Origin: Clostridiales bacterium GWF2_38_85
Lineage (GTDB): Bacteria > Bacillota > Clostridia > Oscillospirales > CAG-382
Reading direction: 5' to 3'
Assembly (NCBI GenBank): GCA_001797275.1
Contig: MGOY01000025.1
Location: forward strand, 1-64,000
Length of the DNA: 64,000 nt
In this document: positions 1 through 64,000 of the stretch, piece by piece
Layout of the letters: the number at the start of each line of letters is the position of its first letter
Numbering within the stretch: the stretch's first letter is position 1
Program-made: the position numbers and the translations under genes
The notes under the pieces: generated by a model
Database searches by the model: none
What the model saw: the letters and a program-made list of their open reading frames with translations, nothing else
Told to the model about the DNA's origin: nothing

Positions 1-13
1 GTTTCGTGCTATG

Positions 14-85
14 GAATTATCCAACCACGGGTGATGAATTTCATGTTCTCGCCCGCTTTTTTATGCTCCCGTGCTCGGATAATTC
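14..85. other. Nested inverted repeat (possible structured RNA or terminator-like element)
   Basis: GAATTATCC (14-22) pairs with GGATAATTC (77-85); nested CACGGG (26-31) pairs with CCCGTG (68-73). Lies 3' of the minus-strand gene ending at 194. Confidence 0.5.
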
Positions 86-193
86 TCTATTCATAATCCG
101 CTACTTATAAAGCATGAATATTATCTTTTACAATTATAAAGAACCTTTTATTGCTATTTGACAGTCAGTATATTTATTATATGCAGATTATGC

Positions 194-973
194 TCATAAT
201 GAGTGGTTATTTTGGGATGCGTATGCTTCCAACCTTTTCGCTCGTTCCAAGGCGCTATATAAAAATTTCTCTGCTGAAATATCCTTATAATCCCAATTCA
301 TAGCTTCTATTGCAATCGCACCTAAATAATTCGTTTCCACAATTTTTTTCATAGCCGCAGACCAATCAATCGTGCCGTCAAATGGTAACCGATGTATTGC
401 ATTTTTCATATAATCGTGTAAATGCAGTGCCATCAACCGAGAGTCGTATATTGATAATAAATCAAAGCTTGGATAATAGCGAAAATGATGGCAACAATCA
501 TAGCAAAATCCGATGCGTGGGGAATCTACTTGCTCCAGTACATAAGATAAATTGTTGAGGTTGTGTAAATTCTCCAACGCAACATTAACATTAAGCTGTT
601 CAGCTTTTTCGGCAATTTTCTTTATTCTATTAAGTCCCAATGCGGTATATGGTTTGTCATCGTCGGGTAGGTGTACCACCATTGTCGGAATCTCAAATTC
701 GTCACAATCCTTGACACATTGTAAATAACACTCGATTAAAGCCTCACCATCCAAATTATCAAGCCAGATGTTGTCTTGAACTTGGAATGGCGTGTGGATA
801 TTTTCGATAAAAAGACCCGCTTCCCGCGCAATATGCGGCCCGCTGCGGTAATCATTACGGTCCAAATATTCACTCCACCATAACAAAACACCATCAAATC
901 CGGCTTCTTTTATTAACCGATAACGTTCCTTTACCGGCAACTCATATCCAAACCAATCATAAATAGTAATCAT
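194..973 (-). CDS. Sugar phosphate isomerase/epimerase (xylose isomerase-like TIM barrel)
   Basis: Protein pattern GFDGVLLWWSEYL...VALENLHN...IGFCYDCCHH...LHLHDY typical of AP-endonuclease-2-like TIM barrels. Confidence 0.8.
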   Translation of the reverse strand: MITIYDWFGYELPVKERYRLIKEAGFDGVLLWWSEYLDRNDYRSGPHIAREAGLFIENIHTPFQVQDNIWLDNLDGEALIECYLQCVKDCDEFEIPTMVVHLPDDDKPYTALGLNRIKKIAEKAEQLNVNVALENLHNLNNLSYVLEQVDSPRIGFCYDCCHHFRYYPSFDLLSIYDSRLMALHLHDYMKNAIHRLPFDGTIDWSAAMKKIVETNYLGAIAIEAMNWDYKDISAEKFLYSALERAKRLEAYASQNNHSL

Positions 974-1074
974 AATATGCTACTTTCTTTAAGCACCTGT
1001 TGACAATATAATTCAACAGGTGCTAAATTTTTATTGGCGAAATTTCTTTATTGAAGTATTCAATAGTTGATTTT

Positions 1075-2007
1075 TTAAAACATCTTCTTTTTATGCATAA
1101 TATATGCAACAAGCGCAGAAATCAGTATTGATGAGCCGGCAACTATCAGAAAACCATATCTGCTGGTCTCAAACGGCATAGGTACATTCATGCCCCAAAT
1201 GCTTGCTATCAGTGTCGGAATTGCCATTACAATTGTGATTGCTGCGAGCAGCTTCATAACTATGTTCAGGTTGTTAGATATAACAGATGCAAAGGCATCC
1301 ATTGTTCCACTTAAAATGTCACGGTAGATATTACACATCTCTATCGCCTGTTTATTCTCAATTATAACATCTTCTATCAGGTCAATATCTTCATCATATT
1401 TTTTAATAAAATCGTATTTTTTCAGCTTGTCCAGAACCATATCATTACTGGTTAGTGAGGTTGAAAAATACACAAGTGATTTTTCGAGTGCAAGCAGCTG
1501 GAACAGCTCCTTGTTCTTAGTTGATTTAGTAAGGTCATTCTGAATATGTGTGCTGGTTTTATCTATCTGCTTCAGGTATTGCAAAAAACGGGTTGCATTC
1601 CTGTAAAGCAGCTGGAGCAGAAAGCGTGTCTTTTTATGCGGAAAAAATGTTTTAATTTTCCCGTCAGCAAAATCCGTAAACAACGGTGTTGACTTCAGAC
1701 TTACAGTTACGATTGCTGTGTCAACTATGATAATACCAAGAGGTATAGTCGTATATAAAAAACTTTTGCCTTCCGCTTCGACTATAGGCATATCTACGAT
1801 AATAAGGTAAGACCCGTTTTCAGACTCAATACGTGCGCTTTCCTCATCGTCAAGCGCTGCACGAACCCAATCGGGGTCCAGCTCAAGCTTTTCAATAATA
1901 GTTTTAATTTCATCTTCATTCGGATTGCAAAGGTTTACCCAGCAGCCTTTTTCAATTTCATCGGCAACTATCATTTTATCATCGACTTTTTTGTAGATTG
2001 TCAGCAT
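1075..2007 (-). CDS. corA: CorA-like magnesium/cobalt transporter
   Basis: C-terminal two-TM region with the signature IWGMNVPMP (GMN motif). Confidence 0.9.
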   Translation of the reverse strand: MLTIYKKVDDKMIVADEIEKGCWVNLCNPNEDEIKTIIEKLELDPDWVRAALDDEESARIESENGSYLIIVDMPIVEAEGKSFLYTTIPLGIIIVDTAIVTVSLKSTPLFTDFADGKIKTFFPHKKTRFLLQLLYRNATRFLQYLKQIDKTSTHIQNDLTKSTKNKELFQLLALEKSLVYFSTSLTSNDMVLDKLKKYDFIKKYDEDIDLIEDVIIENKQAIEMCNIYRDILSGTMDAFASVISNNLNIVMKLLAAITIVMAIPTLIASIWGMNVPMPFETSRYGFLIVAGSSILISALVAYIMHKKKMF

Positions 2008-2201
2008 TGTTTTACCATCCTTTCTTTGTTGCAGAATTAACCATCCTATACGGAGGGTTCATTTTGCTGTCTGAAAGAGATGTGATTTCTTTCAGATTAT
2101 TACTTTAAATAAAAATTGAGTGTTTTCATGCCACGCAAAAAAACACCCATCTCATTCGTGAAATAACAATCCGTCAAGAATCAAAGTCAACCGATATAAT
2201 T

Positions 2202-2312
2202 TTATGCCGGTTTTTCTTTCGAGGCGGACTTATTGGGGTGTCGTGATATAAAAACAAAAGTGTCTTCGCAGCAACTTCGAGGGTTACTATTACCCGCGGG
2301 ATCGCATTCCAT
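2202..2312 (-). CDS. 36-aa upstream ORF / candidate leader peptide of corA: MECDPAGNSNPRSCCEDTFVFISRHPNKSASKEKPA
   Basis: ATG at 2312 (minus), AAGGAGG at 2321-2327 with 8-nt spacing, stop TAA 2202-2204; below the 60-aa cutoff of the ORF track. Confidence 0.5.
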   Translation of the reverse strand: MECDPAGNSNPRSCCEDTFVFISRHPNKSASKEKPA

Positions 2313-2402
2313 TATGTCTGCCTCCTTGTTTATTTAGTAGGTCTATTTTAACACAATACATGAAATTGTGCAATAGTTATTTTCGCATGAAATTACAGTT
2401 TA

Positions 2403-2514
2403 ATATATATCAAACTAACAAATGAATTGTGATATTATTAATTTTGAAAAAACCATGCAGCATAGGCTTTTTCAAAATTGCTGAGGTAATTCATTTAATA
2501 GTTTCATATAGATA
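2403..2514. repeat. Family-1 MITE-like palindromic repeat, copy A
   Basis: Left arm TATATATCAAACTAACAAATGAATTGTGATATTATTAATTTTGAAAAAACC is matched by the reverse complement of the right arm (TATCTATATGAAACTATTAAATGAATTACCTCAGCAATTTTGAAAAAGCC); also matches copies at 11.8 and 31.9 kb. Confidence 0.85.
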
Positions 2515-2515
2515 A

Positions 2516-3922
2516 TTAATTCCCTAAAACAGCAAAAACCGGTGCCATGTTTTCTCTTTCTGTCATGGTTTCAGTAACCTCAACACCGCTGAGAGGATCA
2601 TAATAATACTGGTAGCAGAACATCACAACGCCGTCACATGTTTCCTTGCTCTCAAGATATTCCATACAACGCTTCAGCACATCCTTATGTTCGCTCCATT
2701 CGTTTTTACCTGTACCGGCATAATTATCAACTCCGCTCTTTGCCTTGCCGAGTGAAATGCCGATATAATACCGAATATTTTCATTTGTCAGAAGCTTTTC
2801 CCAGGTCTCGTAAACAGAAACGAAATCGTAGTTCTGATGCTCAAGTCCGAAGTAAATCTGTGGAACAAGATAATCAATATAACCTTCTTCCGAACACCAG
2901 GTTTTTGCATCAGCGAAAAGATCATCGTATGTATAATTGAAGTTACCGGCAGGACTGATTCCGAAAGGTATATCTTCAGAAACCGATTTAACAGAAGTAT
3001 AAATCAACTTGACCATCTTGTTTACCATCGAACGTCTGTAATCCTCAAGTGACAGAGTACCGCTGTCCTTTTTGTACTGCGCATATGCTGCGCTGTCAAA
3101 GGATGTGTCCTTAGTAGGATAGAAATAGTCGTCCATGTGGATACCGTCAACATTGTACCTTTGAGCAATCTCTGCTGCACCGTCTGCAATCAGCTGACAA
3201 ACCTCATCGTATGCGGGGTTCAGGTACCAGCGTGCATCGCTGCCGCTACCGACTGATACTATATACTTACCGCACTTTGTGGTGTCATTATACCATTGCT
3301 TTATAATGTATTTATTATCTACACTTGAAATCTGATCTTTAAACATTCCACGCATAGGATTTATCCAGGCATGAACCGACAGATTTCTTTCATGTGCTTT
3401 TTCTATCATGATTTCAAAAGGATCATATGTAAACTCCTTCGAATGACTGCCGGTGATAAAATCTGACGGTGGATACAAGCTGCTGTTACAAAAGCTGTCT
3501 GCATACGGCCTGACCTGCACGATGACGGTATTGTAACCGTTGTCAACAACATTGTCGAGTATGGTATCGACAAGCGCAGAATATGAAGCCTTATCCCTTT
3601 GTACAGAACCGTTTCTGTAAACTGACTGCATATCGAACTGCGAAATCCACATTGCTTTCATATAATTATAATCCATAGCATCATATTCCTCCTTTGGCGG
3701 CAGTGATTCTTCTGGCGTGCTTTCCTCACTCTCTTCGTTGATATCACTTACGGTTGATTTCGGTGATTCGGTTTCGCTGATATCGGCATTGCTTGTTATA
3801 GATTCGTCAGCTTCGCTTGTACTGCTGTAATTGACGCTCACCTCTGGTATCGGCGAAAACTTACATCCGGTGAATATAAATAAAATGCATAAGATAAGCA
3901 TTAAAATTTTAATTATTTTCAT
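2516..3922 (-). CDS. Lipoprotein, glycosyl hydrolase-like family 10 (DUF187-type)
   Basis: Lipobox signal MKIIKILMLILCILFIFTGC; RGMWISQF-like, HAWINPMRG, VDGIHMDDYFYP motifs. Confidence 0.85.
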   Translation of the reverse strand: MKIIKILMLILCILFIFTGCKFSPIPEVSVNYSSTSEADESITSNADISETESPKSTVSDINEESEESTPEESLPPKEEYDAMDYNYMKAMWISQFDMQSVYRNGSVQRDKASYSALVDTILDNVVDNGYNTVIVQVRPYADSFCNSSLYPPSDFITGSHSKEFTYDPFEIMIEKAHERNLSVHAWINPMRGMFKDQISSVDNKYIIKQWYNDTTKCGKYIVSVGSGSDARWYLNPAYDEVCQLIADGAAEIAQRYNVDGIHMDDYFYPTKDTSFDSAAYAQYKKDSGTLSLEDYRRSMVNKMVKLIYTSVKSVSEDIPFGISPAGNFNYTYDDLFADAKTWCSEEGYIDYLVPQIYFGLEHQNYDFVSVYETWEKLLTNENIRYYIGISLGKAKSGVDNYAGTGKNEWSEHKDVLKRCMEYLESKETCDGVVMFCYQYYYDPLSGVEVTETMTERENMAPVFAVLGN

Positions 3923-3929
3923 TATAGCC

Positions 3930-4424
3930 TCAATTCTGATCAGGTCTTTCGACCTTCAGCTCATATATATGCCGTTGAGGTGTATAACCGAGCTGTTCAT
4001 AAAAGCTGATTGCTTTTTTGTTGAAATCCCAGACATTCAGCTCAATCCTGGAACAGCCAAGCCTCTCTGCAAGCTTTTTTGCCGATTCCATCAGTATTGC
4101 TCCGACACCCTTTGAGCGGCGTGAGCTGTCAACACAAAGGTCATCTATGTAAAGTACCCTTTGTGCATATCGGCAGTTATCTTCATCTGTTGTTTTCAAC
4201 ACCTGAAAAATATAACCGAGTCTGTTATCTTCGTTGTCAGTGCAGATATCGATGAATATATCCTCACGTTCAAACAACTCGGCAAGGTCCTGATAATTAT
4301 ATTTACTGCCGCTGTTCTTAAATATATCATCACGCCCCTCATGATGCAGACTGCATATGTCCTCAAGCAGAGTTATTATAAACTCCGTGTCAAGCATAGT
4401 TGCCTGTCGCACCTCATACTCCAT
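3930..4424 (-). CDS. GNAT family N-acetyltransferase
   Basis: RSKGVGAILMESAKKLAERLGCSRIELNVWDFNKKAISFYEQLGY; start set at the ATG 4424 behind GGAGG. Confidence 0.85.
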   Translation of the reverse strand: MEYEVRQATMLDTEFIITLLEDICSLHHEGRDDIFKNSGSKYNYQDLAELFEREDIFIDICTDNEDNRLGYIFQVLKTTDEDNCRYAQRVLYIDDLCVDSSRRSKGVGAILMESAKKLAERLGCSRIELNVWDFNKKAISFYEQLGYTPQRHIYELKVERPDQN

Positions 4425-4623
4425 TTTTATCATCCTCCGAAAATTCATTAATAATTGTATTTTAATATATTAGACCATTTTTTTGTAATTATCAAGCTTA
4501 TTCTTGTAAATTATTTAATATTCCTATTGAAAAATAAGTTGTGGTGTTGTATAATATGCCTTAAGTGATGCTTTTTATGATAATAATGTTATTAGCATTA
4601 AATCCGTTACACGAGGTAAACAA

Positions 4624-5304
4624 ATGACAGACGTTCATATTTTAATCGCAATAGACGGTCCATCGGGTTCAGGTAAAAGCACGCTTGCAAAGCGTCTTGC
4701 AAAAGAGCTTGGACTTATTTATATTGACACCGGCGCACTTTATAGAACTATCGGGCTGCATATACAGCAAAAGGGACTTGAATCGACTGATACAGTAAAT
4801 ATAATTAATGCTCTTTCTGAAATTGATATTACCATGAGACTTGAAAACAGTCAAGGAAAAGTTTTTCTGAACGGTAATCCGGTTGGCGACGAAATCAGAA
4901 CTCCGAAGTCCTCCATTTATGCATCCGATGTGTCAAAAATCCCTGAAGTGCGTACGTTTTTGTTGGAGTTACAAAGAAATATTGCAGTTCGGAACAGTGT
5001 GGCAATGGATGGTCGTGATATCGGAACGGTAATCTTACCGAATGCTGATGTAAAAATATTCTTATTTGCTGATGATGAAGACAGAGCAGAACGCAGATAT
5101 AAGGAACTTATAGCCAAAGGTACGAATGTCACCTATGAAGAAGTTCTAAATGATGTCAAGTGGCGTGATAACAACGACAAGACAAGAGAAATTGCGCCTG
5201 CAATACCCGCAGAGGATGCTATCATGCTCAACAACTCCGGAATGCAAGAAGACGAGACCTTTGAAGCCGCATTAAAAATTATCAAGGATAAATTGAAGCT
5301 ATGA
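4624..5304 (+). CDS. cmk: (d)CMP kinase
   Basis: IAIDGPSGSGKSTLAKRLAKELGLIYIDTGALYRT; VAMDGRDIGTVILPNADVKIFL. Confidence 0.95.
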   Translation: MTDVHILIAIDGPSGSGKSTLAKRLAKELGLIYIDTGALYRTIGLHIQQKGLESTDTVNIINALSEIDITMRLENSQGKVFLNGNPVGDEIRTPKSSIYASDVSKIPEVRTFLLELQRNIAVRNSVAMDGRDIGTVILPNADVKIFLFADDEDRAERRYKELIAKGTNVTYEEVLNDVKWRDNNDKTREIAPAIPAEDAIMLNNSGMQEDETFEAALKIIKDKLKL

Positions 5305-5903
5305 CACTATACGGATTTTTATGTTGGGTAGCAAAATATCTGATAATTTGGATATTCCCTGTCAAGCTTGTCGGCAATCCTATGCTTCCCGACGGTTGCA
5401 TTGTTTGCTCCAATCATATATCAAACTGGGATCCGATATTTATTGCCTGTATGTTAAAAAGCAAGATTCATGTAATGGGAAAAGCCGAGTTGTTCAAGCT
5501 GAAAATTATCGGTAATTTTTTTAAAAAAATTAATGTTTTCCCCGTTAAAAGAGGAGCTAATGACATTGGTGCAATAAAAGAAGCTATCAGAATCATCAAG
5601 GAAGGTAATAATTTACTTCTTTTTCCTGAAGGAACTAGAAAAAGTGGGAAAAAACCTCAAATTGAAGATGCAAAAGCAGGAATTGGACTTATTGCAGCAA
5701 ACACGGGTGTTGACATTGTGCCGATTTTAGTATATAATAAAGGTTATCGAGTAAGGATATTTCATAAAACCTATGTTATTATCGGTGAGCCGATACCGAA
5801 ATCCGAGTATATTGCATATGCCGGTGATAATAAACATAAAATATCCGAATATATCTTTATAAAAATCATCGAGGTTTTAGATAAATTTGAATCAAAACAA
5901 TGA
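5301..5903 (+). CDS. plsC: 1-acyl-sn-glycerol-3-phosphate acyltransferase
   Basis: NHISNWDPIF (HX4D-type motif) and FPEGTRKSG. Confidence 0.92.
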   Translation: MTLYGFLCWVAKYLIIWIFPVKLVGNPMLPDGCIVCSNHISNWDPIFIACMLKSKIHVMGKAELFKLKIIGNFFKKINVFPVKRGANDIGAIKEAIRIIKEGNNLLLFPEGTRKSGKKPQIEDAKAGIGLIAANTGVDIVPILVYNKGYRVRIFHKTYVIIGEPIPKSEYIAYAGDNKHKISEYIFIKIIEVLDKFESKQ

Positions 5904-7992
5904 AAAAAAATATAACCGAATAACTGTCGCCGAAAATGCAGGCTTTTGTTTTGGTGTTAAGCGAGCGGTTGATCTGATGAATGCTGAAATCAAAAATGGC
6001 AGCAGGATATACTCAATCGGTGAGCTTATTCACAACAGGATTTTCAATGAGCAGCTTATTGCTTCGGGTGTGAAATTCATTACTCGTGATGATATCGACA
6101 GGATTCCCGATTCTATTGATTCAACGATTTTTATCAGAGCACATGGTGAACGCAAGGATATATATGACAAGCTTGAAAACTCGTCACTTAAATATATAGA
6201 TGCCACCTGTCCATATGTTAAGAAAATTCATAAAATAGTATCTGACAATATTATCAGTATAACAGAAAACAATATAATAACAATAATCATCGGTGATGTA
6301 AAGCATCCCGAGGTTGAAGGCATCATGAGCTATGCAGAAAACGGCTGTCTTTGCTTTTCGGGAGCTGTTGAACTGCAGGCTTATTTTGAGAATACAGACA
6401 ATTATAACAACGCAAGCGGAAAGAAAATTATTATGGTTGCTCAGACAACTCTTAGCGTTGAAACCTGGAAAAGCTGCTGTGAATATGTAAAAAATAACTT
6501 CCCTGACGCAAAAATATACGACACAATATGTTTTGTTACCGAAACCCGTCAGAAAGAAGTTGCAATACTTTCGGAAAGCTCCGAACTTATTGTTGTTGTT
6601 GGCGGTAAAACAAGCTCAAATACAGAAAAATTATATAAAATCGCAAAAGAAAAATGTTCGGATGCAATTCATATAGAGAGTGCCGACGAACTGAAAAGCT
6701 ACTCTGTGGAACGGTTCCGTAACAAAAATATAGCAATAACTGCCGGCGCTTCGACGCCGTACAGTATTATACAGGAGGTTATTTTAAAAATGACAGAAAT
6801 CATCAACGAAGAACTCAGCTTCGCCGAATTGCTTGACAGCACCTTCAAAACTTTAAATACAGGGGAAAGGGTAACAGGTATTATCTCCGCCATAAGTCCT
6901 GCGGAAATTCATGTTGATCTCGGTATAAAGCATACGGGAATACTCCCGTTCGACGAGATTACTGAAGATTCATCCGTTGATTTACAAAAAGAATATATTA
7001 TTGGTAACCCTATTGACGTTATCGTTGTTAAATTCAACGACAGCGAAGGTACTGTGCTTCTCTCAAAAAAGAGAATTGATTCACTAAGAAATTGGGATAC
7101 AGTAAACGACTCTCTTGATTCTGGTGAAATAGTTTATGGAAAAGTTAAAGAAGCAATCAAGGGCGGTTTAATCGTACTGTTCGATTCACTCCGTGTGTTT
7201 ATACCAGCATCACAGTCGGGCGTATCAGCCAATGAAGACCTAGGAACTCTTGTAGGTAAAAAAGTTCCTATGAAAATTATTGAGGTAAACAAGTTCAAAA
7301 AACGCATTATCGGTTCTATAAGACAAGCTACTCGAGTAATTAACAAGAAATCGAAGGATGAATTCTTTGACAATGTTGAGGTCGGACAGAAATTCACTGG
7401 GACAGTCCGTTCAATAGTTCCTTACGGTGTATTTGTTGATCTTGGTGGTGTAGATGGCATGATCCATATTACACAGCTTACATGGAACCGTATCAAGGAT
7501 CCTTCTGAGGTTGCCAAGGTTGGCGATAAAATTGATGTATTCATACGCGAAATTGACAAGGAAAAGAAACGTATTTCTCTTGGTTGTAAGCTTGAAGAGG
7601 ATAATCCTTGGGTAAAATTCGAGAATTCTTATAAAGTAGGCGATATTCTTGAAGCAAAAATAGTCAATATCTTCCCATTTGGCGCTTTTGCTGAGATTAT
7701 TCCGGGTGTTGATGGTTTAATTCATATTTCACAAATTTCAGATAAATCGGTTAAAAATGTTGCTGATGTACTTAGTATAGGTGAAACCGTCGGTGTTAAA
7801 ATTACTGTTATTAAAACAGAAGCACACAAAGTATCACTCTCCATAAAAGCACTGCTTATTACCGGTAATGACAACTCGACTGAGTCTGTTGAAATTGCAG
7901 AAACACCAAAAGTTCCAGAAATTTTAGAAACAACTGAAACAACTGAAACAACTGAAAAAGTTGAAATAGCAGAACCCATTGAACAAGCTTAA
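5887..7992 (+). CDS. ispH-rpsA: Fused 4-hydroxy-3-methylbut-2-enyl diphosphate reductase (IspH) / ribosomal protein S1 (S1-domain repeats)
   Basis: N-term ENAGFCFGVKRAV, DATCPYVKKI, TICFVTETRQ (IspH cysteines); C-term S1 domains GVFVDLGGVDGMIHITQL and GAFAEIIPGVDGLIHISQI. Confidence 0.93.
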   Translation: MNQNNEKKYNRITVAENAGFCFGVKRAVDLMNAEIKNGSRIYSIGELIHNRIFNEQLIASGVKFITRDDIDRIPDSIDSTIFIRAHGERKDIYDKLENSSLKYIDATCPYVKKIHKIVSDNIISITENNIITIIIGDVKHPEVEGIMSYAENGCLCFSGAVELQAYFENTDNYNNASGKKIIMVAQTTLSVETWKSCCEYVKNNFPDAKIYDTICFVTETRQKEVAILSESSELIVVVGGKTSSNTEKLYKIAKEKCSDAIHIESADELKSYSVERFRNKNIAITAGASTPYSIIQEVILKMTEIINEELSFAELLDSTFKTLNTGERVTGIISAISPAEIHVDLGIKHTGILPFDEITEDSSVDLQKEYIIGNPIDVIVVKFNDSEGTVLLSKKRIDSLRNWDTVNDSLDSGEIVYGKVKEAIKGGLIVLFDSLRVFIPASQSGVSANEDLGTLVGKKVPMKIIEVNKFKKRIIGSIRQATRVINKKSKDEFFDNVEVGQKFTGTVRSIVPYGVFVDLGGVDGMIHITQLTWNRIKDPSEVAKVGDKIDVFIREIDKEKKRISLGCKLEEDNPWVKFENSYKVGDILEAKIVNIFPFGAFAEIIPGVDGLIHISQISDKSVKNVADVLSIGETVGVKITVIKTEAHKVSLSIKALLITGNDNSTESVEIAETPKVPEILETTETTETTEKVEIAEPIEQA

Positions 7993-8022
7993 TATAATTC
8001 TAATAAAGGATGGTTACAATAT

Positions 8023-8370
8023 ATGCCCAATAAAGATGAAATTTTCGAAAATGAGCTTTTTACTCTGACTGACGAAGAAGGAAACGAAAGCCAGTTCGAA
8101 ATGCTCGGTTCAATAGAGCTTGACGGTAAGAATTATGTTGCTCTTGTACCGACAGAAGGCGATCAGGACGAATATGTTATCCTGAAGCTTGAGTATGATG
8201 AAAATGATGGTGAAGTACTTGTCACGATAGATGACGACGAAGAGTTTGACAAGGTTGCGGATGAATTCGAAGACGCCTTCATGGGTGAATTTGACTGCGA
8301 TGAAAACGGCTTCTCTGTTGAGGATGACGAAGAAGATTCCGACGAAGAAGATGAACAGGACGAAGAATAA
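8023..8370 (+). CDS. DUF1292 family acidic protein
   Basis: FTLTDEEGNESQFEMLGSIELDGKNYVALVPTE...DEYVILK. Confidence 0.85.
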   Translation: MPNKDEIFENELFTLTDEEGNESQFEMLGSIELDGKNYVALVPTEGDQDEYVILKLEYDENDGEVLVTIDDDEEFDKVADEFEDAFMGEFDCDENGFSVEDDEEDSDEEDEQDEE

Positions 8371-8440
8371 TATTCTTTGATAATTGTACACATTTATATT
8401 CAGTTACAGCATATAATAATAATGTGATTAATTTTAGAAT

Positions 8441-8667
8441 ACTTCCTGCGGGGCCCGTGAGCCTTTTATGTAAAAACCCACAATAACGATTAGGAGTCCT
8501 GTCTTCTGTAATGGGAACGCAGACCTCTCGCGAAATGCGAATTTCTCGAATGTTGGGAGCGCAAAATTACAGAGCGGACACCGTCCTGCACAGCAGGGTT
8601 TCGTTCGTAAAGGCCACGACCGAGCGGGTAAAAAACGGTGCTGTCATTGCTGACAGCACCGTTTTTT
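8441..8667 (+). ncRNA. ssrS: Probable 6S RNA
   Basis: Rod-like fold by eye: closing stem CCTGC-GG-GGCC (from 8445) with GGCC...CC-GA-GCGGG (to 8628); CCCGTGAGCC near the bubble; inner stem GTCC..TCTGTAAT / ATTACAGA..GGAC; 3' bubble hairpin CCTGCacaGCAGG; strong terminator at the end. Confidence 0.65.
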
Positions 8668-8668
8668 A
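8630..8668. terminator. Bidirectional Rho-independent terminator
   Basis: AAAAAACGGTGCTGTCAttgcTGACAGCACCGTTTTTT: 12-bp perfect stem flanked by A and T runs. Confidence 0.95.
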
Positions 8669-8692
8669 CTTTTTAAAAATTTATGGGTTATT

Positions 8693-9676
8693 TTATCCTA
8701 ATATTTTATCAATCTCTGTCTGCTCATCAGCGTTCAATGGTGGCATTTTGACAATCGCTGCATTTTCGATAATCTGCTCAGGTTTTGATGCACCGATCAG
8801 CACACTGGTCATCTCGGATCTTCTCATAACCCAAAGAAGAGCCAATTGCGCAAGTTTAATTCCTCTTGATTTTGCGATTTCGTTCAGCATAATTATTTTA
8901 TTAAGCTTTTCTTCGGTTATGTCTTCTTTTTTCAAATAATAACCTTTTGCAATTCTCGAATCGGTAGGTATACCCTGAATATATCTATCGGTAAGTTGTC
9001 CCTGAGCAAGCGGTGAGAATGCAATGCTGCCAATACCGGTTTCGTTGATCGCGTCAAACAGCCCTCTCTCACTTGTACGATTGAACATACTGTAGGAATG
9101 CTGATGTATCAGGCATCTTACACCGCAGCGGTTAAGTTCTGCAACGGCTGCTCTGGTTTGATCGGGATTGTAGTTTGAGATACCGACATAAAGCGCCTTG
9201 CCCTGTCTAACTATATCCGCAAGCGCTCCCATTGTTTCTTCGATCGGGGTGTCAGTATCGGGACGGTGCGAATAAAATATGTCAAAATACTCAAGTCCGG
9301 TGCGTTTTAAGCTTTGATTTATACTTGCCATCAAGTATTTTCTTGATCCAAAATCTCCGTACGGTCCTTCCCACATTCCATACCCTGCTTTTGATGAGAC
9401 TATAATCTGGTCACGGTATGCACCAAGCTCCATATTCAAGTGTCTGCCGAAATTAGTTTCAGCCGAACCGGGAGGTGGACCATAGTTGTTGGCGAGATCG
9501 AAATGCGTTATACCGAGATCAAAAGCAGTCATAAGCATATTACCCATGTTTTCAAAGTTCTCTTTGAAACCGAAGTTATACCACATTCCCAAGGATAAAA
9601 ACGGTAGCTTCAAACCACTTTCCCCGCAATAATTGTACTTCATACCGTCATATCTATCTGCTTTTGCAAGATACAT
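8693..9676 (-). CDS. Aldo/keto reductase
   Basis: FDLANNYGPPPGSAE, YFDIFYSHRPD, VGISNYN motifs. Confidence 0.92.
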   Translation of the reverse strand: MYLAKADRYDGMKYNYCGESGLKLPFLSLGMWYNFGFKENFENMGNMLMTAFDLGITHFDLANNYGPPPGSAETNFGRHLNMELGAYRDQIIVSSKAGYGMWEGPYGDFGSRKYLMASINQSLKRTGLEYFDIFYSHRPDTDTPIEETMGALADIVRQGKALYVGISNYNPDQTRAAVAELNRCGVRCLIHQHSYSMFNRTSERGLFDAINETGIGSIAFSPLAQGQLTDRYIQGIPTDSRIAKGYYLKKEDITEEKLNKIIMLNEIAKSRGIKLAQLALLWVMRRSEMTSVLIGASKPEQIIENAAIVKMPPLNADEQTEIDKILG

Positions 9677-9716
9677 AAATAAACCTCCTATTAAACATTT
9701 AATTTTAAAGCAATTA

Positions 9717-10709
9717 TTATTTATTGAAAATCCTATTATCCCACATTTTAATATTCCCGATGAAAAAGTCGAAATAACCCTTGCTGAAAATCTGACAGCC
9801 TAAGTTTCTTTCCACTAAATCCGCATGAACACCCATAACCCATAATCCTCGTAATGCTGCAAATGCATTTATTGCAAGTAATTCATTCTTATCCAAAATT
9901 CGAACAGCATTATAACCTTCAAGAAATGTTTTCCACTCTTCGCTTTCTATAAATTTCTCGTTTGATAATGTATTGTTCCATAAATATATACAAATGTCAT
10001 GTGCCCGCCAGCCATAACCCATACAATCAAAATCAAAGAAAATTGGATTTTCACCTATAAAATAAAAATTTGATTGCTGAATATCCCCATGGCAGAATCC
10101 GTAATACGGTTTATCGGTTGTCAGCTTTTCGCTGATATACTTAGCAAGTCTATTTGAAGCTTCAACAAGATATTCATGATCATTCATCCGATTATTCAGA
10201 TGAGGTTTTATCAGCCTAAGCGGGTTCTCTGTCAATTGAAATATATCGATCGACGCACGATTTAAAACTACATTATTGTTATCGGTAATCGTGTGTATTC
10301 TTGCAACGTTGGTTCCGACATTATGTATTTTTTTCAAGTTATCTCCTGAAGGATTGTTTTTTGCTTCATTAAATAACATTGCATATCTAATTCCTTCCGG
10401 AGCATTTATTGACCATATACAATTTTCATCTTTACAATGAACCGGTGTTGCTACAAAAATATCATTGTCATTAAGTAAGTTTATAATATATGCTTCATCC
10501 ACATAATCCTGATATTCATATACATCTGTAAATGAAATTCTTAAAAAGTATCTTTTGCCTTCTGTTTCTATAATATAAACATCATTCATTCCCCTGCGAA
10601 ACAAATTACAGGTTATCGGTTCTTTTACCTCATATCTGTAAAGCAATTCATTTATTAAAGCATTTTGATTAAGTTGCGAACAACGTACCGGGAAATATGT
10701 TTCGCTCAT
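9717..10709 (-). CDS. Phosphotransferase (APH / homoserine kinase type II-like)
   Basis: GFCHGDIQQSNFYF and PIFFDFDCMGYGWRAHDI. Confidence 0.88.
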   Translation of the reverse strand: MSETYFPVRCSQLNQNALINELLYRYEVKEPITCNLFRRGMNDVYIIETEGKRYFLRISFTDVYEYQDYVDEAYIINLLNDNDIFVATPVHCKDENCIWSINAPEGIRYAMLFNEAKNNPSGDNLKKIHNVGTNVARIHTITDNNNVVLNRASIDIFQLTENPLRLIKPHLNNRMNDHEYLVEASNRLAKYISEKLTTDKPYYGFCHGDIQQSNFYFIGENPIFFDFDCMGYGWRAHDICIYLWNNTLSNEKFIESEEWKTFLEGYNAVRILDKNELLAINAFAALRGLWVMGVHADLVERNLGCQIFSKGYFDFFIGNIKMWDNRIFNK

Positions 10710-10915
10710 AAAATATGACCATTCCTTTTCTCGGCTTTATACCTAAAGCGACCGTTTTGTTTTTAATTATAATAATTATAATAGAGGATTTTTTTGTTAT
10801 TGTCAATAAAAATATATAAAAAAACTGCTATGTATTGTTGCAATATGATTGACAAAAATAATAAACAATAGTATAATTGAGCTATATTTTAATTTTTTAG
10901 AATCAGAGGTATCCA

Positions 10916-11674
10916 ATGACCGTCGGCAGAATTTTTATTTTCGATGAAAATCCCGGACAAATAATAACCGTAAGCGGTAGTGATATGCATCATATCAAAA
11001 ATGTTCTCAGAATGAAGCTTGGGGACACAATAATAGTTTGTAATTCTCAGGGCAATGAATACAGAACAACTATAACCGAAATGAACAGCAACATAAAGCT
11101 GAATGTTGAAGAAATAAATAAAACCAATTCTGAGCTTCCGGTCTGTGTTACACTTTATCAAGCATTCCCCAAAGGCGATAAGATGGATATAATTATCCAG
11201 AAATGTACCGAACTTGGGATAAACAGAATAGTTCCGGTCATGAGCGACAGATGTGTTGTGAAGCTTGATTCAAAGAGTGTTGAAAATAAAAAAGCACGCT
11301 TTATTCGTATTGCTGAAAGTGCGGCAAAGCAAAGCGGCAGAAGCATTATACCCGAAGTTACACTACCTGTGACATTCGGTCAGGCTATCAGTGAAATCAA
11401 AACTGCGAATCTCGGGTTTGTATGCTATGAGGGTGAAGTCACAACACAACTGCATAATGTTCTGACTGGCTTCAAATCGACCGGATTTGAATTAAATCCG
11501 TTTGATAAAAAAAGTATTGCATTCTTTATCGGGCCTGAGGGCGGACTGTCACTTGATGAAGCAGACACAGCTAAAAATAGCGGATTAATTATAACAGGAC
11601 TGGGGAAAAGAATTCTGAGGACAGAAACTGCTCCTATTTTTGTCATGTCTGCAATATCTTTTATGTTTCAATAA
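10916..11674 (+). CDS. rsmE: 16S rRNA m3U1498 methyltransferase
   Basis: HHIKNVLRMKLGDTI; FFIGPEGGLSLDEADTAKNSG; LGKRILRTETAPI. Confidence 0.95.
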   Translation: MTVGRIFIFDENPGQIITVSGSDMHHIKNVLRMKLGDTIIVCNSQGNEYRTTITEMNSNIKLNVEEINKTNSELPVCVTLYQAFPKGDKMDIIIQKCTELGINRIVPVMSDRCVVKLDSKSVENKKARFIRIAESAAKQSGRSIIPEVTLPVTFGQAISEIKTANLGFVCYEGEVTTQLHNVLTGFKSTGFELNPFDKKSIAFFIGPEGGLSLDEADTAKNSGLIITGLGKRILRTETAPIFVMSAISFMFQ

Positions 11675-11795
11675 CGCTACACACTGATTTAAACATTGTT
11701 TTTGTTAAAAAAATATATATTATTATGCTTGAAAAATAAAAGCGATTGTAGTATAATATATAATGTATATAAATTATATTAATCCGGCAAATAAA

Positions 11796-11905
11796 TTTAT
11801 ATTAAACTAATAAATGAATTACTACAGCAATTTGAAAAATGCCTATACTTTTTGGCTTTTTCAAATTAATAAAATCACAATTCATTTGTTAGTTTAATAT
11901 AGATA
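11796..11905. repeat. Family-1 MITE-like palindromic repeat, copy B (inverted relative to copy A)
   Basis: TTTATATTAAACTAATAAATGAATTACTACAGCAATTTGAAAAATGCC...GGCTTTTTCAAATTAATAAAATCACAATTCATTTGTTAGTTTAATATAGATA. Confidence 0.88.
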
Positions 11906-11968
11906 CAGAAACTGAGTTTTTGTTATTTATATATTGTCAATAATTGGCGTATATGTTGTTTTTATATA

Positions 11969-11997
11969 ACAACAAATGAACCTGTCATTCATTTGTT
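11969..11997. repeat. Short palindrome sharing the family-1 core
   Basis: CAACAAATGAAcctgtcaTTCATTTGTTG. Confidence 0.5.
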
Positions 11998-12056
11998 GAT
12001 TTTGTGTTTTTATGCAAAGCTTTAGGTACGGAAATTAGGAAAGGGTGTTGAATTTC

Positions 12057-13142
12057 ATGTCAAATAAATTGTTTCAAGGCTTAATATATCAGATGAAAGA
12101 TGCGGTAACCCGCACCATAGGTGTAATTGATGAGAAAGGTGTTATCGTCGCTTGCAGCCAGCTGACAAAAATCGGTGAGGTTCATCGGGATATAGTCGAA
12201 GAGATAACATATTCCTTTGATACTCTTGTAATGAGTGGCTATACTTATAAACCAATGGGTTCACACGCAAGAATTGAATACGTTGTATTCGTTCAAGGTG
12301 AGGACGAAGAGGCAAAAAGCATTGCCGGTCTGCTCTCAATAACACTGACAAATGTCAAAACCCTATATGATGAAAAATATGATAAAGCAAGCTTTATTAA
12401 GAATATAATTCTTGACAACATTCTTCCCGGCGATATTTATACAAAGGCGAAGGAACTTCATTTTGATAATGAAGTACATCGTTGTGTTTATCTGATCCGC
12501 TTTAACTCCAAAACCGAAGTTAGTCCGTTTGATATTTTACAAAACCTTTTTCCGGATAAAAACAAGGATTATTGTATAACTATATCTGAGAGCGAAGTTG
12601 TTTTGGTTAAGGAACTTAAATTCGCAGCCGAACAGCGCAACACTGAAACAATAGCAAAAACTATCGTTGACACTGTTTCAACCGAATTCTATGCAAAAGT
12701 TTCGATCGGTATCGGAACAACAGTTACCAATGTACGTGATCTTGCGCATTCGTTCAAGGATGCTCAGGTTGCTCTCGAGGTAGGAAAGGTATTTGATACA
12801 GATAAAAATATCATTAAATATGAGACATTGGGTATAGGTCGTTTGATTTATCAACTACCGACAACACTTTGTGAAATGTTTCTGCAGGAAGTATTCAAAC
12901 GCGGTTCGCTTGAATCACTTGACAGAGAAACTCTGATGACAATCCAGGCATTCTTCGACAATAATTTAAATGTTTCCGAAACCTCAAGAAAGCTCTTCGT
13001 TCATAGAAACACTCTTGTCTATCGTCTTGACAAGATACGCAAGCTGACAGGACTTGACCTCCGTGAATTTGACCATGCAATAACCTTTAAGGTTGCGTTG
13101 ATGGTTAAAAAATACCTTATTTCTAAGCCTGTGAAATTTTAA
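12057..13142 (+). CDS. CdaR/PucR-type transcriptional regulator (C-terminal HTH_30)
   Basis: N-term TRTIGVIDEKGVIVACSQLTKIGE; C-term FFDNNLNVSETSRKLFVHRNTLVYRLDKIRKLTGLDLREFD. Confidence 0.88.
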   Translation: MSNKLFQGLIYQMKDAVTRTIGVIDEKGVIVACSQLTKIGEVHRDIVEEITYSFDTLVMSGYTYKPMGSHARIEYVVFVQGEDEEAKSIAGLLSITLTNVKTLYDEKYDKASFIKNIILDNILPGDIYTKAKELHFDNEVHRCVYLIRFNSKTEVSPFDILQNLFPDKNKDYCITISESEVVLVKELKFAAEQRNTETIAKTIVDTVSTEFYAKVSIGIGTTVTNVRDLAHSFKDAQVALEVGKVFDTDKNIIKYETLGIGRLIYQLPTTLCEMFLQEVFKRGSLESLDRETLMTIQAFFDNNLNVSETSRKLFVHRNTLVYRLDKIRKLTGLDLREFDHAITFKVALMVKKYLISKPVKF

Positions 13143-13164
13143 ATCGCAATCAAAGGAAACCAAA

Positions 13165-13848
13165 ATGATAGAGTTTAAAAATGTCTCCAAGACCTACCCC
13201 AACGGCACAGTAGCGTTGAGGAACATCAACCTGACCATTGCTGACGGCGAGTTTACTTTTATTGTGGGGCATTCGGGCGCCGGCAAAACAACAATGACAA
13301 AGCTTTTGCTGCGTGAGGAATGCATTACATCCGGCTCACTCAAGGTAAATAATTATAAACTTGAAAAGATACGCCAGAGCAAGGTGCCCTATCTACGCAG
13401 AGAAATGGGAGTTGTATTTCAGGACTTCAGGCTGTTCAACAATATGACTGTTTACGAAAATGTTGCGTTTGCAATGCGTGTTATCGGCGAACCGAACCGT
13501 ATTATCAGAAAAAGAGTTCCCTATTTTTTGAATCTTGTAAATCTGACAGATAAATGTGACAGATTCCCGCATGAGCTTTCAGGCGGTGAACAGCAAAGAG
13601 TCGCTTTTGCAAGAGCACTTGTCAACAACCCTAAAATAATTATAGCGGACGAGCCTACCGGAAATGTTGATCCGCAGATGTCACTTGAAATAATTGATCT
13701 TTTAATTCGTATAAATAAGCTTGATAAAACTGTTATCGTCGTAACTCATGAAAAATCACTCGTTGATTACTTTAAAAAGCGTGTTGTTTGTATAAATGAT
13801 GGCCGCATCGTCAGCGATAAAATCGGGGGTATGTACGATGCGAATTAG
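13165..13848 (+). CDS. ftsE: Cell division ATP-binding protein FtsE
   Basis: MIEFKNVSKTYPNGTVALRNINL, VGHSGAGKTT, VFQDFRLFNNMTVYENVAF, LSGGEQQRVAFARAL. Confidence 0.95.
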   Translation: MIEFKNVSKTYPNGTVALRNINLTIADGEFTFIVGHSGAGKTTMTKLLLREECITSGSLKVNNYKLEKIRQSKVPYLRREMGVVFQDFRLFNNMTVYENVAFAMRVIGEPNRIIRKRVPYFLNLVNLTDKCDRFPHELSGGEQQRVAFARALVNNPKIIIADEPTGNVDPQMSLEIIDLLIRINKLDKTVIVVTHEKSLVDYFKKRVVCINDGRIVSDKIGGMYDAN

Positions 13849-14743
13849 CAATATATTGTATTTTTTCAAGCAGGGTTTTCATGGTATTATTCGAAATGCG
13901 GTTATGTCAACAGCATCAATATTAATCCTTATGTCCTCAATGCTTGTCTTAGGCTCATTTTGGATGATAATCACCAATATAAACAATTACATGAGTACAA
14001 TTGACGACCTGAATATGGTAGTTCTATATCTTGCCGAGGATACAGATGATGCAAGAGCTGCCACAATAGGTGATGAAATAAAAGCAATGGATAATGTCGC
14101 AAGTGTCACATTTATATCAAAAGAAGAAGCTCTTGATAAAATGCTTGAAAAATATGATGAAACACAAAGAGAACTTATAAAAGAGTACACAAAAGTCAAT
14201 CCTTTACCCGATTCATATCAAATTGTTTTTACAGATATAGAAAAATCCTCTTCCCTTTTATATCAATTATCTAATATCGACGGAATAGATAAAAGTGTAA
14301 AAGAAAACCCAAAGAGTAATATTGATCTTGCAAACAAGGTTGATAATTTCAAGAACGGTATTACGATGATTTGTATGTGGCTTCTTATCATACTGCTGGT
14401 TGTATCATTGTTTGTTATCATGAATACAATCAGGCTGACTGTTTTTGCAAGACGGCATGAAATAATTATCATGCGGTATGTCGGTGCAACCTCAAGGTTT
14501 ATCATAGCTCCGTTTCTTGTTGAAGGTATTATAATCGGTGTCGTATCAGCAGCGATTGCATTTGGGTTTCAATACTACCTTTACAATTATATCATGTTGG
14601 GTATGCTTGGTAATATAGACCTATCCGGATTGATTCCGTTCTCACAGTTCAGAGATATTACTGCATTAGCATTCCTTGGCGTCGGTTTATTTGCCGGTAT
14701 TATAGGAAGCTCGATGTCGATGAGAAAGTTTTTAAAAGTATAA
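13838..14743 (+). CDS. ftsX: Cell division permease FtsX
   Basis: Overlaps ftsE by 11 nt; MRISNILYFFKQGFHGIIRNAVMSTASI...RRHEIIIMRYVGATSRFI. Confidence 0.93.
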   Translation: MRISNILYFFKQGFHGIIRNAVMSTASILILMSSMLVLGSFWMIITNINNYMSTIDDLNMVVLYLAEDTDDARAATIGDEIKAMDNVASVTFISKEEALDKMLEKYDETQRELIKEYTKVNPLPDSYQIVFTDIEKSSSLLYQLSNIDGIDKSVKENPKSNIDLANKVDNFKNGITMICMWLLIILLVVSLFVIMNTIRLTVFARRHEIIIMRYVGATSRFIIAPFLVEGIIIGVVSAAIAFGFQYYLYNYIMLGMLGNIDLSGLIPFSQFRDITALAFLGVGLFAGIIGSSMSMRKFLKV

Positions 14744-14819
14744 TTTTTATTTTGTTACTTTGAAAAAGTCTGAAAGTGCTTTTTAAACAATGGCTTTTGT
14801 ATAAAGGATGGTTAAATTT

Positions 14820-16028
14820 ATGTCATTAAAAAAATTTTCAACATTACTTCTTTGTATATACTTCAGTATTATGACAATTATGTTTTCTTCTTTCAATTCA
14901 AATGCATCAACAATAGAAGAAGATAAAGACACGCTCGACCAATATCAGGATGCTTACAACAATGCTAAATCTCAGCGTCAGCAGATACAGCAACAGCTGA
15001 ACAATTTAGAAGGCAGTAAAGCAACAGTTTTGGATGAAAAGAACTCTCTCGAATACGAAATCGGTTATCTTATCAGCGAAATTGATGCATTAAGGGTATT
15101 GATAGAATCATACGATACTGAAATCGAAAAATTGAATGTTCAGATAGAACAGCTTGAAACAAATATTTCTACATATGTTAGCTTGATTAGTGATATAATA
15201 CGATATACATATATGGAGGGTGACGCTTCCTTAATAGAAATTCTTCTCAGCTCTGAGAGTCTTGGAGATTTTCTTTCGAATATTGACTTCTCCTCATATA
15301 TGATCGAATATAACGATAAGCTGCTGACCGACCTTCAGTCAACGGTTGACAGTGTTGAGCATAGTAAAGCAGAATACGAAAATGCAATTTTAAAATACCA
15401 GGAGCTGACTGATGAAAATACAGATTTAAAAGAAGAATATGAGCAAAAAAAAGTTGAGCTTGATGCAAAGATTGCCGAACTAAACCAAAATATCTACCAA
15501 TACCGAAATCTCTACGAAAAACAGAAGCAAGCAGAATCAGATATAACTAAAGCAATATCCGACCTTCAGAAACAGATAAAGGAAAAGGAAATCTACATCG
15601 GAGCATGGGCAAGACCGCTTCCCTATTCCTTTAAAAGAATCAGTTCAGACTGGGGTACTCGTGTATATAATGGAAGATCCGAATTCCATAACGGCGTAGA
15701 CATGCCTGCCCCGCAGGGTACGCCTATATCAGCGGTGCAATCAGGAACAGTAATTATTGCAACCCGTAATGATTTGTCATATGGTTGGTATGTTGTTATT
15801 GATCACGGTGGCGGTGTTTCAACATTATACGGTCATATGATGAGCCAGCCGCTTGTCAATGTCGGTGATAAAGTTTTAAAAGGTGCCGTTATCGGTCTTG
15901 TTGGCAGCACAGGAAAATCAAGCGGTCCTCATCTCCATCTCGGCCTTATGATTGACGGTGCATGGATTAATCCCGAAACACCCGGATATTTTGATTCGTC
16001 TTCATTTGTAAAAGACGCTGACGCTTAA
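14820..16028 (+). CDS. Coiled-coil M23 murein peptidase (EnvC/PcsB-like)
   Basis: Signal peptide, long coiled coil, C-terminal FHNGVDMPAPQGTPISAVQSG...HGGGVSTLYGHM...GKSSGPHLHLGL. Confidence 0.93.
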   Translation: MSLKKFSTLLLCIYFSIMTIMFSSFNSNASTIEEDKDTLDQYQDAYNNAKSQRQQIQQQLNNLEGSKATVLDEKNSLEYEIGYLISEIDALRVLIESYDTEIEKLNVQIEQLETNISTYVSLISDIIRYTYMEGDASLIEILLSSESLGDFLSNIDFSSYMIEYNDKLLTDLQSTVDSVEHSKAEYENAILKYQELTDENTDLKEEYEQKKVELDAKIAELNQNIYQYRNLYEKQKQAESDITKAISDLQKQIKEKEIYIGAWARPLPYSFKRISSDWGTRVYNGRSEFHNGVDMPAPQGTPISAVQSGTVIIATRNDLSYGWYVVIDHGGGVSTLYGHMMSQPLVNVGDKVLKGAVIGLVGSTGKSSGPHLHLGLMIDGAWINPETPGYFDSSSFVKDADA

Positions 16029-16045
16029 ATTAAATATATTTTTTA

Positions 16046-16096
16046 ATAACAATTCACTCTTTCGTCTTTTTTCGGAAAGGCGAAAGAATTTGTTAT
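16046..16096. other. Inverted repeat downstream of the M23 gene (possible AT-rich terminator)
   Basis: ATAACAA...CTTTCG...CGAAAG...TTGTTAT nested pairing. Confidence 0.4.
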
Positions 16097-16245
16097 ATTT
16101 ATTCCGGTAATTGAATAATTAATTAGCAGAACAATAAACCCCTCATATTACCATCTGACAATTGACCATATTATATAAATTTGTCGTTGGTGAATAGAGT
16201 TTGAAGAAAATTTTCAGACTTCAAAAAGAAAGGTTGTTATAATTC

Positions 16246-17460
16246 ATGTTCAAGAAAAAATACGGTATTGGCACAATTGCATTTTTTGTTGCAGTTTTCT
16301 CAGTTTTTACTTTTTTATTTACTGCAGTAAGTCTAAATAGTTATTATAAAACAAGAGAAACAGATTTTTATGGCGATAAATCATACATCGCAAAGATGTC
16401 ACGTATAGATGATATCATAAGAAGCTCATTCTTCTTTGATATCGATGATGAACAACTCGAAGATATGATGATAAAAGGATATATAGAAGGTCTTGGTGAT
16501 CAGTTTACTTATTATCTCAACCCCTCTGAGGCCGAGCTTTACAGTCAGGCAAGCAATGGTGAGATAATCGGAATAGGAATTTACGCAACCTATGACAGTG
16601 AAGCAGACAGCATTTATGTTACCAACGTTATGGCAGGTTCACCTGCCGAAAAAGCAGGTCTTGTTGCTGGCGATTTAATAACAAAGGTTGGTGATCTCGA
16701 TGTAACCCAAGCAACCTATTATGAAGCAATTTATTCGGTTCCAGGGAAGGCAGGTACTGATGTTACAGTCACTGTCAGTCGGTATCCCAATTATGAAACT
16801 GAAGAAGCATTAACTCTCACCAGAGAGAAAATAACGATAAACAGCGTTTCGTACGAAATGCTCGATAACAACATCGCATATATAAAAATAAATGAGTTCA
16901 ACGATAATACTGATGAACAGTTCAACGAATTACTCAAACAAGCGAAAACCGAAGGTGCTGAGAACATCATGTTTGATGTCAGAAATAATCCAGGTGGAAA
17001 TCTCGAAACAGTATGTAATATACTCGATGAACTTTTACCCAGCGGACCTATTGTTCACATAGTTGACAAAGATAATAACATTGTTCAAACAATAAATTCC
17101 GATGCGCGAGAAACCGACCTTCCCATGGTTGTATTGATTAACCGCAATACAGCTTCAGGCGGTGAGCTTTTCTGCTCAGCACTTCGTGATTACGAGAAAG
17201 CAACTTTACTTGGCGAAACAACCTTCGGAAAAGGCTGCATGCAATCGGTACGTCCGCTTGATGACGGTTCATTGCTTGTTTTCACTACAAACCTTTATAA
17301 TCCGCCATACGGTGAAAATTACCACGGAATAGGTGTTGATCCGCATGTAGAGGTTGTAATGACAGACGAAATGATGAAAATATTCTCCAAACTTACAAGA
17401 GATGAAGACATTCAATTCCAAGCCGCGCTGAACGAAATAGCAAAATTAACGGATAAGTAA
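16246..17460 (+). CDS. S41 family C-terminal processing peptidase
   Basis: PDZ (GSPAEKAGLVAGDLITKVG) and NRNTASGGELFCSALRDY...GETTFGKGCMQ. Confidence 0.93.
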   Translation: MFKKKYGIGTIAFFVAVFSVFTFLFTAVSLNSYYKTRETDFYGDKSYIAKMSRIDDIIRSSFFFDIDDEQLEDMMIKGYIEGLGDQFTYYLNPSEAELYSQASNGEIIGIGIYATYDSEADSIYVTNVMAGSPAEKAGLVAGDLITKVGDLDVTQATYYEAIYSVPGKAGTDVTVTVSRYPNYETEEALTLTREKITINSVSYEMLDNNIAYIKINEFNDNTDEQFNELLKQAKTEGAENIMFDVRNNPGGNLETVCNILDELLPSGPIVHIVDKDNNIVQTINSDARETDLPMVVLINRNTASGGELFCSALRDYEKATLLGETTFGKGCMQSVRPLDDGSLLVFTTNLYNPPYGENYHGIGVDPHVEVVMTDEMMKIFSKLTRDEDIQFQAALNEIAKLTDK

Positions 17461-17526
17461 TAGACAAATAAAAGATACGAACTGCCGGCTATAAATATCG
17501 TATTCTTTTAAAATTTACGCCGGAGA

Positions 17527-18021
17527 ATGGATGATAATATGAACGCACAAAATCTGGTTTATTTAACCAAAGAAGGCCTTGAAAAACTCAAAGCAGAGCT
17601 TGAACACCTTGTTACAGTTAAACGCAAAGAAGTTGGACTTGCAATATCAAAAGCACGTGCATTCGGTGATCTTTCAGAAAACAGCGAATATGATGAAGCA
17701 AAAAATGAACAGGCTGAAATCGAAATAAAAATCGCCAAACTTGAATCGACATTAAAGTATGTTGTCGTTATCGATGATTCCAATATAAAAACAGATAAAG
17801 TCAGCGTTGGCTGTAAGGTCAAGGTTTTTGATTTATCATTTGATGAAGAATGTGAATACACGATCGTCAGCGCAATTGAAGCCGAACCCATGAATTTAAA
17901 AATTTCCGATGAATCTCCACTCGGTAAAGCTCTGATTGGCAGTAAAATTGGTGAAACTGTAACTTTTGAAACACCATCAGGCGTTGACAAGATGAAGATA
18001 TTAAAAATTGCAAAGATGTAA
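17527..18021 (+). CDS. greA: Transcription elongation factor GreA
   Basis: [17 protein letters not shown]...[18 protein letters not shown]. Confidence 0.95.
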
Positions 18022-18022
18022 T

Positions 18023-18276
18023 AGCTAAAACTGAATAAAATTCAGTTTTAGCATTGGGAGTTTTTTGCTTTCACGCCAAAAGCATGGCGTGAATTTGACA
18101 GAATCAAAACGCTCAAAACTCCCCGTTATATCAATGCTTCAACTAATTTTTATTCATTTTCGTGTTTAGGACTTTATAATTTTTGCATCAAAAGCATGAT
18201 GCAAATCCGGCTTTCGCCGGAACATCATAAACTCTCCGCCCTATCCATACTCAGCTGAATGGATTCAATTTTAGCT
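18023..18276 (+). promoter_or_regulatory. Large structured intergenic region / candidate lysS leader with two tandem three-way-junction-like modules
   Basis: AGCTAAAACTGAAT (18023-18036) can pair locally with ATTCAGTTTTAG or distally with ATTCAATTTTAGCT (18263-18276); module 1 GGGAGTTTT/AAAACTCCC (18056-18123) and module 2 (about 18169-18238) each enclose two hairpins. Confidence 0.6.
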
Positions 18277-18312
18277 TTTCCAACCATGACATGAAAGGAA
18301 TCAAGTATTATA

Positions 18313-19827
18313 ATGCAAAATAATCAAAATTCAAATATACCGAAAGAGTCTGAAGAACAAATTGAGCAAAGTTTTCAGAATGAGCTTCAAATAAGGAGAA
18401 ACAAGCTGTCTGACTTGAAGGCTGAAGGTAATGATCCATTCATAATCACAAAGTTTGACCGTGATACCTATGTTAATTCAATTAAGGAAAACTTTGAACA
18501 ACTTGAAAATACAGACGTCAAAATCGCCGGACGTATTATGTCACGACGCGATATGGGTAAGGCTAACTTCATCGATATCTCTGATTTTTCGGGCAGACTT
18601 CAGGTTTATGTCCGTATTGACGATATCGGTGAAGAAACCTTCGAGGATTTCAAAAAGTGGGACATTGGCGACATTATCGGAATCGGTGGTTTTGTTTTCA
18701 GAACTCGTCGTGGAGAAATATCGGTTCATGCAAAATCGATACAACTGCTCTCAAAGTCACTGCTTCCCCTACCCGAGAAATGGCATGGATTGAAGGACAC
18801 TGAAACCCGTTACCGTAAGCGTTACCTCGACCTTATTGTTAATCCCGAAGTCAGAGATACTTTTGTCAAGAGATCAAAAATTATCTCTCAAATCCGCATC
18901 TTCCTCGATAACAGAGGATTTCTTGAGGTTGAAACACCTGTGCTTCATTCTCAGGCAGGAGGCGCTGCTGCAAAGCCATTTATTACGCATCACAACACGC
19001 TCGATATTGATATGAACCTCAGAATCGCACTCGAACTGCATCTTAAGAGGCTTATTGTCGGCGGCTTTGATAGAGTTTACGAAATCGGTCGCGTATTTCG
19101 CAACGAGGGTATGTCACCCAGACACAACCCCGAATTCACACTGCTTGAATTATATCAGGCATATACAGACTTTGAAGGTATGATGGAGCTTACCGAAAGC
19201 CTTATTAAAGACCTTGCGAAGAAGGTTGTCGGTACGGATATAGTCCCTTACGGTGAATATGAGATCGACCTTTCAAAACCTTTCACAAGACTCAAGATGA
19301 GTGATGCAGTAAAAGAATATGCAAAAGTTGATTTTAATCAGATAAAGACTCTTGATGAAGCAAGAGCTGTTGCCGACAAGCACCATATAGACTACGAAAA
19401 GAGACACGGTATCGGCGACATTCTCAACCTGTTCTTCGAGCATTATGTTGAGGACAAGCTCATACAGCCGACCTTTGTCACGCATCATCCTGTTGAAATT
19501 TCACCGCTTGCAAAGCGTTCTCCAACCGAACCAAATCTCACAGAGCGTTTCGAGCTGTTTATTCTCGGCAGAGAAACTGCAAACGCATTCTCGGAGCTTA
19601 ACGATCCTATTGATCAACGCGCAAGATTTGAAGCACAGGCGGCACTCAAGGCAAATGGCGACGAAGAAGCCTGCGATGTTGATGAGGATTTCCTGACCGC
19701 ACTCGAATATGGTATGCCACCAACAGGCGGTCTCGGAGTCGGTGTAGACCGTCTGACAATGCTACTCACTAACAGTGTTTCAATCAGAGATGTTATTTTA
19801 TTCCCGACAATGAGACCAACCGACTAA
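18313..19827 (+). CDS. lysS: Lysyl-tRNA synthetase (class II)
   Basis: [27 protein letters not shown]-like, [31 protein letters not shown]. Confidence 0.97.
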
Positions 19828-19846
19828 TAATTTAGGAGGACTCGAT

Positions 19847-20524
19847 ATGGACGATAAAGTTGAAAAAAGGACATTTAAACAAAAGCTGATCGACATCTGG
19901 GACGATCATAAGTGGAAAATCATTATCGGTGGAGCTGCATTCATCGTTATCCTCAGCGGCATTATTTCGCTGATAAACAAACATGATCCCGACCTGAATA
20001 TAATGTATGTCGGACCGAATCTACTTTCTCCGACCGTTGAGGATATGATTAATCAGTCAATCGAAGAAGAGTTTTCATCTGATTATAATGGAGACGGTGT
20101 ATTGACAGCTGACATCCTGGCTTTGTCAATTGCTTCTATTGCAGACAATGAAAGCGATCCAAGCTATGTTTACATTGCCTATGATACCGAAATCCTGACA
20201 AGGTTCAATACCGAAATTCGCGCAGGCGGTTCGTTCATATACATAGTAGATCCGGTTTATTATGATATGCTACTTGATCTTGGTGTACTTGCACCACTCT
20301 CAAGTATTCTTGACGAGGTACCGGAGTATGCGCTGGACGATGGTTTTGGTATGCCTTTCGGTGATATTTATGCAAGCAATCTTGACGGTTTCTCGAAAAT
20401 TCCCGACGATCTGATTATTTGTATCAGACAAGGACCTGAAAGCGATGACTTATCCTGGGGACGTTCAATGGAACAGTATTCTTACAATGTTGACTTCTTC
20501 AAAAAATTCGTTGCATATGATTAA
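19847..20524 (+). CDS. Hypothetical protein with one N-terminal TM helix
   Basis: Long ORF 20 nt downstream of lysS with RBS (taggagga); TM segment WKIIIGGAAFIVILSGIISLI; no family recognised. Confidence 0.75.
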   Translation: MDDKVEKRTFKQKLIDIWDDHKWKIIIGGAAFIVILSGIISLINKHDPDLNIMYVGPNLLSPTVEDMINQSIEEEFSSDYNGDGVLTADILALSIASIADNESDPSYVYIAYDTEILTRFNTEIRAGGSFIYIVDPVYYDMLLDLGVLAPLSSILDEVPEYALDDGFGMPFGDIYASNLDGFSKIPDDLIICIRQGPESDDLSWGRSMEQYSYNVDFFKKFVAYD

Positions 20525-21388
20525 AAGCCAGGCAATAAAACAGCCGATTACAGCTTGAAGCATTTTTGCCGGGACATACAACCGGTTGCTTAGTTTCCCT
20601 CTTGTTATCGATGCAACCTGACCGTAAACGGCAATGCCCCCGAAGCAACAGAAAAGGGTTGTGGCAAATAATGCTGCATTATTATCTAACGATTTGCACT
20701 GTATAACACCACTTGAAAATTCAAAAATTCCCTTTACAGGTATGATTGTATCCGGTATAATTGCTGCAACAATATCACCGAAAAAAGCAAAAACTATGAC
20801 CGATGCGCAGATATTCAACATAGTAATACCGTTGTTTACAACACTTGAAGTAAATTCATAAGAATTAGTATCAGCAGCCATCAGAATTATTGATGGCTGC
20901 TCTTTTTTTATACTTAATATTATTCTGAAAACAACAGCTATAATAACTGCACTAAAAAATTGTGACAAAAATATAATCCAAGCTCCGTTTATACCCACAA
21001 TTCTACTTGTAACACCGAATATAAAGGCAAGACTGCAATTGTTTGAGAACAGGTTCAGGTATTCAGCACTTTTTTTGCTGATGCGATTCTGTTCCGAAAG
21101 TGCGGTCGATAACTTTGCTCCTATCGGGAATCCGCAGAGGAGTCCAAGCAGAAAAACTGTTACCCCTGCACCGCCTATACCTATACTACATCCTAACGGC
21201 TCCAGAATGCGCTCAACCGGTCTGAATACGTTTTTTCTGACGAGATAGTCTGTAAGTACCATGTAAATAAACAAAGCGGGAACAATAGTCTTAATGCAAA
21301 TCACAATCGTATTGTATACACTGTTCGAAACAAATTCGGGAGATACCAAAGCTCCGAAAAGAACAATCACAACCAGAAAAGCCGTCAT
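20465..21388 (-). CDS. ylbJ: YlbJ-like sporulation integral membrane protein (nucleoside recognition/Gate-type)
   Basis: VPALFIYMVLTDYLVRK...GLLCGFPIGAKLSTAL...LFSNNCSLAFIFGV. Confidence 0.8.
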   Translation of the reverse strand: MTAFLVVIVLFGALVSPEFVSNSVYNTIVICIKTIVPALFIYMVLTDYLVRKNVFRPVERILEPLGCSIGIGGAGVTVFLLGLLCGFPIGAKLSTALSEQNRISKKSAEYLNLFSNNCSLAFIFGVTSRIVGINGAWIIFLSQFFSAVIIAVVFRIILSIKKEQPSIILMAADTNSYEFTSSVVNNGITMLNICASVIVFAFFGDIVAAIIPDTIIPVKGIFEFSSGVIQCKSLDNNAALFATTLFCCFGGIAVYGQVASITRGKLSNRLYVPAKMLQAVIGCFIAWLLIICNEFFEEVNIVRILFH

Positions 21389-21516
21389 TTATGCTGCCAT
21401 CCCTTCAATATATACAATTCCGTATATGACATATATATTGTCTATGACACATATACTTGCATAAAAAAGAAGTGGTTTTAATAAAATTATACAGATAAAA
21501 CAATAGAGACAGCAGA

Positions 21517-21648
21517 GTGAAAAATGATTTTCACGCAGAAAAAGTCACTTGACAATCACCGTTATGACCATCAATCCGCAAGCAGAATTACTACCGCTAC
21601 GTAGAACGTGTCTTTTTCATTCCTATTTGTGCTGATGCACAGCATCAG
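21517..21648 (+). promoter_or_regulatory. Structured leader upstream of yqfC
   Basis: GTGAAAAatgaTTTTCAC (21517-21534); GAAAAAGTCAC (21538-21548)/GTGTCTTTTTC (21608-21618); CTGATGCacaGCATCAG (21632-21648) abutting the RBS. Confidence 0.45.
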
Positions 21649-21661
21649 AATGGAGATTTAT

Positions 21662-21892
21662 ATGTTTAATACAAAAATAATCAAATCAAGAGCGTATGTT
21701 GAACTACGTGGAAACAATGAAGCGTTGATAGAAGGCTGTGATCTTCTAAAAAGCTACACAGAGGACGAGATACTTCTTTCACTGGATAATGTTGACCTTA
21801 AAATTAAGGGCAGAAAGCTGCTGATGGAAGCGCTGACCGATGACAGAATTGCCATAACCGGCTTTATTATCTCTCTTGAATATGTTTATTGA
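21662..21892 (+). CDS. yqfC: Sporulation protein YqfC
   Basis: RAYVELRGNNEALIEGCDLLKSYTEDEILLSLDNVDLKIKGRKL; directly upstream of and overlapping yqfD. Confidence 0.85.
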   Translation: MFNTKIIKSRAYVELRGNNEALIEGCDLLKSYTEDEILLSLDNVDLKIKGRKLLMEALTDDRIAITGFIISLEYVY

Positions 21893-23111
21893 TATTTTTC
21901 ACTTCACCCACAAGTTGTTTGGGTATTTCAAGATGTCTATTGAAGATTATCACCCCGAGGCATTCATCAATTTGTTGAATAAGAAAAAATTGTTCCTCTG
22001 GAATCTTATGCCCATTAATGCTCACTTATTCACCTTTCGTTGTTCACTGTTCAGTGCATACAAGGTAGTCAGTGAAGCAAAAAGTGCAGGTGTAAAGCTT
22101 ACAATTGAAAAAGGCATCGGACTGCCCTTTGTCATTAACAAATACAGAAAACGGACAGGTCTGATGGTCGGAACTCTGATATCGATGCTTATAATTATGT
22201 TATCGAATCTGTTTATCTGGGATGTTCAGATTGTTGACGGTGATATGACCCCTGAGCTATATGCTGCTTTGAAAAGAGTCGGTTGTTATTCCGGGCGATA
22301 TATAATGGATTACAATGTAACAGACGCAAAAATGCAGTTTCTGCTTGAGAACGATGAATACTCCTTCTTCGCAATAAATATCAACGGCACTATTGCAATG
22401 GTTGAATTGAAAAAGCGAGTATTACCCGACATAGAAGAATACGATTACAGCTATTGTCATATAGTTGCATCAGACGATGCGCAAATTATTGATATTACTG
22501 CACAAAGAGGTGATCCTGTTGTCAAGGTCGGTGATGTTGTTGAAAAGGGACAAATTCTTGTAAACGGAGAAACCATGGATAAACACAATGTAATCCATCC
22601 TGTCCGCTCAATTGCGACCGTAAACGCAAAAATGAATAAGCTGATCGAAATCAAAATTCCATTAAAACAGCCCGAGAAGGTATATACAGGCAATGAATTA
22701 ACAAAAACCCGGATTGTTGTTTTCGGACAGCAGATAAATTTGTTTTTCGCTGAGTTCCCCGATTATGAGCTTTGTGATGTTGAATCAAGTTTTGACCGGA
22801 TTAAGCTGTTTAATATGATAAGATTGCCAATTGATTCCTTCGCAGAAAAGTTCACCGAATTTCGTATTGAAGAAAAGGTACTGAATGAGGCTGAAGCAAC
22901 TCTGATTGCTGAAAAATCCTTCGACAACGATATCAAGATCTATGTCAACGACGGACAGTTAATTTCAAAAACCTATACAACAAAAATAAATACCGCAGAA
23001 AACTGTCTTGTTCTCTACGGCGATATCACATTCATTAAAAATATTGCAGTTGTGGAACCCTTCGATTATGTCCCGATCCCGGATGAGACGACTTCTATTC
23101 CGCAAGATTGA
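21876..23111 (+). CDS. yqfD: Sporulation protein YqfD
   Basis: Single-TM protein VGTLISMLIIMLSNLFIWDVQIVDG; VGDVVEKGQILVNGE; context with yqfC. Confidence 0.88.
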   Translation: MNMFIDIFHFTHKLFGYFKMSIEDYHPEAFINLLNKKKLFLWNLMPINAHLFTFRCSLFSAYKVVSEAKSAGVKLTIEKGIGLPFVINKYRKRTGLMVGTLISMLIIMLSNLFIWDVQIVDGDMTPELYAALKRVGCYSGRYIMDYNVTDAKMQFLLENDEYSFFAININGTIAMVELKKRVLPDIEEYDYSYCHIVASDDAQIIDITAQRGDPVVKVGDVVEKGQILVNGETMDKHNVIHPVRSIATVNAKMNKLIEIKIPLKQPEKVYTGNELTKTRIVVFGQQINLFFAEFPDYELCDVESSFDRIKLFNMIRLPIDSFAEKFTEFRIEEKVLNEAEATLIAEKSFDNDIKIYVNDGQLISKTYTTKINTAENCLVLYGDITFIKNIAVVEPFDYVPIPDETTSIPQD

Positions 23112-24492
23112 TCATCGATGAAGCAAATATCTTTATCGAATCAAAAAGCTCTTCTTTGGTTATATATTCATCTCTTTCATGCGGACCACCCCTACCATCA
23201 CCGAGCAGTCCGGCTACATCACCGAAGGTTGCACCAAAGGCAACGCAATCGGGGAATGCTCTTGCATAGGTTCCGCCACCTGTTGTATACGGTACATCGG
23301 TTCTGCCTGTTACATCCCTATAAGCTTGCATAAGTGCTTGTATTTCCTTGCTGTCAGGGTTTTTGTAATATGGAGGTTTGTCATATAACAGGCTGACAGA
23401 GAACCCGTCCTTAATTACTGATCTTGAAAGCAGTGCAAAAACATCGTCCATCTTTTTGGTTACGGGATAACGGATGTTAATGTTCTGAACTATTCTGCCT
23501 TCAACAATCTTCATAACTCCGCCAATGCAGGTCAGATAACCCGATTCTTCATCGCTCATATCGATTCCGAGGTTTTTACCTTCAAATTCTGAGAGGATTG
23601 CAGATAAATACTCAAGGCTTACATATTCTTTGCTAACTTTTTCAAACTCTATATTCTTGATAATCCAGTCGGTTAATACTGCAATCGCATTGACTGAGCC
23701 TTCGGGATATGCAGCATGTGCAGCTCTTCCTGCTGCAGTTACTTTAATCTGCGTTGAGGAAAGTCTTTCGACTTTAATATTATCTTTATTGCCAAAACAT
23801 ATTTCAGTGTTTATAACTGCGTATGCACTGTCGGGAACTGCATTTGTTGCATTACCGCCCTTGATGTCAGCGATAACCTTGCCGATGCTACCCAATGTGA
23901 TATCACAGCCTGCGATGCCCTTTTCACCAATGCAGACAGGATATTCCGAATCAGGGGTAAATGAAAATCTTGGCGGTTTCTTTGTTTCAAGAAAATGTGG
24001 CAGGTCGGTCATACCCACTTCCTCATCACTGCCCATAATAAGCCTTACCGAAAACGGAAGCTTGATATCGTTTTCTTTCAGATACCTCATCGCATAAAGT
24101 GCTGCTATCATCGGGCCTTTGTCATCCTCGGTACCTCTGCCGATGAAAAGTCCATCCTTCTCAGTCAGTTTGAAAGGCTGGAATTTCCAACCGTCGCCAA
24201 CCGGGACTATATCAAGGTGAGTTACAATACCGATTTCTTCTTCTGATTCAATGCTTTTATATATAATACTTCCGCAGTAGTAGTCGTGGTTCTCGGCTTC
24301 GAAGCCGTATTTTCTACCCAGCTCAAGAGCTTTGTCTAATGCCAATCCGCAATTTTTCCCGAATGTAAAGTTTCCATCTGCCTCACTTCTGACGCTCGGT
24401 ATAGCAATTAACTCAGCAAAATCCGAAAACAGGCTCGTTTCATTAAATTTTATAAAATCATCCATCGATTTTTGATTGATGTTCTCGTTCAA
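23095..24492 (-). CDS. pepV: PepV-like M20 dipeptidase
   Basis: EIGIVTHLDIVPVGDGW; FIGRGTEDDKGPMIAALYAM; GSDEEVGMTDLPHF; TGGGTYARAFPDCVAFG. Confidence 0.93.
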   Translation of the reverse strand: MNENINQKSMDDFIKFNETSLFSDFAELIAIPSVRSEADGNFTFGKNCGLALDKALELGRKYGFEAENHDYYCGSIIYKSIESEEEIGIVTHLDIVPVGDGWKFQPFKLTEKDGLFIGRGTEDDKGPMIAALYAMRYLKENDIKLPFSVRLIMGSDEEVGMTDLPHFLETKKPPRFSFTPDSEYPVCIGEKGIAGCDITLGSIGKVIADIKGGNATNAVPDSAYAVINTEICFGNKDNIKVERLSSTQIKVTAAGRAAHAAYPEGSVNAIAVLTDWIIKNIEFEKVSKEYVSLEYLSAILSEFEGKNLGIDMSDEESGYLTCIGGVMKIVEGRIVQNINIRYPVTKKMDDVFALLSRSVIKDGFSVSLLYDKPPYYKNPDSKEIQALMQAYRDVTGRTDVPYTTGGGTYARAFPDCVAFGATFGDVAGLLGDGRGGPHERDEYITKEELFDSIKIFASSMINLAE

Positions 24493-24510
24493 AATAAATT
24501 CTTACCTTTC

Positions 24511-25035
24511 TCAAGCATTAAAGATATTACCGCCAAAGCAGTCAATAGCAGTATATACAGGAAAGTTGTGAAATGTCAGCTTTCTTATTGCCTCACAGCC
24601 AAGCTCCTCAAATGCGATAATTTCGCAGGATGTGATATGCCTTGCGTACAATGCACCGGCACCGCCGATTGCGATAAAGTAGGGTGCTTTATTGCGAATT
24701 ATAGCCTCACAGACAGACTTGTTGCGCTGACCTTTTCCAATAGTCGCGCCAAGTCCGAGATCATACAGACTGGGAGTAAATTCGTCCATGCGTCCGCTTG
24801 TTGTAGGCCCTGCTGAGCCGATAACAGCACCTTCCGGTGCGGGTGTAGGTCCTGCGTAATATATGACTGCACCGTTTATGTCAATGGGCAGTTTCTCACC
24901 CTTGTCAAGCATTTTTATCATGCGCATATGTGCTGCATCTCTGGCGGTGTAAACCGTACCGCTTAGCAGAACATCATCGCATGCATGAAGCTTTTCCGCA
25001 AAACTTTTTATTTCCGCTGTGTTTATCTCAATCAT
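24511..25035 (-). CDS. Fumarate hydratase class I beta-subunit / C-terminal domain
   Basis: DDVLLSGTVYTARDAAHMRM, GPTPAPEGAVIGSAGPTTSGRMDEF, GKGQRNKSVCEAI. Confidence 0.92.
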   Translation of the reverse strand: MIEINTAEIKSFAEKLHACDDVLLSGTVYTARDAAHMRMIKMLDKGEKLPIDINGAVIYYAGPTPAPEGAVIGSAGPTTSGRMDEFTPSLYDLGLGATIGKGQRNKSVCEAIIRNKAPYFIAIGGAGALYARHITSCEIIAFEELGCEAIRKLTFHNFPVYTAIDCFGGNIFNA

Positions 25036-25688
25036 TCTTTTTCGGTTAATCCTTCGACCGATGCAAGTAACTCTCTTATCTGCTGTGATGCCAGATCAAG
25101 CGAATCCCGGATATCTCTTTCCTTGTCTCTGTGCAGCTTTGCTGCTTCATAAACAATACTTGCTCTTTCTTTTGCGCTCTCAACTACCTCACTGACCAGA
25201 CGTTTGCTCTCAGTTCTTGCTTCGGCAAGTATTTCATCTGCCTCAATTTTGGCTTTATCTATAATTTCGCGGCTTGAACGCTCTGCAACCAACAGCTTTT
25301 CGCCCATCTGACTGCAAAGGTCATAATACTGCTTCTTCTGTTCTTCGGCTTCCGAATCCTTGACAACAACCGGACCTTCATTTTTCTTTGCTTCAAGTTC
25401 AGCTTCAAGCTTTTCGATTTTTTCCTTGATGCTCATATTCTCAAGAACAGCCTGTTTGAGTTTATCGTTTTGCTTGGATTCAAGATCAGTTTCAAGCTGT
25501 GCGATTTTCTCCTTTAACTGAGTGTTCTCCTGAACAATAGAGGTGGACTTATCACTGTGTTCGTTTTTGTATTGCTGGCATAGATCATTTAACCTTTGGA
25601 TTTCGGCACTCTGACCTTCAATGAATTTGATAACCTCGGACTTATTATATCCGTTTATAGCTGTGCTGAAAAAGCCCTGTTTTCCCAT
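25032..25688 (-). CDS. DivIVA-domain-like coiled-coil protein
   Basis: N-term FFSTAINGYNKSEVIKFIEGQSAEIQRL followed by coiled coil. Confidence 0.7.
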   Translation of the reverse strand: MGKQGFFSTAINGYNKSEVIKFIEGQSAEIQRLNDLCQQYKNEHSDKSTSIVQENTQLKEKIAQLETDLESKQNDKLKQAVLENMSIKEKIEKLEAELEAKKNEGPVVVKDSEAEEQKKQYYDLCSQMGEKLLVAERSSREIIDKAKIEADEILAEARTESKRLVSEVVESAKERASIVYEAAKLHRDKERDIRDSLDLASQQIRELLASVEGLTEKE

Positions 25689-25861
25689 TACAAGTTACAT
25701 TATACCGCAACAAACAATTTCTGTTACAGAACAATGTGTCCTCCCTTCGGCAATATTAATACATAATAATTCTATTTTAATTAGTATACCACATTAAATT
25801 TAATTTGTTAAGTACTTTATAAAATATTTTAGAAATTTGTCGTCATAAAAGGGAATATCGC

Positions 25862-27139
25862 ATGGAAGTTATAACATTTTTAAAAAATATATTGTGGGCA
25901 CCACCACTGATTATCCTGTTATTCAGTGCCGGTATACTGTTTACAGTAAGAAGTGGGTTTTATCAATTCAGGTGCATGAGCGAAATGTTTCGCAACATAA
26001 GTCAAAGTCTCAGGTCTTCGAAAACATCGGGTATCAGCTCGTTGATGGCACTCTCAACCGCACTGGGCGGTACTGTCGGTGTCGGTAGTATCATCGGTGT
26101 CGCCTATTCAATTGCAATCGGCGGTGTCGGCTCGATCTTCTGGATGTGGATCAGCGGATTTATAGGGATGATGACAAAATATGCTGAGGTTGCTATAGCT
26201 GTAAAATACCGGACCAAACGAAAAGGTATATTTGTCGGCGGTGCAATGTATGCACTGAAGGCACTCGGGAAACCGAAAACTGCGGTTTTATTTGCGATTA
26301 CCTGTGTTGTCGCTTCTGTCGGAGCCGGGAATCTTGCACAGACAAATGCGATTGCTGAGCTGTTATCGTTCGAAGGTGTTCCAATAACAGCTACAGCAGC
26401 GGTTGTTGCAATACTTCTTGCCTTTATTATATTCAAAGGACAAAAATTTATCGCGAAGCTGAGCCAAATTGTGGTTCCGTTTATATCGGTATTATACCTT
26501 TTGGCTGTGACCGCTGTAATCATCGTTTATTTCAAGGGAATCCCTTCGGCTATCTGCCGCATCTTCAGCGAAGCATTCGGTTTTAGTGCTGTTGCAGGCG
26601 GATTCTCAGGTGCTATCATATCATCAGCGTTCAGAAACGGACTAACCAAAGGTGTATTTTCGCATGAAGCAGGTATGGGATCTTCGCCTATAGCACACGC
26701 TGCCTCAGAGACAGCAACACCGCACACACAGGGGCTCTGGGGTATATTCGAGGTTTTCTTCGATACATTTGTTGTCAGCACACTTACTGCGATTGCTATT
26801 ATCTGTGTCGGTGTCTGTGATATGGGTGAGCTGTTCGACCTGTTTCTTGGCAACGCAGGCAGCATTTTTATACTTGCAGCGATTGCGGTATTTGCTTTTG
26901 CAGCAGTTCTGAGCTGGTGCTTTTATGCGGAAAGCTGTCTGTATTTTCTTTCAAATTCACCTGTACCGCTTTTTATTTACCGTGTACTTTTTATTATTGC
27001 CGCATTTATAGGTGCAGTAATACCTAAGGGTGTTGCCTGGGATATATCGGACATATTTAATGCGTTGATGATATTCCCCAACCTGTTTTTATTGCTGATA
27101 TGTCAAAAAGAAGTTATCAAGATTATAAAATTGAGGTAA
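25862..27139 (+). CDS. Sodium:alanine symporter family (AGCS) protein
   Basis: SLMALSTALGGTVGVGSIIGVAYSIAIGGVGSIFWMW; GVFSHEAGMGSSPIAHAASET. Confidence 0.95.
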   Translation: MEVITFLKNILWAPPLIILLFSAGILFTVRSGFYQFRCMSEMFRNISQSLRSSKTSGISSLMALSTALGGTVGVGSIIGVAYSIAIGGVGSIFWMWISGFIGMMTKYAEVAIAVKYRTKRKGIFVGGAMYALKALGKPKTAVLFAITCVVASVGAGNLAQTNAIAELLSFEGVPITATAAVVAILLAFIIFKGQKFIAKLSQIVVPFISVLYLLAVTAVIIVYFKGIPSAICRIFSEAFGFSAVAGGFSGAIISSAFRNGLTKGVFSHEAGMGSSPIAHAASETATPHTQGLWGIFEVFFDTFVVSTLTAIAIICVGVCDMGELFDLFLGNAGSIFILAAIAVFAFAAVLSWCFYAESCLYFLSNSPVPLFIYRVLFIIAAFIGAVIPKGVAWDISDIFNALMIFPNLFLLLICQKEVIKIIKLR

Positions 27140-27142
27140 TTT

Positions 27143-29626
27143 ATGAATTTTCACAGCATGTCTGTTACCGAAATACTGAAAGTGCTGAATACAAACACAA
27201 AGAACGGATTATCAGCAGATGAAGCACAAAAGCGATTGAGTGAAAACGGTATTAATATAATAGCAAAAATAAAAAAGCTGTCGCTTGTTAAACGCTTTGC
27301 CGAACAGCTTTCGGATAAAATGATTGTAATACTCATGCTTTCAGCAATAATTTCGGCTGTAATGGCTTATTTCACAGATAATAACTATGCTGATCCTATT
27401 ATAATAGTTGCAATTGTTTTTTTGAATGCAACTATCGGTGTTATTCAGGAAAGCAAGGCAGAAAGAGCTATTGAAGCATTGCTGAAGCTGACTTCACCAT
27501 ACACGGTTGTACTACGGGACGGACAGAAGATCAGAATACCGATTGAAGAGGTGGTCACTGGTGATATCATTTTCATCGAAAAGGGAAACTTTGTACCGGC
27601 AGATGCAAGAGTGATTGAATCCAACGAGTTGATCACCGATGAATCGGCACTCACCGGCGAATCGTACGAAGTTAATAAATATAATTATATTGCCGATGCA
27701 AACGCACACATCAGCGACAAGCATAATATGTTGTTTGCGAATACAATTATTGTCGGCGGATATGGAATTGCTGTTGTTGTCAAAACCGGAATGGACACAT
27801 ATATGGGTGGTATAGCTTCCCTACTCAGCGGCAGCGAAAGTCCGAGAACACCACTCCAGGTCAGGCTTGCGAAAACAGGTGCGATGCTTGGTAATGCTGC
27901 GTTGATAATTTGCATAATCATCTTTATTGTAGGTTCTATTAAACAAATTCCTGTTATTGAGATGTTCATCACCTCGGTTTCGCTTGCTGTCGCAGCTATT
28001 CCCGAAGGACTGCCTGCTATTGTTACGGTTATGCTTTCAATAGGAGTGCAGAGGATTGCCAAAAGTAAGGCAATAGTCCGCAAGCTTCCTGCAGTGGAAA
28101 CATTGGGTTGCTCAAATGTAATCTGTTCTGATAAAACAGGAACCTTAACACAAAATAAAATGTCTGTAATCGAAATTTTCGGAGATAAAGATAAAAGCTT
28201 ATTTTATTGCACACTTTGCAACAACAACACCAATCCAACTGAAGCGGCATTGCTTACCGCCGCAGAAGTGATGAAGATAAACATAAAACAATATACGCGG
28301 GTGAAGGAGATTCAATTCACCTCGGCACGAAAATTAATGACAACGATACATAAAACCGACAGCGGTTATCTGACAATCACCAAAGGTGCGCCTGATGTAT
28401 TGTTTACAATCTCAGATAATGCAGACCGATTCATCTATGTTGAAAAAGCGATGACCGAAAAAGCATTGCGTGTTATCGGTGTTGCAATAAGGCAAACTCA
28501 CGATATACCACAAACCCCAGAAGAAGGACTTACAATAATCGGACTTATCGGACTACTCGATCCGCCCAGGGAAGAAGTCAAGGATGCAGTTGCTTCATGC
28601 AGAGAAGCAGGTATCAAACCTGTAATGATTACCGGTGATCATAAAAACACCGCCATTGCGATTGCAAAAGCGGTAGGTATGTACAACGGGCATGCAGTAA
28701 CAGAAAAAGAACTTGAAATGATGAGCGAATCCGAATGCCGTAATGCAATAATCAATTCGAGCGTTTTCGCACGCACTACTCCTGAATACAAGGTAAAAAT
28801 CGTTACCGAGCTGCAAAAGTGCGGCTCTGTTGTTGCTATGACCGGCGATGGTATCAACGATGCACCTGCACTCAAGCAAGCAGACATAGGCTGTGCGATG
28901 GGTAGCGGTACTGATGTTGCAAAGGAGGCAGCTGATCTGGTGTTGACTGACGACAACTTTGCAACTATCGTTCAAGCTGTCAAATGTGGCAGGGGAATTT
29001 ATGAAAACATTAAAAAAGCAATCCACTTCCTGCTGTCCTGCAATATTGGCGAAATTTTCACTATCTTTGTAGCCATACTCGCTGGTCTTGCGACACCATT
29101 GACAGCAATTCAGCTGCTTTGGATAAACTTAGTGACAGACAGCTTGCCGGCTATTGCATTGGGATTGGAACCTGTATCGGCTGATGTTATGAAACGCAAA
29201 CCGATTCCAAAATCAGAAAGTCTGTTCTCAAACGGGTTGTTCACCCGAATAATCATCGAAGGTATACTTATCGGAACGCTGGCGCTGACAGCATTTTTAA
29301 TCGGACTCTTAATATTTGATGAGCTTATTATTGCAAGAACGATGTCATTTGCGGTTCTGGGATTGTCTCAACTATTTCATGCATTCAACATGAAAAGTGA
29401 AAAACCCCTGATCAAATCAAGGGTTTTGAATAATGGCTGGCTTATATTTTCCTTTATAATATGTGCAATCCTTCAAGTTGGTGTTATAATATTGCCTGCA
29501 GCAAACTCCCTACTTTCAACAGCACAGTTGAATATTGAACAATGGATTATAATAGGTCTATTATCCTTTGCACCGATACCGTTTGTTGATATTGGGAAGG
29601 TTATAATCCGAAAACTCAGGAAGTGA
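27143..29626 (+). CDS. P-type (Ca2+-type, P2A-like) cation-transporting ATPase
   Basis: ICSDKTGTLTQNKM; AAIPEGLPAIVTVMLSIGVQRIAK; GDGINDAPALKQADIG. Confidence 0.95.
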   Translation: MNFHSMSVTEILKVLNTNTKNGLSADEAQKRLSENGINIIAKIKKLSLVKRFAEQLSDKMIVILMLSAIISAVMAYFTDNNYADPIIIVAIVFLNATIGVIQESKAERAIEALLKLTSPYTVVLRDGQKIRIPIEEVVTGDIIFIEKGNFVPADARVIESNELITDESALTGESYEVNKYNYIADANAHISDKHNMLFANTIIVGGYGIAVVVKTGMDTYMGGIASLLSGSESPRTPLQVRLAKTGAMLGNAALIICIIIFIVGSIKQIPVIEMFITSVSLAVAAIPEGLPAIVTVMLSIGVQRIAKSKAIVRKLPAVETLGCSNVICSDKTGTLTQNKMSVIEIFGDKDKSLFYCTLCNNNTNPTEAALLTAAEVMKINIKQYTRVKEIQFTSARKLMTTIHKTDSGYLTITKGAPDVLFTISDNADRFIYVEKAMTEKALRVIGVAIRQTHDIPQTPEEGLTIIGLIGLLDPPREEVKDAVASCREAGIKPVMITGDHKNTAIAIAKAVGMYNGHAVTEKELEMMSESECRNAIINSSVFARTTPEYKVKIVTELQKCGSVVAMTGDGINDAPALKQADIGCAMGSGTDVAKEAADLVLTDDNFATIVQAVKCGRGIYENIKKAIHFLLSCNIGEIFTIFVAILAGLATPLTAIQLLWINLVTDSLPAIALGLEPVSADVMKRKPIPKSESLFSNGLFTRIIIEGILIGTLALTAFLIGLLIFDELIIARTMSFAVLGLSQLFHAFNMKSEKPLIKSRVLNNGWLIFSFIICAILQVGVIILPAANSLLSTAQLNIEQWIIIGLLSFAPIPFVDIGKVIIRKLRK

Positions 29627-30323
29627 TTTGTAGAATACGCTCTGATCTGTATGTAATGTCATTGATAGCATCGCTTCCAAGCCTTTTATTTATAAATGAT
29701 AAAGCTTCTTCTATTTCCATACACTTGATCGGTGCTGAATGTGAGTCGGTGCCAATTGATGATATATAGCCTTTTTCTATAAAATGAAGCAACTTTTTTT
29801 TGTACTCATGCTGTGTCAGTGAGGTTAGATTTATTTGTGTAAGACAACCAAGATCAATAAATTTATTTAGTATCTTTTCATCAAGCAAAAAATCGTATCT
29901 CTCGATATGTGCAAGCACAGGAATAACACTGAAATCATTCATCAATCTGCAAACATATTGATACGTCTGTTCACTGTATCCTTTGCTATCAGGCAACTCA
30001 GTTAAAATATAGTTGGTTTTGTTCAAGCAAAGCCCATTGATATCCGAATAGTTAAATATCTGAGGCGTCAGATAAAGTTCACAACCAAGATATATATGTG
30101 GTAATTCGCTCTTACCTTCAAGTGCTATAACAAACTTTTTTATAGCTTTCTCACGCTCAATATAATAATTAGATAACGAAATTTTATGAGGATAGAAATG
30201 TGACGTTAGCACAACACTGTCAAACCCGGCTGTTTTTAATTGACACAGCATGTCCAATGACATAGAGGCAGACCTCGAACCGTCATCAAACTCAGGTATT
30301 ATATGTGTATGCAGATCAATCAT
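29616..30323 (-). CDS. CpsB/CapC-type tyrosine-protein phosphatase
   Basis: MIDLHTHIIPEFDDGSRS; LTSHFYPH; VLAHIERYDF; IGTDSHS. Confidence 0.92.
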   Translation of the reverse strand: MIDLHTHIIPEFDDGSRSASMSLDMLCQLKTAGFDSVVLTSHFYPHKISLSNYYIEREKAIKKFVIALEGKSELPHIYLGCELYLTPQIFNYSDINGLCLNKTNYILTELPDSKGYSEQTYQYVCRLMNDFSVIPVLAHIERYDFLLDEKILNKFIDLGCLTQINLTSLTQHEYKKKLLHFIEKGYISSIGTDSHSAPIKCMEIEEALSFINKRLGSDAINDITYRSERILQITS

Positions 30324-30330
30324 AAAACTA

Positions 30331-30441
30331 TATTATACTATTCTCGATTTAAAAACTTAGATAAAATTCAAGAAAAAAGCTTTGATTTATGTTTTTCTCG
30401 TTGAATTTTGTTGTAATGTTTTATGAGAGAATAGTATTATA
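30331..30441. repeat. Family-2 MITE-like palindromic repeat, copy 1
   Basis: TATTATACTATTCTCGATTTAAAAACTTAGATAAAATTCAAGAAAAA...TTTTTCTCGTTGAATTTTGTTGTAATGTTTTATGAGAGAATAGTATTATA. Confidence 0.85.
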
Positions 30442-30462
30442 CCCCCCCGTAATTTATTAATA

Positions 30463-31143
30463 TTATTTATACTTATATTTATATTTATAATATTTTTTAT
30501 TTATATCTTCAACACCATTGAGAATTATACCGAATATTTTTGCATTGATAAACTCAAGGCTGTCTATTGCTTTTTTAAGATCATTATGGGTAGTCTGGTT
30601 TTGCTTAACAACTAATACGACACCATCAGAAATTCTTACAAGCGGAAGTGCATCCGCAACGATATTAAGAGGTGGTGAATCAAGTATTATATAATCGTAT
30701 TCTTTAGATAACTCATCAAGCAGTCTCGCTGTATATTCACTTGCTAATATTTCAGACGGATTTGGAACCTGAAGTCCTGCGGTCAGGACATGAAGCCCTG
30801 TGTACTTTGTTTCGCGGATGGCAACACTATATTTCTCCATACCGCTGATAACATTTGTCAATCCCGGTACGTTAGGAATATTTAAAACCTTATGAATTTT
30901 TGATTTTCTAAGATCACAGTCAATAATTAGAACCTTCATATATGCCTGTGCCATTGAAATTGCAAGGTTCATACTTGTTGTTGTTTTACCTTCAGACGGA
31001 AGCGAGCTTGTGATTACTATTCTTTTGCAGCCTTCTTTAATTACTGATAAAAATATATTTGTTCTAATTGTTTTATATGATTCCTGAACCGCAAAAAGAT
31101 TTATACTTTGTAGCTCTGCAGTATCTTTTATGTTATCTGCCAT
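30463..31143 (-). CDS. CpsD/CapB-type BY-kinase
   Basis: ITSSLPSEGKTTTSMNLAISMAQ (Walker A), VLIIDCDLRKSK, YIILDSPPLNIVADA; C-terminal KKYYKYKYKYK tyrosine cluster. Confidence 0.93.
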   Translation of the reverse strand: MADNIKDTAELQSINLFAVQESYKTIRTNIFLSVIKEGCKRIVITSSLPSEGKTTTSMNLAISMAQAYMKVLIIDCDLRKSKIHKVLNIPNVPGLTNVISGMEKYSVAIRETKYTGLHVLTAGLQVPNPSEILASEYTARLLDELSKEYDYIILDSPPLNIVADALPLVRISDGVVLVVKQNQTTHNDLKKAIDSLEFINAKIFGIILNGVEDINKKYYKYKYKYK

Positions 31144-31840
31144 TTGCTGTGCTTCCCTTTCCTGATTTAACATCATTATAGAATAACGGTACTCCACCTA
31201 ATACCGGGAGGTGATATTTTGCAGTAATATCATCAGCACCTTTAATTCTGACATCAAATATTTCCTTAAGGAATACAAGTCCAAATGAGAATATTATTCC
31301 CAGAAGTGCACCTATTATAGTATTGTTTCTGACATTCGGTGAAATAGGACGGTTAACTCTTTCCTGGATTGCTGTTTCAACGATTCCAACATTTGATTCT
31401 TTATCAAACTCTGAGATACGCTGAGGTGCATTTGTTGTTATTGCGTTTGCTAATATATATAAATCTGACGGTTCCTTGCCTGTAATGGTTATTTCAAAAA
31501 CCTCGGTATTGTTTATGATCAAATAACTGATCATAGATTTCAACTGTGACGGTTTATACTTATCGGAAATAGAAGCATCAACATTATTTAATACTTGTTC
31601 ACAAAAAGCTTGGGTATCGAGAAAGTATATATAGGTCTGCGTTACTTTCCGTAATTGATCTATTGTAACAGTAGTATTTACCGGTGTATCGACATATAAT
31701 ATGACCTGTGCTTGATATGTTGGCGTTATGAAAAAGTTTGTTATTATAAATGCCAGTGCAGAAAACAGAACTGCAACGATCAATATAAATATTATATTTT
31801 TCTTTAAAATTTCATAAAGCTTTTCGACAGTAATTTCCAT
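31133..31840 (-). CDS. Wzz/CapA-type chain-length determinant / kinase adaptor
   Basis: N- and C-terminal TM segments, PTYQAQVILYVD, NRPISPNVRNNTIIGALLGIIFSFGLVFL. Confidence 0.9.
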   Translation of the reverse strand: MEITVEKLYEILKKNIIFILIVAVLFSALAFIITNFFITPTYQAQVILYVDTPVNTTVTIDQLRKVTQTYIYFLDTQAFCEQVLNNVDASISDKYKPSQLKSMISYLIINNTEVFEITITGKEPSDLYILANAITTNAPQRISEFDKESNVGIVETAIQERVNRPISPNVRNNTIIGALLGIIFSFGLVFLKEIFDVRIKGADDITAKYHLPVLGGVPLFYNDVKSGKGSTANGR

Positions 31841-31913
31841 TTCATAACCTCGCTTTTTAAAATCAATTAAGTTTAGCACATCTTACTGATTATGTCAATA
31901 CAAAATAATCAAA

Positions 31914-32021
31914 CTATATTAAACAAACAAATGAATTACATCAGCCATTCGTTGAAAATTCTTTGATTTTTGAGTTTTTATCGAATGATCAAGTCAATAT
32001 TCATTTGTTTGTTTAATATAG
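31914..32021. repeat. Family-1 MITE-like palindromic repeat, copy C
   Basis: Perfect 23-bp terminal inverted repeats CTATATTAAACAAACAAATGAAT...ATTCATTTGTTTGTTTAATATAG. Confidence 0.92.
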
Positions 32022-33932
32022 CACCTCAGCTATAACTTTTTCTGAAGCTTCCGAATTTGTGAGCTTTGATTTACCATTATTATGATTAAAGGTATCAACG
32101 GCTTTTTCAAGAACTGCAACAACATTATCGCTATTGTTTGATTCAGCCATACCAATCAGCTCGTTGAATTGAAGTAAAAACCTATCAGTATTAATTATTT
32201 CCTGACATTCAACAAAAATTTTGCCGTTACAGGTTTTTTCAAGCTTTTTGTTTGATATCAACAATTCTTCATACAACTTTTCACCCGGTCTGAGCCCAAT
32301 AAATTTAATATCAATATCCTTATATGGCTCAAGTCCGTTCAAGTGTATCAGGTTATATGCAAGGTCGACTATCTTTACCGGTTCACCCATGTCAAGTACA
32401 TATATTTCACCACCGTCTGCTATTGCTGCAGCTTCCAGAACGAGTGACACAGCTTCGGGTATTGTCATAAAATATCTTATTATATCGGGATGTGTTATTG
32501 TTACAGGCCCGTTATTTTCGATCTGCTTTGTAAACAGCGGTATAACCGAGCCGTTTGAACCGAGTACATTCCCAAACCTGACTGCTGCATATTTGGTATA
32601 CTCTGAAACCTGAGTAAAGTATTGAAGAATTATCTCACAGAATCTTTTTGTCGCACCCATAACATTGGTCGGATTAACTGCTTTATCACTCGAAATCAAA
32701 ACAAATTTTTCACATCTGTATTTATTCGCAAGATATGCGGTGTTATATGTCCCAATAATATTATTTTTAACCGCTTCTTCCGGATCGGTTTCCATCAGTG
32801 GGACATGCTTATGAGCTGCTGCATGGAAAACAACATCGGGTTTATACTGGATAAATATCGAATCAAGTTTCTTGACATCTCTGACCGAAGCAATACGAAC
32901 AACTAAAGTCTCAATGTTACCATATTTCCTGATTAATTCCTGCTGAATATCATAAGCATTGTTTTCATATATATCAACAATAATCAGCTTTTTCGGATTG
33001 AATATCATAATTTGACGACACAGCTCGCTTCCGATAGAACCACCCCCACCTGTTACCAGACAAACCTTATCACTGATAAAACTCTTGCAGCATTCGCATT
33101 CAATTTTTGTAACTTCTCTACCGAGTAGATCTTCGATTCTTATATTTCTGATCTGCTGAGTTACTGGACGATCATCAAGTAGTTTTTGGACGTTCGGGAT
33201 TATTTTTACCTTACAGCCAGAGTGTGAAGCCAACTGCATAATTTCTTGGATTCTGTCCTTTGTTGCCGAAGGCATTGCAATAATTATTGTCTTTGCATTC
33301 AACTTTTCGCATATTTCCTTTATATTTGCAATAGGACCATAAACATTGATTCCCCTGATTTTTCTCGATATTTTATTAATATCGTCATCAACGACACCGA
33401 CAATCCTGTATTCGCTTTTTGGAGAAATCAGCTCCTGCAGTATGATATTACATGCCTGCCCGGCACCGATAATGACTGTGGGAGTAACCTCGTATGCTTT
33501 ATCCATACTCAGATGAAGATTAATAGCATCAAAAATTATGCGATATGCCATTCTTATGCCGACAGCATATACAATATAAAAGAAAAACATCATAAAATAG
33601 AAAGGCTGATACCTAAATAAATTAACAAAGGTGTTAATAATGTTAATAACTAAAAGTCCAATTGTTATTGATATCATCATTGGCAGATAATCGACTATCC
33701 GCGCATATCTCCATATACTACGGTATATTCCGAATATAAGCATGATCAACGGAATTATAACTATTACCTCAAGTAGAACCCAGTTGAATTCGTTATGCGA
33801 AAAATTTTTCATTGAAGTTCTCAAAAAATATGCTACGATATATGCACATATTGCAGCAGCCGCTGCGTCTAATAAAAACAATATAGCTTTTCTTAGCCTG
33901 AAAAGCCCAAGTGTTTTTGTTATTTCCTTCAT
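32013..33932 (-). CDS. CapD-like membrane-anchored nucleoside-diphosphate-sugar epimerase/dehydratase
   Basis: N-term TM helices; VCLVTGGGGSIGSELCRQI; HAAAHKHVPLME; SSDKAVNPTNVMGATKR; LRPGEKLYEELL. Confidence 0.95.
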   Translation of the reverse strand: MKEITKTLGLFRLRKAILFLLDAAAAAICAYIVAYFLRTSMKNFSHNEFNWVLLEVIVIIPLIMLIFGIYRSIWRYARIVDYLPMMISITIGLLVINIINTFVNLFRYQPFYFMMFFFYIVYAVGIRMAYRIIFDAINLHLSMDKAYEVTPTVIIGAGQACNIILQELISPKSEYRIVGVVDDDINKISRKIRGINVYGPIANIKEICEKLNAKTIIIAMPSATKDRIQEIMQLASHSGCKVKIIPNVQKLLDDRPVTQQIRNIRIEDLLGREVTKIECECCKSFISDKVCLVTGGGGSIGSELCRQIMIFNPKKLIIVDIYENNAYDIQQELIRKYGNIETLVVRIASVRDVKKLDSIFIQYKPDVVFHAAAHKHVPLMETDPEEAVKNNIIGTYNTAYLANKYRCEKFVLISSDKAVNPTNVMGATKRFCEIILQYFTQVSEYTKYAAVRFGNVLGSNGSVIPLFTKQIENNGPVTITHPDIIRYFMTIPEAVSLVLEAAAIADGGEIYVLDMGEPVKIVDLAYNLIHLNGLEPYKDIDIKFIGLRPGEKLYEELLISNKKLEKTCNGKIFVECQEIINTDRFLLQFNELIGMAESNNSDNVVAVLEKAVDTFNHNNGKSKLTNSEASEKVIAEVLY

Positions 33933-33989
33933 GCCCGAACCCCCACTGTGTGTTTGTGAAATTTTTATATCCGTTAATGACCATTGTTA

Positions 33990-35030
33990 TTATTTAGATA
34001 TGTAAACAACCTTTTTCTCTTCGGCAGATCTATATATTGCAAGAATAATATCGACACATTTTCTGCCTTCGGCACAGTCAATCATCGGTTTTCTGTCTTC
34101 TTTTATTGCGTTAACCATATCTTCAATCTGCAGCATATGTCCATCGGGTGAAATTGCTGTTGGAGTATGTGCGGCAGAAAATCTGATAGGAGTTATAACC
34201 AAATCCTCTTCGTTGGCACTGGTTTCTATATCCCATCTGACAATCAAATTTTCTTCAAGCGATATTGTGCCTTTGTCACCGTGTATGTTCAAAAGTCTCG
34301 GATATCCGGGATAAACCGAAGTTGTTGCTTCAATAACTCCTGTTGCGCCGCTTTCAAACTCAAGGACACATACAAGTGTATCTTCAACCTCGATATTGCG
34401 GGCAAGTGTTTTTGAATAAGCAAATACCGATTTTACATCACCTGCCATGTACATAAGCAGATCAACACCGTGAATACCCTGGTTCATCAAGGCGCCACCG
34501 CCATCTATTGCCTTGGTTCCGCGCCATTTAGAGCTGTCATAATACTGTTGTGTACGGCTGTATTTCATGTAAACATCTGCGCAAACAATTCTGCCCAGTA
34601 TGCCTTCATTTATTGCAGTCTTGACTTTTCTGATTGAACGATAAAAGCGGGATTGAAGAATACAGGCTGCTTTAATATTTTTCTCCTCACATGCCTGTTC
34701 GACAGCATCTAATTGTTCCTTTGTAATCCCGAGAGGTTTTTCAATAACAAGGTGCTTGCCTGCTTTTGCTGCAGCAATTGCAGCTTCGGCATGAAGACCA
34801 CTGGGTGTACAGATACATACAACATTAACCTCAGGGCATTTTAATACCTCATCGAAATCCTTAAATGCGTAAGTTTCATGTTCATCGGCAAATGCCTTTG
34901 CTCTCTCATATTTATTATCAGCAACACCGACAAGTGTTGCGCTGTCTGAAAGCTCGAATATTGCTGCTGAATGGTAATTTGCAACGACACCGCAGCCTAA
35001 AATCGCAAAACCTATCTTTTTATCCTTCAT
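33990..35030 (-). CDS. Gfo/Idh/MocA family oxidoreductase
   Basis: IGFAILGCGVVANYHSAAI; VCICTPSGLHAEAAIAAAKAGKHLVIEKPLGIT; start taken at the ATG 35030 behind AAAGGA. Confidence 0.94.
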   Translation of the reverse strand: MKDKKIGFAILGCGVVANYHSAAIFELSDSATLVGVADNKYERAKAFADEHETYAFKDFDEVLKCPEVNVVCICTPSGLHAEAAIAAAKAGKHLVIEKPLGITKEQLDAVEQACEEKNIKAACILQSRFYRSIRKVKTAINEGILGRIVCADVYMKYSRTQQYYDSSKWRGTKAIDGGGALMNQGIHGVDLLMYMAGDVKSVFAYSKTLARNIEVEDTLVCVLEFESGATGVIEATTSVYPGYPRLLNIHGDKGTISLEENLIVRWDIETSANEEDLVITPIRFSAAHTPTAISPDGHMLQIEDMVNAIKEDRKPMIDCAEGRKCVDIILAIYRSAEEKKVVYISK

Positions 35031-35060
35031 ATTTATAACCATTCCTTTCGTCATTGCGCG

Positions 35061-35171
35061 GAGTTCTGAGCTGGTTTTGCGAAGCAAAATTTACGTCATA
35101 CTGTCCACCGCATAACTTGTAATGCGGGCGTAAAAGGCACAAAACTCTTTGTCTGAAAGTTTACTTTCAAA
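35061..35171 (-). promoter_or_regulatory. Structured leader (3WJ-like module) upstream of the Gfo/Idh gene
   Basis: On minus strand: TGAAAGTaaACTTTCA hairpin, outer GAGTTTTG/CAGAACTC, hairpin TTTACG[CCGCAT..ATGCGG]CGTAAA, hairpin TTTTGCttcGCAAAA, then GAAAGGAATGGTTATAAAT-ATG. Confidence 0.55.
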
Positions 35172-35182
35172 TTTAACCTACC

Positions 35183-36412
35183 TTACTGTCCTCTTATTAT
35201 ATCTCCAACTTTTGCACTTTCAATTTTTGTGTAAAACATCATTTGAGGATGTGGAGTGTTTTCAATCGGGTTCATTTCGTTATCATAGAGTTCGTTTATC
35301 TTTATTTCTCTTGCTGTTTTTGAGGGTGAAAGCAGGCATACTGTGTCACCCAAACAAAGCTTATTCCGCTGAAAGCAAAGTGCCATTCCGGTTTTGGGAT
35401 TATATTCCTCAATTGTTGAGAGGAATGCTTTTTCCTTTATATATTCATTTACAGTGCAAATTTGTGCTTTATCGAGCGGTGAGGTGTAGAAATACCCGGT
35501 GTCGTATTCTCTATGGCTGACACTTGCAATTTCTTTAAAATATGCTGTGTTCACCGGAGCATCGGGGTTGTTCACGTAATCGGTCAATGCCATTCTGTAG
35601 GCATTTGTTACCGCTGCAGTATAATATGCGCTCTTTACCCTGCCCTCGATCTTAAGTGAATTTACACCTGATTTAACAAGAACACCAATATGTTCAATCA
35701 TACATAAATCCCTTGACGACAGTATATGCGTACCTTCGTCATTTTGTTCAATCGGAATCGGAAATTCAGACCTTTTTTCTTCAACAAGTTGATATTTCCA
35801 ACGGCAGGGTTGAGTACATTGACCGTTGTTTGCATTTCTTCCTGTAAAGTAATTGGACAGCAAGCATCTACCTGAGTATGATACACACATTGCACCGTGT
35901 ACAAAAACCTCAAGCTCAAGACTTTCGGGCGTGTTCTTTCTTATATATGTTATTTCCTCAAGCGAAAGCTCTCTCGCCAGGACTATTCTTTTGATTCCGT
36001 ATTTATGCCAGAACAGACAAGTTTCGGTGTTTATTGTACTTGCCTGGGTTGACAGGTGCAGAACTGCATCGGGATTTATGTTTTTCAACAGCTCCATAAC
36101 CCCAATATCCGCAACTATATATGCATCAACCGCAAGTTCTTTCAACTGTGTTATCAACTCACGCAGCTCGCCAAATTCTCTGTCCCGTGGCATTACATTC
36201 AGTGTAACATACAGCTTTGCTCCGCTGGTGTGGGCATATTCAATTCCCTCTCTCAGTTCTTCGGTAGTAAAGTTGTCTGCAGCAGCACGCATACCGAAGC
36301 GTTTTAACCCGACATACACCGCATTGCAACCATAGTTGACAGCATATCTGAGCTTTTCAAGATTCCCGGCGGGAGATAATAATTCAGGTAATACTATTTT
36401 ACTGTTGCCCAT
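35183..36412 (-). CDS. U32 family peptidase
   Basis: LPELLSPAGNLEKLRYAVNYGCNAVYVGLKRFGMRA; SGRCLLSNYFTGRNANNGQCTQPCRW. Confidence 0.95.
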   Translation of the reverse strand: MGNSKIVLPELLSPAGNLEKLRYAVNYGCNAVYVGLKRFGMRAAADNFTTEELREGIEYAHTSGAKLYVTLNVMPRDREFGELRELITQLKELAVDAYIVADIGVMELLKNINPDAVLHLSTQASTINTETCLFWHKYGIKRIVLARELSLEEITYIRKNTPESLELEVFVHGAMCVSYSGRCLLSNYFTGRNANNGQCTQPCRWKYQLVEEKRSEFPIPIEQNDEGTHILSSRDLCMIEHIGVLVKSGVNSLKIEGRVKSAYYTAAVTNAYRMALTDYVNNPDAPVNTAYFKEIASVSHREYDTGYFYTSPLDKAQICTVNEYIKEKAFLSTIEEYNPKTGMALCFQRNKLCLGDTVCLLSPSKTAREIKINELYDNEMNPIENTPHPQMMFYTKIESAKVGDIIRGQ

Positions 36413-36413
36413 C

Positions 36414-37919
36414 TTAATCTGTTGTGCTTTCTGTCTGGTGTATGGCATCGTACTCTGCGTTGTCCTTTTCGACCTGCTTTTTATTTACATCATGTCCGGC
36501 ATCGGTCATAGCATAATAAGTCTTGCCATATTTGTTTGATACGAAGAAATATGCTGTAAAGGATTTTCCGTTCGCATCAAGCGGATCATCCGGCCAGAGT
36601 GCTGCCGTTATCGCGTCAATACCCGGATTACAGATTGCTCCGGGCGGCAGACCTTTATAAACATATGTGTTATAGGGATTATTAAGGTCCTTATCAGCCT
36701 GTGATAAATCTTCTTTGTGTTCGGGCAGTACATACTGTATTGTTGCATCTGATTGAAGAAACTTCTTATCCTCTGCCCAATTGTTAAGTCTGTTATGGAA
36801 GACCGAAGACACGCATTCAAGGTCGATCGCAAACTTCGATTCTGCTTCAACCATTGACGCAAGTGTAATGACTTCATCAAGTGTCATTCCAAGCTCATCG
36901 CATCTGTCATAAAAAGAAATGTCAAATTTGTCTTCGAAGGCATTGAGCATTTTATTTATAACATCAACTTCATCATCATCCTGATAGAAGAAATAGGTGT
37001 CAGGGAACAAATAACCCTCGAGTCTGTATATACGGTCCTCAGAAAGATCAAGCGTATTTAATTTTACCATAAACTCATGCTTGAAGGGATGGTTGTTTAT
37101 TACATTGATGTAATCTTCTCTCTGCCCAACGCCGTTTGAAGTCAGAAGGTCAATAATCTGGTCAACAGTGAAGCCTTCGGGGATTGTGATTTTAACAACC
37201 TCTCTCGCAACTTCAACAACAGTAAATTTTGTTACAATTTCATCGTAATTTGAATTGCAGGATATTGTATACTCACCCGGAATATATGAATCGACATCTG
37301 AACGATATTTTGCATACAGCTTGAAAACCCAATCAAACTCGATGACACCCTTTTCCTCGAGTAGTTCGGCGACCTGAGCGGTTGTCATGTTCTCGGTTAT
37401 GGTTATATTTACTTCGGTTTCGGGTTTAACAAAAGCGAATACTTCGTTACCGATTTTAATTACATTATATGAAACATATGCAGCAACACCGATAACAAAA
37501 ATAAGGTACATTATTGTTTTGAAAACACCGGAAAAAATCCCGAATAAGCCGAGATTTTCTTTATCTTTTTTTCTTTTTTTCTTTTTTCTGGGAAGACTTT
37601 CAAGTTCGACTTCGTCCTCAACAGCTTCTTTTTCCTCTTCTTCGCTCTCGTCTTCATTTTGTACAGGAGCAAAATGCATTGTCATATCGTTTTTACCCTG
37701 CCTGACAGCGGTAGCATCAATTATCTCTGTGAAGTGTGCTGTTGCAGAGTCGTTGATTTTTATTGTTTGTTGGGTTGATTCAATGGAATCGGGCTCTGTT
37801 TTTTCTTTAACTGCTGTTTTCTGTTCTGGCAATTTGTATTTATCCAATATCTCAAGAATTTCGTCTATATTTTCACCAATTTCATTTTCTGAATTATTAT
37901 TCTTTGGATTATCGCTCAT
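36414..37919 (-). CDS. mltG: Endolytic transglycosylase MltG
   Basis: LEGYLFPDTYFFYQ; LASMVEAES...VSSVFHNRL; LQSDATIQYVL; YNTYVYKGLPPGAICNPG. Confidence 0.95.
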   Translation of the reverse strand: MSDNPKNNNSENEIGENIDEILEILDKYKLPEQKTAVKEKTEPDSIESTQQTIKINDSATAHFTEIIDATAVRQGKNDMTMHFAPVQNEDESEEEEKEAVEDEVELESLPRKKKKRKKDKENLGLFGIFSGVFKTIMYLIFVIGVAAYVSYNVIKIGNEVFAFVKPETEVNITITENMTTAQVAELLEEKGVIEFDWVFKLYAKYRSDVDSYIPGEYTISCNSNYDEIVTKFTVVEVAREVVKITIPEGFTVDQIIDLLTSNGVGQREDYINVINNHPFKHEFMVKLNTLDLSEDRIYRLEGYLFPDTYFFYQDDDEVDVINKMLNAFEDKFDISFYDRCDELGMTLDEVITLASMVEAESKFAIDLECVSSVFHNRLNNWAEDKKFLQSDATIQYVLPEHKEDLSQADKDLNNPYNTYVYKGLPPGAICNPGIDAITAALWPDDPLDANGKSFTAYFFVSNKYGKTYYAMTDAGHDVNKKQVEKDNAEYDAIHQTESTTD

Positions 37920-38006
37920 GAAATGGCTCCTTTCAATAATAAAATAAAATTAAAAACATTTATTTTTATAGGGAGATTTATGTTTATAGTTATATTTAAT
38001 AATAAA

Positions 38007-38915
38007 TCAGCTTAATCCGGTAATTACAATGAATATACCTAAAAGCACAAGAAATGCCGGCGAAAAAAACACCTTAATAATATTGCTTTTACTGCTTGGC
38101 GGCAAATCACCGGTCGGAGGTTTTTCTGCATAAACACAGTAAATACTCTCGGTACGTGCAAGAACAATAAGCAGACTGACAGAAAACAGTACGACAAGCA
38201 CAAATGCAACAAAGAAGGTTCCCGATTCCTGCATCATAAGCTTAAGAAATGATCCGTCTACATATAAATTCAATGCATTATTTATCAAGTGTAAAATTAT
38301 CGGTGTGAAAATGGATCGTGTAACAACCGCTGAAAATCCGAATATTATTCCCGCAAAGAAATAGACGAAAAAGTTTTCGTATGAAAAATGCACCATCGCA
38401 AAACACAGTGCTGAAATTACAATCGCATTTACGCTGCCATAACCCCTGTATTCGCTTAGAATAACACCTCTGAAAAAAAGCTCCTCACAAATCGCAGGAA
38501 TCAGCGCGAAGGTTAAAAATATATACAGCCCATTATTTTCGCCTTCAGGTAAAGCGAATTGCGATAACATCCCCGAATCACCGGCAAGACTGCCATCGGT
38601 TATATAATACATAAAAAACTTAATCAGCATATTTCCGGTGATAAACATCAATATAACAAAGAAAACGAAAATCAAATGCGACGGATGAATAACTTTTATA
38701 AACATGGGGGTCGTTAGTTTTCTGCCAATACTGTAATAATACAAAATACAGGGCAGAATAAATACTATTATTTGAATAACTATTATAACGAGAAAAATAT
38801 TATTACCCTGCTGCACTGCTTGTGGAAGTATTATTTCGGTTATACCCAGAAGCAGCAATACCGCTGCAACAAGAAGCGGTGCTGTAACGGGAACACGGTT
38901 ATCGTTTAGCTTCAT
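38007..38915 (-). CDS. CPBP family intramembrane metalloprotease (CAAX protease type)
   Basis: IPAICEELFFRGVIL, FAMVHFSYENFFVYFFAGIIFG. Confidence 0.92.
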   Translation of the reverse strand: MKLNDNRVPVTAPLLVAAVLLLLGITEIILPQAVQQGNNIFLVIIVIQIIVFILPCILYYYSIGRKLTTPMFIKVIHPSHLIFVFFVILMFITGNMLIKFFMYYITDGSLAGDSGMLSQFALPEGENNGLYIFLTFALIPAICEELFFRGVILSEYRGYGSVNAIVISALCFAMVHFSYENFFVYFFAGIIFGFSAVVTRSIFTPIILHLINNALNLYVDGSFLKLMMQESGTFFVAFVLVVLFSVSLLIVLARTESIYCVYAEKPPTGDLPPSSKSNIIKVFFSPAFLVLLGIFIVITGLS

Positions 38916-38984
38916 AATTATAACCATTCCTTTTATAGTGAGTGAGAGTTATGCTGTTCTTCCGGGCAGAATATTAACAACTTA

Positions 38985-39536
38985 TCAGTTTGATTTATAA
39001 TACATTCCCTTTCTTAGCTTTTCTGCTTCATCATTGCCGAACAGCACTCTAATAAGCTCAAATCCGAACTCAAAGGAGGCACCTACTGCTTTTGCAGTAA
39101 TAAATATATCATCATGCTCAACCGAATTTCCGGTTATTATACTGCCATCAAGAAATTTTTCATAAGATGGGAAGCAGACTGCTCTTCTGCCGGTTAACAA
39201 TCCCATAGAGCCGAGTATTGATGGTGCTGCACAGATTGCTCCGATGTATTTACCGTTTGCAACGCATTGATTGATTGATTGTCTGACAAAGTCGGACGAT
39301 GCGAGTGCAGCCGTTCCCTTTCCTCCACCCGGCAGAACCAGGGCTTCGAGTTCGGAAAGATCCATTTTGTCCTTCATAATGTCTGCATTTACAGATACTC
39401 CATGTGATCCGGTTACAACAAGCGATTCGCCTATTGCGGTCAGGTAAACCTTAATCCCGGCTCTGATCAGAATATCCGCCGGAACTAATGCTTCGGCTTC
39501 TTCAAAACCATCCGCCAATAATATGTAAACAGCCAC
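38985..39536 (-). CDS. DJ-1/PfpI family protein
   Basis: YILLADGFEEAEALVPADILIRAG; LVLPGGGKGT; GAICAAPSILG. Confidence 0.94.
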   Translation of the reverse strand: MAVYILLADGFEEAEALVPADILIRAGIKVYLTAIGESLVVTGSHGVSVNADIMKDKMDLSELEALVLPGGGKGTAALASSDFVRQSINQCVANGKYIGAICAAPSILGSMGLLTGRRAVCFPSYEKFLDGSIITGNSVEHDDIFITAKAVGASFEFGFELIRVLFGNDEAEKLRKGMYYKSN

Positions 39537-39655
39537 TTGAATACCTCCTAATTATATTTTTGCAATCGATTTGTTAAATTTAAAACATAAACCAACACAT
39601 TATATTATCACAATAACTCTAATATTTCAAGCAATATTTGTATTATGTTATTTAT

Positions 39656-40504
39656 TTACATCTCATTGTATAAAACATTAACATATAACCCGGTAATGTT
39701 CAAAAAAGATTTTAATTTTTTTTCAACAGCAATAATTTTATTTGCATTCGATATAAAATCGTCTTTAACATTGATTGGTAAAGTAATATCTGCTTTCCCG
39801 AAAGGCGAAAAGCTTTTCACCGCATCGGTTATCGAAGCTGATGTTTCCGTATCTGTTATAATATCAGCAACAACAGCCTTTTTATCCTCAAGTCTATACA
39901 ATGCTGTAAAGTTGCTGCCAACCACTGCTTTTCCGCCATACAGTAAAAATGACTTTATCGTCGATTCGGCAAGGCTATGATTCTTCTTTATATAGCATCT
40001 TCCGTTTTTTGTGTACAACTCATCGGTTTTTGCGATGTATTCCGAAATATCGTCGTTGAACCCAAGCCGTATTATTTCTTTTGGCTCAGGTTGAAATATA
40101 ATTTCAACTTTTTTTATTGGGATATCTTCATCCATTCCAACATCACGATATAACGAAAAAAGCGATTTCGTTGCAGGAATACAGAAAACAAAATCATATC
40201 CCTGCGATATACTCAATAAATATTCAAAGCAACGATGAAACAACCCTTGTTTGCGATGCTGCGGAGATGTTGCAACTCCTGCCATATAAAGAGCGTTGCC
40301 ATCACCGTCTGATGTTACAGCGGTACATTTGAATGCTGTCAGCATTGAACACAGCGTATCACCTTTGTATGCGCCGATTACTATTTTTTCATCAGGCTCA
40401 AAGAACAGTTCAGCTTCTCTGCTGTCACTGTCAAAGCAAACAGCGAACAAGGCTATTGCTTTATGTATATCGGTTTTGGGAACGGTCTTTATAATATAGT
40501 TCAT
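39656..40504 (-). CDS. GNAT family N-acetyltransferase
   Basis: LYMAGVATSPQHRKQGLFHRCFEYLL. Confidence 0.85.
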   Translation of the reverse strand: MNYIIKTVPKTDIHKAIALFAVCFDSDSREAELFFEPDEKIVIGAYKGDTLCSMLTAFKCTAVTSDGDGNALYMAGVATSPQHRKQGLFHRCFEYLLSISQGYDFVFCIPATKSLFSLYRDVGMDEDIPIKKVEIIFQPEPKEIIRLGFNDDISEYIAKTDELYTKNGRCYIKKNHSLAESTIKSFLLYGGKAVVGSNFTALYRLEDKKAVVADIITDTETSASITDAVKSFSPFGKADITLPINVKDDFISNANKIIAVEKKLKSFLNITGLYVNVLYNEM

Positions 40505-40505
40505 A

Positions 40506-41441
40506 TTAAAAAATCTTATTTCTGTTCAGTATAGTTGAATATTTATGCAATTGGAGCAGCGGACTGAAAGACCGTTTTGACTGACGCAGACCATCATCAC
40601 CGACATCATCCTCACGGTTTATATATTTGAATTGAGGATACTGTAATGCAAAAAAGTGAGCAAGTGCCGGATATACACCTTCATAATCATATGATGCTTT
40701 TTCGCAATGAACAACCAGAGTTGAATTTTCGGTGTTTTCAAACAGCGGCTCACCAATAGTAAATCCAATCGGCTTCCCACCGACATACAGACAGCAGCCA
40801 TACAACTGAAGCTGCCCGTAATGTACCAGCAGCTGCTCGGCGGCAACAATCTCCCTGCGTTTGTACTTTTCAAGCTCGCCATTGTCGTTTTTCCACTCGT
40901 CAAGAAGATAAAAACAGTCGTCTATAACCGCATTTGTAATCGGCTTGATCTCATAGTTATCGCCGTACAATGCAAGAAATTTGTTCAATTTGTTTTTCTT
41001 GTTGTGAAGCTTCTTACCCGAATAGGTGCGGAAGCTGTCGGCATCGTAGATATAATCGCTATAATTTATATCAAAGGTACACTCAACGCCGTATTTATCA
41101 CTCAGAAATTTTGATTTCGATTCGGTCAGATTAATAACCGTAATATAATCCTTGTCGCAATTATCCATCAGTGTTCTGATGCAGTTGTCGAAAGCTTGCA
41201 TATCGGGTTGTTTTATCATGAACAGACATCTGTCCTGCCATTTGTATCCGAAAACAACACCTTCACCACATTCAGCGAACTGAACCGGATGAGCAAACCG
41301 CCAGCTGAAAATTGTTGCAAACTGCTTTTCACAGCTGATATCCTCAAGCGAACCGGAGCTGTTCTGACCAATCAGACCGGTTATAAGATCCTTATCTTCA
41401 ATTTTAATCTCTTTGAAGTTCAATTCCAAAAATATATCCAT
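40506..41441 (-). CDS. DUF2156 (phosphatidylglycerol lysyltransferase-type acyltransferase domain)
   Basis: FSWRFAHPVQF; YSGKKLHNKKNKLNKF; YKYINREDDVGDDGLRQSKRSFSP-like pattern. Confidence 0.85.
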   Translation of the reverse strand: MDIFLELNFKEIKIEDKDLITGLIGQNSSGSLEDISCEKQFATIFSWRFAHPVQFAECGEGVVFGYKWQDRCLFMIKQPDMQAFDNCIRTLMDNCDKDYITVINLTESKSKFLSDKYGVECTFDINYSDYIYDADSFRTYSGKKLHNKKNKLNKFLALYGDNYEIKPITNAVIDDCFYLLDEWKNDNGELEKYKRREIVAAEQLLVHYGQLQLYGCCLYVGGKPIGFTIGEPLFENTENSTLVVHCEKASYDYEGVYPALAHFFALQYPQFKYINREDDVGDDGLRQSKRSFSPLLQLHKYSTILNRNKIF

Positions 41442-41479
41442 ACCTTCCTTCGACATTAACGCCGTCAGATTCCCTTCAA

Positions 41480-42160
41480 TTATTCCAGAAGCTCACCACA
41501 GCTTTTAATTATATCCTGGCTGATATCGTTCATTGTTCTTAACTTACCGTCAATGCTGCAGTCAATTTTTGTCCATCCCAAATATTCAGCTGCGTAAAGT
41601 GCTGCTATATAGCTTTTTTGGATATGCTCAACGCTCTTTTCGTGTATATCCTTTTTTATACCGGTTTCGCGACATCTCTTTTCGAGCAGTTTCAGCGAAA
41701 GCTCAGGCGGCATACACAAATACAAAACCTTCTGCGGTCTCGGAAGTCCCAGAAGCTCAAATTCGTAGTTATCCAGCCAATCAAGGTAATACTCCCACTC
41801 GGATTTTTTGAGCTTTGAAAGCTGATGTACTGCATTTGCGGTCGTATAACGGTTGGCAATCAACAGCCTTCCGCTTTCGTATTCCTTCTGCCATTTCAAT
41901 TTATATGAAGCATATCTGTCAACAGCAAAAAAACTGGAGGCTGCATATGGGTTGACATCGTTCGGATCATTACCGAAATCGCCTCTCAGATACATTCTGA
42001 CAAGCGCTGATGATTCCATATCATATTCGGGGAAGGATAACTTTGTGTATTCCTTTCCCTTGCCGGCGAGGTATTGGCAAAGCAATTCTGTCTGGGTTCC
42101 TTTTCCTGAAGCATCAAGTCCGTCTATTGCAATCAGGCGGTATTGAATTAATTTCTCCAT
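41480..42160 (-). CDS. tmk: Thymidylate kinase
   Basis: LIAIDGLDASGKGTQTELL; SFPEYDMESSALVRMYLRGDFG; FFAVDRYAS. Confidence 0.93.
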   Translation of the reverse strand: MEKLIQYRLIAIDGLDASGKGTQTELLCQYLAGKGKEYTKLSFPEYDMESSALVRMYLRGDFGNDPNDVNPYAASSFFAVDRYASYKLKWQKEYESGRLLIANRYTTANAVHQLSKLKKSEWEYYLDWLDNYEFELLGLPRPQKVLYLCMPPELSLKLLEKRCRETGIKKDIHEKSVEHIQKSYIAALYAAEYLGWTKIDCSIDGKLRTMNDISQDIIKSCGELLE

Positions 42161-42903
42161 CTTTTACGAACCTCCTCTATTTTCCCGCAGGTCATTTTCC
42201 CTTCGGGGCAACCATTTTTCACACAAGGAGGTCCCGCTTTGATAAACAAAGCCGGTGCAATCTGCTTGACCTGTGTCAGCATCTCGTTTGCCAGCTCGCG
42301 TATCTCCCACTGTGCTCTGTTACAGCAGCGAAGCTCGAAGAAGTTCCACAGCGAACGCACATTCATCGTCATGATTATCTTTGTATCGCAGGCATTGGGC
42401 AGCACACTGCGTGCATCCTCAAACGCCATTTTTTCAGCAGCCTTTTCGGCGTCAACTTGGATTTTACCTTCATCCATAAGTGCTTTTGTGTGATATTTCA
42501 TTAGCTTATCTGCCAGTGATATGTAATGCTGTCTGTCCTCGTCCATCGCACGAAGAAATTCCTCCCTTGCCTCGGGAATAGCTGTTATGGCAGGAGGTAT
42601 AATATATTCGAAGTTTTCTTTATTGACATATCTCTGGCTCTGGACGCTGAATGAGGCTATTCTGTGCCTTGTTATCTGGGCAAGAACAGCTCTTGATACA
42701 CCTTCAATTCCGAAGGTAAAGCTGACATGCTCAAACGGGCTCTCATGTCCGAGGTTTGAAAGCATTGTGATAAATTTTCCTGTTTTCTCGTCATCAAGTC
42801 CGTCAAAGATCGTGTCGATGTCGCTTGAAGCATAACATAGCTTCGCTGCTGCCGCAATCATTTTTTCACAATCGGGTGTGTGCGCAAGAATTTTAACTTT
42901 CAT
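42148..42903 (-). CDS. thyX: FAD-dependent thymidylate synthase
   Basis: Signature ITRHRIASFSVQSQRY; overlaps tmk by 13 nt. Confidence 0.95.
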   Translation of the reverse strand: MKVKILAHTPDCEKMIAAAAKLCYASSDIDTIFDGLDDEKTGKFITMLSNLGHESPFEHVSFTFGIEGVSRAVLAQITRHRIASFSVQSQRYVNKENFEYIIPPAITAIPEAREEFLRAMDEDRQHYISLADKLMKYHTKALMDEGKIQVDAEKAAEKMAFEDARSVLPNACDTKIIMTMNVRSLWNFFELRCCNRAQWEIRELANEMLTQVKQIAPALFIKAGPPCVKNGCPEGKMTCGKIEEVRKRWRN

Positions 42904-42928
42904 CCCTATAACTTCCCTTCTCATTTTT

Positions 42929-43666
42929 TCAACTGTTATGTTTATCTTTTTCGATTATAGTATTATATATAAATTTGGGTAATTTAATCAATTTTCGAAA
43001 CCTCTTCGGTTCAATCACAGCGCGCCACAGCCACTCAAGCGACAAATCAATCATTATCTTCGGTGCCCGCTTCTTCTCACCTGACAGTATGTCCACTGTA
43101 CCGCCAAGTCCGACGAACAACCCACGCTTGAAATACTGTTTATTATTACAGATAAAATATTCCTGTTTGGGTGAGCCGAGACAAACAAAGATAACATCGG
43201 GTGTGATAGAATTTATTTTGTCGATAACCATCTTTTCATCTGTGTAATAACCGTCGCAACCATCGCATAATATATTTTTGTACTGCTGTCGTATATTATT
43301 AAACGCATTTTCAAGGCTATTTTTCTCGCCGCCCAGAATGAACAGACTTCCATTCTTGTTATTGAGACTTTCAAGCATTTTTTTTGCAAAGTCAACACCT
43401 GCAATTTTCTGCTGCAAAGGGCTACCCAGCCTTTTTGCTGCCCAGATTATACCCTGACCATCAGGCAGGTTCATATCCGAGCTGTTTATTATATCAAGAA
43501 AGCTTTTATTCTTCAGGCAATCCAATACCATTAATGAGTTGGGTGTGAAAACTGCCGAAGGTCTGTCTGAATGATACAGAATTTCAGCATATTCGACAGC
43601 CTTTTCCATAGTAATATCAATAAATTTTATCTGATGTACAGTTTTTGTTTTTATCATATTTATCAC
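42929..43666 (-). CDS. WecG/TagA/CpsF family glycosyltransferase
   Basis: LPDGQGIIWAAKRLG; ERIAGVDF-like; VFVCLGSPKQEYF; GLFVGLGGTVDILSGEKKRAP. Confidence 0.93.
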   Translation of the reverse strand: MINMIKTKTVHQIKFIDITMEKAVEYAEILYHSDRPSAVFTPNSLMVLDCLKNKSFLDIINSSDMNLPDGQGIIWAAKRLGSPLQQKIAGVDFAKKMLESLNNKNGSLFILGGEKNSLENAFNNIRQQYKNILCDGCDGYYTDEKMVIDKINSITPDVIFVCLGSPKQEYFICNNKQYFKRGLFVGLGGTVDILSGEKKRAPKIMIDLSLEWLWRAVIEPKRFRKLIKLPKFIYNTIIEKDKHNS

Positions 43667-43780
43667 TGACTTGATTTTATATTATCATTATTATATTTTA
43701 GCATACCCGGATTAATAAATCAACATAAAAAAATTGAATATAAATTATCTTTTGGGAGAAACTAAATCAAGACCAAGGTT

Positions 43781-43885
43781 CAATACTGATTTCTCATAAA
43801 ACATTACGTTAAAACTCTGCGAAAGAAACCATATGATAAAGGTTTTTCTTGAATTTTATCTATGTTTTTAATCGAAATTAGTATA
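43781..43885. repeat. Family-2 MITE-like palindromic repeat, copy 2 (inverted relative to copy 1)
   Basis: Reverse complement TATACTAATTTCGATTAAAAACATAGATAAAATTCAAGAAAAACC...AACGTAATGTTTTATGAGAAATCAGTATTG aligns over its length to copy 1. Confidence 0.82.
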
Positions 43886-43911
43886 AATAACAAAACAGAA
43901 AGGATATCGAC

Positions 43912-44091
43912 ATGACTCCAAAAGAATTGTTATATATTGAAGATGCACTAAGCCACGAATCATTTGTACGCACACAGTGCGATGACTGCGCAGGACAGCT
44001 TCAGGATTCAACCCTGAAAAGCTTCGTTTCACAGCTATCAACCAAGCACAAAAAGATGTTTGATCAATTCTTCACTACAGTCAAAGGTTAA
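43912..44091 (+). CDS. Small 59-aa protein, probable spore-coat-associated
   Basis: MTPKELLYIEDALSHESFVRTQCDDCAGQLQDSTLKSFVSQLSTKHKKMFDQFFTTVKG; RBS GAAAGGA; just under the ORF-track cutoff; adjacent to CotF-like gene. Confidence 0.75.
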   Translation: MTPKELLYIEDALSHESFVRTQCDDCAGQLQDSTLKSFVSQLSTKHKKMFDQFFTTVKG

Positions 44092-44118
44092 ATAATTTCA
44101 AAGTAAAGGAAATAAAAA

Positions 44119-44206
44119 GTTTGAAAATAAATTTTCAAACTCAGGTTTTGTGCCTTTGTGCCATATATCAAGGCACAAATTTGATTACATCAAATACGGC
44201 ACAATT
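44119..44206 (+). promoter_or_regulatory. Structured leader (3WJ-like module) upstream of the CotF-like gene
   Basis: GTTTGAAAATaaATTTTCAAAC; outer TTGTGCC/GGCACAA; hairpins TTTGTGCC..GGCACAAA and TTTGATtacATCAAA; then AAAGGAATGGTCATAATT-ATG. Confidence 0.6.
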
Positions 44207-44238
44207 CCCACACCATAAAGAAAGGAATGGTCATAATT

Positions 44239-44487
44239 ATGGATGACAGAATGTTAATGGAAAGCCTGCTTGTGTCAACAAAAAATGCATGTGAGCTGTT
44301 TATGCACGGAACAATTGAGGCATCGACAAGCAATATAAAATCCACATTTGATCAGGCATTGCAAGATGTAATACAGATACAAAATGATATCTACTGCCAT
44401 ATGGCTGATAAAGGCTGGTATCCCCAGACCGCAGTCGAACAACAGAAGATACAACAGGTAGCCCAGAAATATCAGGCAAACGCATAA
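44239..44487 (+). CDS. CotF-like spore coat protein
   Basis: LMESLLVSTKNACELFMHGTIEASTSNIKSTFDQALQDVIQIQNDIYCHMADKGWYP. Confidence 0.8.
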   Translation: MDDRMLMESLLVSTKNACELFMHGTIEASTSNIKSTFDQALQDVIQIQNDIYCHMADKGWYPQTAVEQQKIQQVAQKYQANA

Positions 44488-44647
44488 ATTGCAACTGATA
44501 AAGCAAAACCGACGGTCAGCATCGACTGTCGGTTGTTTTTGTTATAATACATTTAAAACGTTGTTTATAATTACTCTCTTGTAATAATATGAACATACAG
44601 TTACTTCGTTATTTTTAATATTATGTTTTTACATTTCAAAAAGCGAC

Positions 44648-45274
44648 TTAATCAAATATTACCTCCCAGTTTTCATTATTGAATGCATCAAAGCACATTT
44701 CAATTTGATTATAGATATTCTTATTCTCATCTAAAATAGGTAAATTGTTAAGTGCAAAATATCCACTTTCTGTAGTTTCATTATTCGGTTGGAAACTACC
44801 CCTTATAATAGAGCATAGGACAAACACCTTACAAATTCCATATGCATATTTGGGTGAATTATGCTTGTTCCTATCTTGTATAGCAATAATCCTTGAAGGT
44901 TTAATATCCAAACCAACTTCCTCTTTAACTTCTTTAATAGTATTTGAAGCAATTGATTTATTATAATCAACCCAACCACCTGGTAGAGACCATTTATTTT
45001 TTTCTTTTACCAGTAAAATTTTGTTTTCGTTGAATATTGCAGCTCGTGTATCGATTTTAGGTGTTTGATAACCTGTTTCGTTGCAAAACACATCTTTAAC
45101 TTTTTCGATTGAGAGACCCGTTTTCATAGCCATGATTTCAGCGAATATTTCTCTAACTCTTTTAAAACGTTCTTTGTCAAATTGATCTTTCGTATATGTT
45201 AAGCCGTTTTGAGCAATAGATTGTAATTCCATTGATAATTTTATCAACATATCCAAATCATTCATTAGTTCCAT
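44648..45274 (-). CDS. NUDIX hydrolase with N-terminal helical domain
   Basis: WSLPGGWVDYNKSIASNTIKEVKEEVG (Nudix box). Confidence 0.93.
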   Translation of the reverse strand: MELMNDLDMLIKLSMELQSIAQNGLTYTKDQFDKERFKRVREIFAEIMAMKTGLSIEKVKDVFCNETGYQTPKIDTRAAIFNENKILLVKEKNKWSLPGGWVDYNKSIASNTIKEVKEEVGLDIKPSRIIAIQDRNKHNSPKYAYGICKVFVLCSIIRGSFQPNNETTESGYFALNNLPILDENKNIYNQIEMCFDAFNNENWEVIFD

Positions 45275-45302
45275 AATTTCCTCCGATCATACTACTTTAC
45301 TA

Positions 45303-45776
45303 TTATTCTTTTGTTACAATATAAACGATTTTATTCATATCGCCTACATCAATTTCCTTCAAAAAATCAGGTACAATATTCTGTTGTTTTATTGTATTCA
45401 AAGGCAACCAATGCAACGTTTCAGCTTCAATTTGATCTGAATATAAATTATCAGAAATTGTATATACCTTATTGTATTTCATTAAATAAAAGAACACGAC
45501 TTCATGATGATTTTTACTGCAATAGGTGAAAAACCGTTCTTGAATAAAAACCAATCTGTCAATTTCAAACTTATGTCCTGTTTCCTCATATACTTCACGA
45601 ACAACAGCATCTTCTGATGTTTCATTCATCTTGACTTTTCCGCCGACAGTATAGTAGCATTCATGGTTTTTATGCTTTGCAACAAGCATTCTATCATTTT
45701 CTATTATCAAAGCGGCGACTCTGTATGTAAACATACTTTGTTCTGAGTCTATTAAAATATCTATATTATTCATCAC
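45303..45776 (-). CDS. NUDIX hydrolase
   Basis: YYTVGGKVKMNETSEDAVVREVYEETG. Confidence 0.93.
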   Translation of the reverse strand: MMNNIDILIDSEQSMFTYRVAALIIENDRMLVAKHKNHECYYTVGGKVKMNETSEDAVVREVYEETGHKFEIDRLVFIQERFFTYCSKNHHEVVFFYLMKYNKVYTISDNLYSDQIEAETLHWLPLNTIKQQNIVPDFLKEIDVGDMNKIVYIVTKE

Positions 45777-45983
45777 TTTTTCCTATTTTTTATTACGATA
45801 ACAATAACTATAACTGCAATGATAACAGTCAATATTATTGGTACAAGAGGAAATATTAGCTCTTGTACAACAAGAACAGCAGTTGGGCCATCCGCACCAC
45901 CGATTATTCCAATTTCATCTATTTTATTGCACCCTGTCAATAACAACGCAAGCATACTACAATACTATCAGTAATTTTTTCAT
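45773..45983 (-). pseudogene. Frameshifted small lipoprotein/membrane protein with an IGIIGGADGPTA motif
   Basis: ATG at 45983 behind AGAGG reads MKKLLIVL* while ORF 45773-45955 continues MLALLLTGCNKIDEIGIIGGADGPTAVLV...; removing one T restores MKKLLIVLSMLALLLTGCNK, a complete lipoprotein signal. Confidence 0.65.
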
Positions 45984-46023
45984 TATGCTTTCCTCTCAAT
46001 ATAAATTTTGCGTGTATGCATAT

Positions 46024-46473
46024 TTATAATCCGATATTCTCTTTTAACCTCATATAATTACCCGTATCCGGAATGCCTCTATTAAGAATATCAACAAATT
46101 TTTGATTAAATCCTAAGTTAATTAATTCGAAAAATTGGAAAAACCCAACATCACTTATTGGGTTTGTTTCAAATTCATTTGATGGTAGTGTTATATTACC
46201 ATCAATCCTTTCAAGAAAAAATGTAATATGTATAATTGGAGGAACACAGTCTGTTTTATCACATAAATATAGCAATCTTTTAACTTTTGTATTTAAACCT
46301 GTTTCTTCATACATTTCGCGAATTATTGCTTCATCTAATTTTTCTCCGACTTCAACTCTACCACCCGGAAGCGACCATCCTCTTTATGATGTAACTTTTT
46401 GTTTTACTAAAAGAATTTTATTATCTTCTATCAATATTCCTGTTATTCGAATTTGAAAACTATTCTTGTCCAC
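46024..46473 (-). pseudogene. NUDIX hydrolase interrupted by one in-frame stop
   Basis: GTG start 46473 behind GGAG: VDKNSFQIRITGILIEDNKILLVKQKVTS*RGWSLPGGRVEVGEKLDEAIIREMYEETG...; TAA at 46384-46386, otherwise open. Confidence 0.85.
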
Positions 46474-46533
46474 ATGACCACTCCTAAATATCGAAGAAGG
46501 AACATCCCATATTGAAATGCTCCTTTTGCTTCT

Positions 46534-47187
46534 TCAGAATTTAAATCCTATTGTACTGAGTATACATCTTGCGATTGCATAATGCGTATGTGGGAACGGA
46601 TGAACTCTGTCGAGTGAGTATGCTGTCGTATTCAGCTTTGTCAGCAGCAGGTCAAGAGCAGCTTGAACATCGCAGAAAAGTGAGTCTGTTTCGTATGCTA
46701 TCTTTCTGAGGATTACATTCAACTCATCGACATCTTTTCTCATCGCATCGTTCTTGTTCAAGTCAAGGAAGAAGGGAGAAATAATCATAAATCCTTTTGT
46801 TTTTCTCTTTGCATCCGCAACTATATATCTGAGGTTTTCCTCATATTGTTTAACGCTGACCTGTCTTTCGGGAAACATATACGAATCGTACTTACGCCAG
46901 ACATCATTTACACCAATCATTATGGCTGCATAATCGGGCTTTATTGCCGTCATGTCAGATTCCCAGTGTGTACGAACATCAGAACTTGTTTCGCCGCTGA
47001 TGCCGGTATTGACAATTTTTATATGCTTTTCAGGATAGGTTCCTGTTAGTATGTTATGAATGAAGAAGGGGTAACCGCTTCCCAGTCCGGTCTGGCAGTT
47101 TCCGTAAGGTCTTCCTCTTCCGCAATCGGTGACCGAGTCGCCGGAGAACATTATTGTTGTATCATTTTCAATATAATCGAACAACAT
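46534..47187 (-). CDS. SGNH/GDSL-type hydrolase
   Basis: IMFSGDSVTDCGR; AAIMIGVNDVWRKY; LDRVHPFPHTHY. Confidence 0.93.
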   Translation of the reverse strand: MLFDYIENDTTIMFSGDSVTDCGRGRPYGNCQTGLGSGYPFFIHNILTGTYPEKHIKIVNTGISGETSSDVRTHWESDMTAIKPDYAAIMIGVNDVWRKYDSYMFPERQVSVKQYEENLRYIVADAKRKTKGFMIISPFFLDLNKNDAMRKDVDELNVILRKIAYETDSLFCDVQAALDLLLTKLNTTAYSLDRVHPFPHTHYAIARCILSTIGFKF

Positions 47188-47189
47188 AA

Positions 47190-48692
47190 TTATTCCTCAC
47201 TTACTGTGCTTTCAACAGCGCTTTCTGTTGTGCTTGTGTCAGCTGTTGATTCAACTGTTGAGGTATCTGAGGTTACATCGGATGTATCGGAAGCTGTTCC
47301 CGAGGTATCAGCTAAGGTATCACCGGAGGTTTCGCTTTCTTCGGGTTCATCATACATAATATATGCTTTAGTATATTTTTCTTTGAGTGTAGCACCGTTT
47401 GTAACCGGGTTGCCGGTAAGGTATGCGACAATCAATGTGCCATCCTGGAAATTCGTCAAGGATGAAACATCTTCAATTGCGTTGTTTGACAAGTACAGAT
47501 AAGCCATTTTTGTCATATCTTTAATCGGTGAAACATCAACTATCTTATTATCTGTCAGGTAAAGATATTCAATCTCAACCGATTTTTCAATTGCGCTGAT
47601 ATCTTCGATTTCATTGTTGGTAAGTGAAAGCTGAGTTAACTTCACAAGGTCAGCCATTGCTGAAATATCTGATATTTTATTTTTGCTTAAGTCGAGTGTT
47701 TCAAGCTTTGTCAGCTTTTCAAGCGCGGATACATCAACGATTTCATTAGAGGGAGCATAAAAACCTTCGAGGTTGACAAGCTCTGAAACTGCAGAGATAT
47801 CTGTAAGTCCCATGCTGCCAAGGCTGAGAGTTTTAAGTGCTGTCAATCCTTTGATCGGATCAAGTGAGATTGGTACTATTTTCTCAGTTACTGTACTTGT
47901 ATCATCGCTTGTGTCCGCGACACTGGTGTCACTTGTTTCAATAGCAACAGTTGAATAATTGTTGTCAAGAACAAGGGTTTCAAGATTTACAAGTCCGGAA
48001 ATTGCAGATATATCGGTAATGTTATTTTCTGACATGTAAAGTGATTTAAGCTTTGTAAGATTTTCAAGTACAGATATATCATCAATACCGAGTGATTGGA
48101 TATTTAAATATTCGATATTCGTAAGCTCAGCGATTGCGGATATATCTTTGACGCTTGTTCCGCCGATTGAAAGGTGTTTTAGATTTGTCATTGTTTTAAT
48201 TGCTTTGAGGTTTTTGAGAAGCTTCTGCTCCTGAACATCAATAAGAGTAAGGTTGGGGAACAGTGCAAGATCATCGAGTGTTGTAAGCTCGAATGTCAGG
48301 TCAGCAGATTTTACACTTTTGTTATAGTTTTCGCTATAGGTTGAAGTGTCAAAGTCTTCGACAGTTGTGTCTGTTTCAAGCAGTGTTGCAAGTTCGTCAT
48401 AACCGATTGTTACTGTAGTTTTAGTATCTTCTGTATCGGAAGTTTCGGTATCCTCTGCAGTGATAATTCCGAGAACCTTAATTGCCTCGAGGTCTTCTTT
48501 TGTTATCTCGCTCGGTTTCTTATCAAGTGCTTCAGCAACAACTCTTGCAAAGCTCTGATCCTTGAATAAGCTTGAACGGTTCTGAATAAATGAAAAAAGT
48601 GTTATACAAATAGCTGCCGCAAGAAGAACGCATAATACAATACTTATAATAAACTTCTTCTTTCTCTCGGCTCTTGATGCAATAGTTGCCAT
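47190..48692 (-). CDS. Membrane-anchored leucine-rich-repeat (internalin-like) protein with S/T/D-rich tail
   Basis: N-terminal TM (FIISIVLCVLLAAAICITLF) and about ten LRR units such as LTNIEYLNIQSLGIDDISVLENL. Confidence 0.9.
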   Translation of the reverse strand: MATIASRAERKKKFIISIVLCVLLAAAICITLFSFIQNRSSLFKDQSFARVVAEALDKKPSEITKEDLEAIKVLGIITAEDTETSDTEDTKTTVTIGYDELATLLETDTTVEDFDTSTYSENYNKSVKSADLTFELTTLDDLALFPNLTLIDVQEQKLLKNLKAIKTMTNLKHLSIGGTSVKDISAIAELTNIEYLNIQSLGIDDISVLENLTKLKSLYMSENNITDISAISGLVNLETLVLDNNYSTVAIETSDTSVADTSDDTSTVTEKIVPISLDPIKGLTALKTLSLGSMGLTDISAVSELVNLEGFYAPSNEIVDVSALEKLTKLETLDLSKNKISDISAMADLVKLTQLSLTNNEIEDISAIEKSVEIEYLYLTDNKIVDVSPIKDMTKMAYLYLSNNAIEDVSSLTNFQDGTLIVAYLTGNPVTNGATLKEKYTKAYIMYDEPEESETSGDTLADTSGTASDTSDVTSDTSTVESTADTSTTESAVESTVSEE

Positions 48693-48827
48693 AACTTTTA
48701 TTTCCTTTCGTATATAGCTGAATGAATATTTGTTTAGCATGTACTTTTGATATAATACCACTTGTCACAAAAAAATGCAAGCGTTAATTATGAAATACAG
48801 TAATATTGAAAAACCTGTGTTTATAGC

Positions 48828-49751
48828 TTATAGTTTTTCCTCTTCTAACAGTTCTCTGACGCTGACAACACTGCAGCCAAAAGACTTCAGTAAATTCAAT
48901 TGCCTTGGCAGCGCTTCGTATATCGGCATTTCGCCCGACATATTCAATCCATCCTTCTGATAGATTATACTGCCGCAGAACGAATCCGCATTTGATTCGA
49001 GCTGTCTTTTCAGCCTTGCAACCATCTCATCCGCATTGCTGTTCTTCTCCCAACCGCCACCGTCAAAGGAGGCTGACAGGTAATTGTACCCCAGCTTTTC
49101 GTAAACATCGAACACGGTTTTATTGGACGGGCGACTGTATGAGGATAGGCGACCGCAAGGGTCGCCCCTACCGATACTTTCAACATAATGGGGTGGCCTT
49201 GCGTTTGTCATCGGGTACCTAAAGCTTTCAAGTATATAGTTATGCAGCCGTAGATAGTCAGCATACACTTCGTTCTCATTTTTGAAATACACACGCTTCG
49301 AATAGGGAAAATGCTGTTTCCCACAGACAATATGTCTATATCCGTGGTTAGCCAACTCGCAGCCGCTGTCTATTATTTTGCGTATCAGGTCAGGGTTGTT
49401 CACAGCACTTGCCAGTATATCATCACCGAACCGTGGGTAGTGGTCATATCTGGTACCGCTCCAGTAAAAGCTACCCGACCTGCCCGGATTGTCGGGGTAG
49501 TTCTCAGCGGTTGAGCCGATGATGTTGAAGGTTGCGGTAAAGCTGTATTCGTTGAGCGTGTCAACTATAAACTCTGTCAGTTTTCTGCCATCCGGGCATA
49601 CAACAGCACACGGCCCGTCATCAAAGGTCATTGCAACTATTCGCTTGCCGCCGGTGTTGACTTTTTCAATTTTCCGGACTGATGTTGTGTTTATATCTTT
49701 CTTTGAGAAAATAAACCTTTTTATTTTTTGCAGAGTATTGTATAAAATCAT
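48828..49751 (-). CDS. Polysaccharide deacetylase (NodB homology)
   Basis: VAMTFDDGPC; CELANHGYRH; NYLSASFDGGGW. Confidence 0.9.
   Translation of the reverse strand: MILYNTLQKIKRFIFSKKDINTTSVRKIEKVNTGGKRIVAMTFDDGPCAVVCPDGRKLTEFIVDTLNEYSFTATFNIIGSTAENYPDNPGRSGSFYWSGTRYDHYPRFGDDILASAVNNPDLIRKIIDSGCELANHGYRHIVCGKQHFPYSKRVYFKNENEVYADYLRLHNYILESFRYPMTNARPPHYVESIGRGDPCGRLSSYSRPSNKTVFDVYEKLGYNYLSASFDGGGWEKNSNADEMVARLKRQLESNADSFCGSIIYQKDGLNMSGEMPIYEALPRQLNLLKSFGCSVVSVRELLEEEKL
49141..49175. repeat. GC-rich palindromic repeat embedded in frame in the deacetylase gene
   Basis: GGCGACCgcaagGGTCGCC plus flanking CCTACCG; encodes SIGRGDPCGRLSSY. Confidence 0.7.
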
Positions 49752-49786
49752 AGTATATCCTTTAATAACGCTGAAAACGATGTTTT

Positions 49787-50542
49787 TCAGGTTTTGGATA
49801 TGTTCATTAAAAGCGACATGGGAAGTAGTTTCGCCAGTACTCTGTAAAGCTTAAAGAAAAACAGCTCAGTGTACACTCCCTTGCCCTTTTTCGCTTTCAC
49901 GACAGATTTTCCTGCGACCTTCTTCGGGTTGCATCTGGGAAGCATATCAAATGTCTTGGAGTTACCGCTGATGCCTGCTACGTCTAAAAATTCTGTATCC
50001 ATAGGTCCGGGACAGACAGCGAGTGCATTAATGCCGCGTTTCTTCAGCTCATACCTGAGCGAGCGGGTGAAGGCTGTTACATAGTACTTTGTCGCGCTGT
50101 AAACTGTCATCCTTGGTGTGGGAACAAAGGAAGCAATTGAGCTGATGTTGATTATATAGCTTCCCTCTTTCATATACTGCAGTGCAAGAGTGCAAATTGA
50201 GGTCAGCGTAACACAGTTGAGCCTTACCATGTCGGCTTGTCCCTTCTCGGAAAGGTCAGCAACATCACCCAGAAGTCCGAAGCCTGCGTTGTTGATCAGC
50301 ACCCTGATGTCGGGGTTTTCAGACTTCAACATTTCTGTAAATCTGTTCAGTTCTTCTTCCTTTATCAGATCAAGCGACACAAGCCGGCACTTCACATCAG
50401 GTCTTTCTTTTGCCAGTGCTTCAAGTCTGTCAACTCTTCTTGCGATTAACCATATTTCATCAACTGTTTTTTCACCTGCAAGAGTGTAAAAATACTCTTT
50501 CCCGAGCCCGGAGGATGCTCCTGTTATAATTCCAACTGTCAT
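49787..50542 (-). CDS. Short-chain dehydrogenase/reductase
   Basis: GIITGASSGLGKEYF; LINNAGFGLLGD; YSATKYYVTAF. Confidence 0.95.
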   Translation of the reverse strand: MTVGIITGASSGLGKEYFYTLAGEKTVDEIWLIARRVDRLEALAKERPDVKCRLVSLDLIKEEELNRFTEMLKSENPDIRVLINNAGFGLLGDVADLSEKGQADMVRLNCVTLTSICTLALQYMKEGSYIINISSIASFVPTPRMTVYSATKYYVTAFTRSLRYELKKRGINALAVCPGPMDTEFLDVAGISGNSKTFDMLPRCNPKKVAGKSVVKAKKGKGVYTELFFFKLYRVLAKLLPMSLLMNISKT

Positions 50543-50652
50543 ATTTGTGTTTCCTTCTTTATACAAAATTTTATAATTCAACATTAACTATTTTATTATA
50601 TGATACATAGAAACAAAAATCAAGCATTTATAATCAAATATGTTTATTTGTA

Positions 50653-50681
50653 TTGACAATACCTTTTTACGGTTTTATAAT
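50653..50681 (+). promoter_or_regulatory. Consensus sigma-A promoter
   Basis: TTGACA (50653-50658), 17-nt spacer, TATAAT (50676-50681). Confidence 0.85.
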
Positions 50682-50689
50682 ATCTAAAT

Positions 50690-50775
50690 AGTGAGTTTTA
50701 TGCTTTCCGGTATACAGTACTGCCGGAGTTTGAAAATCGCATAAAACATTACGTTATTATTTTGCGTAATTTTTT
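50690..50775 (+). promoter_or_regulatory. Structured 5' leader with terminator-like hairpin
   Basis: GTTTTATGC..GCATAAAAC outer stem, TCCGGTA..TACtGCCGGA hairpin, then ATTACG..CGTAAT followed by T-run; begins at the predicted transcription start. Confidence 0.5.
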
Positions 50776-50796
50776 ATTTGGAAGGGAAATAAAATT

Positions 50797-51618
50797 ATGA
50801 AAAAACCGGTTGCAATACAGCTTTATTCGGTACGCGAGCAGTGCGAGAAAGATTTTCCCGGCACACTTACAGAACTGAAAAGAATGGGATATAACGGTGT
50901 TGAGTTTGCAGGCCTTTACGGCTACACCGCAAAAGAAGTCAAGGTACTGCTCAAGGATATCGGACTTACTCCCATTTCCGCACACGTTTCCTACGAGGAC
51001 ATGACAACAAAAACCGAACAGATGATATCTGACTACTCTGAAATCGGTGTAAAATACATCGGCATACCTTACCTTGTTGAAGAGCATAGACCGGGCGGTG
51101 CAAAATACGCTGAAACAATCGCAAGCATGAAGGAGTTGTCAACATTGCTTAAAGCAAAGGGTATCCAGCTTCTCTACCACAACCACGACTTCGAGTTCAC
51201 AAAAATTGATGGCAAATATATGCTTGACATACTCTACACTGACCTTTCAAAGGACGAACTTCAGACAGAGCTTGACCTCTGTTGGGTTGCTGTCGGCGGT
51301 GAGAATCCTGCAAATTATCTCAGAAAATACAGTGGTCGCGCTCCGGTTGTCCACTTCAAGGATTTTTACATAGAAGGTCAAACCGGTGCTAAGCTCTATG
51401 ATTTGATAGGCATTGACGACAATAAACCAGCTGATAAAAGCACCTTCGAATATAGACCAATCGGTACGGGACTTCAGGACATCGGCGCAATGCTGAAGGC
51501 TGTCGATGATGCTGGTTGCGAATGGATCATCATTGAACAGGATGAACCGACAGCATCAAAACCCTACTCACGTTTGGAATGTGCAGAGATAAGCATAATA
51601 AATCTGAAAAAATATTAA
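50797..51618 (+). CDS. Sugar phosphate isomerase/epimerase
   Basis: LKRMGYNGVEFAGLYG; LLYHNHDFEF; ELDLCWVAVGG; VVHFKDFY. Confidence 0.9.
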   Translation: MKKPVAIQLYSVREQCEKDFPGTLTELKRMGYNGVEFAGLYGYTAKEVKVLLKDIGLTPISAHVSYEDMTTKTEQMISDYSEIGVKYIGIPYLVEEHRPGGAKYAETIASMKELSTLLKAKGIQLLYHNHDFEFTKIDGKYMLDILYTDLSKDELQTELDLCWVAVGGENPANYLRKYSGRAPVVHFKDFYIEGQTGAKLYDLIGIDDNKPADKSTFEYRPIGTGLQDIGAMLKAVDDAGCEWIIIEQDEPTASKPYSRLECAEISIINLKKY

Positions 51619-51679
51619 TTTTTTCAGATATTCGAGTTTTATGCTTCATGGCATCCAGCATATCCATGAAGCATAAAAC
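51602..51679 (+). promoter_or_regulatory. Hairpin leader upstream of the metallophosphoesterase
   Basis: ATCTGAAAAAAT..TTTTTCAGAT then GTTTTATGCTTCATGG..CCATGAAGCATAAAAC (16-bp perfect stem). Confidence 0.6.
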
Positions 51680-51718
51680 ATCGGCATTCTGTTATTTATG
51701 AAAGGATTTATAATATAT

Positions 51719-52744
51719 ATGCTTAGCGAAAACCTATACCTGAAAAGACCTCTCGTATTCAGAGCAGACGGCAGCTTTAAAATAATGCTGTTCTCAGACC
51801 TTCACGGTGTACCAAATCATGATCCCCGCCTTAAAAGAGGCATAACTGAAATGGTTAAAGCTCAAAAACCCGACTTAGTATTCCTGAACGGCGACCAGAT
51901 GTATGGGCTTGAGACTGTTGAGCAGGTTAAAAACTATCTGACTGATATTACGGAAGTGCTTGAGAAAAATCAAATTCCGTGGGCGCATGTCTATGGCAAC
52001 CATGATTCCGAAGCCGGACTCTGCAAGGAAGAACAACAGAAAATCTATGAAAGCTTCGATTATTGTATCTCGAAAAGAGGGCCGGTTGATATACACGGTG
52101 TCGGAAATTTTGTTCTTCCAATCAAATCAAGCAAAGATGGCACGATAAAATTCAACATTTGGGGCATTGATTCGCTCCAGTACATAAACGCATATGATGA
52201 GGAATTCAATGTCTCTGCCACAAACGGTTATAGGTCTGTGCTGCCAAAGCATTTTTCAAACGGCACCTACTACGATACAATCCGTTTCGACCAGATAATG
52301 TGGTATTATAACAGCTCTAAGGAGTTTGAAGTCTATAACAAAGCGAAAATACCTGCGCTTATGTTCTTTCACATAGCAATCCCGGAGCATATGCTGATTT
52401 ACATGAACCCTGTCGAAACGGCAATGAACGGAGCATTCAACGAGAATGTTTGCTGTCCTGAGCTTAACAGCGGCTTGTTCAGCGCGGCCGTTCAGAGAGG
52501 CGATGTCAGGGGTATTTATGTCGGTCACGATCACAACAACACCTACGACGGCATCTACTGTGGTGTGCATCTCGGCTTCGACAGCGCAATGGGCTTCAAC
52601 AGCTACGGTATGTCGGGTGAAACACAGACAGAACAGTCAAGCTGCCGCGGCTGCAGGGTTTTTGAGCTGAACGAACAAAATCCGGCGGACTATAAAACCT
52701 ATATGTTAAGAGTAGTCGATTTTATTGATGTTGAAAGGATTTAA
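51719..52744 (+). CDS. Metallophosphoesterase
   Basis: IMLFSDLHGVPNHDPR; FLNGDQMYG; HVYGNHDSEAG; YVGHDHNN. Confidence 0.92.
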   Translation: MLSENLYLKRPLVFRADGSFKIMLFSDLHGVPNHDPRLKRGITEMVKAQKPDLVFLNGDQMYGLETVEQVKNYLTDITEVLEKNQIPWAHVYGNHDSEAGLCKEEQQKIYESFDYCISKRGPVDIHGVGNFVLPIKSSKDGTIKFNIWGIDSLQYINAYDEEFNVSATNGYRSVLPKHFSNGTYYDTIRFDQIMWYYNSSKEFEVYNKAKIPALMFFHIAIPEHMLIYMNPVETAMNGAFNENVCCPELNSGLFSAAVQRGDVRGIYVGHDHNNTYDGIYCGVHLGFDSAMGFNSYGMSGETQTEQSSCRGCRVFELNEQNPADYKTYMLRVVDFIDVERI

Positions 52745-52745
52745 T

Positions 52746-54830
52746 ATGAGAGTAGCCAACGGAGTATACAGATGCACCTTCGGAAAACCCGAAGCATTGA
52801 CTGCCGAAAAATTCATCAAGGCGGAAGCAAAGCTTGACAAGATAAATAAATTGTCTGACCTACCCTCACCATTTGGTGTGAATGCAGAAAAAATTGAATA
52901 TGAGCAGAATAAAGAAGGAACAATCCTGACACTGCCTATGCTTGATACTGAGAATATATACGGCTTCGGACTGCAAATGAAAAGCGTCATCCATACCGCA
53001 CGCAAGAAATTTTTGCGTACCAACGCCGATCCGAAATCCGACGCAGGTGACAGCCATGCACCTGTTCCCTTCTATGTTTCAACCTTTGACGACAAAACCG
53101 CATACGGACTGTTAATTGAAACAGCAAGATACACAACCTTCTACTGCGGCAGCAGTAAAAAGCTGAACAAAGGTAAAACCGAAGTCGAAGCGAGCGGCTT
53201 CGAACAGGAAAGCGCAACCGAAACCTTTTATATCGGTCAGAAAAAGAAAAATATGCAGATGGTTATCAGTATTGAGAAGGTTGAAGGCTGCGACATCATC
53301 CTGTTCACCGGCGAAACGCCCGACGAAGTCTGCCGCAAGTACATCCTGTACTCCGGTGGTGGCTGTATGCCTCCTCTCTACGGTATGGGTGTCTGGTATA
53401 GAATGGACATGTACTTTAAACAGGAGGAAATCCTGAAGAGTGCAAAAAAGATGAAGGAAGACAATATGCCTGTGTCTATCATCGGACTTGAACCCGGCTG
53501 GCAAACAATGGCTTATTCCTGCTCGTTCAAGTTCAATACCGACCGCTACCCCGATCCCGACAGGATGCTTGAAGAAATGACCGAAATGGGCTACAAGATG
53601 AACCTCTGGGAGCATGCATTCACGCATCCGGCCAGCCCGATTTACAAGGCTCTTCTGCCATATGCGGGCGATTACGAGGTATGGGGCGGTCTTGTACCTG
53701 ATTTTGCAACTAAAGAAGCAAGAGGAATTTTTGGCAAATATCATAAAGAAACACTGATTGACAAAGGCTTTTCAGGCTTCAAGCTCGACGAGTGCGACGG
53801 CTCTGACCTGACCGGTGGCTGGACATACCCAAATATGGCACAGTTCCCATCCGGACTGAACGGTGAACAGATGCACAGCATACTGCCACAGCTTTATCAA
53901 CAGACAATGATTGAGCAGTTCCGTGAAAAAGGTATAAGAACACTCGGTGAGGTTCGTGCGCAGTTCAGCTATGCAGCACCCTATCCGTTCGTGCTGTACA
54001 GCGACCTTTACGGGCATGATGATTTCATTCGTGCGCTCATCAATATGGGATTTACCGGACTTCTGTTCTCTCCCGAAATCAGGGAAGCGGCAAGCAAGGA
54101 CGATCTGTACAGACGAATCCTGTCGGGTGTGTTCTCTATAAAGCTTGAGTTCAACATCTTCTATATGAAAAATCCACCCTGGTTTAACCATGTTATAAAA
54201 GAAAATAATAACGGTGTTGCTGACAAGGATGTTTCCGAAATCACAGACAAATGCAGAGAGCTGCTCAACATCAAAATGAAGCTGGTGCCATACCTTTACA
54301 CTGCATTCCACAGATATTACACCGACGGAATACATCCGTTCCGCTCGCTTCGCAGCATATACCCCGAGATTGCAGCTCAGGAAACAGTCGAGGGTTGCGC
54401 TTTGGGCAACGACATCATCGTCTATCCGTTGACTGTCGCACAGAACAAGGTGAAAATCTACCTGCCCAAAGGGCAATGGTATGAATTTTTCACCAATGAG
54501 CTATTTGAAGGCGGAAAACAGTATGAGCTTGAGTATGCGTCAAACAGAATACCTGTGTTCGTGAAGGCAGGAACAATCCTGCCGATGCTCGAAAACACAA
54601 TGCTTGACCTGAACAAGGATATGATGGAGATCACACCGTATATCTATCCGAATAAATCGGGTAACGCAAAATGTGAGCTGTACGAGGACGACGGTATCAG
54701 CTACGGCTACGAGAACGGTGAGTACAACATCTATAAACTCACCTACAAGGACGGCGGTCTCAGGATTGACAAAAAAGGCAAATACAACGGCAAAAAAGCA
54801 GTGTTCTCAACGTATAAGGTTGTAAAGTAA
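52746..54830 (+). CDS. Glycoside hydrolase family 31
   Basis: MPVSIIGLEPGWQ; GFSGFKLDECDGSD; IIVYPLT...VKIYLPKGQWYEFFT...RIPVFVKAGTILPM. Confidence 0.92.
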   Translation: MRVANGVYRCTFGKPEALTAEKFIKAEAKLDKINKLSDLPSPFGVNAEKIEYEQNKEGTILTLPMLDTENIYGFGLQMKSVIHTARKKFLRTNADPKSDAGDSHAPVPFYVSTFDDKTAYGLLIETARYTTFYCGSSKKLNKGKTEVEASGFEQESATETFYIGQKKKNMQMVISIEKVEGCDIILFTGETPDEVCRKYILYSGGGCMPPLYGMGVWYRMDMYFKQEEILKSAKKMKEDNMPVSIIGLEPGWQTMAYSCSFKFNTDRYPDPDRMLEEMTEMGYKMNLWEHAFTHPASPIYKALLPYAGDYEVWGGLVPDFATKEARGIFGKYHKETLIDKGFSGFKLDECDGSDLTGGWTYPNMAQFPSGLNGEQMHSILPQLYQQTMIEQFREKGIRTLGEVRAQFSYAAPYPFVLYSDLYGHDDFIRALINMGFTGLLFSPEIREAASKDDLYRRILSGVFSIKLEFNIFYMKNPPWFNHVIKENNNGVADKDVSEITDKCRELLNIKMKLVPYLYTAFHRYYTDGIHPFRSLRSIYPEIAAQETVEGCALGNDIIVYPLTVAQNKVKIYLPKGQWYEFFTNELFEGGKQYELEYASNRIPVFVKAGTILPMLENTMLDLNKDMMEITPYIYPNKSGNAKCELYEDDGISYGYENGEYNIYKLTYKDGGLRIDKKGKYNGKKAVFSTYKVVK

Positions 54831-54864
54831 ATAATTATATAACATATTCCGAATTTTGTCAAAT

Positions 54865-54889
54865 AAAAAAGGCGGATATATGTCCGCCC
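54865..54889 (-). terminator. Rho-independent terminator (strongest on minus strand, for asd)
   Basis: Minus: GGGCGGACATATATCCGCCTTTTTT. Confidence 0.85.
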
Positions 54890-54956
54890 TTATAACATGT
54901 TATGTTTACGCTGAGAGCAAGCCCCGGCCCAACATTAATTATTCATTATTTGCTAT

Positions 54957-56024
54957 TTAATACAAATATCCTTCTTTGTATAACAGCTCTGCAATCAGGA
55001 CTGCGCCGCCGGCAGCTCCCCTGAGTGTATTATGCGACAGACCGATGAATTTGCAGTCGAATAAGTTGTCTTCTCTCAGACGGCCAACACTGATTGCCAT
55101 TCCGCCTTCAAGCTCACGGTCAAGCTTTGTCTGAGGACGGTTATCCTCTTCAAAGTAATGGATAAACTGTTTCGGAGCCGATGGGAGGTCAACACCCTTG
55201 AAATCTACCCAGCATGCTTTGATTTCGTCCATGCTTGGCTTTTTGTCTACAAATTTAACGAACACTGCCGCAAGGTGACCGTCGGAAACAGGAACACGAA
55301 TGCATTGTGCTGTGATTACAGGTGTTGTTGCAGCCTTTATCTCGCCGTCTTTTATTTCGCCCCAAATCTTCAGCGGTTCTTTTTCACTCTTCTCTTCCTC
55401 GCCACCGATGTATGGGATTACATTGTCGATCATCTCAGGAAATTCCTTGAAGGTCTTGCCTGCGCCTGAAATAGCCTGATATGTGCAGACAGCAACTTCC
55501 TTGACACCAAACTTGAGTAGAACTTGGAGAGCAGGAACATAGCTCTGAATTGAGCAGTTTGGTTTTACAGCGATGAAGCCTTTTTTTGTTCCAAGTCGTT
55601 TCTTTTGTGAATCGATTATAGCAAGGTGTTGAGGATTAATTTCGGGGATAACCATTGGGACATCGGAAGTCCAGCGGTTAGCTGAGTTGTTTGAAACAAC
55701 AGGGATTTCCGCTTTTGCATAGGTTTCCTCAAGCTTTTTGATCTCGTACTTCTTCATATCAACTGCACAGAAAACAAAGTCGCAGTTCGCTTTTACTGTT
55801 TCGAGATCTGCCGCATCATATACCATCATAGCTTTGACAGCTTCGGGTATTTCTGTTGTCAGCTTCCATCTGCCCTCGATAGCTTCCGCATAGGGTTTAC
55901 CTGCACTGCGGCTGCTTGCTGCAAGGAATGAAAGTTCAAAATACGGATGGTTCTGTAACAGCAATATAAAACGCTGCCCGACCATACCTGTTGCTCCGAC
56001 TACGCCGGCACGGATTTTTTTCAT
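54957..56024 (-). CDS. asd: Aspartate-semialdehyde dehydrogenase
   Basis: AGVVGATGMVGQRFI; VVSNNSANRW; IAVKPNCSIQSYVPAL; YQAISGAGKTF. Confidence 0.95.
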   Translation of the reverse strand: MKKIRAGVVGATGMVGQRFILLLQNHPYFELSFLAASSRSAGKPYAEAIEGRWKLTTEIPEAVKAMMVYDAADLETVKANCDFVFCAVDMKKYEIKKLEETYAKAEIPVVSNNSANRWTSDVPMVIPEINPQHLAIIDSQKKRLGTKKGFIAVKPNCSIQSYVPALQVLLKFGVKEVAVCTYQAISGAGKTFKEFPEMIDNVIPYIGGEEEKSEKEPLKIWGEIKDGEIKAATTPVITAQCIRVPVSDGHLAAVFVKFVDKKPSMDEIKACWVDFKGVDLPSAPKQFIHYFEEDNRPQTKLDRELEGGMAISVGRLREDNLFDCKFIGLSHNTLRGAAGGAVLIAELLYKEGYLY

Positions 56025-56043
56025 ATATATGTTTCTCCTATTA

Positions 56044-56517
56044 TCAAATTAATTCTTTATATATACCCGGTGAACTATCCTCAATGACAGTCGCACCGCA
56101 ACACTTCTTGTAGTACTCAACAGGACCTGCTGAACCGATGATTGCATAACCGTAGCCCTCGTCACGCATTGCCTCAAAACAACGCATCAGAAGCGCACTG
56201 CCGATGCCTTTATTGCGATAAGTGGGATCAACGCCGGTCGGCCCGAAGAAGTCCCTGTATGTACAATCATAGCCGGCAAACCCGATTATCTTCTTTTCTT
56301 TTACATCATATGCAATGAAGCAGGAAACGGGGAATCTGGTGAAGGCGGTTTCGATTTCATTTGCCCAACCATCCGAGAAGGTTGCTCTTGCGAAAGCACT
56401 GACTTTCGCTTTGTTGGGTGTCATCGGGCGTATAATCCTGATTCCTTCATCCTCAACCTTTTTATACAACTCACTGTTGTCTCCGATATTGTACAGCTTA
56501 ACTAACATATCAGGCAT
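56044..56517 (-). CDS. GNAT family N-acetyltransferase
   Basis: GFAGYDCTYRDFFGPTGVDPTYRNKGIGSALLMRCFEAMRDEGYGYAIIGSAGPVEYYKKCCGA. Confidence 0.92.
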   Translation of the reverse strand: MPDMLVKLYNIGDNSELYKKVEDEGIRIIRPMTPNKAKVSAFARATFSDGWANEIETAFTRFPVSCFIAYDVKEKKIIGFAGYDCTYRDFFGPTGVDPTYRNKGIGSALLMRCFEAMRDEGYGYAIIGSAGPVEYYKKCCGATVIEDSSPGIYKELI

Positions 56518-56627
56518 GATTGTGCCTCCTAAAATATCGTTTTTTGTCGGGACAGAAGTGTTACCATCCCCTAAATTGTTTTACGGAACGAGTTAACACA
56601 GTCTGTCTGTATTGCAAATTATTATAT

Positions 56628-56658
56628 TTGCGGGGACAGCATTATGCTATCCCCGCAA
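56628..56658. other. GC-rich hairpin in the ftsZ 3' region
   Basis: TTGCGGGGA-c-AGCAT-t-ATGCT-a-TCCCCGCAA. Confidence 0.8.
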
Positions 56659-56668
56659 CTTATTTGAA

Positions 56669-56719
56669 AAATATAAAACTAATAATTGAATTATCTTATT
56701 AATTTGTTAGTTTAATATT
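56669..56719. repeat. Truncated family-1 palindromic repeat, copy D
   Basis: AATATAAAACTAATAATTGAATTATCTTATTAATTTGTTAGTTTAATATT directly 3' of ftsZ. Confidence 0.7.
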
Positions 56720-56725
56720 GTAATA

Positions 56726-57841
56726 TTAGCGAGTTGTGCTTTCTGTTCTGCGATTTTTATTAAGCATTTCAATAATTGCGTTGATATCCTCTTCGCCTTG
56801 TTCTGTTGCAGGAGCCTGTTCGCTCTTCTTTTCGTCTGTCTTTGCAGCTGCCGGAGCTTGTCTCTTAATTTCTGTATTGCGTTTGTCAATATCAAAGCCA
56901 GTAGCAATAACAGTGATGTGCATCTCGTCTTCGAGTGTGTTGTCAAAGGTTGCACCGAAGATGAAGGTTGCATCCGGATGAGCTTCGTTGGAGATCATGT
57001 TTGCAGCTGTATCGATTTCTTCAAGTCCGACATCAGGAGAAGCGGTAATGCTTACAACAATACCCTTAGCGCCTGTGATGTTGGTTTCGAGAAGCGGGCT
57101 GGACATAGCAAGCTTAGCAGCCATTTCAGCCTTATCCTTGCCTTTTGCGGTACCAACACCCATGTGAGCAAGCCCTGCGTTGTTCATCACAGCAGTTATA
57201 TCTGCAAAGTCAAGGTTGATGTATCCGTCAACGGTGATAAGCTCACAGATGCTCTGGACACCGCGTCTGAGAACATCATCTGCTTCGAGGAACGCGTTGA
57301 GAAAGGTAATCTTTTTATCTGTAAGCAGTTTTAATCTTTCGTTCGGGATAACAAGCAGAGAGTCAACATACTCACGAAGCTTCTTTATACCTTCGTCAGC
57401 TTGTGCTGCACGTCTTTTCCCTTCGAACGAGAACGGCTTTGTAACAACAGCAACTGTAAGGATTCCGAGTTCCTTCGCAATCTTAGCTATAATAGGAGCT
57501 GCACCTGTTCCGGTACCGCCACCCATACCTGCGGTTAGAAATACCATATCTGCGCCTTTTAGCGCTGCGGTTATGTCTTCTTCAGACTCCATAGCAGCTC
57601 TTTCGCCAAGCTCAGGGTTGCTTCCTGCACCGTGACCTTTTGTTATTCTTTCGCCGATTTGTATTTTCAAAGGTGCATTTGATTTAACTAATATAGCTTT
57701 ATCGGTGTTTATGTTGATAAATTCGACACCCTGTACATTAGCGTCAAGCATTCTGTTAACAGCATTTCCACCACCGCCACCAATGCCCACTACTTTAATA
57801 TTAACAGCAATATCTGATACGTTTGTAAATTCCATTGGCAT
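56726..57841 (-). CDS. ftsZ: Cell division protein FtsZ
   Basis: [52 protein letters not shown]. Confidence 0.97.
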
Positions 57842-57964
57842 TATATTTCCTCCCACATAAAATAAATACTTCTTCTTATATAATAATAAATTTTTTTGTT
57901 AAATGCAAGTGTTTTTCGAATTATTTTCGATATTTTTAGAAATATCACAACATTTCTCCCAAAT

Positions 57965-58774
57965 CTATGTTGTTTTCTCAAGAACACCTTCTTTAAAGGA
58001 ACCTCGTGCAATATTGGAAACGTCAATTCGACCGCTTTGGTCTTCGTACAACTCGTCTATTATTTTGCCTAAAAATCTGATTTTTAAATCGCAATTTTGA
58101 ATATCTCCGAGGTATATTATAAATCTGTTCTCATATCTCAGCCAAATATCGAAACGCGACGAAACGTCGACTTCAGTTATTCTGCCGCTTTCGAAGTTGC
58201 TAATGATAGTTTTATTCAGTATTTTAAGGACGTCCAAGGTTGCTTCATCCCTGAATACAATATATTTGCCGACAACACATTTCTTTATGTTTGTTGATAC
58301 AAGCTCGGGAAGTTGATTGACCATTTCTCTGTTGCCTGTCATCTCAAGTACAAGAAGGTCTTCGGACAACAGGAAGTATTCGCTGTTCAGTTCGATATAC
58401 ATTGATGCGTTCTTCTCAACAACCGAAAGCTCAAGCGTTGAAGGTAGTTTGCGTGTTATTTCAAGCGATGTTATATAGGGTAGCTCGCTTTTCACCGTAT
58501 TTTCGACATCTGCAGTGAAGAAATTATACATGTTGTCGCCCTTCTCAACCGGAAGTGCTTCAATAATCTGTTCAGCCGAGTATCGTTGATTTCCTTCGGT
58601 AGTTATATTTCTGATTTTAAGCAGCACAAGGAAGACAAGAGAAAAGAACACAACATTGACAAAAACAACCAAAGAAACATAAAAAACTCTTCGTCTTAGC
58701 TTTTTATGATCTCTTTGCCGTCTGATAATCTCGTTGGACACAAGCTTACGTTTATATTTTAATCGATCAGCCAT
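57965..58774 (-). CDS. divIB: Cell division protein DivIB/FtsQ
   Basis: Single TM then POTRA-type FtsQ region (IRNITTEGNQRYSAEQIIEAL); position in dcw cluster. Confidence 0.88.
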   Translation of the reverse strand: MADRLKYKRKLVSNEIIRRQRDHKKLRRRVFYVSLVVFVNVVFFSLVFLVLLKIRNITTEGNQRYSAEQIIEALPVEKGDNMYNFFTADVENTVKSELPYITSLEITRKLPSTLELSVVEKNASMYIELNSEYFLLSEDLLVLEMTGNREMVNQLPELVSTNIKKCVVGKYIVFRDEATLDVLKILNKTIISNFESGRITEVDVSSRFDIWLRYENRFIIYLGDIQNCDLKIRFLGKIIDELYEDQSGRIDVSNIARGSFKEGVLEKTT

Positions 58775-58816
58775 TTATATGTCATCCCTTCCGAAGATTG
58801 AGTAATATCTGCTTGT

Positions 58817-59935
58817 CTATTTCAATGCCTGTTTAATTTCCTGATATATTTTTGTATCAGCATCGGATGCTGAGAACTTTCTGATATTTTTGCTGAACAG
58901 CATCCTCTTTTCGCTGTCATTGATCAGCTGCTTAACTGTTTCGGCAAGTTTTTCTGCATCGCATTCACTTTCACGGTATACGATTGCAGCCTTCGCATCT
59001 GCAAGTACTGCTGCATTCTTGTATTGGTGATCCTCAGCAACATATGGTGAGGGGATCAGAATGGCAGGTTTGCCCAGATAAGCAAGCTCGGCAAGAGTTA
59101 TCGCACCTGCCCTGCCTATAACAAGGTCGGCTGCTGCCATTCTGATCGGCATATCGTAAATATATTCGCAGATTTCGACTCTCGGATTGTTCATCAGCTT
59201 TTTTTCTTCTGCGAATGCTTTGAACTTCTCCCAACCGATTGAACCGGTTGCATGGATATGATACACATTGTCTGTTTTCGAAGTGGTTTCCATCATACCG
59301 ATGCAGTATTTGTTAATTGCATCTGCACCCATGCTGCCGCCGTATGAGAGTATATAGAATGAATCAAGAGGAATACCGAGCATTCTTCTGGCTTCTTCAC
59401 TGCTGTAAATAAATTTATCTGTTTTAACAGGGTTGCCTGTAAAAACTATTCTGTCCTGAAGTTCGGGTGCGAAGTATTTTCTGCTCTCCTCAAAGCTGAT
59501 ACATATACGCGAAGCATATTTTGAAAGCATCTTTGTTGTTACGCCGGGGAACGCATTCTGCTCATGTATAACAACGGGTATACCTGCTTTCCCTGCTGCT
59601 TTTATCGCTGCCCAGCTGACAAATCCGCCTGTACCGAAAGCAATATCGGGTTTGAATTCTTTTATGTACTTTTTTGCAGTCATAACCGAAGTGACGGCTT
59701 TTATTGCCGCATCAATATTTTTCATTGACAGATTTCTTTGAAAGCCTCTGACCTTTACAAATTTTATATTATACCCTTCGTTCGGTACTAATTTTGCTTC
59801 AATTCTATCTTCGGTTCCGATGAAGAGGATTTCTGAATTTTTATTAAGTGATTTTATTTTATTTGCAACCGCAAGCGCAGGATTGACATGACCACCGGTT
59901 CCGCCGCCGCTGATTATTATTCTCAAAGGATTCAC
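58817..59935 (-). CDS. murG: UDP-N-acetylglucosamine--N-acetylmuramyl-(pentapeptide) pyrophosphoryl-undecaprenol N-acetylglucosamine transferase
   Basis: IISGGGTGGHVNPALAVA; FGTGGFVSWAAIKAA; VIHEQNAFPG; GRAGAITLAEL. Confidence 0.97.
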   Translation of the reverse strand: MNPLRIIISGGGTGGHVNPALAVANKIKSLNKNSEILFIGTEDRIEAKLVPNEGYNIKFVKVRGFQRNLSMKNIDAAIKAVTSVMTAKKYIKEFKPDIAFGTGGFVSWAAIKAAGKAGIPVVIHEQNAFPGVTTKMLSKYASRICISFEESRKYFAPELQDRIVFTGNPVKTDKFIYSSEEARRMLGIPLDSFYILSYGGSMGADAINKYCIGMMETTSKTDNVYHIHATGSIGWEKFKAFAEEKKLMNNPRVEICEYIYDMPIRMAAADLVIGRAGAITLAELAYLGKPAILIPSPYVAEDHQYKNAAVLADAKAAIVYRESECDAEKLAETVKQLINDSEKRMLFSKNIRKFSASDADTKIYQEIKQALK

Positions 59936-59941
59936 CCTTTC

Positions 59942-61159
59942 CTATTTACTTAGATACGAATATCGTGATACCGATAATATCAGTCCCATTTCAAATAACA
60001 GAATCCAGAGAGATGTACCTCCATAGCTGAAGAAGGGCAGTGTTATACCTGTACTTGGTATTGTATTAGTAACGACAGCGATATTCAATATTACATGAAT
60101 CGCAACATTTATTGTCAGTCCCATAACCATCAGTGAAGCAAAACGTGACGGTGCTTTTTTTGCGATAACAAATCCGCGCCATATAAGCAGTGCAAACAAA
60201 ATTATTATTATTACTGCTCCAATAAACCCAAGCTCTTCGCATATTATCGCAAATATATAATCGTTTTGCGGTTCGGGAAGGAAGTTGTGTTTTTGATTGC
60301 TGCGTCCAAGACCTACGCCCCAGAATCCTCCCGATGTTATCGCATACAACGACTGCGCAGGCTGCCAGCCCTTTCCGCCCTCAGTGAACATATACGCAAA
60401 CGGATCCTGCCAAACCATAAGCCGTATCTTTGCATGTTCAAAAACATTCGCGAGTATTGTTGCTCCTCCGGCACCGACAACTAAGGTAACAATCAGCCAG
60501 AATTTATTTGTACCGCCGATAAACATCATGACAAAAATCAAAATACAGATAATTATCATGCCCGAAAGGTGTTTCTGCATTGTCATGATGCCGACAATCA
60601 TTATTACAAGTATGCCAAAAGGCAGAACACCGTATTTAAAGGTCTTCATTCTCGCTTGATTTACGGTAACATACCACGAGATGAGAAGAATGACTCCGAG
60701 CTTTAAAAGCTCCGAAGGTTGGAAGTTAATCGGTCCCAATACCAGTTGCCTTTCAGCGCCACCGGCTTCAAGTGAAAATTTTGAGGTGAAAATAAGCAGT
60801 AAATTAAAAAATATTGCGACAATGAAAAACGGAATTGTAAATTTTCTGACTAATCGATAATCGCCAACTTTTGCTGTTATTGCAAGAATAAGCATACCAC
60901 CGATAATCCAACCAAGCTGTTTTCTTGCAAAATAATAGCTGTCTTTGAACCAAGTCATCGCATATGCATAGCTTGCGGAAAAAATCATAACCGAACCAAA
61001 ACAGACAAGTATTATTAGCAGAATCAGGAACGGACGGTCTACTTCACCAATGAAACGAATTATATCGCGCGGAGACTGAGTTTTTTCTCTGCGTTTTTTA
61101 TTAATCCGGGTTTTCGGTTTTGTTTGCCCGGATGTTATTTGTGTGTTGCGGTTTGTCAT
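59942..61159 (-). CDS. ftsW: FtsW/SpoVE family lipid II polymerase
   Basis: SGGFWGVGLGRSNQKHNFLPEPQNDYIFAIICEELGFIG; TGITLPFFSYGGTSLW. Confidence 0.95.
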   Translation of the reverse strand: MTNRNTQITSGQTKPKTRINKKRREKTQSPRDIIRFIGEVDRPFLILLIILVCFGSVMIFSASYAYAMTWFKDSYYFARKQLGWIIGGMLILAITAKVGDYRLVRKFTIPFFIVAIFFNLLLIFTSKFSLEAGGAERQLVLGPINFQPSELLKLGVILLISWYVTVNQARMKTFKYGVLPFGILVIMIVGIMTMQKHLSGMIIICILIFVMMFIGGTNKFWLIVTLVVGAGGATILANVFEHAKIRLMVWQDPFAYMFTEGGKGWQPAQSLYAITSGGFWGVGLGRSNQKHNFLPEPQNDYIFAIICEELGFIGAVIIIILFALLIWRGFVIAKKAPSRFASLMVMGLTINVAIHVILNIAVVTNTIPSTGITLPFFSYGGTSLWILLFEMGLILSVSRYSYLSK

Positions 61160-61236
61160 AAATTGATTCCGTCCCTAAACAACTGTTTTTATATATTGCT
61201 TAAACGGATGAATTTTTATCCAAAATAAAAGCAACA

Positions 61237-62250
61237 TCAATATGATCTTATATAAATAAAATAGGACAAAGCACAGAAAAGTGCTGTTATAAATGTGAAT
61301 ACACCGACAATTTTAACCTCGCTCCAACCGCATTTCTCAAAATGGTGATGAATCGGTGCCATTTTAAATATACGCTTACCGGTCAGCTTATATGATAAAA
61401 CCTGAAGAACATCAGATATTCCTTCGATAATATAGATAAACGCCAATGGTATTATCAGAAGCGGCATGTCAAACATAAATGTCATTCCGACTACCATCGC
61501 ACCGAGAAAAAATGAGCCGGTGTCACCCATAATAATTTTTGCCGGATGAAAGTTAAAGATCAAAAATCCGATGAGTGCACCTATTATACTTCCGGCAAGA
61601 ATTAATGTTCCTTCATTTGTAGCAATGACAGATTCGCTGATAGTCTTGATACTATCAATATTAAGTCCGAGAAGCATGAACATAACCATGATAATCAGCG
61701 AAATACTGCCTGCAAGTCCGTCAATACCATCGGTAAGGTTTGCACAGTTGACAATATAAACGATAATAAGCATCATGAAAATATAATACATAATACCCAA
61801 ATCAACAAAAATATCTATTACGGGGATATAAAGCTCGGTTGTTATGAATCCATAAAGGTTCATCGCCAGTAAAAAGCCTGCTGTTACAAGGAACTGCAGA
61901 AGTAATTTCCCGATAACACTCAGACCTTTATTGCGTTTTTTGAACATCTTGATGTAGTCGTCAATAAATCCGATTGATGCATGCGCAAGTGCCAGAAGCA
62001 TACATATTATAAGCTTTGTCTGTGTTCCTGACAGTATATCTTTGAGTAAAACCAAAGCGGTTGCCAACAGAATAGAAAATCCGAAGAATACTCCGCCCAT
62101 CATCGGGGTTCCTTCCTTGCATTTATGCCAGGAGGGGCCGATATCAAGAATCTTCTGTCCCAGCTTTGCTTTCACGAGTATGGGTCTGAATACGCAAATT
62201 AAAAATATTGTTAGTAAAAACGCAATTCCACCTGCTGTTATAATTTTCAT
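61237..62250 (-). CDS. mraY: Phospho-N-acetylmuramoyl-pentapeptide-transferase
   Basis: KCKEGTPMMGGVFF; GFIDDYIKMFKKRNKGL; MGDTGSFFLGA; APIHHHFEKCGWSE. Confidence 0.97.
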   Translation of the reverse strand: MKIITAGGIAFLLTIFLICVFRPILVKAKLGQKILDIGPSWHKCKEGTPMMGGVFFGFSILLATALVLLKDILSGTQTKLIICMLLALAHASIGFIDDYIKMFKKRNKGLSVIGKLLLQFLVTAGFLLAMNLYGFITTELYIPVIDIFVDLGIMYYIFMMLIIVYIVNCANLTDGIDGLAGSISLIIMVMFMLLGLNIDSIKTISESVIATNEGTLILAGSIIGALIGFLIFNFHPAKIIMGDTGSFFLGAMVVGMTFMFDMPLLIIPLAFIYIIEGISDVLQVLSYKLTGKRIFKMAPIHHHFEKCGWSEVKIVGVFTFITALFCALSYFIYIRSY

Positions 62251-62307
62251 TTATATCTTTACTTCCTTTCGAAATGCGTTATAATCTAAGATATATAATA
62301 AATAAAT

Positions 62308-63705
62308 TTAATAAATTTTATTAATAGTTTTTATAAGACTTCCGAAATCAATAAGGTTGCTTGCCTTGAAAAGAACCGTATCTCCAGGTTCGAGAAGCTC
62401 GTTTATATAGTCGGCTGCAATGTTTTTTTCGTTAAGTCCGAAGGTCTTGCAATCCTTGCCGAAGCCTGCTTTGATGTGTTTTGCAAAGTCACCGATTGCA
62501 ATCAATATGTCAACATTGTTTTTTGCAGCATATTCGCCAACTCTGGCATGCAATTCCTTCGACTGTTCGCCAAGCTCAAGCATATCGCCGAGTACAGCAA
62601 CTTTCCTGCCATCGCCGAGTGAAAGAACTGCGAGCGCTGCAGCCATTGATTCAGGTGAGGCATTATAACAGTCAGCAATAACAATGATGTCGTTCTGCCT
62701 ATAAATCCGCTGTCTGTTACCCGACGAAATAAATGATTTAAGCCCATCGACAATAGCCTTGCTGTCGAGTCCTGCTTCTGTTGCCGCTGCATATGCGGCA
62801 AGTGCATTAAGAACATTATGCTCACCGATGGTTGGTATTTGAATTTGAACCGACTTTTCTTTATTGTGTAGAGTGAACACAGTTGAACAATCCTTATATC
62901 CTATGTTGTCAGCCCAATAATCCGCATTTGTGTTTTTGCAGGCAAAATAAATAATATCGTTGCTTACTGTCTGTTTTCCAGACAATATAACATCATCACC
63001 GTTAAGTATAAGCTTTCCGTTGTTTCGCAATCCGGTTATAATAGAAATTTTTTCCTTTAATATATTCTCAATATTACCCATGTTTTCAATATGCGCAGTA
63101 CCTATGTTTGTGATTATGGCAATATCAGGTTTTGCAATTTCAGAGAGTATCGCAATTTCACCTTTTTGATTCATCCCTGCCTCGAGTATCAATATCTCGG
63201 TATCAAGCGGTGCTTCAAGGATTGTCAACGGCAAGCCGATCAAACTGTTTTTGTTACCTGCAGTTTTATGTATCTTCTTTGAGGCGAATGCAACCGCAAC
63301 CATTTCCTTTGTCGTGGTCTTGCCGACACTGCCGGTTATTCCAATGCAATAAGCATTATTAAGGTAGTTCTCTCTGTAATATCTACCGAGTTTACCTAAT
63401 GCATTTTTAACATCATCGACCATTATTGTGCCATCGGCAATGTATTCAGGATTATCAATAATAGCTGAATTACCGTTTTCAAGTATCTCTTTAACAAAAA
63501 TATGCCCGTCGATACGCTCACCACGCAGTGCAGCAAAAAGTAATGTACTGTAATCTATAACAGTGTTATTACCGGCGGCAAGTATTCCGTCGACATTCCT
63601 GCCGTTTACATCCCTGCTATCGGTAACAACCATCATTATTATTTTATCTTTCCCTTGCAATTTTCCGCCAACGGCTCTTGCAATTTCCGATAGCAATAAT
63701 TTCAT
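62308..63705 (-). CDS. murF: UDP-N-acetylmuramoyl-tripeptide--D-alanyl-D-alanine ligase
   Basis: GITGSVGKTTTKEMVA; KTAGNKNSLIGLPLT; YNASPESMAAAL; VLGDMLELGEQS. Confidence 0.96.
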   Translation of the reverse strand: MKLLLSEIARAVGGKLQGKDKIIMMVVTDSRDVNGRNVDGILAAGNNTVIDYSTLLFAALRGERIDGHIFVKEILENGNSAIIDNPEYIADGTIMVDDVKNALGKLGRYYRENYLNNAYCIGITGSVGKTTTKEMVAVAFASKKIHKTAGNKNSLIGLPLTILEAPLDTEILILEAGMNQKGEIAILSEIAKPDIAIITNIGTAHIENMGNIENILKEKISIITGLRNNGKLILNGDDVILSGKQTVSNDIIYFACKNTNADYWADNIGYKDCSTVFTLHNKEKSVQIQIPTIGEHNVLNALAAYAAATEAGLDSKAIVDGLKSFISSGNRQRIYRQNDIIVIADCYNASPESMAAALAVLSLGDGRKVAVLGDMLELGEQSKELHARVGEYAAKNNVDILIAIGDFAKHIKAGFGKDCKTFGLNEKNIAADYINELLEPGDTVLFKASNLIDFGSLIKTINKIY

Positions 63706-64000
63706 CAGTCGATTCCTTCATAGTATTTAAATTCTACTTCTATAACAGTTCCCTCAGTTACCATACTTCCTGACTCGATGCTTTGGGATGATGCTTTTGA
63801 ACCTGACCCGCTTTGATATGCTCCTGTTATTTTTATGTTCAATCCGGCAGCAATCAGTTTATTTGCTGCTGCACTCGGGCTGAGTCCGGACAGATTCGGA
63901 ACAGAAATTGTGCGCTCAAGCCTTTGATCATCAGTATATAGTATGACCTTACCACCCTCGGATATTGTTTCACCAAATCTCGGCAGCTGATCAACGATTT
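63705..64000 (-). CDS. PASTA-domain C-terminus of a class B PBP (PBP2/SpoVD-like), cut by window edge
   Basis: Translation of minus strand: ...IVDQLPRFGETISEGGKVILYTDDQRLERTISVPNLSGLSPSAAANKLIAAGLNIKITGAYQSGSGSKASSQSIESGSMVTEGTVIEVEFKYYEGID*; TGATG overlap with murF. Confidence 0.88.
   Translation of the reverse strand, partial: IVDQLPRFGETISEGGKVILYTDDQRLERTISVPNLSGLSPSAAANKLIAAGLNIKITGAYQSGSGSKASSQSIESGSMVTEGTVIEVEFKYYEGID

Follow-up and report, generated by a model that had tools for sequence, protein, structure and literature searches.

The window analysed here, a 64,000-nt stretch of contig MGOY01000025.1 from Clostridiales bacterium GWF2_38_85, contains greA and lysS on the same strand with a structured insert between them, and the greA stop codon lies directly 5' of this insert (Table 1). 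Positions 18020–18245 consist of two diverged tandem copies of one structured unit with a period of 112 nt. Each unit is laid out as a hairpin A followed by a three-way "Y", in which an outer stem encloses hairpins B and C. In a self-comparison the direct repeat beginning at 18024 with period 112 scored 17 against a shuffle maximum of 15 (0/300). Units 1 and 2 shared four helices in a sequence-only MAFFT alignment, and eight base pairs were changed on both sides yet still paired between them. The predicted fold of the region was far more stable than dinucleotide shuffles (−90 vs −53 ± 4.8 kcal/mol; z = −7.8, 0/200). Every pairing named in the original prediction for this spacer was present where it had been placed, with the local hairpin reaching 13 bp (18024–18052), and the B hairpins of both units carried the common AAAAGCAT loop.

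Table 1 Features of the greA-lysS region and other copies of the repeat in the window.
Feature	Coordinates	Strand	Basis or remark
greA, upstream gene	17527..18021	+	ORF; query for greA synteny
Tandem repeat unit 1 (hairpin A1 + Y module 1)	18020..18131	+	Period 112; CM R1/R2 match, 97.7 bits with R2
Hairpin A1, 13 bp, loop AAA	18024..18052	+	Fold; pair probability 0.97
Y module 1	18056..18123	+	Outer stem 18056-18064/18115-18123, hairpin B1 18070-18093, hairpin C1 18094-18108
Tandem repeat unit 2	18132..18245	+	R2 match at 18137-18245, 58.5 bits
Hairpin A2, degenerate	18136..18164	+	Sequence aligns to A1; 7/13 pairs broken
Y module 2	18168..18236	+	Hairpin B2 18182-18205, hairpin C2 18206-18221
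Y module 2 outer stem	18168-18176/18228-18236	+	Two mismatches; weaker than in module 1
Hairpin A3, partial third copy	18253..18276	+	Repeat at offset 223; local fold
lysS SD (AAAGGA)	18294..18299	+	Sequence; paired in single-sequence fold (predicted)
lysS, lysine--tRNA ligase	18313..19827	+	NCBIfam TIGR00499, 689 bits
Full copy before Gfo/Idh-like ORF	35052..35175	-	Extra hairpin in loop B
Full copy before small ORF	44115..44217	+	Site empty in congener
Probable variant copy	51599..51693	+	Weak match, E 0.016 to 0.023; fold

The region had also been predicted to switch between the local hairpin and a long-range stem ending just before the lysS Shine-Dalgarno sequence (SD). The two are not balanced alternatives, since the mean pair probability was 0.97 for the local hairpin and 2e-8 for the long-range stem. 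The latter is apparent at lysS because hairpin A was copied, its 3' strand being the partial copy A3. A simple MITE bounded by the 14-nt inverted sequences seen at lysS was rejected, as these are copies of hairpin A. In the single-sequence fold the lysS SD was predicted to be masked by pairing with the degenerate A2 region, a prediction for which the lysS site offers no homologue. There was no SD 5' of hairpin A1 at lysS, no intrinsic terminator was found within the insert, and promoter-like matches at the start of lysS were at chance level. The lack of a visible T-box signature, noted in the original prediction, was borne out, as the T-box family model had no match in the window or, at permissive thresholds, in the region. 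Across the whole window no Rfam family scored as high as its gathering cutoff, and permissive Rfam matches in the lysS region were at chance level.

The insert was missing from the same position in most of the related genomes inspected. The congener G001 has a LysS with 83% identity to that of the host; its greA and lysS are ~32 nt apart, and nothing resembling the element lies in that spacer. Judged by name, the nearest LysS relatives point to class Clostridia for the host. Spacers in most other relatives inspected were <60 nt, with a minority of ~60–165 nt. None of 80 genome loci around lysS contained a copy, and a DNA search with the whole region against family genomes, phages, and plasmids returned no convincing homologue. 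Absence from close relatives, which had been named beforehand as evidence against a regulatory element of lysS, was thus what we found at this site. Judged by these spacers, the lysS site is an insertion. In loci L099 and L100 (genus g4), the greA-lysS spacers held unrelated hairpin-rich inserts of ~140 and 290 nt.

The unit proved to be a dispersed repeat, present dozens of times in gut-type Clostridia. A first covariance model built from the two lysS copies alone identified ~15 further copies in the host genome and four in the congener (E ≤ 1e-3). Refining the model (31 hits, 29 distinct rows) raised these numbers to 46 and 15 at E ≤ 1e-3, genus counts that are not independent of the model because the genus genomes fed it; counts from other genomes are independent. 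Copies were present in 22 further genomes of the order, spanning eight families (E ≤ 1e-3), and a class-wide draw of 391 genomes contained only one genome outside the order with copies. Distribution was patchy between congeners, with 11 copies in G041 vs 0 in G043 and 5 in G025 vs 0 in G008, the genomes compared being drafts of which part of each was read. G145 and G271 had 14–16 copies. The unit is ~110–130 nt long, non-coding, multi-copy, and intergenic in context, and the family was detectable only by structure-aware models. A repeat consisting of the AAAAGCAT-loop hairpin alone was rejected because the other CAAAAGCATG sites that were read had no flanking hairpin. Among the copies within the window, the variant at 51599..51693 has hairpin A and then one long hairpin replacing Y, followed by an SD and ATG. 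Rfam returned only tRNAs on 20 loci with other copies, and we found no published description of the repeat in the open literature searched.

Covariation of the repeat structure was very strong. Among the refined-model copies, 31/37 pairs had double-sided changes (247 cells vs 77 expected). Among copies outside the genus, which were unused in model building, 33/34 pairs covaried (427 cells vs 122); both cell counts come from alignments fitted to the model and hence lean towards the structure. RNAalifold recovered essentially the same fold from the copies outside the genus with 31/32 pairs covarying, a prediction of its own made on the same model-fitted alignment. Few unpaired residues in the repeat were invariant. 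The prediction of an undescribed, tandem, structured RNA-like element therefore held, given the strong covariation and the lack of an Rfam match. Covariation in homologues had been expected of a lysS regulator, and it was strong, but the homologues stand at other genes and not at lysS.

Most copies sat in sense orientation directly before genes. In the two genus genomes, 54/58 copies were followed within 90 nt by a start codon on the same strand, and most of these starts lay ~20 nt or closer to the end of the model. Copies usually ended 3' in AAAGGNATGGTCATA-NNN-ATG, and the spacing between the two ATGs was exactly 12 nt in 29/36. An exact SD 6-mer occurred 5' of hairpin A in 40% of copies vs 9% in shuffles of the same stretches, and the nearest GGA/AGG core there ended mostly 3–7 nt before hairpin A. 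Outside the genus and on IMG/VR contigs, 36/44 copies had a nearby start and 8/44 lacked one within 100 nt. Family models identified the downstream genes as rpoC, pheT, ileS, tyrA, nth, dapB, lepA, fusA, cysS, and lysS, with the start codons of lepA and fusA >100 nt from the element. These genes are unrelated, and no association with one pathway of the kind expected for a riboswitch was found. Predicted SD accessibility across copies did not differ from that in shuffled controls, and SD sequestration or exposure was rejected on that ground as a family-wide function.

Several further features of these initiation regions were seen. Several of the downstream genes encode aminoacyl-tRNA synthetases or translation factors (lysS, pheT, and ileS in the host, G000, and cysS in G271). 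The initiation context AAAGGNATGGTYATA was common in G000 and G001, at ~40 places each, also without hairpin A, and these places could be remnants of decayed copies or reflect a usage widespread in the lineage. Because the SD motif is common without a detectable hairpin A, only sites with comparable flanks show with certainty that an SD came from the element. Eight loci from other families (L283, L285, L287, L303, L304, L308, L313, and L377) had an extra short hairpin between SD and ATG, CTTTCGC..GCGAAAG or GCTTGCTTCGCAAGC, as if a stem bridged the two.

Filled and empty sites at orthologous positions were found in related genomes. For host copies with a homologue in the congener sample, 15/17 comparable sites lacked the element in the congener. 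The rpoB-rpoC site was the clearest: in the congener TAAGGAGGCGGGCTGA is directly followed by ATG, and in the host TAAGGAGGCGAGCTGA is followed by the element, GGGAAAGGATGGACATTAAT, and ATG, such that the old SD remains to the left of the element and a new SD stands to its right. The two sites occupied in the congener were dapB, where hairpin A and the SD alone are present, and a gene judged by eye to be GldG-like. Congener loci L172 and L178 resemble internal deletions of the Y module, and short forms can therefore arise by loss.

Tandem forms were present elsewhere. L279 (G145) contains an array of three copies with period 113 before lepA, whose near identity suggests recent amplification, and a second three-copy array lies at G145:C48:45692-45993. 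Two tandem copies in L298 meet at a junction of AAAGGATGGTCATAA and GTTTGAAAG, which fits insertion of one copy beside the SD of an earlier one. Element boundaries were drawn mainly from the rpoC site and the tandem junctions. The resolved ends, AGTTTGAAAG... and ...GGTCATAA, do not form inverted repeats, and terminal inverted repeats were absent. The only cleanly flanked site, rpoB-rpoC, showed no target duplication; one of 1–2 nt could escape detection there. Y1 transposase (PF01797) was found in 0/2 genus genomes and in 5/14 controls, and was rejected as the mobiliser because both genus genomes lack it. This search, which covered the Y1 family, thus yielded no mobilising enzyme.

Copies also occurred on IMG/VR contigs, which were recovered with a 22-nt hairpin A pattern; BLAST against phages and plasmids and longer viral patterns yielded none. 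On seven of these putative viral contigs (L380, L382, L383, L384, L378, L379, and L381) the element lies just 5' of start codons. Two copies on L384 precede genes resembling large serine recombinases, and other IMG/VR copies precede phage-type genes, identities that were judged by eye.

We consider it probable that the family is a mobile repeat of the non-autonomous kind, one that prefers translation-initiation sites as targets and brings along a substitute SD. The element would insert in sense orientation between the original SD of a gene and its ATG and would bring a new SD in the form AAAGGNATGGTCATA-NNN-ATG. Such an insertion would be tolerated because the element replaces the SD it displaces, and later internal deletions could leave only hairpin A and the SD. 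The data establish the family, its fold, its position and orientation, and its presence or absence at given sites; we infer mobility as the cause of the distribution, targeting rather than survival behind the position, and any effect that copies may have on expression. Presence and absence could partly reflect loss in the congener, which would count against mobility. The position is the reverse of that of pneumococcal repeats: BOX, RUP, and SPRITE are enriched between convergent genes, which the authors read as parasitic repeats surviving where they are harmless (PMC3049150). Targeting or selection for function is therefore needed to account for it. A more tentative idea, which we hold to be somewhat doubtful, is that the repeat represents a new type of mobile element, one directed at the translation-initiation site itself. 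It would insert in the sense direction just before start codons and re-supply the SD, possibly through a mechanism that acts on mRNA or through guidance by SD complementarity, and not through a classical DNA transposase.

The main rival to a mobile repeat is a trans-acting regulator that reads the structure. Here the copies would form a cis-regulatory RNA family in which a protein, small RNA, or RNase recognizes hairpin A or Y beside the SD and so adjusts how dozens of genes are translated or how stable their mRNAs are, with selection keeping the structure. Such a family would be in keeping with copies that run in the sense direction at a set distance from the start codon, with strong covariation across many families, and with the persistence of hairpin A and SD where Y was lost. 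It fits poorly with an incoherent gene set, sites not conserved between congeners, SD accessibility equal to that of controls, and the existence of copy-free congeners, and we regard it as unlikely. Less plausible still is an ordinary MITE or IS-derived repeat without target preference whose position before starts reflects survival only. Small size, multiple structured copies, patchiness, and occurrence on IMG/VR contigs are all typical of such a repeat, but the resolved rpoC site showed neither terminal inverted repeats nor target duplication, Y1 transposase is absent, and survival alone predicts enrichment between convergent genes (PMC3049150), the opposite of what was observed. A riboswitch or antitermination switch that is specific to lysS and works through mutually exclusive stems, as in the original prediction, is scarcely tenable: the predicted pairing of the lysS SD with the A2 region would suit it, but the insert is missing at this gene in the congener and in most relatives, the long-range stem is improbable, there is no terminator or Rfam match, and dozens of unrelated genes are preceded by the same element.

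For lysS, the best explanation of the insert is an old, tandemly duplicated copy of the dispersed ~110–130-nt repeat, and the original interpretation is partly supported. Its main effect there is probably passive, placing ~260 nt of folded RNA between greA and lysS and probably making lysS translation independent. Bacterial interspersed repeats are thought to survive where they are least harmful, whereas the mobile repeat proposed here sits where harm would be expected to be greatest, in the intervals between SD and start codon of rpoC, pheT, ileS, lysS, dapB, and others. It seems to escape that harm by carrying a replacement SD. New 5' UTRs would arise naturally from such a repeat in these Clostridia, many unexplained structured leaders there would be accounted for, and the repeat raises the question of what recognizes an SD-ATG site.

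Known systems share some of these properties. ERIC/IRU and other transcribed enterobacterial intergenic repeats are palindromic, lie inside operons, and can alter mRNA stability; they are not tied to the SD-ATG interval, and they differ from the present repeat in sequence and fold (compared here via Rfam only). REP/BIME, which Y1 transposases (RAYT) mobilise, and elements derived from IS200/IS605 are hairpin-rich and non-autonomous and have neither terminal inverted repeats nor target duplication. The repeat resembles both in its many hairpins and its lack of terminal inverted repeats, and no target duplication was seen at its resolved site; unlike them it occurs in genus genomes (2/2) without Y1 transposase. 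With riboswitch-like three-way junctions (candidates in PMC11109978) it shares the junction and strong covariation just before the SD, but not an Rfam match, a substantial set of invariant unpaired residues, a coherent gene set, or conservation at orthologous genes. The closest likeness is to BOX of S. pneumoniae, which with RUP and SPRITE comprises small, non-coding, multi-copy, highly structured interspersed repeats, and which is likewise modular, amplified in tandem, patchy between related species, and without a clear link to gene function (PMC3049150). BOX and RUP carry inverted repeats at their termini and are flanked by target duplications. The present repeat shows neither feature at its resolved site, and unlike them it is placed in the sense direction immediately 5' of start codons and brings a new SD.
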